The notes beneath the pieces were generated by a model. The model ran no database searches. It saw only the letters and a program-made list of their open reading frames with translations, and had not been told where the DNA came from. Shown piece after piece: positions 1 to 36,916 of a stretch of DNA of 36,916 nt. Position 1 is the first letter of the stretch. Every line of letters starts with the position of its first letter. A program made the translations under genes and the position numbers. The stretch comes from Pseudomonadota bacterium (lineage in GTDB: Bacteria > Pseudomonadota > Gammaproteobacteria > CALCKW01), in NCBI GenBank assembly GCA_039196715.1, contig JBCCUP010000045.1, positions 1 through 36,916 of the forward strand, in the 5' to 3' direction.

Positions 1-617
1 AGGATCTCGGCCGCCGTGCCCGGCATCGACCCCAATCCGCACGCCTTCAGCTCGGTCAGGTAGTCGCTGTAGCTTTGCTTGGTTTTCGCTGCACCGAACC
101 AGACCTCGAACGGCGAGAAGGCGTGGATGTGCATACCCGGCAGTGCCGCCTTGATCGCCAACACCAGATCGCGGTAGTAGGTGCCTGGCATTTTGGGGTG
201 CAAGCCACCCTGAATACAGACCTCCGTGCCACCCCGTGCCCACGCCTCCTCGGCGCGTTCGACCACGCGGTCGATGTCAAGCCACTCGGCGCCAGCGTCT
301 TCCTTGCGCTTGGCAAAGCCGCAAAAGGTGCAGCCCATGTAACAGATGTTGGTGAAATTGATGTTCCGGTTGACCACAAAACTGACGCGGTCGCCATTGG
401 CAGCGCACCGCAACGCATTGGCCGTGGCGAAAATCGCCGCGCGGTCTGCCTCGCGGTCCGGGTCGCGCGCGTGGAACAAGCCAGCCGCCTCGACCTCCGA
501 CACCTCGACGCCGCCGAGCACGCGCTCGAGCGTGCGCCGCACCGCCGGGCGCGCGTGGCCCAGCGTCGCGTCAAGTTCGGCCCCACCGGGCCCGCTGTGC
601 CGGTGTGTCCGCGTCAC
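1..617 (-). CDS. cofH: CofH, Fo synthase subunit 2 (partial, C-terminus beyond window)
   Basis: Radical SAM enzyme that, with CofG, builds 7,8-didemethyl-8-hydroxy-5-deazariboflavin (Fo) from tyrosine and 5-amino-6-ribitylamino-uracil; Fo is the chromophore of coenzyme F420 and of some photolyases. The reading frame starts at a GTG that overlaps the cofG stop codon (GTGA), so the two genes are translationally coupled. The radical SAM cluster motif CYMGCTFC gives C92, C96 and C99, preceded by the NRNINFTNI stretch typical of CofH. Only about 205 codons are present, roughly half of a CofH, and the rest lies left of base 1. The family call is clear. Whether the cell makes full F420 or only Fo cannot be told, because no other F420 genes (cofC, cofD, cofE) are visible here. 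Confidence 0.9.
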   Translation of the reverse strand, partial: MTRTHRHSGPGGAELDATLGHARPAVRRTLERVLGGVEVSEVEAAGLFHARDPDREADRAAIFATANALRCAANGDRVSFVVNRNINFTNICYMGCTFCGFAKRKEDAGAEWLDIDRVVERAEEAWARGGTEVCIQGGLHPKMPGTYYRDLVLAIKAALPGMHIHAFSPFEVWFGAAKTKQSYSDYLTELKACGLGSMPGTAAEI

Positions 618-1777
618 GAGGCGACCTCGACCGGCTGCTGCTGCTGCGCCAATCCATCTGCCCGTGCGATCACCGCGACACGCTCGGCTACCCGCGGCTC
701 GACAAAGTCGGCCTGTGCGTCGATGAAACGGGGGTAGACGGTCAGGCGCTCCGCCAGGTGGAAGTCTGCCGCGGCACAACTCGCTGCCAAACGATCGATC
801 TGTGGCCAGGCATGCTGCGGATTGATGTGGTCGATCGTGATCGGGCTGATGCCGCCCCAATCGTTGATCCCGGCACCGAGGTAGGCGATGTGCCGGGCAT
901 GCAAATTGGGGGGCGCCTGGATGCTGATCTCTGGCGCCAGAATGAGCCGTGCGGCCGCTATGGTCCTCAGCATGTCATCCAACGCAGGCTCGGGGTGCAG
1001 TGCCATGGCGATGTCAGGCTTGCGTTGGAAATTCTGGATGATGACTTCCTGGATGTGCCCGTGCCTTAGGTGCGAGGCGTTGATGGCCTCGAGGGCGTCG
1101 ATGCGTTCGGACCAGGTTTCGCCGATGCCGATCAAGAGGCCAGTCGTGAACGGCACCTTCTTTTCGCCGGCGCGCTCCAGCGTGCGCAAACGCTGGATCG
1201 GCACCTTGTCCGGGCAGGCGTAGTGCGGCTGGCCCTTGCGCGTCAGACGCCGACTCACGGTCTCCAGCATCATGCCCATGGATGCGCTGACGGGTTTGAG
1301 CTGATCGATCTCGTCGTCCGCCAGGGTGCCGGCGTTGACGTGGGGAAGCAGCGCGGTTTCGGACAACACGAGCGCGCACATGTCGGCCAGGTAGTCGGTC
1401 ATGCGCGCGTACCCGAGCTGTGCCAGGCGTTGCCGCGCGGACGCGTAGCGCTGCTCGGGCTTTTCGCCCAGACTGAACAGCAATTCCTTGCAACCGTGAC
1501 GCTCGCCACGCCGGGCGAGTGCGAGCACGTCCTCGGGCCGCATGATGTTCGACGCGGGATCACTCGGGTGTTTGACAAAAGTGCAGTAGGCGCAGGTGTC
1601 GCGGCACATGTTGGTCAGCGGCGCAAAGACCTTGCGCGAGTACGTCACCGTGCGCCCCCAGAACCGGTCGCGCAGCGCGGCGGCCTGCCGACAGAGCGAT
1701 GCTGTGTCCCTGTCCGATAAAGCGGTCTTGCCCAGTGCGTCCATGGTTAACCTATAGTGCAGTGCGCCCGTCGTCAC
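614..1777 (-). CDS. cofG: CofG, Fo synthase subunit 1
   Basis: Radical SAM enzyme that acts after CofH in Fo (deazaflavin) formation. The cluster motif CRDTCAYC (C58, C62, C65, counted from the GTG at 1777) and the downstream blocks NAGTL, KKVPFTTGLLIGIGET and IQEVIIQNF match the CofG family. The 387-residue length fits a stand-alone CofG, in contrast to the fused FbiC protein of actinobacteria. The start is ambiguous: GTG at 1777, or ATG at 1744 with a weak AGG seven bases upstream; family conservation begins after both. Its stop overlaps the cofH GTG. A RutR-like palindrome lies about 90-130 bases upstream, so it may be pyrimidine-regulated together with the neighbouring catabolic operon. 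F420 genes are uncommon in cultured proteobacteria. Confidence 0.93.
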   Translation of the reverse strand: MTTGALHYRLTMDALGKTALSDRDTASLCRQAAALRDRFWGRTVTYSRKVFAPLTNMCRDTCAYCTFVKHPSDPASNIMRPEDVLALARRGERHGCKELLFSLGEKPEQRYASARQRLAQLGYARMTDYLADMCALVLSETALLPHVNAGTLADDEIDQLKPVSASMGMMLETVSRRLTRKGQPHYACPDKVPIQRLRTLERAGEKKVPFTTGLLIGIGETWSERIDALEAINASHLRHGHIQEVIIQNFQRKPDIAMALHPEPALDDMLRTIAAARLILAPEISIQAPPNLHARHIAYLGAGINDWGGISPITIDHINPQHAWPQIDRLAASCAAADFHLAERLTVYPRFIDAQADFVEPRVAERVAVIARADGLAQQQQPVEVAS

Positions 1778-1852
1778 AGGCGGAACAACCGAGTGGCCAA
1801 AGACCGCCGTGGCGGGCGTCCTCCGCGTCCTCAGTGATCTCGCCCCTAGAGT

Positions 1853-1891
1853 CTGCCACTTTTTTTACCATTTGATCAAAATTTGTGGCAG
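1853..1891 (-). promoter_or_regulatory. RutR-like operator inside a larger inverted repeat, upstream of cofG
   Basis: Bases 1864-1879 read TTTACCATTTGATCAA. The RutR operator known from E. coli is TTGACCA-NN-TGGTCAA, and 12 of its 14 specified positions match here, one mismatch per half. TTTGATCAAA (1871-1880) is also a perfect palindrome. The box is flanked by perfect 7-bp arms, CTGCCAC (1853-1859) and GTGGCAG (1885-1891). It lies in the AT-rich part of the 285-bp gap between the end of rutR and the start of cofG, so the only gene it is placed to control is cofG. On the minus strand the TTGATC in the box could serve as a -35 element, but I see no convincing -10. Function is inferred from the match and from the adjacent RutR-family gene. 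Confidence 0.6.
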
Positions 1892-2062
1892 TCTACGCCC
1901 GAGACAACCTGTCGAGGCTCGACATGTCGAGCGGATTTACAGCGGGCCCGACCTGCGCAGTGCCGGGTTCACCCCGAACCGCGTTAACACAGGCCCGGCC
2001 TGTGATTGTCACAGTTGACCCGGGTGCGACCGCCCTCGCAACCGTGCCGCGTACACGCGTGT

Positions 2063-2683
2063 TCAGGCACGCAGCGCCCGCGAAAACAGGGTCTCGAGAA
2101 ACACCTCGGCATCGGCGTACGGGTCCGACGTGTCACCGAGCACCGCACGCACCTGAGCGTCGAAATCAGCGTAGTGCTGAGTCAGCGACCAGATAGAGAA
2201 GATCAGATGCACGGGATCGATTTCGCGAATCTTGCCAGCGGCGACCCAGCGACGAATCAACGCGGCTTTTTCCTCGACCAGGTCCTTGAGTTCACCCGAG
2301 AGCACCTCGCGGATGTGCGGCGCGCCCTGCAGTATTTCATTGGCAAACAGCCGGCTCTCGCGCGGGTAGTCGCGGCTCATGGCGAGTTTGCGGCAGACGT
2401 AGTCGAGGATGGCGTCGAGCGGCTCCCGGTCGTTATCCAACGCGCGCAGGGGGTCGAGCCAGGTCTCGATCAGGTTCTCGAGCAGCGCGGTGTACACCGC
2501 CGCCTTGGAGGGAAAGTAATAGAGCAGATTCGGCTTGGACATGTCGGCCGCCAACGCGATCTGGTCGAGCGTCGCGCCCCGGTAGCCCTCGGCCGCGAAC
2601 ACCGACAGCGCCGCCGCGTGGATTTGCGCGGTCTTCTGACGTTGAATGCGCGTTTGGCTTTTACCTTGTCCGGGTTGCCTCAT
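2063..2683 (-). CDS. rutR: RutR-type TetR-family regulator of pyrimidine utilisation
   Basis: TetR-family one-component repressor of 206 residues. The N-terminal helix-turn-helix (about residues 20-65) contains ATLDQIALAADMSKPNLLYYFPSKAAVY, very close to my recollection of the E. coli RutR segment. The C-terminal ligand domain keeps further RutR stretches: SRDYPRESRLF, LKDLVEEKAALI and DPVHLIFSIWSLTQHYADF. E. coli RutR senses uracil or thymine. The gene diverges from the dihydropyrimidinase operon, the usual arrangement for a local regulator, and a RutR-like box lies just beyond its 3' end in front of cofG. The ATG at 2683 has no strong ribosome-binding site. Alternatively it could respond to another cyclic amide such as a hydantoin. 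Confidence 0.85.
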   Translation of the reverse strand: MRQPGQGKSQTRIQRQKTAQIHAAALSVFAAEGYRGATLDQIALAADMSKPNLLYYFPSKAAVYTALLENLIETWLDPLRALDNDREPLDAILDYVCRKLAMSRDYPRESRLFANEILQGAPHIREVLSGELKDLVEEKAALIRRWVAAGKIREIDPVHLIFSIWSLTQHYADFDAQVRAVLGDTSDPYADAEVFLETLFSRALRA

Positions 2684-2834
2684 GCGTGGCGTTGCCGACC
2701 GAGTGAGAGATCAGGATACTATCGTGACGACCCGCCGGGCGCGCTTTTTTGTATCACGTGGGTACGAGGCACCCACTGAAGCATGAACACTCATCAATTC
2801 GATCACCCGGCCTGACCACCCCGAGGAGTGTGAG
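2684..2834. promoter_or_regulatory. Divergent promoter region between rutR and the pyrimidine catabolism operon
   Basis: This 151-bp gap must hold the promoters of both divergent transcripts. It includes a 6-bp inverted repeat GTGGGT/ACCCAC (2758-2763 and 2771-2776) and a run of six T (2745-2750). A weak RutR-like stretch, TCATCAATTCGATCAC (2791-2806), agrees with the cofG-upstream box at 10 of 16 positions, too few to call it an operator. A GAGGAG ribosome-binding site sits at 2823-2828, ahead of the ATG at 2835. No clear -35/-10 pair was identified. Confidence 0.45.
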
Positions 2835-4097
2835 ATGACCACTGCCAACGCCGATTCCCGCAGGAACATTCGCATCAACGCCGACCGCCTGTGGGACAGC
2901 ATCATGGAGATGGCCACGATCGGTCCCGGTGTCGCCGGCGGCAACAACCGCCAGACGCTCACCGACGAGGACGCGGTGGGCCGCGCGCTCTTTCAGCGCT
3001 GGTGCGAGGAAGCGGGCTGCACCCTGGGCGTCGACGAAATGGGCAACATGTTCGCCACCCGCGCGGGCGAGGACCCGGATCTGCTGCCCGTGTACGTCGG
3101 TTCGCACCTCGACACCCAACCCACCGGCGGCAAGTACGATGGCGTGCTCGGTGTGCTGGGCGGCCTCGAAATGATCCGCACCCTCAACGACCTCGGCATC
3201 AAGACCAAACACCCGATCGTGGTCACCAACTGGACCAACGAGGAGGGCACGCGCTTCGCGCCGGCCATGCTGGCCTCGGGTGTCTTCGCGGGCAAACACA
3301 CCCTCGAGTGGGGCTACGACCGCGTCGACGCGGCCGGAAAGCGCTTCGGTGATGAGCTCGAGCGCATCGGTTGGCGCGGTGAAGAGAAAGTCGGCGCCCG
3401 CAAGATGCACGCGATGTTCGAGCTGCACATCGAGCAGGGGCCCATCCTCGAAGCCGAGGGCAAGGACATCGGCGTCGTCACCCACGGCCAGGGCCTGCGC
3501 TGGATCGAGTGCACGGTCACCGGCAAGGAGAGCCACACCGGCTCCACGCCGATGCACATGCGCAAGAACGCCGGCCGCGGCCTCGCGCTCGTCACCGAAT
3601 TGGTGCACGAGATCGCGATGAAGAACCAGCCCAACGCGGTTGGTGCCATCGGTCACATCGACGTGCACCCCAACTCGCGCAACATCATCCCCGGCAAGGT
3701 CGTGTTCACGGTCGACCTGCGCACGCACATCCTCGACAAACTCGAGGCCATGGTCGCCGAACTCATGGAACGCGCGCCCAAACTGTGCAGCGACATCGGC
3801 GTCGAGTTCGCCGCCGAGATCGTCGGCCAGTTCAACCCGCCGGCGTTCGACGAGGCCTGCGTCGCAGCGGTTCGCAATGCAGCCCAGGACCTCGGCTATT
3901 CGCACATGGACATCGTCTCGGGCGCCGGCCACGACGCGTGCTGGATCAACGACGTCGCGCCCACCGCGATGATCATGTGCCCCTGCGTGGACGGCCTGTC
4001 GCACAACGAAGCCGAGGAGATCTCCAAGGAATGGGCCGCAGCTGGCACCGACGTGCTGTTCCACGCCGCGGTCAACACCGCCCAGATTGTCGACTGA
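2835..4097 (+). CDS. M20-family Zn-dependent N-carbamoyl-amide amidohydrolase (N-carbamoyl-beta-alanine or allantoate type)
   Basis: Dinuclear zinc amidohydrolase of the beta-ureidopropionase / L-carbamoylase / allantoate amidohydrolase family, 420 residues, which is the usual length. Predicted metal ligands are H91 and D102 (GSHLDTQ, GGKYDG), E137 (TNEEGTRF), H198 (FELHIEQGP) and H390 (LSHNEAEE). In the reductive pyrimidine pathway this enzyme would hydrolyse N-carbamoyl-beta-alanine to beta-alanine, CO2 and ammonia. The adjacent dihydropyrimidinase, which makes that substrate, supports this. It is first in the operon and has a good ribosome-binding site (GAGGAG). The exact carbamoyl substrate cannot be read from sequence; carbamoyl amino acids from hydantoins are an alternative. 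Confidence 0.9.
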   Translation: MTTANADSRRNIRINADRLWDSIMEMATIGPGVAGGNNRQTLTDEDAVGRALFQRWCEEAGCTLGVDEMGNMFATRAGEDPDLLPVYVGSHLDTQPTGGKYDGVLGVLGGLEMIRTLNDLGIKTKHPIVVTNWTNEEGTRFAPAMLASGVFAGKHTLEWGYDRVDAAGKRFGDELERIGWRGEEKVGARKMHAMFELHIEQGPILEAEGKDIGVVTHGQGLRWIECTVTGKESHTGSTPMHMRKNAGRGLALVTELVHEIAMKNQPNAVGAIGHIDVHPNSRNIIPGKVVFTVDLRTHILDKLEAMVAELMERAPKLCSDIGVEFAAEIVGQFNPPAFDEACVAAVRNAAQDLGYSHMDIVSGAGHDACWINDVAPTAMIMCPCVDGLSHNEAEEISKEWAAAGTDVLFHAAVNTAQIVD

Positions 4098-4121
4098 CGC
4101 CTGTCGGCGTCCCCCTTTTTT
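4096..4121 (+). terminator. Weak intra-operon hairpin with T-run
   Basis: A 6-bp stem GACGCC (4096-4101) / GGCGTC (4106-4111) with a TGTC loop is followed by four C and then six T (4116-4121). It begins at the stop codon of the amidohydrolase gene and ends 27 bases before the dihydropyrimidinase ATG. The stem is short and the T-run is offset, so this is at most a partial terminator or attenuator within one operon. Confidence 0.35.
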
Positions 4122-4148
4122 ACCCAGGACAGCGAGAGAGGATTGAAC

Positions 4149-5603
4149 ATGAGCACGGTCATCAAGAACGGCACCGTCGTCACCGCAGACCTCAGCTACC
4201 GCGCCGACGTGCTGATTGAAAAAGGCGTCATCACCGACATCGGTGACAACCTCAGCGGCGACAAGACACTCGACGCGACCGACTGTTACGTCATGCCGGG
4301 CGGCATCGACCCGCACACCCACCTCGAAATGCCGTTCATGGGCACCTACTCGAGCGACGATTTCGAATCGGGCACGCGCGCGGCGCTGGCCGGCGGCACC
4401 ACCATGGTGGTCGACTTCGCGCTGCCGAACCCGGGTGAGAGCCTGCTGGATGCGCTGCAACGCTGGGACAACAAGTCCACCCGCGCCAACTGCGACTACT
4501 CCTTCCACATGGCGGTCACCTGGTGGGGCGAGCAGGTCTTCAACGACATGAAGACCGTGGTGCAGGAGCGCGGCATCAACACCTTCAAGCACTTTCTCGC
4601 CTACAAGGGCGCGTTGATGGTCAACGACGACGAGCTCTACAGCTCGTTTCAGCGCCTCGCCGAACTCGGCGGCACGGCGATGGTGCACGCGGAGAACGGC
4701 GATGTGGTCGCCGAGTTGTCCGCCAAGCTGCTTGCAGAAGGCAACACCGGCCCCGAGGCCCACGCCTACTCCCGGCCGACGCAGGTCGAGGGCGAGGCAA
4801 CCAACCGCGCCATCATGATCGCGGACATGGCGGGTGTGCCACTGTACGTTGTCCACACCTCGTGCGAGGAGGCCCACGAGGCGATCCGGCGGGCGCGCAT
4901 GCTCGGCAAACGCGTCTGGGGCGAACCTCTGATTCAACACCTCACGCTCGACGAGAGCGAGTACTTCCACGCCGACTGGGACCACGCGGCGCGCCGCGTG
5001 ATGTCACCGCCGTTCCGCAACAAGCAGCACCAGGACAGCCTCTGGGCGGGCTTGCAATCGGGTTCACTGTCGGTGGTCGCGACCGACCACTGCGCCTTCA
5101 CCACCGAGCAGAAACGCTTCGGTGTCGGTGACTTCACCAAGATCCCGAACGGCACCGGCGGGCTCGAGGACCGCTTGCCGATGCTCTGGACCCACGGCGT
5201 CGCCACCGGCCGCCTGACGCCGAACGAGTTCGTCGCGGTCACCTCAACCAACATCGCCAAGATCCTCAACTGCTACCCGAAGAAAGGTGCGATCCTGCGC
5301 GGTGCCGACGCTGACATCGTGGTCTGGGACCCGGCCAAGGAGAAGACCATCACGGCTGACACCCAGCAGTCGGCGATCGACTACAACGTGTTCGAGGGGC
5401 ACCACGTGAAAGGCCTGCCCCGGTTCACCCTGACGCGTGGCCAGGTGGCCGTGCACGACGGCGATCTGCGCTTCCAGGAGGGGCACGGCAAGTTCGTCCC
5501 GCGCGAGGCCAACGCCACGGTCAACAAGGCGCTGAGCCAGTGGAAGGAACTGACCGCACCGCGGCCAGTGGAGCGCACCGGTATCCCGGCGACCGGGGTC
5601 TGA
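4149..5603 (+). CDS. hydA: Dihydropyrimidinase / D-hydantoinase
   Basis: Amidohydrolase-superfamily zinc enzyme that opens the ring of dihydrouracil or dihydrothymine (or 5-substituted hydantoins) to the N-carbamoyl amino acid, the substrate of the preceding gene product. Length is 484 residues from the ATG at 4149. An in-frame TTG at 4143 is less likely, since AGAGAGG at 4135-4141 is well spaced for the ATG. Metal and active-site residues: H57 and H59 (DPHTHLE), K153 (the carbamylated lysine of FLAYKGA), H180 (VHAENGD), H236 (VVHTSCE) and D313 (VATDHCAF). All are intact, so it should be active. No dihydropyrimidine dehydrogenase gene (preT/preA) is beside it, so either the first step is encoded elsewhere or the natural substrate is already reduced. 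Confidence 0.95.
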   Translation: MSTVIKNGTVVTADLSYRADVLIEKGVITDIGDNLSGDKTLDATDCYVMPGGIDPHTHLEMPFMGTYSSDDFESGTRAALAGGTTMVVDFALPNPGESLLDALQRWDNKSTRANCDYSFHMAVTWWGEQVFNDMKTVVQERGINTFKHFLAYKGALMVNDDELYSSFQRLAELGGTAMVHAENGDVVAELSAKLLAEGNTGPEAHAYSRPTQVEGEATNRAIMIADMAGVPLYVVHTSCEEAHEAIRRARMLGKRVWGEPLIQHLTLDESEYFHADWDHAARRVMSPPFRNKQHQDSLWAGLQSGSLSVVATDHCAFTTEQKRFGVGDFTKIPNGTGGLEDRLPMLWTHGVATGRLTPNEFVAVTSTNIAKILNCYPKKGAILRGADADIVVWDPAKEKTITADTQQSAIDYNVFEGHHVKGLPRFTLTRGQVAVHDGDLRFQEGHGKFVPREANATVNKALSQWKELTAPRPVERTGIPATGV

Positions 5604-5610
5604 TGCACCG

Positions 5611-6396
5611 GTGAGCGCCGACACGGTCATCCACGCCGAGCACCTGGACCTCACCTTCGAGACCAACGACGGTCCGGTCCACGCGCTAAAGGGCGTCACC
5701 CTCTCGCTCGCCAAGGGCGACTTCGTCTCGTTCATCGGGCCATCGGGCTGCGGCAAAACCACGTTCCTGCGCTGCGTTGCCGCACTCGAGACACCGACCG
5801 CCGGCACGCTGACCGTCAACGGCATGAGCGCCGAGGCCGCGCGTCGGGCGCGCGCCTACGGCTACGTCTTCCAGGCCGCCGGCCTCTACCCGTGGCGGAC
5901 GATCGAGGACAACATCAAACTGCCGCTGCAAATCATGGGCTTCGGCCGCGACGAGCAACAGCAGCGGGTGCAACGCGTTCTCGAACTCGTCGACCTCGAC
6001 GGCTTCGGCCGCAAGTACCCGTGGCAGCTCTCCGGCGGCATGCAACAGCGCGCGTCGATCGCGCGCGCGCTGGCTTTCGACGCCGACATCCTCTTGATGG
6101 ACGAGCCCTTCGGGGCACTCGACGAAATCGTGCGCGACCACCTGAACGAGCAGCTGCTGGCGCTCTGGGCCAAGACCGGCAAGACGATCGCGTTCGTCAC
6201 CCACTCGATTCCGGAGGCCGTGTACCTCTCGACCCGCATCGTGGTCATGAGCCCCCGGCCCGGCCGCATCACCGATGTGATCGACAGCCCGCTGCCGCGT
6301 GAGCGACCACTCGAAATTCGCGACACGCCCGCGTTTCTCGCCATTGCCCAGCGCGTGCGCGAGGGGCTGCGCGCCGGACACACCGCCGATGCCTGA
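5611..6396 (+). CDS. ABC importer ATPase (SsuB/TauB/ThiZ type)
   Basis: Cytoplasmic ATPase subunit of the importer formed with the next three genes, 261 residues. Walker A is GPSGCGKT (43-50), the Q-loop Q88, the signature LSGGMQQ (140-146) and Walker B ILLMDEP (160-166); all are intact. The motif spacing and the FGALDE sequence after Walker B are typical of the nitrate/sulfonate/taurine/thiamine-precursor subfamily. It starts at a GTG five bases after the dihydropyrimidinase stop codon, so it is almost certainly cotranscribed. Given the operon, the likely cargo is a pyrimidine or related cyclic amide; that is an inference. Confidence 0.92.
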   Translation: MSADTVIHAEHLDLTFETNDGPVHALKGVTLSLAKGDFVSFIGPSGCGKTTFLRCVAALETPTAGTLTVNGMSAEAARRARAYGYVFQAAGLYPWRTIEDNIKLPLQIMGFGRDEQQQRVQRVLELVDLDGFGRKYPWQLSGGMQQRASIARALAFDADILLMDEPFGALDEIVRDHLNEQLLALWAKTGKTIAFVTHSIPEAVYLSTRIVVMSPRPGRITDVIDSPLPRERPLEIRDTPAFLAIAQRVREGLRAGHTADA

Positions 6397-6405
6397 GCTC
6401 ACCGC

Positions 6406-7335
6406 ATGAGGACACTGGTTGCCATCCTGACCGTGGTCGGCGCGATCCTCGCGGTGTGGTATGTCGCTGCCATTCCGATGAACATGCACGAGGCCACCCT
6501 CAAGGCCGAACGGGCCGGTGTCGCGGTGGTGCCGCCCACCGCACGCGAGCGGCGCGCCCTGAGCGGGCTGCAACTGGCGCGTGACAACCCGTCGCTCTGG
6601 TCACAAGCCTATGTGCAGGACCGGCCCCGGCTGCCGGCGCCACACCAGATCGTTCAGGAAATCTGGAAAACCACCGGCGCCATGGTGCTGCGTGGCCGGG
6701 CCTTCTCCAAACGCAGCCTGATCACCCACGGCTGGGTGACGCTCTCGGCGACCCTCGTGGGCTTTGCCTTCGGTACGGTGTTCGGCCTGGTGCTCGCGGT
6801 TGCGATTGTCTACAACCGGCCGATGGACCTCTCGGCCATGCCCTGGGTGATCGCGTCCCAAACCGTGCCGATCACCGCGATCGCGCCGATGGTGGTCGTG
6901 GCCCTCGGCAAGCTGCAGGTGGATGACCTCATCGTCAAGGGCGTCATCTCGATGTACCTGAGTTTCTTCCCGGTCGTGGTCGGCATGGTCAAGGGCCTGC
7001 GCAGCCCCGACGCCATGCAGCTCGACCAGATGAAAACCTGGAATGCATCGGGGCTGCAAACCTTCCTGCGGCTGCGGCTGCCAAGTGCCATGCCGCTCTT
7101 CTTCGCCTCGCTCAAGGTCGGCATTGCCGCCTCGCTGATCGGCGCGGTGGTGGCCGAGATGAGCCTCTCGCAGGACGGTGGCCTCGGCGCCCGCCTGCTC
7201 TCGGGCAGCTACAACGGCCAGATGCTCAGCATGTGGGCGGCGCTCCTCGTTGCCGCCGCGCTCGCCGCCGCCCTGGTGTTCCTGATCGGTGCGATCCAGG
7301 ATCGCACGCTCACGCGCATGGGGTTCAACCGGTGA
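6406..7335 (+). CDS. ABC importer permease (BPD family), subunit 1
   Basis: Inner-membrane permease of 309 residues. A hydrophobic N-terminal segment (about 1-25) is followed by a soluble stretch of roughly 85 residues and then the usual transmembrane core. The cytoplasmic EAA-type loop that contacts the ATPase lies around MKTWNASGLQTFLRLRLPSA. The extended soluble N-terminal part, with KAERAGVAVVPPTAR, is longer than in SsuC/ThiX-type permeases. It begins nine bases after the ATPase stop, and its stop codon overlaps the start of the next permease (GTGA). Two different permeases imply a heterodimeric channel. Confidence 0.9.
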   Translation: MRTLVAILTVVGAILAVWYVAAIPMNMHEATLKAERAGVAVVPPTARERRALSGLQLARDNPSLWSQAYVQDRPRLPAPHQIVQEIWKTTGAMVLRGRAFSKRSLITHGWVTLSATLVGFAFGTVFGLVLAVAIVYNRPMDLSAMPWVIASQTVPITAIAPMVVVALGKLQVDDLIVKGVISMYLSFFPVVVGMVKGLRSPDAMQLDQMKTWNASGLQTFLRLRLPSAMPLFFASLKVGIAASLIGAVVAEMSLSQDGGLGARLLSGSYNGQMLSMWAALLVAAALAAALVFLIGAIQDRTLTRMGFNR

Positions 7336-8168
7336 GCTGGCTCGTCGGCGCTGCCGTGGTCTGGGCCGCCGCCTGGGCGCTGAACATCGCGCTGTCACGC
7401 GTTGATGCGCCCTGGACGCGCATCGCGATCCCGGTGGTGTTCGGCCTCACCCTGCTCGCGGTCTGGGAAGGCGCGGTGCGCGGCTTCGAAGTCAACCCGA
7501 TCATCCTGCCCGCCCCCTCGGCCAGCGCCGGCACGCTGGTCGCCAACGTGCCGACGATCTGGGCGGACCTCGTGCAAACCTTCTTCAAGGGCGCCCTGTC
7601 GGGTTACGTGATCGGCTGCACGGCGGGCGTGCTCGCCGCGGTCGCGGTGGACCGCTCGCCGTTCCTGCAACGCGGCCTGCTGCCGGTCGGCAACTTCCTC
7701 GCCGCCCTGCCCATCGTCGGCATGGCGCCGATCCTCGTGATCTGGTTCGGCTTCGGCTGGCAATCCAAGGCCGCGGTGGTGGTGGTCATGGTGTTCTTCC
7801 CGATGCTGGTGAACACCATCGAAGGCCTGCGTGCCACCGACCCGATGCAACGCGACCTCATGCACACCTACGCCGCCAACTACGGGCAGAGCCTGCGCTT
7901 TCTGCGCCTGCCGGCGGCGCTGCCGTTCATTTTCAACGGCCTCAAGATCTGCACGCCGCTCGCGCTGATCGGCGCGATCGTCGCCGAGTTCTTCGGCTCG
8001 CCCACCGTCGGTATGGGGTTTCGCATCTCGACGGAAGTGGGCCGACTGGCACTCGACATGGTCTGGGCGGAAATCACCGTCGCGGCCATCGTCGGCTCCG
8101 CATTCTACGGCTGCATGGCCCTGTTGGAACGCCGCCTCAGCTTCTGGCACCCCTCGCACAGGCGCTGA
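7332..8168 (+). CDS. ABC importer permease (BPD family), subunit 2
   Basis: Second inner-membrane permease, 278 residues from the GTG at 7332, which overlaps the stop of subunit 1 by four bases. The reading frame stays open for 99 bases upstream, but that part lies inside subunit 1 and has no membrane-protein character. It shows multiple hydrophobic segments, the conserved GNFLAALPIVGMAPILVIWFG block and an EAA-type loop near HTYAANYGQSLRFLRLPAALP. The pair resembles the permeases of nitrate/sulfonate/pyrimidine-precursor importers. Translational coupling to subunit 1 suits a 1:1 heterodimer. Confidence 0.9.
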   Translation: MSWLVGAAVVWAAAWALNIALSRVDAPWTRIAIPVVFGLTLLAVWEGAVRGFEVNPIILPAPSASAGTLVANVPTIWADLVQTFFKGALSGYVIGCTAGVLAAVAVDRSPFLQRGLLPVGNFLAALPIVGMAPILVIWFGFGWQSKAAVVVVMVFFPMLVNTIEGLRATDPMQRDLMHTYAANYGQSLRFLRLPAALPFIFNGLKICTPLALIGAIVAEFFGSPTVGMGFRISTEVGRLALDMVWAEITVAAIVGSAFYGCMALLERRLSFWHPSHRR

Positions 8169-8238
8169 GCTGGAGTCGGTATTGTGTATTGTGTGGAGTA
8201 CACATCAACCCTGTTGGTAAACCGAGGAGAGAAGTGAG

Positions 8239-9228
8239 ATGAAAAATCTGTTCGCACCGCTGCTGGTCGGCGCCCTGTCGCTGGCCACCCTGCCCGCGAG
8301 CGCCGCAGACGATGTCACGCTGCAACTCAAGTGGGTGACACAAGCGCAGTTTGCTGGCTACTACGTGGCACTGGACAAGGGCTACTACGACGAGGAAGGC
8401 CTCAACGTCACGATCAAACCCGGCGGCCCGGACGTCGCCCCCGCGCAGGTCATTGCCGGCGGTGGCGCGGACGTGGTGCTGGACTGGATGCCCTCGGCGC
8501 TCGCGAGCCGCGAGAAGGGCCTGGACCTCGTGAACATTGCCCAGCCCTTCAAGAGCTCCGGCATGATGCTGACCTGCCGCAAGGACAGTGGCATCGCGAG
8601 CCCGGCCGATTTCAAGGGCAAGACGCTCGGCGTCTGGTTCTTCGGCAACGAGTACCCTTTCCTGAGCTGGATGAGCAAGCTCGGTATACCGACGGACGGC
8701 AGTGACGGCGGCGTGACCGTGCTCAAGCAGGGCTTCAACGTCGACCCGATCCTGAACGGCCAGGCCGACTGCGTCTCCACGATGACCTACAACGAGTACT
8801 GGCAGATCATCGACGCCGGCCTGACGCCCGAGGAACTCGTGGTCTTCAAGTACGAGGACCAGGGCGTGGCGACCCTCGAGGACGGCATGTACGTGCTCGG
8901 TGAGCGCCTGCAGGACGCGGCCTTCAAGGACAGCATGGTGCGTTTCGTCCGTGCCTCGATGAAAGGCTGGAAGTACGCCGAGGACAACCCGGATGAAGCC
9001 GCGATGATCGTGCTCGACAACGACGCCAGTGGCGCACAGACCGAAAACCACCAGAAGCGCATGATGGGCGAGATCGCGAAGCTCACTGCGGGCTCGAACG
9101 GCGCACTGGACCCGGCCGACTACGAGCGCACCGTGGCCTCCCTGCTCTCGGGCGGTTCGGACCCGGTCATCACCCAGCAGCCCGAAGGCGCCTGGACGCA
9201 CGACATCACCGATGCCGCGCTGAACTGA
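8239..9228 (+). CDS. NMT1/THI5-type periplasmic substrate-binding protein
   Basis: Periplasmic binding protein of 329 residues with a cleavable signal peptide (MKNLFAP... ending ASAAD, cut near residue 23). The mature start, VTLQLKWVTQAQFAGYYVALDKG, is the hallmark of the NMT1/THI5-like family, which includes the binding proteins for thiamine pyrimidine precursors (ThiY) and riboflavin (RibY). Other family blocks are DVVLDWMPSAL, GKTLGVWFFGNEYPF and TYNEYWQI. It has a good ribosome-binding site (GGAGAG) and closes the operon before a strong terminator. The family's liking for pyrimidine-like rings fits the flanking dihydropyrimidinase; the true ligand is unknown. A 70-bp gap before it includes a 5-bp stem (8190-8204). 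Confidence 0.92.
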   Translation: MKNLFAPLLVGALSLATLPASAADDVTLQLKWVTQAQFAGYYVALDKGYYDEEGLNVTIKPGGPDVAPAQVIAGGGADVVLDWMPSALASREKGLDLVNIAQPFKSSGMMLTCRKDSGIASPADFKGKTLGVWFFGNEYPFLSWMSKLGIPTDGSDGGVTVLKQGFNVDPILNGQADCVSTMTYNEYWQIIDAGLTPEELVVFKYEDQGVATLEDGMYVLGERLQDAAFKDSMVRFVRASMKGWKYAEDNPDEAAMIVLDNDASGAQTENHQKRMMGEIAKLTAGSNGALDPADYERTVASLLSGGSDPVITQQPEGAWTHDITDAALN

Positions 9229-9244
9229 CACCGAACCCCGTTCG

Positions 9245-9287
9245 GAAACGAAAAAGCCCCGGGCGCAACCGGGGCTTTTTTTCGTTT
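9245..9287. terminator. Bidirectional rho-independent terminator
   Basis: A GC stem GCCCCGG (9256-9262) / CCGGGGC (9269-9275) with a six-base loop is flanked by A5 (9251-9255) and T7 (9276-9282). The outer AAACG...CGTTT is also symmetric. It lies between the convergent ends of the importer operon (stop at 9228) and the sulfotransferase gene (stop at 9334), so it can serve both strands. Confidence 0.93.
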
Positions 9288-9333
9288 GGTGAAACAGCCT
9301 ACCCGGGAGGCGGACAGGCCTTCGGGCCCGGGC

Positions 9334-10101
9334 TCAGACCGCCGCCGCGGCGACCGGGGTGCCGCGCCAGCGAAAGGCGCGGTTGGGGTCGAGAATCTGG
9401 TCGGCGAACTGCAGCATCTCGGGGCACATCGGCAGCGAGAGAAAATCGCACACCTCCGCCAGCACCGCCTCGGGCGCGTCGCAAAAGGCCTCGAACTGCA
9501 CCCGCAGCACGCGATCGGGCGAGATGAAGGCGTTGTCGAAGGCCTGACGCCAGAGGTCGATCTTCTCCTCGGCCTGCTGCTGGCCACCCGGTTGCCAGGC
9601 GCGGGACTCGAACTTCTCGCGCGCCGACCGGGCACTGTGGGCGCGCTCGCGGTTGAGGACGATGTAACGCATGCGCGGAAACAGGCGGTCGATATCGGGA
9701 CCGTACAGCATGTATTCGTTGTACTTGTCGCCGACTGCGAGGGCGCCTTTGGACACGCTGCGGTACACCGACTTCCAGAGCTCCGCCACCTGCGATTCGA
9801 ACACGTCAATATCGCGGGTCGCGTGCCAGCGGTACGCCTTGACGGCCTCGATCAGTTCCTGCGTCAGGTTGTATTCGTCGCCCTTGACGGTCCGACGTGA
9901 CAACGCGTGGGCAATTTCATCGAGGCGCGGGTGCAGACCGGCGCGAGCAGTGGGGTCGTTGACCAACCACACCAGCAGGTAGTAGAGCAGTTTCCCGTCG
10001 ACCGTCAGGCAGATGTCCTGATGCCGCTGCAAAATCTCACCGAAGATCGTGGTACCCGACCGTTGCGGTCCCACCACCAGAAACTGCGTTTGATGCCCCA
10101 T
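9334..10101 (-). CDS. Sulfotransferase-family protein
   Basis: 255-residue protein of the PAPS-dependent sulfotransferase superfamily. The N-terminal loop GPQRSGTT (about residues 11-18) binds the 5'-phosphosulfate of PAPS. A strand plus arginine/serine-rich stretch (YIVLNRERAHSARSA) sits where the 3'-phosphate site should be, though the usual R-D-P is changed. No signal peptide or membrane anchor is evident, so it is probably cytoplasmic. It stands alone, separated by 180 bp from the RND operon and by a terminator from the pyrimidine operon, so context gives no substrate. Acceptors in this superfamily include glycans, lipids and small alcohols. Confidence 0.85.
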   Translation of the reverse strand: MGHQTQFLVVGPQRSGTTIFGEILQRHQDICLTVDGKLLYYLLVWLVNDPTARAGLHPRLDEIAHALSRRTVKGDEYNLTQELIEAVKAYRWHATRDIDVFESQVAELWKSVYRSVSKGALAVGDKYNEYMLYGPDIDRLFPRMRYIVLNRERAHSARSAREKFESRAWQPGGQQQAEEKIDLWRQAFDNAFISPDRVLRVQFEAFCDAPEAVLAEVCDFLSLPMCPEMLQFADQILDPNRAFRWRGTPVAAAAV

Positions 10102-10246
10102 GATGTCAGCCCTCGTGTGGCGCTGGTTTGACGGGCCAGCGCGGGCGGGAGAACCCGTGCTCGCTGGCGTTCAGGGGGTCAGACAGGTCTTGTATTTCTC
10201 AGTTCGGCCAATTCCGGGCTTTAGGTGTTCGCACCGATGCGGGCTC

Positions 10247-10272
10247 GCACGTACGCACTTGTGCGTACGTGC
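10247..10272 (-). repeat. 26-bp hairpin/palindrome after the RND operon
   Basis: Perfect 12-bp arms GCACGTACGCAC (10247-10258) and GTGCGTACGTGC (10261-10272) are separated by TT. It starts eight bases past the RND pump stop codon on the minus strand and ends about 146 bases before the sulfotransferase ATG. No T-run follows on either strand, so it is not a classical terminator. It may stabilise or end the RND transcript, or act as a protein-binding site. A second, imperfect hairpin with GCCAGCG/CGCTGGC arms lies at 10135-10168, nearer the sulfotransferase start. Confidence 0.6.
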
Positions 10273-10280
10273 CTCAGCCG

Positions 10281-13200
10281 TCAGGTCGCCGCCGGTTGCA
10301 GTGTCGGCTTGGCTCGGCGTGTCGGCGTTGCCCGTCGCGCACCGAACAGCACCGCGTACACCGCTGGCACGAGCAACAACGTGATCAGGGTCCCGACCAA
10401 CATGCCGAAGATCAGCGTGATCGCCATGGTCTGGAACATGTCCCCGCCCATCGCAAGCGGAAACATGCCACCGCAGGTGGTTGCGGTGGTCAGCAGAATC
10501 GGCCGTAAACGTTGCGCCGAGGCCGTGACAATGGCGTCCATCAGGGCCGTGCCGGCTTGCGATTCGATGGTGATCTGGTCGATCAGAATGATCGCATTGT
10601 TGATGACAATACCGGCGAGCGAGATGATGCCGAGAATGGTGAAGAAACCAAAGGCCACGTCGGTGATCGCGAGCCCCCAGGCCATGCCGATGAGCCCGAG
10701 CGGAATCGTCATCAACACGATACCGGCCTTGCGAAAAGAGTTGAACTGGCCGACCAGCAGAATGAGGATCACCAGGCCGGCAATCGGCAGCTTGTCGAAG
10801 ATCGACTGGCTCGCCTCGTCCGAGGACTCCGATTCACCGCCTTCCTCGTAGCCGAAGCCCACGGGCAGCTTCCAGTCGCCCAGCCAGGGCGTCAGCGTCG
10901 CGTTGATGTCGGTCGCGGAGTGGTCAGGCAGGAGCGTCGCCGACACCGTGACGGTTCGCACCCGGTCGCGCCGCTTGATCACCGGCACCTCCCAGGCGAC
11001 GTCGACGTCGGCGACTTGCGCGAGCGGCACGGCGCGGTTGCTCGACGACGAGACGATGGTCAGATCGGGCAGCCGACGGATGTCGTGCCGGTCCCGGTTG
11101 CTCGAGCGCAGCACCACCGGAATGCGCTCGTCGCCCTCACGGAACTCACTCACCGTGTTGCCGCTAACCCCGGCGAACAGCGAACTGGCGACATCGGCGT
11201 TCGACAAGCCGGCCGAGCTCGCGAGATCGGAGTCGATGTCGACCGTGATCTTGCGCGAGCGGATGCCCCAATCATCAATCACATCGAGCACGCCGGGGGT
11301 CGCGAAGAGCTGGCGCTTGAGCTCGGCAGCGAGCCGCTCGAGTGCGTCGACATCGCGGCCCGAGACACGCACCTGGATCGGGTAGGAGACGGGCGGGCCC
11401 TGTGAGAGCCGCGACACCTTGGAGCGGGCGTCCGGGTACTCGCGGCGGATGTGGTCCTGCAACAACGCGATCACCCCGTCGATCTCGGCCGAGCTCGCCA
11501 CGTTGACCAGCGCGCTCATGTGGGCCGCGTCACTCTCCCCCGGGTTGTACCCGAGCTTGAACTTCGGTGCCGAGATGCCGACGTACTGCGCCCAGCCGGT
11601 GACGCCGGCGTCGCTCACCGCCGGCGAGGCGAGAAAGTCGCTGATGCTCGCGGCGGTGCGCTCGGTGACGCTGATGTCGACGCCCTGCGGCAGGTCCAGT
11701 TCGACGGTCACGAGCGGCTCGTCGGACGGCGGTATGAACTCATTGCGCACAACGCCCATGGCGATGACGATCGACGCGAACAGGCCCATCGCCACGAGGA
11801 TGGTCACCCAGCGGAAACGGATGGCCGCTGCAGCGAGCGAGCGGTAGCCGCGCGTCATCCGGCCCGGCCGGGTGTCCGCCGGCGTCGCCGGCACGCTCAG
11901 CAGCAGCCCGCCGAGCATCGGGATGATGGTCATCGACAGGAGCCAGGACACGCTCAGTGAGATCGCGACGATGTAGCCGATCGCAGCAGTGAACTCGCCC
12001 ACCGCAGACTCCGCCAGCACGATCGGCGAAAAGGCCGCCACCGTCGTCGCCGAGCCCACCAGCAACGGGATGCGCATGGTGTTCACCGTCGCCACCGCCG
12101 CCGCCACGCGCGCCTCGCCCGCCTGCAGTCGCTTCTGGATGTTCTCGATGATGACGATGCCGTTGTCCACGAGCAGGCCGAGCGAGATGATCAGGCCGGC
12201 GAGCGACACCTTGTCGATGCTCAAGCCGAACCACGACATCACCATCAGCGTCAGCGCCATGGTGATCGGGATGGACACGGCGATGATCAGCCCGGTGCGA
12301 AGTCCCAGGAACAACAGCAGCACGCAACCGACGATGCCGACCGCCTGGGCAATGCTGACCAGGAAGTCCGAGATGTTCTCGTTGACGATGTCGGTCTGGA
12401 AGGCGATGCGGTCGAGCGACATGCCGATTGGCAGTGTCTGCTGCAGGCGATCGAGCAACGGCCCGAGCTCGGCGCCGAGGGTGACGATGTCGCCGCCCTC
12501 GACCATACTGACGTTGATCGAGATCGCCGGCTCACCGCGCACGCGCACCAGCTCGCTCGCGGGCTCGGCGACCACACGCTCGACCGAGGCGAGGTCCTGC
12601 AGTTTGAACAGCGCGCCGGTGCCGCTGCGCACCACCGTCGAGCGCAACGCGTCGACCGAAGAGAAGTCGCCGGAGGGCTCGAGGCTCAGCCGCTCGTTGC
12701 CGATCAGGATACGGCCGCCGCTGTTGATGGTGTTGGTGTTGGCGATCGCGGCCGAGAGTTGGTCGCTGGTGATGCCGAGCTCGCGCAGCGTTGCGTCGCT
12801 GTACTCGACGTAGATCGTCTCGTCCTGCAGCCCCTGCAGCGCGACTTCGGCCACCGCGGGGATCAACAACAGCGCATCTCGGATGCGTTCCGCCTCGAAC
12901 TTCAACTCAGGGTACGTGAAGCCCTCACCGCGCAGCCCGTAGACAATGCCGAAGACGTCGCCCTTGTCGTCGTTGACCACCGGGCCGAAGACGCCGTCGG
13001 GCAGGTCCGCGCTCGCGTCGTCGACCTTGCGGCGCAGGTCGTCGAAGATCGGACGCATGTGGGTGTAGGTCGCCTTGAACTCGGCGTTGACGATCGAAAT
13101 GCCGTTGCGCGAGGTGCTGCTGACGTTGTCGAGTTCCGGCATCTCGACGATGGCGTCTTCGATCACCGAACTCACGAGTTCTTCCATGCGCTGTGCATTC

Positions 13201-13361
13201 GCACCGGGCATGCGCGTGACCACACTCGCCTGGCGCACGATGAAGCCCGGGTCCTCGGCCTTGGGCAGGCTGAAGTAGGCCTGCACGCCGAGGAGCGTCA
13301 TCAGCACAAGCAAGGTCAATGAGACGCGCTTGTTGTCGAAGACAAACTGCAGAATGTTCAT
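10281..13361 (-). CDS. RND efflux pump, inner-membrane permease (AcrB/HAE-1 superfamily)
   Basis: Proton-driven inner-membrane pump subunit of a tripartite efflux system, 1026 residues, the normal length. The first transmembrane helix is at about 8-30. Two large periplasmic loops follow TM1 and TM7, and helix bundles surround about residues 335-540 and 850-1010. The TM4 motif reads LVDNGIVIIENI and the TM10 motif IVINNAIILID. AcrB has a double aspartate (D407/D408) in TM4 and a lysine (K940) in TM10; here TM4 keeps one aspartate followed by Asn and TM10 has Asn, as in some other HAE-type subfamilies. It is third in the operon, eight bases after the fusion-protein gene. The tetR gene beyond the operator probably controls it. 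Substrate unknown. Confidence 0.93.
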   Translation of the reverse strand: MNILQFVFDNKRVSLTLLVLMTLLGVQAYFSLPKAEDPGFIVRQASVVTRMPGANAQRMEELVSSVIEDAIVEMPELDNVSSTSRNGISIVNAEFKATYTHMRPIFDDLRRKVDDASADLPDGVFGPVVNDDKGDVFGIVYGLRGEGFTYPELKFEAERIRDALLLIPAVAEVALQGLQDETIYVEYSDATLRELGITSDQLSAAIANTNTINSGGRILIGNERLSLEPSGDFSSVDALRSTVVRSGTGALFKLQDLASVERVVAEPASELVRVRGEPAISINVSMVEGGDIVTLGAELGPLLDRLQQTLPIGMSLDRIAFQTDIVNENISDFLVSIAQAVGIVGCVLLLFLGLRTGLIIAVSIPITMALTLMVMSWFGLSIDKVSLAGLIISLGLLVDNGIVIIENIQKRLQAGEARVAAAVATVNTMRIPLLVGSATTVAAFSPIVLAESAVGEFTAAIGYIVAISLSVSWLLSMTIIPMLGGLLLSVPATPADTRPGRMTRGYRSLAAAAIRFRWVTILVAMGLFASIVIAMGVVRNEFIPPSDEPLVTVELDLPQGVDISVTERTAASISDFLASPAVSDAGVTGWAQYVGISAPKFKLGYNPGESDAAHMSALVNVASSAEIDGVIALLQDHIRREYPDARSKVSRLSQGPPVSYPIQVRVSGRDVDALERLAAELKRQLFATPGVLDVIDDWGIRSRKITVDIDSDLASSAGLSNADVASSLFAGVSGNTVSEFREGDERIPVVLRSSNRDRHDIRRLPDLTIVSSSSNRAVPLAQVADVDVAWEVPVIKRRDRVRTVTVSATLLPDHSATDINATLTPWLGDWKLPVGFGYEEGGESESSDEASQSIFDKLPIAGLVILILLVGQFNSFRKAGIVLMTIPLGLIGMAWGLAITDVAFGFFTILGIISLAGIVINNAIILIDQITIESQAGTALMDAIVTASAQRLRPILLTTATTCGGMFPLAMGGDMFQTMAITLIFGMLVGTLITLLLVPAVYAVLFGARRATPTRRAKPTLQPAAT

Positions 13362-13369
13362 ACCCGCAC

Positions 13370-14515
13370 TCAGCGCCCGTCGCCGTTGTAGAGCGTCACG
13401 CGCATGCCCTCGCTGATCTGCGACATCCCGGCGACCACAATCTGTTGTCCGGGCTCGAGCCCGGACACCACTTCGATGCCCGCGTTGTCGAGTGGCCCGG
13501 TGGTGACCGGCGTGCGCACGATGCGGTACGCATCCCCGTCGGCCGCAGCGACAAAGACAAAGTTGGCGTCGCTGTCGCCAAGCACGGCGGTCAGCGGCAC
13601 GACCATGCGCTGGTCGCCGCTCGCGATGCTCACGGTCACCTCGGCTGCCATGCCGACACGCAGGTCAGCCGGCGGCGCTTCGAGCGCCGCCTCGACGACG
13701 TAGCCGGTGTTGTCGGTGTTGCTCACACCGATCTCGACCACCGTGCCGGAGAGCGCGAGGTCAGTTGCGCGCGTGGTCGCCGACACCGCCATGCCGAGCT
13801 CGATGGTATTGATCAGGCTCTCAGGCACGACCATGGTCAGGCGTTTCTCGACGCCGCACGCGGTGGTCACGATGGTCTGGCCGGCCGAGATGTTCTGGTT
13901 GAGCGCGACCGGCACGCTCACCACCTGGCACGCGTCACTCGGGTTTTGCAAGCGCGTGTAGGAGACGTTGAGCTGCGCCGAGCGCAAGCTCTCGCTCGCT
14001 CGGACGCGGTCAGCCCGCGCCGACGTCGCGTTGGCCTCGGCGTTCTCGAGGTCCGAGAGGCTCGCCGCCTCGTTGGCGTAGAGCTCGCGTGAACGCCGGT
14101 ACTGGTTCTGGGCGTTGGTGTTGTTGGCCTCGGCCTGCGCCAGCGCGGCACGGGCTTCCTTCTCGGTGACCACGAAGGGCTGCTGGTCGAGCTCGGCCAC
14201 CAGGTCTCCCGCTTGCAGTCGATCGCCGACGCTGACCGGCAACGCGGTGATCGCACCAGAGACACGAAAGCTCAGGTCCTGGTTGTCACCCGACTCGACC
14301 GTGGCCGCGAGCACGCGTTCGAGCGCGCCGCTGCCGCGCGTGATCTCCATGACCTTCACCGGTCGCGGAGGCGCGACCGAGGGCGCATCGATCTCGTCGC
14401 TGCTGTCACAGGCGACAAGCAGCACGCTCGACGCCAGGCACGCCAGCATCACTGGACGGTGGAACGTCAGAGAACAGGATACGGCGAACACGCCGCGGGC
14501 TCGGGTTGATGTCAT
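13370..14515 (-). CDS. RND efflux periplasmic adaptor (membrane fusion) lipoprotein
   Basis: HlyD/AcrA-type adaptor that bridges the RND pump and the outer-membrane channel, 381 residues from the ATG at 14515. A lipobox LVAC (cysteine 36) predicts a lipid-anchored periplasmic protein. An alternative ATG at 14449 gives a shorter, more typical lipoprotein signal (MLACLASSVLLVAC). The biotinyl-lipoyl-like motif (GDRLQAGDLVAELD), an alpha-helical hairpin rich in Ala/Glu/Arg (about 110-180) and beta-barrel strands follow in the standard order. It lies eight bases after the TolC-like gene and eight before the pump gene, consistent with one transcript. Confidence 0.92.
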   Translation of the reverse strand: MTSTRARGVFAVSCSLTFHRPVMLACLASSVLLVACDSSDEIDAPSVAPPRPVKVMEITRGSGALERVLAATVESGDNQDLSFRVSGAITALPVSVGDRLQAGDLVAELDQQPFVVTEKEARAALAQAEANNTNAQNQYRRSRELYANEAASLSDLENAEANATSARADRVRASESLRSAQLNVSYTRLQNPSDACQVVSVPVALNQNISAGQTIVTTACGVEKRLTMVVPESLINTIELGMAVSATTRATDLALSGTVVEIGVSNTDNTGYVVEAALEAPPADLRVGMAAEVTVSIASGDQRMVVPLTAVLGDSDANFVFVAAADGDAYRIVRTPVTTGPLDNAGIEVVSGLEPGQQIVVAGMSQISEGMRVTLYNGDGR

Positions 14516-14523
14516 GATGGCAA

Positions 14524-16896
14524 TCACTGTCTGGCGCTCGCGATGCGTTCCGAGAAGGCGGTCAGCCACGCCTGCTGCTCCAAACCGCCGAGCAACATGG
14601 GCATCTCACCGAGCAGCGCCTGGTAGGACACGAGCGAATCGAGGTATTGGTAACGCGCGATGTTGGCGTTGTCTTGCGCTTCGCGGAAGGTGGTTTGGGT
14701 GTCGAGCAAATCGGTCACGGTGGCCGACCCCAGACGGTAGGCATCCTGGGTGATCTGCAGGCTGCGCCAGGCCGCTTCGACGGCATCGGCGTTGATCGCA
14801 ATGGAGCGGTAGTTGGCAATCAGGCTGTCTACCACGACCACGCTGTTACGCCAGAGCGAGGTGCGGGTGCGTTCGAGGTTGACCACCGCCTGGTCGCGTT
14901 GGGCTGTGAACTGCCGAATGCGGTTGCGGCGGTTGCCACTGTCCCAGAGCTGCAATGTGGCAGTGAGTGACGCTGACCAATCACCCTCGCCGTCCAGGAC
15001 TGCCCCACCGGCGCCTCGGCTGCTGTCGAGGTAGTGCGCGTAGTTTGCACTCAGCGCGAGTTCCGGCAGGTAGTAGCCGCGCCGCTGCGCGTCGAGCTGC
15101 ACACGGCTCCGTTCCACCGTGTTCTCGGCGGTGTCCATCTCGAGCGAGCCGCCCAGCGCCCGTTCGATGGTGCCAGCGAGCAGGCGCTCGGCTCGACCGG
15201 TACTGGACAGATAGGGCTCGATCGTCTCGTGCAAGAGGTCAAAAGGCGGTTGATCCAACGTCACATCGGCCAGTGTGGTCGGCAGGGCGAAGCGTGTGTT
15301 GAGCAGCTCACTCAGCTGACTCTGGGCACTGAGGTTCGCCGAATAGGCCTGTTGCACCGCGCTCTCGCTGGTCGCGATCAACGACTGCCAGCGGTACACA
15401 TCCGACTTGGCGCCACTGCCGCTTCTGACCCGCGACTCGGCCAGTGCCAGGTTCTCGCGGTTCAACGTCAGGTCGCGCAGCCGGGATTCGAGCTGCGCCT
15501 GCGCCTCGAGCGCACCGAAGTAGGCGCTGGCCATGGTGCTGACCGTGTCAAGGATGTTCTGATTCCGGGCGAGTTCTGCCGCTTCGACGCCGAGTTTAGC
15601 CACCGACACGGACGCGGCGTCGTTGACCGAGTAGAGGGTCTGACTTGCGGCAAGCGTCGCGAGCGTCTCGCGTGTCGGTAGCTGGTCGCCGCGCTGGGTC
15701 TGGCTGACTTGCGCGGTGAGTTGCGGTCGCAGCGCCGCGCGGGCCTGCGCGAGCGACGCGCGGTCGCTCTCGAGCTGCAGCTGGCTGTCGCGCAGCCCGA
15801 GACCCCGGTCGAAAGCGATCTCCACAGCGCCGAGGAAATCGAGCCGACGCGCCTCGTCCAGTGCGTTGCGCACAAGGCGCGCCGTGGTCAACTCGTCGAA
15901 TTGCAAGTCCACACCGAGCGCGCGAGCCGTGTCGATGTTGATGGTGGTGTCTTTCTGCGATTCGAGCAACTGCACGCCGCGGGTGCGTGCACCCCGGGTG
16001 ATGGCGAGCTGCAGGTCGAGCGCCACCCGCCGCGCCAGCACGCGATCGTCCTTCGCCAACGTGTCGCTGATCAAAGCGCCGCGCCGCACCATCTCGTCGC
16101 CACCCACCGCGTAGGACGGTATCCGTTTGCGCAGCAGCGCGAGCAGCACCTGGTCCAACTCCGCCTCGGGCAGGCCGACCGGCGGCAACACCACCACATC
16201 AACCGCCGGGATCTGTGCGGCGACATCACGGTCTGGATGCAACGAGAAAAAGACCACGTCCTGCACACCGGCACGCCGCGCCGCGCTGACGATGGCCGCG
16301 TCGAGGCCGCCGTTGGCGCTCTCGGGCAACGGCGGCCGGAGGATGCCCACACGCTGCGCACCGAACAGCGCGTTGACCCGCTCGAAGGCGTTGACCGCGA
16401 CGTTGACTTGGGTATAGCGCTTGAGGTTGCGCACCCGGTCGCGCGTCGGCGTGCCCGACAACGCCGGGTCGAGCACGCGCATCAGGTAGGTAGGCTTGCC
16501 GAAGCGGCGCTCCGAATAGAGTGTCTGACTGCCAAGAAAGCCCGTGGCGACAATGTAATCGACGTCCGGGTTGGCCACCGCCATTGCGTAGAGCTCGGAT
16601 GGGTCGCGCTGATCGGCGCCGGCGCGGAAGGTCACTGGCACGGCGGTGACACCGCGCGGCAGCAGCGCCTGCAATTCCGCGAGGATCAGCGCGGCCTCGG
16701 CGGCCGCATCCTGCTCGACGCCGTCATCGATGAAGCCGATGCCAACCTCTCGCGCCGAAACCGCAGCGGCGGCACCGAGTAGACACAGGGTCAACACCCC
16801 TTTGCGAAGCAGGTCGGCAAGGCGCCAGAAAGGGCGGTGCGGTGTGACCTGCGTTGGACTCGTTTCCATCGGCTGCCGTGCTGTCCCGTCGATCAC
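14524..16896 (-). CDS. Fusion of ABC_sub_bind-like periplasmic domain with TolC-family outer-membrane channel
   Basis: 790-residue protein, far longer than a TolC (about 450-500). A signal peptide ends near VSA-RE (about residue 48). Residues about 50-335 resemble the ABC_sub_bind (TrpX-like) periplasmic binding fold: paired alpha/beta blocks such as DVDYIVATGFLGSQTLY, QRVGILRPP and PAVDVVVLPP, ending with TINIDTARALGVDL. Residues about 345-790 carry two TolC-type repeats of long helices: LRDSQLQLESDRASLAQARA, LTLNRENLALAESRVRSG and ITQDAYRLGSATVTDLLDTQ. It is first in the RND operon. The start may instead be the ATG at 16869 (MET...). Physical fusion suggests that a binding domain feeds or gates the efflux channel, which is inference. 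Confidence 0.85.
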   Translation of the reverse strand: MIDGTARQPMETSPTQVTPHRPFWRLADLLRKGVLTLCLLGAAAAVSAREVGIGFIDDGVEQDAAAEAALILAELQALLPRGVTAVPVTFRAGADQRDPSELYAMAVANPDVDYIVATGFLGSQTLYSERRFGKPTYLMRVLDPALSGTPTRDRVRNLKRYTQVNVAVNAFERVNALFGAQRVGILRPPLPESANGGLDAAIVSAARRAGVQDVVFFSLHPDRDVAAQIPAVDVVVLPPVGLPEAELDQVLLALLRKRIPSYAVGGDEMVRRGALISDTLAKDDRVLARRVALDLQLAITRGARTRGVQLLESQKDTTINIDTARALGVDLQFDELTTARLVRNALDEARRLDFLGAVEIAFDRGLGLRDSQLQLESDRASLAQARAALRPQLTAQVSQTQRGDQLPTRETLATLAASQTLYSVNDAASVSVAKLGVEAAELARNQNILDTVSTMASAYFGALEAQAQLESRLRDLTLNRENLALAESRVRSGSGAKSDVYRWQSLIATSESAVQQAYSANLSAQSQLSELLNTRFALPTTLADVTLDQPPFDLLHETIEPYLSSTGRAERLLAGTIERALGGSLEMDTAENTVERSRVQLDAQRRGYYLPELALSANYAHYLDSSRGAGGAVLDGEGDWSASLTATLQLWDSGNRRNRIRQFTAQRDQAVVNLERTRTSLWRNSVVVVDSLIANYRSIAINADAVEAAWRSLQITQDAYRLGSATVTDLLDTQTTFREAQDNANIARYQYLDSLVSYQALLGEMPMLLGGLEQQAWLTAFSERIASARQ

Positions 16897-16950
16897 CCCG
16901 GCGGCCCTGTGTACCGCGCCGACACGGCGCTGGACTGCGGCCTTCAGGAT

Positions 16951-16997
16951 GCAAAGTTAGTGCTGCTAACATGATATGTTAGCAGCACTAACTTTGC
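16951..16997. promoter_or_regulatory. 47-bp perfect inverted repeat holding two TetR-like operators
   Basis: 22-bp arms (16951-16972 and 16976-16997) are perfect reverse complements around GAT. Each arm contains its own 15-bp palindrome of the form GTTAG-N5-CTAAC: GTTAGTGCTGCTAAC (16956-16970) and GTTAGCAGCACTAAC (16978-16992). Their centres are 22 bp apart, about two helical turns. The element lies between the divergent efflux operon and tetR genes, and the centre (TATGTT on plus) could hold -10 elements. It is therefore a strong candidate for paired TetR operators that control both directions. Confidence 0.8.
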
Positions 16998-17059
16998 AAG
17001 CGGGCCGCGTGCGATTGTGTTCAAATGCCGGGCCTACCCCTTCCTGCGCTTGCGAGATC

Positions 17060-17647
17060 GTGCGAAAGACGGCCTACCACCACGGCGATCTACGCCAGGC
17101 GCTGCTCGAGGCAGCGCGGCAATTGATCAATGAAAAGGGCCCCGAGGCCTTTTCCGTCGCCGAAGCCTGCCAACTCGCAGGCGTATCGACGGCCGCGCCC
17201 TACAAGCACTTCAAGGACAAGAACGCGATCCTTGAGGGCGTGTTGCTCGAAGAGGTCGACCGGCGGGCCGAGTCGATCAAATCGGTGCTGGCGCCCTTCC
17301 CGCCCGGCCACCCGGACCGCATCATCGCCCTGGCCCGTGATTACGTCGATTTCGCCATGGCCGAACCCGGCCTCTTCGCGTTGCGATTCGGTGGCGCGGG
17401 TACGCTGTGGCAGTCCGAACTCGTGCGCAGCCGCAGCAAGGCGCTCTATGAAGTGGTCATGGCCGAACTCGCGAGTTGCCTGGGTGAGTCGACTGTGACC
17501 GACGCCGTGCGGCAGCGGAGTTTCATGATGTGGAGCCTGCTGCACGGGCTGACATCGCTGATGAAGGACGCCTACATCGCCGAAGACGAGATCGACTTCG
17601 ATATCGACGCCTTACTGGCCGACGCCGCCCGCCGCATACTCGCGTAG
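17060..17647 (+). CDS. TetR/AcrR-family repressor (WHG-type), probable efflux regulator
   Basis: 195-residue TetR-family repressor. The N-terminal helix-turn-helix is clear (YHHGDLRQALLEAARQL, then VAEACQLAGVSTAAPYKHFKDKNAIL). The C-terminal ligand domain includes MWSLLHGLTSL, typical of the WHG group. I place the start at the GTG at 17060 because the YHHGDLR block begins three codons later. An in-frame ATG at 16976 would add 28 residues of non-homologous sequence encoded by the operator itself. It diverges from the RND operon across the 47-bp double operator, so auto-repression and repression of the pump are likely. It converges with the dehalogenase gene, leaving only 19 bp between stops. 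Confidence 0.88.
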   Translation: MRKTAYHHGDLRQALLEAARQLINEKGPEAFSVAEACQLAGVSTAAPYKHFKDKNAILEGVLLEEVDRRAESIKSVLAPFPPGHPDRIIALARDYVDFAMAEPGLFALRFGGAGTLWQSELVRSRSKALYEVVMAELASCLGESTVTDAVRQRSFMMWSLLHGLTSLMKDAYIAEDEIDFDIDALLADAARRILA

Positions 17648-17666
17648 TGCAACGCGCCAGATGCGC

Positions 17667-18584
17667 TCAGTCGGTCACACCCGGCGTCAATCCAAAGTGC
17701 GCCAGCGCCGCGCGCGCGATCCCCTCACCGTATTCCTGCACGAAGTGCCCGGCCTCGTGCACCGCCATCGGCGGGGGGCAATTGCGCACGAGCGTGCGGA
17801 GGAACTGCATGGGTCGTTCCCCGAGTACGCCATCGCGCATGCCGATCGCCATGAAGCTCTCACCGGCCCACTCGTTCGACCAGAACGCCCGCGCGCGCAC
17901 CCCGTGCGCGACACCGTCCATGTCGGGCTCCACCGGCACCATCTGCGGGAACCGACGCACGCCGGCCTTGTAGCGGTTGTCCGGGAAGGGGGCGTCGTAG
18001 GCCAGTGCGTCCATCAGTGTCACCGCGCCCATGCCGTCGGCCGCCAGCATACCGCCGACCGGGATTTCGGGTGCCGCGGCGGCAAAGCGTTTCCACTTCT
18101 CGAAGCCCTTGCTCACCCCCTCGCCCACCGGAATGGCGGTGTTCATCAGCAACACGCGTGAAAAACGCTCGCGCATGTCCATCGGCAGCGTCAAGCCGAG
18201 CAAGCCGCCCCAGTCCTGCACCACCAGCGTGATGTTGTGAAGGTCAAGGTGTTCGATGAACCGCAGCAGGCTGTCGCGGTGAAAGTCGAAGGTGTAAACC
18301 GCGTCGTCAACCGGCTTGTCCGAGCGGCCAAAGCCGAAGAGGTCCGGCACCACGGTGCGGCAACCCGCTTCGACAAACGCCGGCAGCATCTTGCGGTAGA
18401 GGTACCCCCACGTGGGTTCACCGTGCAAGCACAGGAACACTTCCTCGCTGTCGCCGCCTTCGTCGACGTAGGCCATGCGCAGGCCCTCGAAGCCCGCGAG
18501 CGACTCGACATAGCGCGGGGTGTAGGGGTAACCGGGCAAAAGTGAAAAACGCGCATCCGGCGTGCGCAAGGCCTCAACTGGCAT
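17667..18584 (-). CDS. Haloalkane dehalogenase (HLD-I, DhlA-like)
   Basis: Alpha/beta-hydrolase of 305 residues that would cleave carbon-halogen bonds in haloalkanes, releasing alcohol and halide. The nucleophile D124 and first halide-binding tryptophan W125 sit in VVQDWGG, the same numbers as in Xanthobacter DhlA. The oxyanion-hole HGEPTW is at 54-59, the acid D251 is in IGMRDGVLG and the base H280 in AGHFVQE. W164 (FEKWKRF) is the likely second halide-binding residue; the cap is about ten residues shorter than in DhlA. The ATG at 18584 has a GGAGG ribosome-binding site eight bases upstream and is preferred over an in-frame TTG at 18599. It follows dctM by 47 bp on the same strand. Confidence 0.9.
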   Translation of the reverse strand: MPVEALRTPDARFSLLPGYPYTPRYVESLAGFEGLRMAYVDEGGDSEEVFLCLHGEPTWGYLYRKMLPAFVEAGCRTVVPDLFGFGRSDKPVDDAVYTFDFHRDSLLRFIEHLDLHNITLVVQDWGGLLGLTLPMDMRERFSRVLLMNTAIPVGEGVSKGFEKWKRFAAAAPEIPVGGMLAADGMGAVTLMDALAYDAPFPDNRYKAGVRRFPQMVPVEPDMDGVAHGVRARAFWSNEWAGESFMAIGMRDGVLGERPMQFLRTLVRNCPPPMAVHEAGHFVQEYGEGIARAALAHFGLTPGVTD

Positions 18585-18631
18585 CTTGGTAGCCTCCAAT
18601 CAGCGACGACCCGGCGAGGGTCAGCCCTGCG

Positions 18632-20128
18632 TCACCAGGGCACCAACATCAGCGTCACCACCGGGAAGGCCAGCAGCAGGGCCACCCGGAGCAGGTCGGA
18701 CGCCACGAAATACAACACCGCCTTGTAGGTTTTCACCATCGGCGTTTCGCGGTCCATCGCGTTGATCACGAAGAGGTTCATACCGACCGGCGGTGTGATC
18801 AACCCGACCTCGACCACGATCAGCACCAGCACGCCGAACCAGATGGCGGTCTGCTCGGTGACCACGCGGTTGAGTGCGCCCTTGGACACCCCGCGCAGGC
18901 CAAGCTCGCGCGTGAGCTCGCGCGAGAGCTCCTGGCCACTGGCGAGCAGCGCCTCGGCCTTGGCGAGCGCCGCAGCCGGTATCTCCTTGCCGCTCGCAAC
19001 CAGGTCCGCGAGCCGCGCAGTTTGCAGATCGACCATGGTCACCAGGCCGAAATCGAGCTCTTGCACGATCGGCCAGAAGATCGGCACAGTCAACAGAATC
19101 ATCGACAGGCTGTCCATGAAACAGCCCAGCACCAGGTAGAAGACGAGGATGATCAACACGATCAACCACGGGCTGAGACCACTCGAGCCGACCCAGGTCG
19201 CCATCTCCTGCGGCAACTGGGTGAGCGCCAGAAAGCCGTTGTAGAACGCCGCACCCAGGACGATGAAGAAGATCATCGCGGTCGACTTGGCCGTGACGAA
19301 AAAGCTCTCCGACAGGGTGTCGCGCGTGAGACCACCGGAAAACCAGGCGATCAGCCCCGTGCCGAAGGCGCCCACCGCGGCGCCCTCGGTCGGCGTGAAC
19401 CAGCCGAGGTAGATGCCGCCGACCACCAGCAGGAACACCAGCAGGACCGGCCAGACGTCGAGCAACGCCCGGAACCGCTCAGGGTACGGCAGGCGATCCC
19501 GGGTCCCCGCCGAGCCCGGGTTGAGCCGCACGTACACCGAAATCGCCAGCATGTAGCCAACCGCAGCCATGACACCGGGGATGAACGCGGCGAGGAACAG
19601 CTTGGCGATGTTCTGCTCGGTCAGGATCGCGTAGATCACCAAGACCACGGACGGCGGAATGAGTATGCCAAGCGTGCCACCCGCCGCAAGCGTTGCGGTG
19701 GAAAACCCGCCCGAGTAGCCGTAGCGCTTGAGCTCGGGCAGCGCGACGCGGCTCATGGTGGCGGCCGTTGCAAGCGACGACCCGCAAATCGCACCGAAAC
19801 CGGCACACGCGCCGACCGAGGCCATGGCCACGCCCCCCTTGCGGTGACCGAGCCAACTCTCGGCCGCGCGGAACAGCGCCTGGCTCATGCCACCCAAGGT
19901 TGCGAAATGCCCCATCAACAGGAACATGGGCACGATCGACAGCGAGTAGCTCGAAAAGGTGGTGTAGGTCTCCGAACGGAGCCGGCCGAGCGCAATGGTG
20001 GTGTCGCCCGTCATCAACAGGATGCCGACGAAGCCGGCGAGGAACATGGCGAGACCGATCGGCACGCGCAGAAAAATCAGCGCGAGCAGCGCCGGAAACG
20101 ACAACAGGCCGAACAGCGTCTCGCTCAC
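18632..20128 (-). CDS. dctM: TRAP transporter large permease, DctM
   Basis: Large integral-membrane subunit of a tripartite ATP-independent periplasmic transporter, 498 residues from the GTG at 20128, whose bases overlap the dctQ stop (GTGA). It shows many hydrophobic segments and family motifs: IVPMFLLMG, GAICGSSLATAATM, LAAGGTLGILIPPS, GCFMDSLSMILLTVPIFWP and VEVGLITPPVGMNLFVI. Residues about 362-428 (bases 18845-19045) form a charged, non-membrane insert of about 67 residues between FWPIVQELDFG and IWFGVLVL, where typical DctM proteins have a short loop. TRAP systems use a sodium or proton gradient to take up organic acids. Confidence 0.92.
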   Translation of the reverse strand: MSETLFGLLSFPALLALIFLRVPIGLAMFLAGFVGILLMTGDTTIALGRLRSETYTTFSSYSLSIVPMFLLMGHFATLGGMSQALFRAAESWLGHRKGGVAMASVGACAGFGAICGSSLATAATMSRVALPELKRYGYSGGFSTATLAAGGTLGILIPPSVVLVIYAILTEQNIAKLFLAAFIPGVMAAVGYMLAISVYVRLNPGSAGTRDRLPYPERFRALLDVWPVLLVFLLVVGGIYLGWFTPTEGAAVGAFGTGLIAWFSGGLTRDTLSESFFVTAKSTAMIFFIVLGAAFYNGFLALTQLPQEMATWVGSSGLSPWLIVLIILVFYLVLGCFMDSLSMILLTVPIFWPIVQELDFGLVTMVDLQTARLADLVASGKEIPAAALAKAEALLASGQELSRELTRELGLRGVSKGALNRVVTEQTAIWFGVLVLIVVEVGLITPPVGMNLFVINAMDRETPMVKTYKAVLYFVASDLLRVALLLAFPVVTLMLVPW

Positions 20129-20709
20129 GCGTCTCCACCCACCTCGTCGAAGGGGGGCGACACGCCGGTCCGAAGCGCGTGCAGGCGGCACACCGCCGTG
20201 TAGACCGACACGAGCGCGGCCACGAGCGCCGCGCCGATGCTCGCCGCGTAGGACCACCAGACCGGGAACTGCAACAGGAAGGTGGTCTGCCCAGAGCGGT
20301 ACTTGCTCATGCCACCGAGCAACAGCTGCCAGGCAAAGACGATCAGGACCGCCGCAAACACCACTTCGATGCAGGCCAGCAAGACGCGTTTGACAGCCGG
20401 TGAAAAACCGGCTGTGAAGATGTCGACCGAGGCGTGCGCGCCGCGCAGGTGACAGAGCGGCAGAAACGCGAATATCGCGAACGCCATGCCGGCTTCGACA
20501 AGTTCGTAGTCGCCGTTGATCGGACCGACGCCGGTGGCCAGTAACGCGTCGGCCACCGCCGGTGCGGCCTGCTGCACCGCATCGCTGTGCAGCAGCGAGT
20601 TGAGCGAGCGCCCGAGCACCGACGCGCAGGTGAGCACAATCAGGCCCGTCAGCGTCACCCCACCGAGCAGCGCGAGCCCACGCGCCAGCGACTCAACGAC
20701 CCGGTGCAT
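20125..20709 (-). CDS. dctQ: TRAP transporter small permease, DctQ
   Basis: Small membrane subunit of the TRAP transporter, 194 residues with four predicted transmembrane segments (about 12-36, 68-90, 105-130 and 148-172). The FAIFAFLPLCHLRGAHASVDIF stretch matches the conserved DctQ region with a charged HLRGAH turn. It lies between dctP (74 bp upstream, with a stem-loop) and dctM (four-base overlap). Confidence 0.9.
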   Translation of the reverse strand: MHRVVESLARGLALLGGVTLTGLIVLTCASVLGRSLNSLLHSDAVQQAAPAVADALLATGVGPINGDYELVEAGMAFAIFAFLPLCHLRGAHASVDIFTAGFSPAVKRVLLACIEVVFAAVLIVFAWQLLLGGMSKYRSGQTTFLLQFPVWWSYAASIGAALVAALVSVYTAVCRLHALRTGVSPPFDEVGGDA

Positions 20710-20732
20710 GCCACCCCGCTTCCCGCGGCCAC

Positions 20733-20751
20733 GGGTGACGGCGCGTCACCC
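20733..20751 (-). repeat. Stem-loop between dctP and dctQ
   Basis: Perfect 8-bp arms GGGTGACG (20733-20740) and CGTCACCC (20744-20751) enclose a three-base loop, with no T-run. It sits 33 bases past the dctP stop. Hairpins here often stabilise the 3' end of an abundant binding-protein mRNA or reduce read-through into the permeases; this role is inferred from position. Confidence 0.55.
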
Positions 20752-20783
20752 GCAACCCGCGCCATGTGCTCACAGCGTCACGA

Positions 20784-21830
20784 TCACATCGAGGCCGTGG
20801 CACCCATGCAGTCGCCGCCCATCAGGGCCTTGGCCTCGTCGATCAACGCCTGGCCGTCCATGCCCTTGCTGCCGAGGTCGGCAACCCAGGTGTCGTAGAT
20901 CGGTGCCGCCACCGACTGCCATTCGCTGGTGTCGGACACGGTGATGATGTTGTTGCCGTTCTCCACGGCCACTTCGCGCGCGGGGCCATCGGCGTCCGCC
21001 TGCGTGCCGCCGGCGAAGATCGAGAGGTTCAGGCCCGAGTTGGCGTCGATGGCGGCCTTGAGCTCGTCGGAGAGCCCGTCGTACTTCGCCTTGTTCATCG
21101 CCAGGACGAAAGTCAGCGTGTAGAGCGCGTTGCCCTCGAACTCGGTGTGGTTCTCAACGAGGTCAGGCACCTTCAGCGCGGGCGTCACTTCCCACGGGAT
21201 GGTCGTGCCGTCGATCACGCCCTTGGACAGGGCTTCGGGCACCGCGGGCACAGGCATGCCGACCGGAGTGGCGCCCGTGGCCTTGAGCAGCTCGTTCACC
21301 AGGCGTGAACCGCCGCGGATCTTCATGCCCTCGAGGTCCGCGGGGGTTTCCACCGGGTCCATCGTGTGGAACATGCCCGGGCCGTGCACCCAGGTGCCAA
21401 GGATCTTGACGTCCTTGAATTCGCCGTCGGCCATGTGGGTCTCGTACATCTTCCAGTACGCACACGAGGCCGCGCGTGCGTCACTGACCATGAATGGCAA
21501 CTCGAACACCTCGGTGGACGGGAAGCGGCCGGGCGTGTAGCCAACCACGGTCCAGACGATGTCGTCGACGCCGTCGATCACGCGGTCCATGAGTTCCGGC
21601 GGGCGACCGCCGAGTTGCATGGTCGGAAAGCGGTCGATCTTGAGCTTGCCGCCCGAGCTTTCCTCGACCTTGTCCGCCCAGACATCGAGTATCAGTTTGG
21701 GCACATTGGCTTGCGACGGCAGAAACTGGTGCAGTTTCAGGGTCACGTCGGCCGCGCTGGCGCTGGTGGCTGTCAGAGCTGCAAGTGCAGCACCGCCGAG
21801 TACAGACCGGCTGAGAGTGGATGTGAACAT
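20784..21830 (-). CDS. dctP: TRAP transporter periplasmic binding protein, DctP
   Basis: Extracytoplasmic solute receptor of the TRAP system, 348 residues. The signal peptide ends at ATSASAAD (about residue 27). Family features include the mature start VTLKLHQFLPSQANVP, the WADKVEESSGGKLKIDRFPTMQLGG block, a binding-site region FELPFMVSDARAASCAYW, and GMKIRGGSRLVNELLKATGATPVGMPVPAVPEAL, which holds the arginine that usually salt-bridges a carboxylate ligand. The ATG at 21830 has an ideal AAAGGAGG ribosome-binding site; open sequence further upstream is not protein-like. It is first of dctPQM-dehalogenase. The carboxylate ligand suggests an organic, possibly halogenated, acid, which is inference. 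Confidence 0.93.
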   Translation of the reverse strand: MFTSTLSRSVLGGAALAALTATSASAADVTLKLHQFLPSQANVPKLILDVWADKVEESSGGKLKIDRFPTMQLGGRPPELMDRVIDGVDDIVWTVVGYTPGRFPSTEVFELPFMVSDARAASCAYWKMYETHMADGEFKDVKILGTWVHGPGMFHTMDPVETPADLEGMKIRGGSRLVNELLKATGATPVGMPVPAVPEALSKGVIDGTTIPWEVTPALKVPDLVENHTEFEGNALYTLTFVLAMNKAKYDGLSDELKAAIDANSGLNLSIFAGGTQADADGPAREVAVENGNNIITVSDTSEWQSVAAPIYDTWVADLGSKGMDGQALIDEAKALMGGDCMGATASM

Positions 21831-22068
21831 GCTTCCTCCTTTGGTCCGCGCCCGCGGCAAAGCCCAACAGGGCCCGCCCGACACCGCGCGGTTATTTTCA
21901 GGTCTTGCCGATGACGTGCGCACGGTGGAAAGCCCAGGGCGCGCGTCAGCAACGCCCGAGCTTACCATCAATTCCGGGTGGGGTTCTGGTGCCGACCGGG
22001 GCCCGCTGCAGAGGCCTGTGGGGGTGGAGAAGACGCCGTCATTTGCGCGGGAACCACGCAACGAGACA

Positions 22069-22096
22069 GGGTGTCAGACCGCGTGTCTGAACACCC
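22069..22096 (-). terminator. Hairpin downstream of the chemoreceptor gene
   Basis: GGGTGTCAGAC (22069-22079) pairs with GTCTGAACACCC (22085-22096) with one bulged base, forming an 11-bp stem. It lies 17-44 bases past the chemoreceptor stop codon on the minus strand. No long T-run follows, so termination is only likely. The rest of the 282-bp gap up to dctP (21831-22112) must hold the dctP promoter, which I could not resolve. Confidence 0.5.
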
Positions 22097-22112
22097 GCAG
22101 GCAGTGGGCGTC

Positions 22113-24569
22113 CTAGACGCTGTCGTCGCTGCGCCTGGCGGTGGACGCGTCCGGCTCGTCCGCGTCCTCGTCGGGCAGCTGAAAGGCGGAAACGGTGTTT
22201 TGCAACAGCACCGCCTGGCCACGCAGGTCGTTGGCGGCCTCCGAGGTCTTCACCGCAAGCGCGACGTTGTCGGTGTTCATCGCCGAGAGGTTCTTCACCG
22301 TGTGCTCGATGTCGGCGATGGCCTCCACTTGCACGTCCGCGGTGTCGACCAGATTCTCGATGTGAGCGGCGACATCACTGATGAGCCCCGAGGTCGACTG
22401 CATGTGGCCGGCCGCCTGGTTCACCTGCTCGGACCCGTTTGCCACCTCCGTCACCGTGGAGTCGATGATGTGGCGGATGTCGTGCGCGGAATCCTTGCTC
22501 TTCTGCGCAAGCTCCCGCACCTCGGTGGCAACGACCGCAAAGCCCTGCCCGGCGACACCCGCCCGCGAGGCCTCGACCGCGGCGTTGATCGCCAACAGGT
22601 TGGTCTGAAACGCAATGCTGTTGATGATCTCGGTGATCTGGTTGATGTCGTTGGCTTTCTGCTCGATGTTTTTCATCGTCGCCATGGCGTCGCGCATCAG
22701 CTGTTGTCCCTGCACGGCGGCGTTGTTCGCCTCCTTGGACATGCCGCTGGCTTCCTTGAGCGATTCGGCGCCGGCGAGCAACAGCTCGTTGATCTTGCTC
22801 GAGGACGACCGGGCGGACTTGAGTTCCTTCGATTGCTCGTCGGTGCGGCGGTTGAGTTCGGTGTTGCCGCGGTTGATGCCGGTCACCTCGTCGCTGACCG
22901 ACGACGCCGCCTCGCGGATGTGGGTCACCGACCCCGCGAGCGTCTTGATCATGTCCGACATGGCGTTCTCGATCTGTGCAATCTCGTCGTCGCGGCCCTT
23001 CTGGCCACGCGGCGCGGCATAACGCAAGTTGCCGGTGGCCACCGAGGCTGCAACCTCGACGGCCGAGCGCACCCGGTTGAGGATGCTCCGCACGATGAAG
23101 ATGCTCACCAGGACCGACACGATTGCACCGACGACGGAAATCAGCACGATGAGCAGGCTCGAACGGTCCCCTTGTTGATCGATTTCCGCCGTGAGCGTCG
23201 ACAGCTGGTCGTCGATAGCAACAATTTCATGCCGCGAAATCGTGTCTCGCTGCGCCTCGGTCGACCGCACACCCTGCATCACAGCCGCGAGCGCGGTCTC
23301 ATTGACCATCAGTTCGCGCTTTGCCTGGACCACGGTGTTGATCGACGACTCAAGCGACCCGAGCAAGGTGTTGACACGTTCGGCAGACGCTTTGACGTCC
23401 GCGTTGTCACGCGACGAGAGCTGATCGTGCATGCCCGCAGCCGAGTTTCGCAACGCCGTCAGTTTCTTCAGCCCCAGCTGCTGATTGGCCTCCAGTTCTT
23501 CGCGGTCCCCCGAGCTCGCGAGTCGGTCAACCTGCAAGCGCATGTCCTTCACGCTGCTGATGAGTGCCTTGCCAGCCTTCGATATGCCGTCGGGACTGGA
23601 CACCAGTTCGAGTGACTTGTCGACCCAGCTTTGTGCAACGAGAATCTCGAGGTCGGCTGTTTCAACGGCCTCCCGAGTCAACGCCAGCAGGCTCATGAGG
23701 TCAGCTTCAGCCGTGTCTCTGAGCGCCCGGTACGCCGACAGACTGCCCGCCGTGTTGCGCAGTAACTGCGCGCGTGCAGAGACCAACCCAGTCGTGTCGG
23801 ACACCAGTACATCGCGCAACGCCAACAGGCGCTCTGCGAGTTCATTCAGCCCGGGTGACGCCGCCCCTTCTGCACCAGGCCATGAAAAACCATCGAATGC
23901 CGAGTTCAAGGCGTCTTCAACCGACGACAGTGTCGCCGGCGTGCGCACGGCGTCAGCACGGTACAGGGCGACACGGAGGTCGTTCAGTATCGCGATGATC
24001 TGCCTCGCCTCACGCTGTGTCGCGCCGGCGTTGGCAACGATGCCGCGGTTGCGATCGGCCTCGACATTGGCTGTTCGGTTGATCCCGTCGATACCGGACA
24101 GCACATCGCTCACCGCGTCTTCTACCTGAGCGATGTAGACGCCGACTTGCAGTGTCTCCTGCCGATAAAGCTCGGTGAGCTCCAGACGGCTGGCGACACG
24201 GTTGCCGAGTTCCTGCCTGGCGCTCTGAAACTCCGAAAAATCGTACGCTTCCCGGTCGTACTCAGCCGAAAACGCCCTGTCGTAGGCAGTCAGATTGTTG
24301 AGCAGGCTGTCCACGCGCTGGCTGCGCGCCTGGAAATCGCCCTGTGAGCGGCTGCGCGACAGGTCCAACATGGCCGTGACCAGTGCGTCGTCCATCTGGC
24401 TCAGCTCAACCAGGCTGTCCTTGATCGGCAAGGCGGTGGAGGTCACGCCGTCGAGCTTCGCCTGAATCGATTGCACCTGGTACACGCCAAGACCGCCTAC
24501 GGTCACCAGCGCCACGGCGGCTGTCGCTGTCAGCACAGCCAACCTGTGAGAAATCTTCACGTCAAACAC
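22113..24569 (-). CDS. Methyl-accepting chemotaxis protein
   Basis: Transmembrane chemoreceptor of 818 residues. TM1 is about 10-32. A very long, mostly helical periplasmic region (about 33-468) is followed by TM2 (about 470-495), HAMP (about 495-550) and the cytoplasmic signalling domain. The kinase-contacting tip INSIAFQTNLLAINAAVEAS...GFAVVATEVRELAQ is well conserved. The sensor region is several times longer than the usual four-helix bundle, and I do not recognise its ligand-binding fold. The start is uncertain: GTG at 24569, or GTG at 24560, which is better spaced from GGGAAGG. No CheR-tethering pentapeptide is seen at the C-terminus. No other chemotaxis gene is adjacent. Confidence 0.93.
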   Translation of the reverse strand: MFDVKISHRLAVLTATAAVALVTVGGLGVYQVQSIQAKLDGVTSTALPIKDSLVELSQMDDALVTAMLDLSRSRSQGDFQARSQRVDSLLNNLTAYDRAFSAEYDREAYDFSEFQSARQELGNRVASRLELTELYRQETLQVGVYIAQVEDAVSDVLSGIDGINRTANVEADRNRGIVANAGATQREARQIIAILNDLRVALYRADAVRTPATLSSVEDALNSAFDGFSWPGAEGAASPGLNELAERLLALRDVLVSDTTGLVSARAQLLRNTAGSLSAYRALRDTAEADLMSLLALTREAVETADLEILVAQSWVDKSLELVSSPDGISKAGKALISSVKDMRLQVDRLASSGDREELEANQQLGLKKLTALRNSAAGMHDQLSSRDNADVKASAERVNTLLGSLESSINTVVQAKRELMVNETALAAVMQGVRSTEAQRDTISRHEIVAIDDQLSTLTAEIDQQGDRSSLLIVLISVVGAIVSVLVSIFIVRSILNRVRSAVEVAASVATGNLRYAAPRGQKGRDDEIAQIENAMSDMIKTLAGSVTHIREAASSVSDEVTGINRGNTELNRRTDEQSKELKSARSSSSKINELLLAGAESLKEASGMSKEANNAAVQGQQLMRDAMATMKNIEQKANDINQITEIINSIAFQTNLLAINAAVEASRAGVAGQGFAVVATEVRELAQKSKDSAHDIRHIIDSTVTEVANGSEQVNQAAGHMQSTSGLISDVAAHIENLVDTADVQVEAIADIEHTVKNLSAMNTDNVALAVKTSEAANDLRGQAVLLQNTVSAFQLPDEDADEPDASTARRSDDSV

Positions 24570-25158
24570 CTTCCCTGTTGGATCATTCCGAGCCGTCCTG
24601 TGGCTGGAGCGAGCAGCCGGGGCCGCCCGTCATAGCAGTGTGCGACTAGCCCGATGGACAGACACACGGTGCGCCAAACACGCTTCGAGCTGATCGAACC
24701 GCACCTCGGGGTTCCACCTGAGCACCCGCATCAGTCGCCCGCGCCGTACCGCGCACCCCCACTCTCAAGTGCAATTCAGTGACCAGACACGGACCTGCGT
24801 GTGTTCATCGGTTCCTACACACTGCTCGGGCTTAATGTTTTTTTTGGCGCGGGAGTCAGCTTGGGGGTGTGTGATCACACCTCAGATGGCCTGTGGCTGT
24901 GCTCCAGGGACAGACGCCCAACGGTGTGCGGCGCCACAGACCGCACGCCTCTGCGCGCCCCCCTTGAATTACGTTGATTCGGCCGTAGTGTGTGTCTCAC
25001 CGTCAGCCGATGCTGCACCGTGGGCGCCACAGCGCCGCCGCCCTACGGTGTGCAGCCCGCAGAGCCAACCGACGATTCAGCCGGCAGGCAAAAGCGCTAA
25101 CCTCACCTTACGGGTTGCACCGATCCCGTGACCCGCCTCGGAGCCGGAACATCCTCTG
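24570..25158. other. 589-bp non-coding region between divergent genes
   Basis: This gap separates the chemoreceptor (minus) from the ABC/cNMP protein (plus) and must hold both promoters. I see no convincing gene: the one open frame (24769-25131) is Cys- and Pro-rich and has no ribosome-binding site. Contents: a perfect palindrome GTGTGATCACAC (24869-24880), eight T in a row (24838-24845), a near-repeat CCC(A/T)ACGGTGTGC at 24917-24929 and 25041-25053, and a repeated GGCGCCACAG at 24930-24939 and 25023-25032. No sigma-28-type chemotaxis promoter was found. Confidence 0.5.
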
Positions 25159-26724
25159 ATGGAAAAAAGCCTCTTTCGGTACATCTGGACCCACTCGAAA
25201 AAAGAGCAGATCGTGCTCTTGCTGGTCACGGTGGCCACATTCCCGATCCTCTACGTGTCGCTCGAGCTGCCAAAGCGCATCATCAACGACGCGATCGGCG
25301 ACGCGCAGGAGGCCGTCACCGTCCTCGGCGTGACACTCACACAGATCGAGTTCCTGCTGGTGCTGTGCGTCGGCTTTCTGCTGGCGGTGCTCGCCAACGG
25401 CCTGCTGAAGATGCGCCTCAACACCATGAAAGGGGTGCTGGCCGAGCGCCTGCTGCGCCGCTTCCGCTACCAGTTGCTGACCCGCATCACCCGCTTCCCA
25501 CGGCCGTACTTTCGCCAGACCAGCCAGGGCGAGTTGGTGTCAATGGTCACCTCCGAAGCCGAACCGATGGGCGGGTTGATGGGCGACATGCTCGCGCAAC
25601 CGGTGTTCCAGGCTGGCCAGATGCTGACCATCCTCACCTTCCTGTTTGCGCAAAGCGTCTGGTTCGGCCTTGCCTCGATCGCGCTGATCCCGCTGCAGGC
25701 CTGGTTGATCCCGAAACTGCAGCGCCAGATCAACCTGCTCAACAAGGCGCGCATCAAGGAAGTGCGCAACTTTTCAACCGACATCGGCGAGACCGCCGCC
25801 GCAGTCAGCGACATCCGCACCAACGGCGGGCTGCGCTACCGCATGGCGCAGTTCTCCGACCGGCTCGGTCGCCTGTTCGAGATCCGCTTCGAGATCTACC
25901 AGAAGAAGTTCTTCATGAAGTTTCTGAACAACTTCATCAACCAGCTCACGCCGTTCTTTTTCTACTCGGTCGGCGGCTACCTCGCGATCACCGGCGAGAT
26001 CACCGTGGGCGCGCTGGTGGCGGCGCTCGCCGCCTACAAGGACCTGTCCTCACCCTGGCGCGAGTTGCTCAGTTTCTACAACCGCGCCCAGGACATGGCC
26101 TTGCGCTGGACCGTCGTGCTCGAGCGCTTTGCGCCCGATACGCTCGTGGACGACAGTTTGTTCGACGGCGAACCGGACGAGGTGGTGAGCTTGCGCGGCG
26201 ACATCCGAATAGACGCTGTCACGGTCCGGGACGAGCACGGGCAGCCCGTCCTCGAGGACATCACACTGGACATCCCGCAAGGCGCCCGCGTCGCGGTCAA
26301 GACCGGCAGCGAAATCACCGCGCGCGCCTTCGCCGACCTCCTGACCCGCGAAGTGGTGCCGCAGGCCGGGTCGGTCACGATCGCCGGGCACAACCTCAAC
26401 ACGCTGCACCAGTCCAACATCGCACAACGCGTCGGCTACGCCCACTCCAGCCCCGAGCTGCTGCAAGGCACCCTCGGTGCCAACCTGCTGTTGCCATTCA
26501 AACGCAAGCCCGTCGCACGTGACGCTGAATCCACCGACGTGGATCGCTTCCAGGGCGAAGCCCGCCGGGCGGGCAACAGCACCGACCCGCTCGACGCACA
26601 GTGGGTCGACCCCAGTGTCGCCGGCCTCGCGTCGTCGACGAGATCAAAGCGTGGTGGTTTCAGCTCGTCCAGGCGATGGGCATCGACGAGTTCATGGTGC
26701 GTCGCGCGCTGCGGTCCTGGCTGA
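25159..26724 (+). CDS. ABC-exporter-like protein with degenerate ATPase, N-terminal part (before frameshift)
   Basis: First part of a protein that should run on to 28247. Residues 1 to about 330 form a type-I ABC exporter membrane domain with six predicted helices (for example 18-38, 65-85 and 150-185) and FPRPYFRQTSQGELVSMVTSEAEP in a coupling-loop region. Residues about 350-485 begin a nucleotide-binding domain, but the Walker A position reads VAVKTGSEITARAF with no GxxGxGK(S/T), and the Q-loop position reads VGYAHSSPELLQGTL. After about residue 489 (DPSVAGL, near base 26628) this frame drifts into Arg/Ser-rich nonsense and stops at 26724. The homologous continuation is in the frame one base back. 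The ATG at 25159 has only a weak ribosome-binding site. Confidence 0.75.
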   Translation: MEKSLFRYIWTHSKKEQIVLLLVTVATFPILYVSLELPKRIINDAIGDAQEAVTVLGVTLTQIEFLLVLCVGFLLAVLANGLLKMRLNTMKGVLAERLLRRFRYQLLTRITRFPRPYFRQTSQGELVSMVTSEAEPMGGLMGDMLAQPVFQAGQMLTILTFLFAQSVWFGLASIALIPLQAWLIPKLQRQINLLNKARIKEVRNFSTDIGETAAAVSDIRTNGGLRYRMAQFSDRLGRLFEIRFEIYQKKFFMKFLNNFINQLTPFFFYSVGGYLAITGEITVGALVAALAAYKDLSSPWRELLSFYNRAQDMALRWTVVLERFAPDTLVDDSLFDGEPDEVVSLRGDIRIDAVTVRDEHGQPVLEDITLDIPQGARVAVKTGSEITARAFADLLTREVVPQAGSVTIAGHNLNTLHQSNIAQRVGYAHSSPELLQGTLGANLLLPFKRKPVARDAESTDVDRFQGEARRAGNSTDPLDAQWVDPSVAGLASSTRSKRGGFSSSRRWASTSSWCVARCGPG

Positions 26725-28247
26725 ACCCGGCAACCCACGGCCGGCTGATCGAGGAGATCATCCGCCTGCGCCCCGAAATCCGGCAGCGCCTTGCGGACGC
26801 GGGTGTCAGCGACATCGTGCACGAATTTCACCCCGACAAGTTCAACCCCGTCACGCCGCTGGGCAGCAACCTGCTCTACGCCCTGCCCGACCACCCGCTG
26901 ACGCAGCGCGAACTCGCCGAAGACAAGAACTTCGTGCGCATGCTCCGCGAGGAGGGTGTCACCGACGAGCTGGCCAAGCTCGCCGCCCAGCTGCTCGAGG
27001 GCCTGATGACCACCTTTGGCAAGGACGGCACCGACCACCCGATGTTCCAGCGGTTGAACATGGACCTCGAGCTCTACAGCGAGCTCGGTGCCATTGTCAT
27101 GGACTACAAGCAGGGCGGCGAAGCCAGCCTCAGCGTCGAACAGTACGCGTTGATGCTGACCGTGCCGTTCGCCTTTTCGGCCGACCAGATCGGGCCGGCC
27201 GTGGACGAGGCGTTCATCGAACGGCTGCTCGACATCCGCAAGCGCAACGCCGCCCACATGGTCGCCGCGCTCAACGGCCAGTTCGAGACCTTCAACCCCG
27301 AGCGCTACCTGCCGGTCATGACCCTGCTCGGCAACGCGATCTTCGGCACCGTCTCGCAGATGGCCGGCGCGCGCGAGAAGATTGTCGAGGACACGGTCGT
27401 CGCGGTGCTCAACGAGAATGGCCTGCGTCGCCTCGCGGCGCAGTCGATCTTCGACGTCGAAACCGCGACCGGCGGTGACAACCTGCCGGCGGTGTTCCGC
27501 GAGCGCGTGGCGTTCAGCCGCGCCGGCATCAAGAAACCCGACGTGCTGATCCTCGGTAACGCCCTTGCGAGCCACGACGCCACCGCCCGTGCCGAGATGC
27601 GCTCGCGCATCAGCGACCTGATGCCGGAGGCGACCAAGATCTTCATCGAGAAGCAGATCAACAACCCCGAGAACTACGACGTCTACGTCGAGATCGTCGA
27701 CGGCCGGATCGACGGCCTGGTGCAGGCCGAGGCGCCCGCCTCGCAATCGGCCCAGGCTGACCTCAACCGCAAACTGAAGGTCATTGCCCAGACCGACCTG
27801 TTCCAGGGCCTCGAGCGCAAACACCAGCGGTTGCTGGCCTTCAGCGCGCGCTGGTACAAGGCCGAATCCGGCCAGGTGATTTTCGCGACCGATGAAGAGC
27901 CCGATGCGGCCTACCTCTGCGTTGACGGGCGCGCCGGCATGTACTGGCCGGTGGAAGACGGAGACGAAGATTACCTGGTCACCGAAGTCACCTCGGGTCG
28001 CTTGGTCGGCGACCTCTCGGTCATTCTGGGCAAACGCCGTACGCTCTACCTCAAGGCGATGGAAGACTGCGTGTTCCTGCGCCTGAGTGCGCAGGACCTG
28101 CTGTCTGTGATCGAGAGCGACGTGCGTGTCGCGACGAGCTTGCTGCGCTCCGTCGGAGATCACCTGATCGGCGCCGGCGACACCATTCGCTCAATGCAGG
28201 ACTACGCGATCGCCCGCGGCGTGGATTTCTCGGAGTACGACCCGTAG
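26601..28247 (+). CDS. Continuation of the ABC-like protein: helical insert, degenerate ATPase end, cNMP-binding domain
   Basis: Second part of the frameshifted gene. True homology begins at VVDEIKAWW (base 26631); the nominal GTG at 26601 has no ribosome-binding site and is probably not used. An insert of roughly 240 residues (for example FMVRRALRSWLNP, LIEEIIRLRPEIRQRL and FGKDGTDHPMF) separates the Q-loop from the signature region. That region reads LPAVFRERVAFSRAGIKKPDVLILGNALASHD: no LSGGQ, and the Walker B Asp-Glu is replaced by Gly-Asn. Residues from KVIAQTDLFQGL onward are a Crp-type cyclic-nucleotide-binding domain, including SGRLVGDLSVILGKRRTLYLKA at the phosphate-binding cassette. 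Joined, the protein is about 1030 residues and probably cannot hydrolyse ATP in the usual way. Confidence 0.75.
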   Translation: MGRPQCRRPRVVDEIKAWWFQLVQAMGIDEFMVRRALRSWLNPATHGRLIEEIIRLRPEIRQRLADAGVSDIVHEFHPDKFNPVTPLGSNLLYALPDHPLTQRELAEDKNFVRMLREEGVTDELAKLAAQLLEGLMTTFGKDGTDHPMFQRLNMDLELYSELGAIVMDYKQGGEASLSVEQYALMLTVPFAFSADQIGPAVDEAFIERLLDIRKRNAAHMVAALNGQFETFNPERYLPVMTLLGNAIFGTVSQMAGAREKIVEDTVVAVLNENGLRRLAAQSIFDVETATGGDNLPAVFRERVAFSRAGIKKPDVLILGNALASHDATARAEMRSRISDLMPEATKIFIEKQINNPENYDVYVEIVDGRIDGLVQAEAPASQSAQADLNRKLKVIAQTDLFQGLERKHQRLLAFSARWYKAESGQVIFATDEEPDAAYLCVDGRAGMYWPVEDGDEDYLVTEVTSGRLVGDLSVILGKRRTLYLKAMEDCVFLRLSAQDLLSVIESDVRVATSLLRSVGDHLIGAGDTIRSMQDYAIARGVDFSEYDP

Positions 28248-28265
28248 TGAGCCAGGTTCTGCGCG

Positions 28266-28949
28266 CTAAAGCGTGACCCGCGCACGCAGGCTGTCGAGGC
28301 TTTCATCCGCGACCGCGCCCTCATCAGCCACCCGACCGGTTTCGACGACGAGATAGCGGTCGGCGACGGCGTGCAGGAAGGCCACGTTCTGCTCGAGCAA
28401 CAGCACGGCTGCACCCTCGGCAGCACGCGCCCGAAGGCACGCGGCCATGCGCTCGATGTTCTCAGGCTGCACCCCCTCCGAGGGTTCGTCGAGCACCACC
28501 ACCGCGGTGTCTTCGAGTATTGTCCGCGCAAAGCCGAGCAGTTTGCGCTCACCCCCCGACAGCGTGCCCGCCGGTTGCGCCCCGCGTTCACGCAGCACCG
28601 GGAAACAGTCCAGCACAGCGTCTGGCGCACCCCGTGTCGTCGCGATCGCCAGGTTGTCGCCGACACTGAGGCTGTCGAACACGAAGCCGGTTTGCGGCAT
28701 GTGGCCGAGACCCGCCCGCCGCCGCACATGGGCGGGGTCGCGGCCGAGATCGCGCCCGTCGAGCCGCACCGAGCCCGCCTGCAGTGGCAGCGCACCCGAC
28801 GCCAGACGCGCCAGCGTGGTCTTGCCAGCGCCGTTGCGGCCAAGCACGCCGAGCACCTCGCCGGGCGCGACGCCACCGGACATCCCGTGTACCACCCGCG
28901 TGTCGCCATAGCCGCCACAGACCGTCTCCAACACCAGACCGCGCGTCAC
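28266..28949 (-). CDS. Amide/urea-type branched-chain-family ABC ATPase (LivF/UrtE-like)
   Basis: ATPase subunit of a HAAT-family importer, 227 residues from the GTG at 28949, which overlaps the stop of the preceding gene by four bases. Walker A GRNGAGKT is at 37-44, the signature LSGGE at 130-134 and Walker B VVVLDEP at 150-156. The sequence after Walker B, SEGVQP, resembles the EGIQP of UrtE and FmdF (urea and short-chain amide importers). It is the last gene of the amidase operon and converges with the ABC/cNMP gene, leaving only 18 bp between stops. Substrate assignment to amides relies on the operon and this motif. Confidence 0.88.
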   Translation of the reverse strand: MTRGLVLETVCGGYGDTRVVHGMSGGVAPGEVLGVLGRNGAGKTTLARLASGALPLQAGSVRLDGRDLGRDPAHVRRRAGLGHMPQTGFVFDSLSVGDNLAIATTRGAPDAVLDCFPVLRERGAQPAGTLSGGERKLLGFARTILEDTAVVVLDEPSEGVQPENIERMAACLRARAAEGAAVLLLEQNVAFLHAVADRYLVVETGRVADEGAVADESLDSLRARVTL

Positions 28950-30697
28950 TTGCGTGCCCCCGCGTACACCGCCTGCACCGCGGGCAAGCGCCGAACCGTG
29001 TCGTAGCTGCCTTCGGCGAGCGTGCGGCCTTGGTGCAGCACCACGACGGAGTCGGCGATCGCCTCGACCAGGCTCATGTCGTGCTCGACCACCACAACCA
29101 AAGCATTGCGTGCGCGCTGGTCGTCGCGGATAAGCTGGGTCATCACGGCGGTCTCGGCCGGCGACAGGCCGGCGCAGGGCTCGTCGAGCAGTACCACACG
29201 CGGCTCCGCCGCGAGCGCAACGGCGAGCTCGAGAAACTGCCGGTGCCCTTGCGGCAACGCACCGGCCGGGGTGTCCAGCACCCCGGACAGCGGCACGTCC
29301 GGGTGACGCAGCACCGCAGCCTGCGCCGGCGATTGCCAGCGCAACGGCGTGGTCCGCAGCCAGTCGTGCCAACGCACCCGGCCCACCATGGCACCGAGCG
29401 CGCAGTTCGCCCGCACGGACAGGCTGTCGAACACCGACGGGACTTGCAGCTTTCGGCCGATCCCGTGCGCCAGGGCAGCGTACGGTGGCTGGCTGTCGAC
29501 CCGCTCAGCGCCGAGGTGGATGGTCCCCTGCGCCAGCGACAGCAGGCCGGTGACGGTGTTCAACACGCTGGTCTTGCCGGCCCCGTTGGGCCCGATCAGA
29601 CAGACCACACCGGATGCCGGCGTCTCGAATGCCGCGCCGTCGAGGATGCGCACCGACCCGACCTCAACGTCCACCGACGCGAGCTGCAACGCGGCCGGGC
29701 AAGGGTCACCGCGCCGCGGTGGGGGTTGCACGGGGTCAGGCACATCGGGCACCGACGACGAGACCCAAGCCCACCGCCTGGAGAGCCACGCGACGCCCTC
29801 GGCCAACCCGCCCGGAGCGCGAATCACCACCAGGATGAACAGCACCGCCATCGCCATCTCGGTCACCGCAATGCGGTCGCGCAATTCGGTGGTGGCCACA
29901 CCCACCACCACCGCACCGAGCACCGGCCCGAGCACGTGGAAGCGGCCGCCGATCGCCGCGAAGATCACGAACTCGGCCGAGAGCGCAAAGCCCGTCGCCG
30001 TCGGCGTGACGATGCCTTGGTGCGAGGCGAACAGCATGCCGGCGATCATGGCGACGGCGGCTGACACGCCGAAGGCCAAGCCTTTGACGCGGTGGGTCGC
30101 CACACCGAGCAGCTGCAGACGCGGTTCGTTGTCGGCCACCGCCCGCACCAGCACCGCGAGCGGCAGGCGCTCGAGCCACAGGAACAGCGCGGTCACAAAC
30201 ACACTCACCCCCGCAATCAGATAATACAACTCCGAGAAGGGGTCGAGCCCACCGACTGCGTCAAAGCCGGCGAGGCCGTTGAAGCCACCGGTCAGGGCAG
30301 TCGCGGTGCCGGCCCACTGCTCGACCGCCAGCACCAGGGCGAGAGTCATCAGGGAAAAATACGGGCCACTGTCACTGCGGCCCCGGAACACCAGCGCCGC
30401 AAGCGCGTACGCCGCGAGTGCCAGGGCTGCAACCGTGGCGAGCAGCACGCCCACCTGCACCGGCACCGGTGCCTCGGCGCGCAACAGTCCCGCGGCCACG
30501 TAGGCGCCCACACCGAAGAAAAGCGCCTGCCCGAGCGGTAGCACACCTGCCCGCCCCCAGACAAAGCCGATCCCCTGCGCGGCGATCCCGTAGATCAGGA
30601 ACAAGCCAACCTGGTACGCGGTGAAATCGCCGAAGAGTTCAGGAACGGCGAGCAGCGCGGCGGCGAGCGCGCCGACGGCCAGGAGCACAGAGACCAT
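28946..30697 (-). CDS. Fused permease-ATPase (LivM-LivG / UrtC-UrtD-like)
   Basis: 583-residue fusion of two importer subunits that are often separate. Residues 1 to about 315 are a LivM/UrtC-type permease with many hydrophobic helices and the LGPVLGAVVVGVATTELRD region. A Pro/Arg-rich linker (PDVPDPVQPPPRRG) joins it to a LivG/UrtD-type ATPase. Walker A GPNGAGKT is near 369-376 and Walker B VVLLDEP near 500-506. The signature reads LPQGHRQ (near 478) instead of LSxGQ, and resembles the LSHGQKQ of UrtD more than LivG. The tail LAEGSYDTVRRLPAVQAVY fits UrtD. I chose the ATG at 30697, which overlaps the preceding permease gene by 59 bases. Confidence 0.85.
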   Translation of the reverse strand: MVSVLLAVGALAAALLAVPELFGDFTAYQVGLFLIYGIAAQGIGFVWGRAGVLPLGQALFFGVGAYVAAGLLRAEAPVPVQVGVLLATVAALALAAYALAALVFRGRSDSGPYFSLMTLALVLAVEQWAGTATALTGGFNGLAGFDAVGGLDPFSELYYLIAGVSVFVTALFLWLERLPLAVLVRAVADNEPRLQLLGVATHRVKGLAFGVSAAVAMIAGMLFASHQGIVTPTATGFALSAEFVIFAAIGGRFHVLGPVLGAVVVGVATTELRDRIAVTEMAMAVLFILVVIRAPGGLAEGVAWLSRRWAWVSSSVPDVPDPVQPPPRRGDPCPAALQLASVDVEVGSVRILDGAAFETPASGVVCLIGPNGAGKTSVLNTVTGLLSLAQGTIHLGAERVDSQPPYAALAHGIGRKLQVPSVFDSLSVRANCALGAMVGRVRWHDWLRTTPLRWQSPAQAAVLRHPDVPLSGVLDTPAGALPQGHRQFLELAVALAAEPRVVLLDEPCAGLSPAETAVMTQLIRDDQRARNALVVVVEHDMSLVEAIADSVVVLHQGRTLAEGSYDTVRRLPAVQAVYAGARK

Positions 30698-31520
30698 CGG
30701 GTCGCCACCAGAGAAAATAGACAGAGAGACCGAGCACGACAAAGTAGCCCGCGGTCTGGTCGAACACCCCGCCGACCACCGACTGCGTGCCGGCAATCAC
30801 GGTTGCCCCGACGGCCAGCCCCTCGAGCGAACCGAGCCCGCCGATCACGAGGGCGAAAAACGCCCGGATCAGGTAATCCAGCCCCATCAGGGGTTCGACC
30901 GGCACCGTCGGTGCCAGCATCAGCCCGGCCAGGCCGGCCGTGCAGCAGCCGAACACGAAGGCGTTGCACGCCAGTCGGTCGGTGTCGAGCCCGATCCCAC
31001 GCGCGAGGTCGGGATTTTCCACCATTGCGCGAAGGTGCATCGCCACCGGCGAGCGCACCATCCACACGGCGAAGCCGACGAAGAAAAAGCCAACCGCGGC
31101 CAACGCCGCCAAACGGTACGCGGGATAGTCGGCGCCGAACACCGACACCGTGCCGCCGATCGGCAGCGGCACCGATTGGTAGCCACGCCCGAACACCAGC
31201 GCCACCCCTTCGCGCAACACGATTGACACGCCCCAGGTGGCGAGCAGGCTGTCGAACAGCCGGCCGTAAAAATGCCGCACCACCGTGCGCTCGAGCACCA
31301 GCGCCACCACCGCCACCGAGGCGAGGCAGACCGGCAGCTGACACCAGGCCGGCAGCCCGGCCGCGGCGGTGATCACCGGCGCGTAGGCGCCGATCATCAC
31401 GAACTCACCGTGCGCCATGTTCATGATGCGCAACTGACCGAAGACCACCGCGAGGCCGAGCGCCACCGCGGCGAGCACCCCCACCTGCCAGAGCACATTG
31501 AGCACGAGGACGGCGGACAC
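30639..31520 (-). CDS. Amide/urea-type ABC permease (LivH/UrtB-like)
   Basis: Inner-membrane permease of 293 residues with about eight hydrophobic segments. The opening LWQVGVLAAVALGLAVVFGQLRIMNMAHGEFVMIGAY is the signature LivH/UrtB start, and VIGGLGSLEGLAVGATVIAG is the conserved late motif. The GTG at 31520 lies ten bases after the binding-protein stop; the frame is open further upstream, but that part overlaps the binding-protein gene. The Arg-rich C-terminus (PGRRRARRRAARRS) overlaps the start of the fused permease-ATPase gene by 59 bases, so the exact 3' boundary or the next start is tightly coupled. Confidence 0.88.
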   Translation of the reverse strand: MSAVLVLNVLWQVGVLAAVALGLAVVFGQLRIMNMAHGEFVMIGAYAPVITAAAGLPAWCQLPVCLASVAVVALVLERTVVRHFYGRLFDSLLATWGVSIVLREGVALVFGRGYQSVPLPIGGTVSVFGADYPAYRLAALAAVGFFFVGFAVWMVRSPVAMHLRAMVENPDLARGIGLDTDRLACNAFVFGCCTAGLAGLMLAPTVPVEPLMGLDYLIRAFFALVIGGLGSLEGLAVGATVIAGTQSVVGGVFDQTAGYFVVLGLSVYFLWWRPDGLCAPGRRRARRRAARRS

Positions 31521-31530
31521 GGGCGTTGGC

Positions 31531-32673
31531 TCAGCGGTCGCAGGCGTCGCGCGAGGCAATGCCCTCAAACGCCGAGACGATATCGAATGCCCCGCCGGTG
31601 CCATCGGCCAGATAGATGGTCTGCGCCATGTGGCGACCGACCAGGGTGTTGTCCCCGCGCGGCGTCGACCAGCTCAGCCCCTCGGCCGCGGCGTCCATCG
31701 CGGCCACCTCGAAGCTGCCCGCCGACGTTGCGAGTGCCGACAACAGCATCAGGCCCTCGTAGGCCGATTGCCCGAGGCCGTTGAGCGCAGCCGCACCCTC
31801 GCCGAAGGCATCGTGGTAAGCGCGCGAGAACGCCACCGCCGCGTCAGACTCCACCGCCGCAAAGTACCCGGCCGTGGAAAAGAGCCGGTTCGCGTTCGGC
31901 GGCCCGATGCCTGCCAGCGTGTTCTCTTCGATCAGGGTGCCGAGCCGGATCGCCTGCTTGTCGAGGCCGAAGCCCGCAAAAGCCACATTGAACCCGACCG
32001 AGCCGCCGCCCACGAGCGTGATCAGCACCCCGTCGGCGCTACTCTGGCGGATGCGCTCCAACGAGGCGTCGAAGGCCGAGACGGAGAAGGGCACGTACTC
32101 CTCGCCGACCACCTCGCCACCGGCGTCGGCGATGTACTGCTTCGCCCGCGCGTTGGTGTCGCGCGGCCAATTGTAGTCGTGCCCAATCAGGTACCACCGC
32201 GACACGGATTCGGTTGCCATGAGGTGCGGTATCACCGGTTCGAGCTGCTGGCTCGGCGTCTCCCCGGTCACATACAAGCCCGGTGCACACGCACCGCCCT
32301 CGTAGACCGGCGTGTAGACGTAGGGCACCTGGCCGCGGAATCGCCCGACCAGCGCCTCACGTACGGCCGAATCGTGCATGCCGACAAAGGCCTCCACACC
32401 CTGACCCTTCCAGAGCCGAAGCGCGGCCTGGGCCGCCTCGGCGGGCGGCACGCCGACATCGGCAAAGACCAGCTCCACCGGTTCGCCGTTGATGCCGCCG
32501 GCCGCGTTGATTTGTTCCGCGGCAAGCGTGGCCGCGTTGCGCGTGGAGGGTCCAAACAACCCGGCCGGGCCAGAATCGGGCACCAGCACGCCCACTTTCA
32601 CCGCCGCCTGGGCGCTCAGTGTCAGGGCGCTGCAGACAAGGGCTGCGAGCAGCGTAGGCTTGTTCAATCGCAT
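31531..32673 (-). CDS. Periplasmic amide/urea-type substrate-binding protein (LivK/UrtA/AmiC-like)
   Basis: Leucine/amide-family periplasmic binding protein of 380 residues with signal peptide MRLNKPTLL...LSAQA. The mature part begins VKVGVLVPDSGPAGLFGPSTRNAA. Blocks YTPVYEGG, YLIGHDYNWPRDTNARAKQY and GEEYVPFSVSAFDASLERI resemble UrtA and the amide sensor AmiC rather than leucine-specific LivK. The ATG at 32673 has a CTGGAG ribosome-binding site. It lies 31 bp after the amidase gene, the first of the transport genes. A likely ligand is a short-chain amide or urea-like compound that the amidase then hydrolyses; this is inferred from family and context. Confidence 0.9.
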   Translation of the reverse strand: MRLNKPTLLAALVCSALTLSAQAAVKVGVLVPDSGPAGLFGPSTRNAATLAAEQINAAGGINGEPVELVFADVGVPPAEAAQAALRLWKGQGVEAFVGMHDSAVREALVGRFRGQVPYVYTPVYEGGACAPGLYVTGETPSQQLEPVIPHLMATESVSRWYLIGHDYNWPRDTNARAKQYIADAGGEVVGEEYVPFSVSAFDASLERIRQSSADGVLITLVGGGSVGFNVAFAGFGLDKQAIRLGTLIEENTLAGIGPPNANRLFSTAGYFAAVESDAAVAFSRAYHDAFGEGAAALNGLGQSAYEGLMLLSALATSAGSFEVAAMDAAAEGLSWSTPRGDNTLVGRHMAQTIYLADGTGGAFDIVSAFEGIASRDACDR

Positions 32674-32704
32674 GGTTTTTTCTCCAGTTGAGTCAGGGCG
32701 GGCT

Positions 32705-34087
32705 TCAGCCCGCAAGCACCCGCTCGACGGTCAACGCCGCGGCGAGCAACGCGCGGTCGGCGCCGGGCAGGCCATCGAGTTCGAGGCCCACGGGCAGCGC
32801 ATCGCCGGTCGGGCACGGCAACGAGATGGCCGGGGCGCCGAGGTTGGGGGCGACGTCGGTGTTGCGGATGTAGGTGGTGAAGGTCGGCACCGCGACGCCG
32901 TTGAGGTCGACGGTCTCGTCCTGACCGACCGGGCGCGCGGGCAGCGGTGTGGTCGGGAACACCAGCGCGTCCAATGCGTGTGCGGCGAAGACCCCGGCAT
33001 ACGCCGCCCGCAGCGCCGGTTGGTGCACTTCGAGCGCGGCACGGTAGACCGCCTCGGGGATGGCTTCGTCCCCGCGTTGGCTCGCCACCACCGCCGCGAC
33101 GTCCGGCGAACCGATGCCGGCGACAAGCGCCTCGAAACTCACGTGCGGCGCGTGCTCGGCGAGGTAGTCCGGCAAGTCGCGCATGACTTCGTAGAGCGAC
33201 ACCGGGAAGCCGATCGCCGCGTTGTGCGGCCAGATGGCGTCGAGCGACACCTCAACCAGCCGCACGCCGGCCGTGGCCAGGCGCGAGAGCTGCGCCTCGA
33301 TCACCGACGCCGTGTGCGGGTCGAGGTTGTCGTAGAAGACCGCGCGCGGTACCCCGAGCGTGAGCTGCGCGGCTGCCAGGGAGGCAACTGGCGTGGCCTC
33401 GCCGCTCAACACACCGTCGAGCAAATCGATGTCACGCACCGAGCGCGCCATGGGGCCCGCCACGTCGCGCGTGTGGGTGATCGGCACCACACCGCCCGAG
33501 GGGTAGCGCCCGGTGCTCGGGCGGAAGCCGACAATGCCGCAGAGTGACGCGGGCACGCGAAGGGACCCGCCGGTGTCGGTGCCGAGCCCGGCCGCAAACA
33601 CGCCACCCGCGATGGCCGCGGCGGTGCCGCCCGAGGACCCCCCCGCGATCAGCGACGGGTCGTGCGGGTTGCGCACGGCGCCAGTGACCGCGTTGTTGGA
33701 GGTGATGCCGAACGCCAATTCGTGCAGGTTGGCTTTGGCACCGACCACCCCGCCCGACGCCAGCACGCGCGTCACCACCGGCGCGTCAGTCGCGGGCGTG
33801 TGACCGGCCAGCGCACCGGTGCCCGCCGTGGTGGGGTAGGTGCGGGTGTTGATGTTGTCCTTGACGACCAGCGGCAGGCCCGCGAGAGGCGCAGCCGGTG
33901 CGGCCGCGCGCGCCGCCGTCGCCTCGGCGCGAACGTGCGCTGCGTCAAAGCTCGCAATCGCGTTGAGCGCGGCGTGCGCGTCTATCCGCGCGGCAATGCC
34001 GTCGACGTAGTCGGCCGGTGAGAGTGTCCCGCTTGCGAAGGCGGCCAGGGTGGCAACCGCGTCCCAGTCAGCCTGATCCTGTCCCAT
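32705..34087 (-). CDS. Amidase-signature family amidase
   Basis: Hydrolase of the amidase-signature family, 460 residues, the usual length. The Ser-cisSer-Lys triad is intact: K76 (VVKDNIN), S151 or S152 in GGSSGG, and S175 in GTDTGGSLRVPAS. It would hydrolyse an amide to an acid plus ammonia; similar enzymes act on indoleacetamide, mandelamide or allophanate, and the exact substrate is not evident. No signal peptide, so it is cytoplasmic, which fits hydrolysis of an imported amide. It lies 60 bp after the LuxR-type regulator and 31 bp before the binding-protein gene. Confidence 0.92.
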   Translation of the reverse strand: MGQDQADWDAVATLAAFASGTLSPADYVDGIAARIDAHAALNAIASFDAAHVRAEATAARAAAPAAPLAGLPLVVKDNINTRTYPTTAGTGALAGHTPATDAPVVTRVLASGGVVGAKANLHELAFGITSNNAVTGAVRNPHDPSLIAGGSSGGTAAAIAGGVFAAGLGTDTGGSLRVPASLCGIVGFRPSTGRYPSGGVVPITHTRDVAGPMARSVRDIDLLDGVLSGEATPVASLAAAQLTLGVPRAVFYDNLDPHTASVIEAQLSRLATAGVRLVEVSLDAIWPHNAAIGFPVSLYEVMRDLPDYLAEHAPHVSFEALVAGIGSPDVAAVVASQRGDEAIPEAVYRAALEVHQPALRAAYAGVFAAHALDALVFPTTPLPARPVGQDETVDLNGVAVPTFTTYIRNTDVAPNLGAPAISLPCPTGDALPVGLELDGLPGADRALLAAALTVERVLAG

Positions 34088-34140
34088 GCCGTGGTCCCGT
34101 GCGAGCGTGAAGCCAGCGTACGGCGACCGTCCGCCGCGGG

Positions 34141-34161
34141 ACCATCATCAGAAATGATGGT
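34141..34161. promoter_or_regulatory. Inverted repeat ahead of the amidase operon
   Basis: Perfect 8-bp arms ACCATCAT (34141-34148) and ATGATGGT (34154-34161) surround CAGAA. It spans the stop codon of the LuxR-type gene and ends 54 bases before the amidase ATG, so it could be that regulator's operator. On the plus strand it is followed by TTTTTC, so it could also end a plus-strand transcript, but no gene there needs it. Confidence 0.45.
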
Positions 34162-34906
34162 TTTTCTCGGCCAGGTGGTGGGCGAGTTGCGACCGGCGGT
34201 TGAGACCGGTCTTGCGAAAAATGGCGGTGATGTGCGAGCGCAACGTCGGCTTCGAGAAGCACAGCTTGACGCAGATCTCGTCGTCCGCGAGGCCGACCAC
34301 CAGCAGGTCGGCCACCTCCGCCTCACGGCGCGTCAGGCCGAACTCATCCGCCATCTCGCAGAACCGCCGCGACGCCGGCGCCGTCTGGTCGCGACTCGCG
34401 CGCACCAACGCGTTGACGAAACTCGGCCCGATCGCGTCGACGATGTGCGCGTCCCGCTGGCTGAAGTCGTCTCGGTTCGCGCCGCGCCAGATGCGCAGGT
34501 CGCCGATGTTGTCGCCACGGTCGTAGGCGAAGAAATTCAGGCCGTAGCAGAGGCCGTCTTTCTTTAAAAAGTCGTTGAAGAACTCCGTGCGCACCAACTC
34601 GTCGTGGCGCATCACGTCGCTGACCGGCGTCGCCTTGCGCCGACGTTGCAAAGTTGGCGTGATCGGGTCCCGGAACTGGAAATAACGCTCGTACTGCCGC
34701 AGGTTGTCGTCGGTCATGTTGAGCTGGACGCACGAGACAAAGGTCTGGCTGGCGTCGTCCCAGACGTAGGAGGCAAAGTGGTCGGCGTTCAGGAGCTCGA
34801 GCAGTTTTTGGCCCACGCGCTGTCGCACCTCGGCGTGCTCGAAGTCGCCGCTGAGGTCGCGCATGATCGAGAAGATCAACCGCGATTCGCGTTCGGTCAA
34901 GTTCAC
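34148..34906 (-). CDS. LuxR-family transcriptional regulator of the amidase operon
   Basis: 252-residue regulator. A C-terminal LuxR/FixJ helix-turn-helix (about 190-245) reads FGLTRREAEVADLLVVGL, then SKPTLRSHITAIFRKTGLNRRSQL. The N-terminal 180 residues look like a GAF/PAS-type or autoinducer-binding-like sensory domain: LLELLNADHFASYVWDDASQTFVS and CYGLNFFAYDRGDNIGDLRIWRG. No phospho-acceptor receiver domain is visible. The GTG at 34906 has GGAG six bases upstream and is preferred over an in-frame TTG at 34945. It sits directly upstream of the amidase on the same strand, consistent with local control; the signal is unknown. Confidence 0.85.
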   Translation of the reverse strand: MNLTERESRLIFSIMRDLSGDFEHAEVRQRVGQKLLELLNADHFASYVWDDASQTFVSCVQLNMTDDNLRQYERYFQFRDPITPTLQRRRKATPVSDVMRHDELVRTEFFNDFLKKDGLCYGLNFFAYDRGDNIGDLRIWRGANRDDFSQRDAHIVDAIGPSFVNALVRASRDQTAPASRRFCEMADEFGLTRREAEVADLLVVGLADDEICVKLCFSKPTLRSHITAIFRKTGLNRRSQLAHHLAEKNHHF

Positions 34907-35242
34907 GCGCTCCAACCTTGCATCACGGTGCGAAGAGGGCCGCAAGGGCCGATGATCAGCCTAACCCGCACGGTGCCCACCATTCCAGTCGGCGCCCGCC
35001 AGCCGGTGCTGCAATCGTGCAACACAGCCACACAACGCACCCCGCACCAGTGCACCCGCACGGGTGCGGGTGCGCCCGTGCACCGTATCGTCACACCCAC
35101 GCGGTGACTGATCGCAGCAGCGCCGTCAGCGCCCTGGCAGGGGCAAATCCACCGGAAGAACGTGGTACGGTAAGAGTCGACCGGGTCCGGCGCACCGCGC
35201 ACTGGGCCACGACACACCACACGAGAATACGGAGATACCGCG
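34907..35242. other. 336-bp non-coding region with overlapping GC-rich hairpins
   Basis: This gap separates the LuxR-type gene (minus) from the amino acid importer (plus). It contains a perfect 10-bp hairpin GCACCCGCAC/GTGCGGGTGC with a two-base loop (35052-35073) and an overlapping alternative GCACGGG/CCCGTGC (35058-35064 and 35075-35081). They share bases, so only one can form at a time. They lie about 160 bases before the importer start. A GGAG is present at 35231. No clear -35/-10 pair and no small gene were found. Confidence 0.5.
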
Positions 35243-36085
35243 TTGAATATGAAAACCCTCGCGCTCAAGGCGCTCACCACCACCGCGCTCGCGTCGCTGT
35301 CCACCGCCACCTTTGCCGCCTGCACCAACGACGTGTGGAACAAGGTCATGGAACGCGGCACTGTCGTTGTCGGCGTCAAGGCCGATTACAAGCCCTGGGG
35401 TTACCGTGACACCGACGGCAGCATCATCGGCATGGAGATCGACATCGCCCAGGCCGCGGCCGACGCGATGGGCGTCAAGCTCGAAACCGTCGCCGTGCAG
35501 TCGTCGAACCGCATGCAGTTCCTCGAGCAGGGCAAGATCGACATGATGATCGCCACCATGTCCGACCGCGCCGACCGCCGCGAGATCGTCGGCATCACCC
35601 AGCCGAACTACTACACCTCCGGCACCAACATCATGGCACCCAAGGCTCTCAGCTTCACCAACTGGGAAGACCTGCGCGGCAAGCCGGTCTGCGGCAAGCA
35701 GGGCGCGTTCTACAACGAGGTTGTCACCGAGCGCTACGGCGTCGACATTGTCGCCTTCCAGGGCAACGCTGAGGCCAAGCAGGCGCTGCGCGACCGCAAG
35801 TGCGTGGCTTGGGTGTACGACGATTCCTCGATCGGTTCGGACTTGTCATCCGGTGAGTTCGACGAGTTTGAAATGCCGTTGAACTCCGAAGACGACAACC
35901 CCTGGGGCCTGGCTGTGCCGCTCGCGGAGAAGGATTGCGTGTTTGGCCACTTCATGTCGGGCCTGACCTTCAACATGCACCAGTCCGGTCAGCTCATCGA
36001 GCTCGAGAAGAAGTGGGGCATCCAGGCCACCGCGTACCTCGCGGACAAGAATGCCGCCTACGGCGACTGGCTCGCGGGCAAGTAA
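35243..36085 (+). CDS. Polar amino acid ABC transporter periplasmic binding protein (family 3)
   Basis: Periplasmic binding protein, 280 residues, with signal peptide MNMKTLALKALTTTALASLSTATFA and a cut before ACTND. The PAAT-family core is clear: MERGTVVVGVKADYKPWGYRDTDGSIIGMEIDIAQAAADAMG, then DMMIATMSDRADRREIVGITQPNYY and GKPVCGKQGAFYNE. The start could be the TTG at 35243, eight bases after GGAG, or the ATG at 35249. Two cysteines (PVCGK and DRKCVAW) could form a disulfide. It heads an amino acid importer with the permease that follows after a hairpin. The ligand (glutamate-like, arginine-like or other) cannot be decided. Confidence 0.92.
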   Translation: MNMKTLALKALTTTALASLSTATFAACTNDVWNKVMERGTVVVGVKADYKPWGYRDTDGSIIGMEIDIAQAAADAMGVKLETVAVQSSNRMQFLEQGKIDMMIATMSDRADRREIVGITQPNYYTSGTNIMAPKALSFTNWEDLRGKPVCGKQGAFYNEVVTERYGVDIVAFQGNAEAKQALRDRKCVAWVYDDSSIGSDLSSGEFDEFEMPLNSEDDNPWGLAVPLAEKDCVFGHFMSGLTFNMHQSGQLIELEKKWGIQATAYLADKNAAYGDWLAGK

Positions 36086-36098
36086 GTCCGGTGTGAAC

Positions 36099-36124
36099 GC
36101 CAGAGGCGGTTCGCCGCCTCTGGC
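36099..36124 (+). repeat. Intercistronic stem-loop with TTCG tetraloop
   Basis: 11-bp perfect arms GCCAGAGGCGG (36099-36109) and CCGCCTCTGGC (36114-36124) close an extra-stable TTCG loop. No T-run follows, only a run of C. It lies between the binding-protein stop (36085) and the permease ATG (36166), where such hairpins typically protect the abundant binding-protein message or limit read-through to the permease. Confidence 0.75.
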
Positions 36125-36165
36125 ACCCCCCAGCTCTCCTCCCACGCCCGCCCGGTGGTCGCGCC

Positions 36166-36916
36166 ATGCTAGAACTGTTCACCGAGTTTTTCCGGCAGCT
36201 CGCTGACGATCACCCGCGCTGGAATTTCATCTTCTTCTACGAGCCGCGGCAGTGGGCCCGCATCGTCAAGGGCTTTCAGTACACCGTGGTGTTGTCGGTC
36301 GCCTGTGTGCTTTTCTCGGTGGTCATTGGCGTGCTCGGCGCCTGGTTGCAGAGCTCGCCGTCGGTCTGGGTGCGGCGCTTTGTGCAGGGCTACATCCAGT
36401 TCTTCCGCAACACGCCGCCCTTCGTGCAGCTCTTGTTCTTCTACTTCGCGCTCGGCCAGTTCACGCCCGCAGTCACTGGCCCCGACGGATGGACCCAGGT
36501 GCCGCTGATCTCGAGCACGGGCTGGGCGATCATCTCGCTCTCGTTCTTCGCCGGCGCCTTCAACGTCGAGATCTTCCGCGCGGGTATCGAGGCGGTGCCC
36601 GAGTCGACCCAGGAGGCGGCGAGCGCGCTCGGCTTTTCGCATTTTCAGACCTACACCGACATCGTCCTGCCGCTGGCCTTCCGCGTGTCGCTGCCGGCGC
36701 TCAACAACAACCTGGTCAACCTCGTGAAGACCACCACACAGGCAATTGCGATTGCGGTGCCGGAGTTGCTCTACCAGTGCGTGAGCATCTGGAGCGATTA
36801 CCCGAGCGCACAGTACCCGACCATGCTGCTGTTGTTCTTCTCGTTCATTTTCCTCGTCGGTCTTCTGGTGCTCGGCATGAACCGGTGGGAGCGCGCCATG
36901 CGCATCCCGGGCTACG
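36166..36916 (+). CDS. Polar amino acid ABC transporter permease (partial, runs off window)
   Basis: Inner-membrane permease of the HisM/GlnP family, open from the ATG at 36166 to the end of the window (about 250 codons, no stop). The start reads MLELFTEFFRQLADDHPRWN. Typical blocks are GFQYTVVLSVACVLFSVVIG (first helix), YIQFFRNTPPFVQLLFFYFA, AFNVEIFRAGIEAVPESTQEAASALGFS (with the EAA loop) and LPAL-NNNLVNLVKTTTQAIAIAVPEL. It follows the binding-protein gene by 80 bp with a hairpin between. Only the C-terminal end is missing, and further permease and ATPase genes are expected beyond the window. Confidence 0.92.
   Translation, partial: MLELFTEFFRQLADDHPRWNFIFFYEPRQWARIVKGFQYTVVLSVACVLFSVVIGVLGAWLQSSPSVWVRRFVQGYIQFFRNTPPFVQLLFFYFALGQFTPAVTGPDGWTQVPLISSTGWAIISLSFFAGAFNVEIFRAGIEAVPESTQEAASALGFSHFQTYTDIVLPLAFRVSLPALNNNLVNLVKTTTQAIAIAVPELLYQCVSIWSDYPSAQYPTMLLLFFSFIFLVGLLVLGMNRWERAMRIPGY

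Follow-up and report, generated by a model that had tools for sequence, protein, structure and literature searches.

Reductive pyrimidine catabolism elsewhere begins with dihydropyrimidine dehydrogenase (PydA/PydX) and continues with dihydropyrimidinase (PydB) and beta-ureidopropionase (PydC). The regulator RutR, of which 4JYK and 6Z1B are the uracil-bound structures, has a regulon in E. coli that includes rutABCDEFG and carAB. Its uracil contacts are W77, Y97, W167, Q171 and Q179, and a model places residue 52 on a DNA base (PMC10891134). A related chemistry has been suggested for a uric acid gene cluster of Chloroflexota, in which a putative luciferase-family F420 reductase for yanthine would take the place of a PydA-type reductase and precede a hydrolase that opens the ring (PMC12507026). 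With respect to the deazaflavin cofactor itself, a 2021 review counts the role of F420 in Proteobacteria among the unanswered questions and states that outside Actinobacteria no bacterial F420-dependent reductase or F420-reducing dehydrogenase has been experimentally studied (PMC8498797).

Here we compare these systems with a locus of a Pseudomonadota bacterium (Gammaproteobacteria; CALCKW01; assembly GCA_039196715.1, genome G000, with G001 and G002 as congeners). The window is the whole contig JBCCUP010000045.1 (C45) with a length of 36,916 nt. The loci of this kind share with E. coli the operator type, the uracil contacts of the regulator and its position next to pyrimidine catabolism genes; instead of the E. 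coli regulon, however, F420 synthesis and an F420-dependent enzyme stand behind the operator. From the reductive pathway they retain dihydropyrimidinase and carbamoylase, with methylmalonate-semialdehyde dehydrogenase and an NCS1 permease as neighbours in relatives, whereas PydX is missing from G000 and most carriers, and an LLM-class F420-dependent oxidoreductase (LLM) is assigned to the first step. The Chloroflexota proposal would, by analogy, be a close chemical parallel, but differs in its purine-derived substrate, in the phylum and in that neither RutR nor linkage to a cof operon is described. We consider it probable that the box upstream of cofG is the RutR operator of a seven-gene F420 operon and that LLM is an F420H2-dependent uracil/thymine reductase replacing PydA/PydX, the reaction being inferred. 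The putative regulation and the linkage to the pathway are strongly supported by the genome comparisons described below. The features of the window are summarized in Table 1.

Table 1. Features of the analysed locus (positions in the window)
Feature	Position	Strand	Evidence and remarks
cofH, 5' part	3..617	-	TIGR03551 match; rest on contig C14 (locus L059)
cofG, FO synthase subunit 1	614..1777	-	TIGR03550, 454.7 bits (cut-off 213); likely start ATG 1743
RutR-type operator TTTACCATTTGATCAA, in front of the F420 operon	1864..1879	none	matches TTGACCAnnTGGTCAA at 12/14 fixed positions
RutR-like TetR regulator	2063..2683	-	phmmer 2.9e-54 to E. coli RutR; residue check
hyuC, N-carbamoyl-amino-acid hydrolase (beta-ureidopropionase role)	2835..4097	+	NF006769, 680.8 bits (cut-off 452)
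hydA, dihydropyrimidinase	4143..5603	+	TIGR02033, 594.9 bits (equivalog cut-off 393.25, exceeded)
NMT1/THI5-type ABC transporter (ATPase, two permeases, binding protein)	5611..9228	+	Pfam matches

The original prediction had placed a 16-bp RutR-like box upstream of cofG, beside a gene for a RutR-like protein, and both features are confirmed. Within the window the box is the sole site with at most two mismatches to the consensus, and it deviates at one position from the pattern conserved among relatives, TTKACCAnnTGGTMAA. It lies between the rutR-like gene and cofG, 184 bp past the end of the former and 121 bp upstream of the cofG ATG, or about 86 bp if GTG 1777 is the start. Taken alone, the box is weak evidence because the 5-Mb G000 genome holds many two-mismatch sites (149 sites with at most two mismatches to a box-tuned pattern vs 78 for the reversed control); since its position is kept across many genomes, chance nevertheless does not explain it. 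The rutR-hyuC interval of the window was also searched for a further box, without a good match (five mismatches at best). The box is furthermore flanked by a perfect 7-bp inverted repeat, CTGCCAC...GTGGCAG (1853-1859 and 1885-1891), which did not stand out in the remaining upstream regions displayed and may be due to chance or be the site of a second regulator.

To describe the conservation of the operator, LLM loci were scanned for TTKACCAnnTGGTMAA with at most one mismatch, excluding the group of loci with a threonine at residue 52 of the RutR-like protein (T52, see below). Of the 39 related proteobacterial LLM loci, 28 have one or two boxes at a distance of at most 250 bp from cofG, so that the box is indeed conserved upstream of cofG in relatives. 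Box density is 3.65 per kb upstream of cofG (37 boxes in 10.1 kb) and 1.5 per kb upstream of hyuC or rutR (17 in 11.2 kb), compared to 0.013 per kb elsewhere in the same loci (7 in 554 kb); upstream of cofG it is about 290-fold that of the remaining locus sequence. A fortuitous box next to a fortuitous neighbour is thus hardly credible: single two-mismatch sites are common in a 5-Mb genome, but a roughly 290-fold excess in the same position across many genera contradicts this reading, as does the covariation of operator and recognition helix. Several LLM loci (L070, L096, L104, L105, L116, L155, L163) show no close box, and none was seen upstream of cofG in the cofG loci of other phyla (Chloroflexota, Acidobacteriota and others). 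In eight loci (L079, L080, L083, L091, L093, L109, L110, L111), among them several of Gammaproteobacteria, two boxes lie 32-35 bp apart upstream of cofG, a distance of about three helical turns that suggests cooperative RutR dimers. By eye, the box adjoins or falls within a TTGACA-type promoter in several alphaproteobacterial loci.

The protein encoded next to the box shares homology with E. coli RutR along most of its sequence (Table 1). It scores below the equivalog cut-offs (TIGR03613, 235.1 vs 368 bits; NF011584, 208.9 vs 230 bits) and, judged by these profiles, is a relative rather than a strict equivalog of RutR. All five uracil contacts are kept in this protein and in 39 of 39 RutR homologues of the loci. 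Residue 52 (E. coli numbering) is Lys in 30 of the RutR-like proteins, including that of the window, and Thr in nine, a T52 subclass with an altered operator which these loci add to what is described for E. coli. The half-sites change together with this residue: K52 loci have 35 TTKACCA half-sites vs 2 altered ones, and T52 loci have 10 TTKACTA half-sites vs 1 canonical one (Fisher 1e-7). Such a matched change in protein and operator is what binding would predict. As the T52 proteins form one clade in the tree, the covariation reflects one or a few events. No binding data are available; binding of the 16-bp palindrome by RutR and its release by uracil are supported by the conserved sites and the covariation. 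The T52 paralogues belong to L065, L067, L068, L069, L071, L072, L149, L150 and L154, where the half-site reads TAGTCAA.

The operon behind the box continues beyond the window. Contig C14 ends in the same 141 bases as the window, the overlap is identical, and the cofH frame stays open across it, with 425 codons once joined. On the minus strand the seven genes cofG-cofH-cofD-cofC-cofE-npdG-LLM follow each other with tight spacing. The F420 biosynthesis set CofG, CofH, CofC, CofD and CofE is fully present in G000, npdG encodes an NADPH:F420 reductase, and the last gene (L059:10317-11318, minus strand) matches TIGR03842, the profile of LLM-class F420-dependent oxidoreductases, with 492 bits (cut-off 295). 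From this gene content, one transcript unit would provide complete F420, its reduction and an enzyme that uses it, co-transcription being inferred. Use of FO merely as a photolyase antenna was also considered and rejected, as cofD, cofC, cofE, npdG and an F420 enzyme follow.

To our knowledge, no function has been known for TIGR03842. In a sequence search among solved structures, the nearest relative of LLM is the F420-dependent Mer of methanogens (8QPL, 1Z69). An AlphaFold2 model of the Poseidonocella orthologue, which is 85% identical to the G000 protein, has a mean pLDDT of 87.6, and its fold is closest to Mer, followed by F420-dependent alcohol and glucose-6-phosphate dehydrogenases. F420 dependence of LLM, although predicted from model and sequence, is well supported because both fold and sequence are nearest to F420-dependent enzymes. 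The likeness to Mer does not extend to the reaction partner: Mer acts on methylene-tetrahydromethanopterin, whereas LLM is tied here to pyrimidine genes, and its substrate is inferred from gene context.

This context was surveyed in 80 cofG loci from a species-level genome collection and 18 further loci. In almost all loci of Proteobacteria that have a cof cluster of this type, an LLM gene stands last, the LLM proteins being 63-87% identical in most, and most such loci have a RutR-like gene and/or hyuC/hydA close by. A cof operon beside rutR and/or hyuC/hydA occurs in Rhodobacterales, Stappiaceae, Cohaesibacter, Halomonas, Marinobacter, Marinomonas, Vibrio, Alteromonas, Colwellia, Balneatrix, Motiliproteus and Trinickia. 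Conservation of the cof-rutR-hydantoinase neighbourhood, on which the original prediction depended, is thus observed over many alpha-, beta- and gammaproteobacterial families. The order of the window, in which hyuC, hydA and the ABC transporter genes are divergent from the rutR-cofG side, recurs as hyuC-divergent-rutR-cofG in Marinomonas, Balneatrix and others. Further neighbours in related loci are genes for an NCS1 nucleobase permease, methylmalonate-semialdehyde dehydrogenase, cytosine deaminase and a Tsx-type channel. The NMT1/THI5-type ABC transporter, which is also found near hydA in other LLM loci (e.g. L070, L078, L152), presumably serves pyrimidine or hydantoin uptake. Every LLM-positive genome tested contains cofG except G156, whose contig (L153) ends inside cofH, which accounts for the exception. 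In the trees, LLM of G000 clusters with Rhodobacterales proteins, but RutR of G000 with that of a congener, a discordance suggesting that the operon arrived by horizontal transfer and came under the control of the RutR already present.

The LLM gene and cofG are separated in three genomes, two of which still have the LLM gene near hyuC (L164, L166); in L166 it stands in tandem with an NCS1 nucleobase permease gene, adjoined by rutR, a box, methylmalonate-semialdehyde dehydrogenase and hyuC. The enzyme itself, beyond the cofactor, is therefore tied to the pyrimidine genes. This bears on the idea that RutR matches F420/FO synthesis to pyrimidine supply because CofH uses ribityl-aminouracil, with the F420-using reaction lying outside pyrimidine breakdown. 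While a box and a RutR at cofG would fit, we regard this reading as very improbable, since the operon brings its own F420 reductase and LLM enzyme, LLM keeps company with pyrimidine genes where it has left cofG, and its presence tracks the loss of PydX. Of the two guesses made in the original prediction, participation of an F420-dependent enzyme in pyrimidine breakdown fares better, as the operon ends in an F420-dependent reductase that anticorrelates with PydX; tuning of F420 synthesis through the ribityl-uracil of CofH has no evidence of its own.

A search of the G000 genome gave no match to a PydX-type dihydropyrimidine dehydrogenase. In the congener G001, rutR-hyuC is accompanied by a pydX gene converging on rutR, at the place where the window has cofG; in G002, pydX is part of the same cluster beside rutR, and a one-mismatch box lies upstream of hyuC. 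Among 30 genomes with the cof cluster, a PydX orthologue is missing from 22, whereas 29 contain a dihydropyrimidinase. In 198 Rhodobacteraceae, PydX occurs in 2 of 9 LLM-positive vs 163 of 189 LLM-negative genomes (Fisher p=6e-5). To exclude small or incomplete genomes as the cause of the absence, the comparison was restricted to genomes of at least 3 Mb, where the signal is weaker but persists (p=0.009). As related genomes are not independent samples, the p-values throughout are too small. RutA was likewise rejected as the missing first step: none over the cut-off was found in G000, which shows only weak LLM matches, and it occurs in 1 of 34 genomes and in 3 of the 198 Rhodobacteraceae. Judged from gene content, the PydX/LLM pattern carries the marks of a non-orthologous replacement of dihydropyrimidine dehydrogenase.

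The remaining 8 of the 30 genomes, mostly of the T52-RutR clade, keep PydX together with LLM, and 7 of these 8 contain two dihydropyrimidinase copies compared to 1 of the other 22 (p=3e-5). There, the module could be redundant or serve a different substrate. Since most tested T52-clade genomes also have PydX and a second dihydropyrimidinase, another substrate is conceivable for the T52 module in particular. Generalized to all carriers, a RutR-controlled F420 system would serve the catabolism of pyrimidines or related N-heterocycles, with LLM acting on something else (a 5-substituted pyrimidine, a purine-derived pyrimidinedione or a hydantoin precursor) or in the oxidative direction. This possibility is favoured by the genomes that combine LLM and PydX, of which most have a duplicated dihydropyrimidinase and several a T52 RutR paralogue, and by the Chloroflexota proposal for yanthine (PMC12507026). 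We nonetheless hold it to be unlikely, as most carriers without PydX keep dihydropyrimidinase, carbamoylase and a uracil-type RutR; with PydX missing while the rest remains, it is the uracil/thymine step that is left empty.

For LLM as a uracil/thymine reductase under RutR control, we propose the following mechanism. Without pyrimidine, RutR would occupy the box and limit transcription of the F420 operon. Uracil or thymine would free RutR from the box, so that the cofactor is built once its substrate appears. F420 would then be made and charged by NpdG with NADPH, and LLM with F420H2 would reduce the 5,6 double bond of uracil or thymine to yield the dihydropyrimidines. HydA and HyuC would complete ring cleavage to beta-alanine or beta-aminoisobutyrate, CO2 and ammonia. 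The LLM reaction and its direction, the ligand response and the choice of repression over activation are inferred, without biochemical evidence.

In the open-access literature we found no paper in which F420 is connected with pyrimidine catabolism, or cof genes with RutR. RegPrecise, the supplementary regulon tables of PMC5343134 and subscription papers were outside the scope of this search, so an earlier listing of cof in a RutR regulog is not excluded. The parts are of known kinds; their combination and the predicted F420H2-dependent pyrimidine reductase appear to be new. On balance we favour the view that an unrecognised class of pyrimidine reductase exists, in which an F420H2-dependent enzyme of luciferase fold has replaced dihydropyrimidine dehydrogenase in many Proteobacteria, marine ones and others, travelling together with the complete F420 pathway as one mobile operon that uracil switches on via RutR. 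If this holds true, F420 is a dedicated, substrate-induced catabolic cofactor in these bacteria, and the data suggest that the purpose of F420 synthesis there is pyrimidine reduction by a novel type of enzyme. Besides NAD(P)H and ferredoxin, F420H2 would provide a third chemistry for the first reductive pyrimidine step, the RutR regulon would extend to a cofactor pathway, and the proteobacterial branch of TIGR03842 would receive a function, albeit through an inferred reaction. With respect to F420 in Proteobacteria, the cluster offers a concrete answer that can be tested in marine bacteria amenable to culture (Marinomonas, Halomonas, Limimaricola).

Three further observations concern individual contigs. 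L072 is filed as Nocardioides marinus, while its proteins are nested in Roseobacteraceae in the trees; it is probably a mis-binned or contaminating contig. In the window, an ABC transporter membrane domain and a cyclic-nucleotide-binding domain are encoded in overlapping frames at 25159-28247, which may be two genes or a single gene disrupted by a frameshift. In Marinobacterium stanieri (L088, 5782-10040), cofG and cofH are separated; cofG has a box in front of it, and behind it come another box and the genes for a Tsx-type channel and cytosine deaminase. Here the cof genes seem to be split over several RutR-box transcripts.
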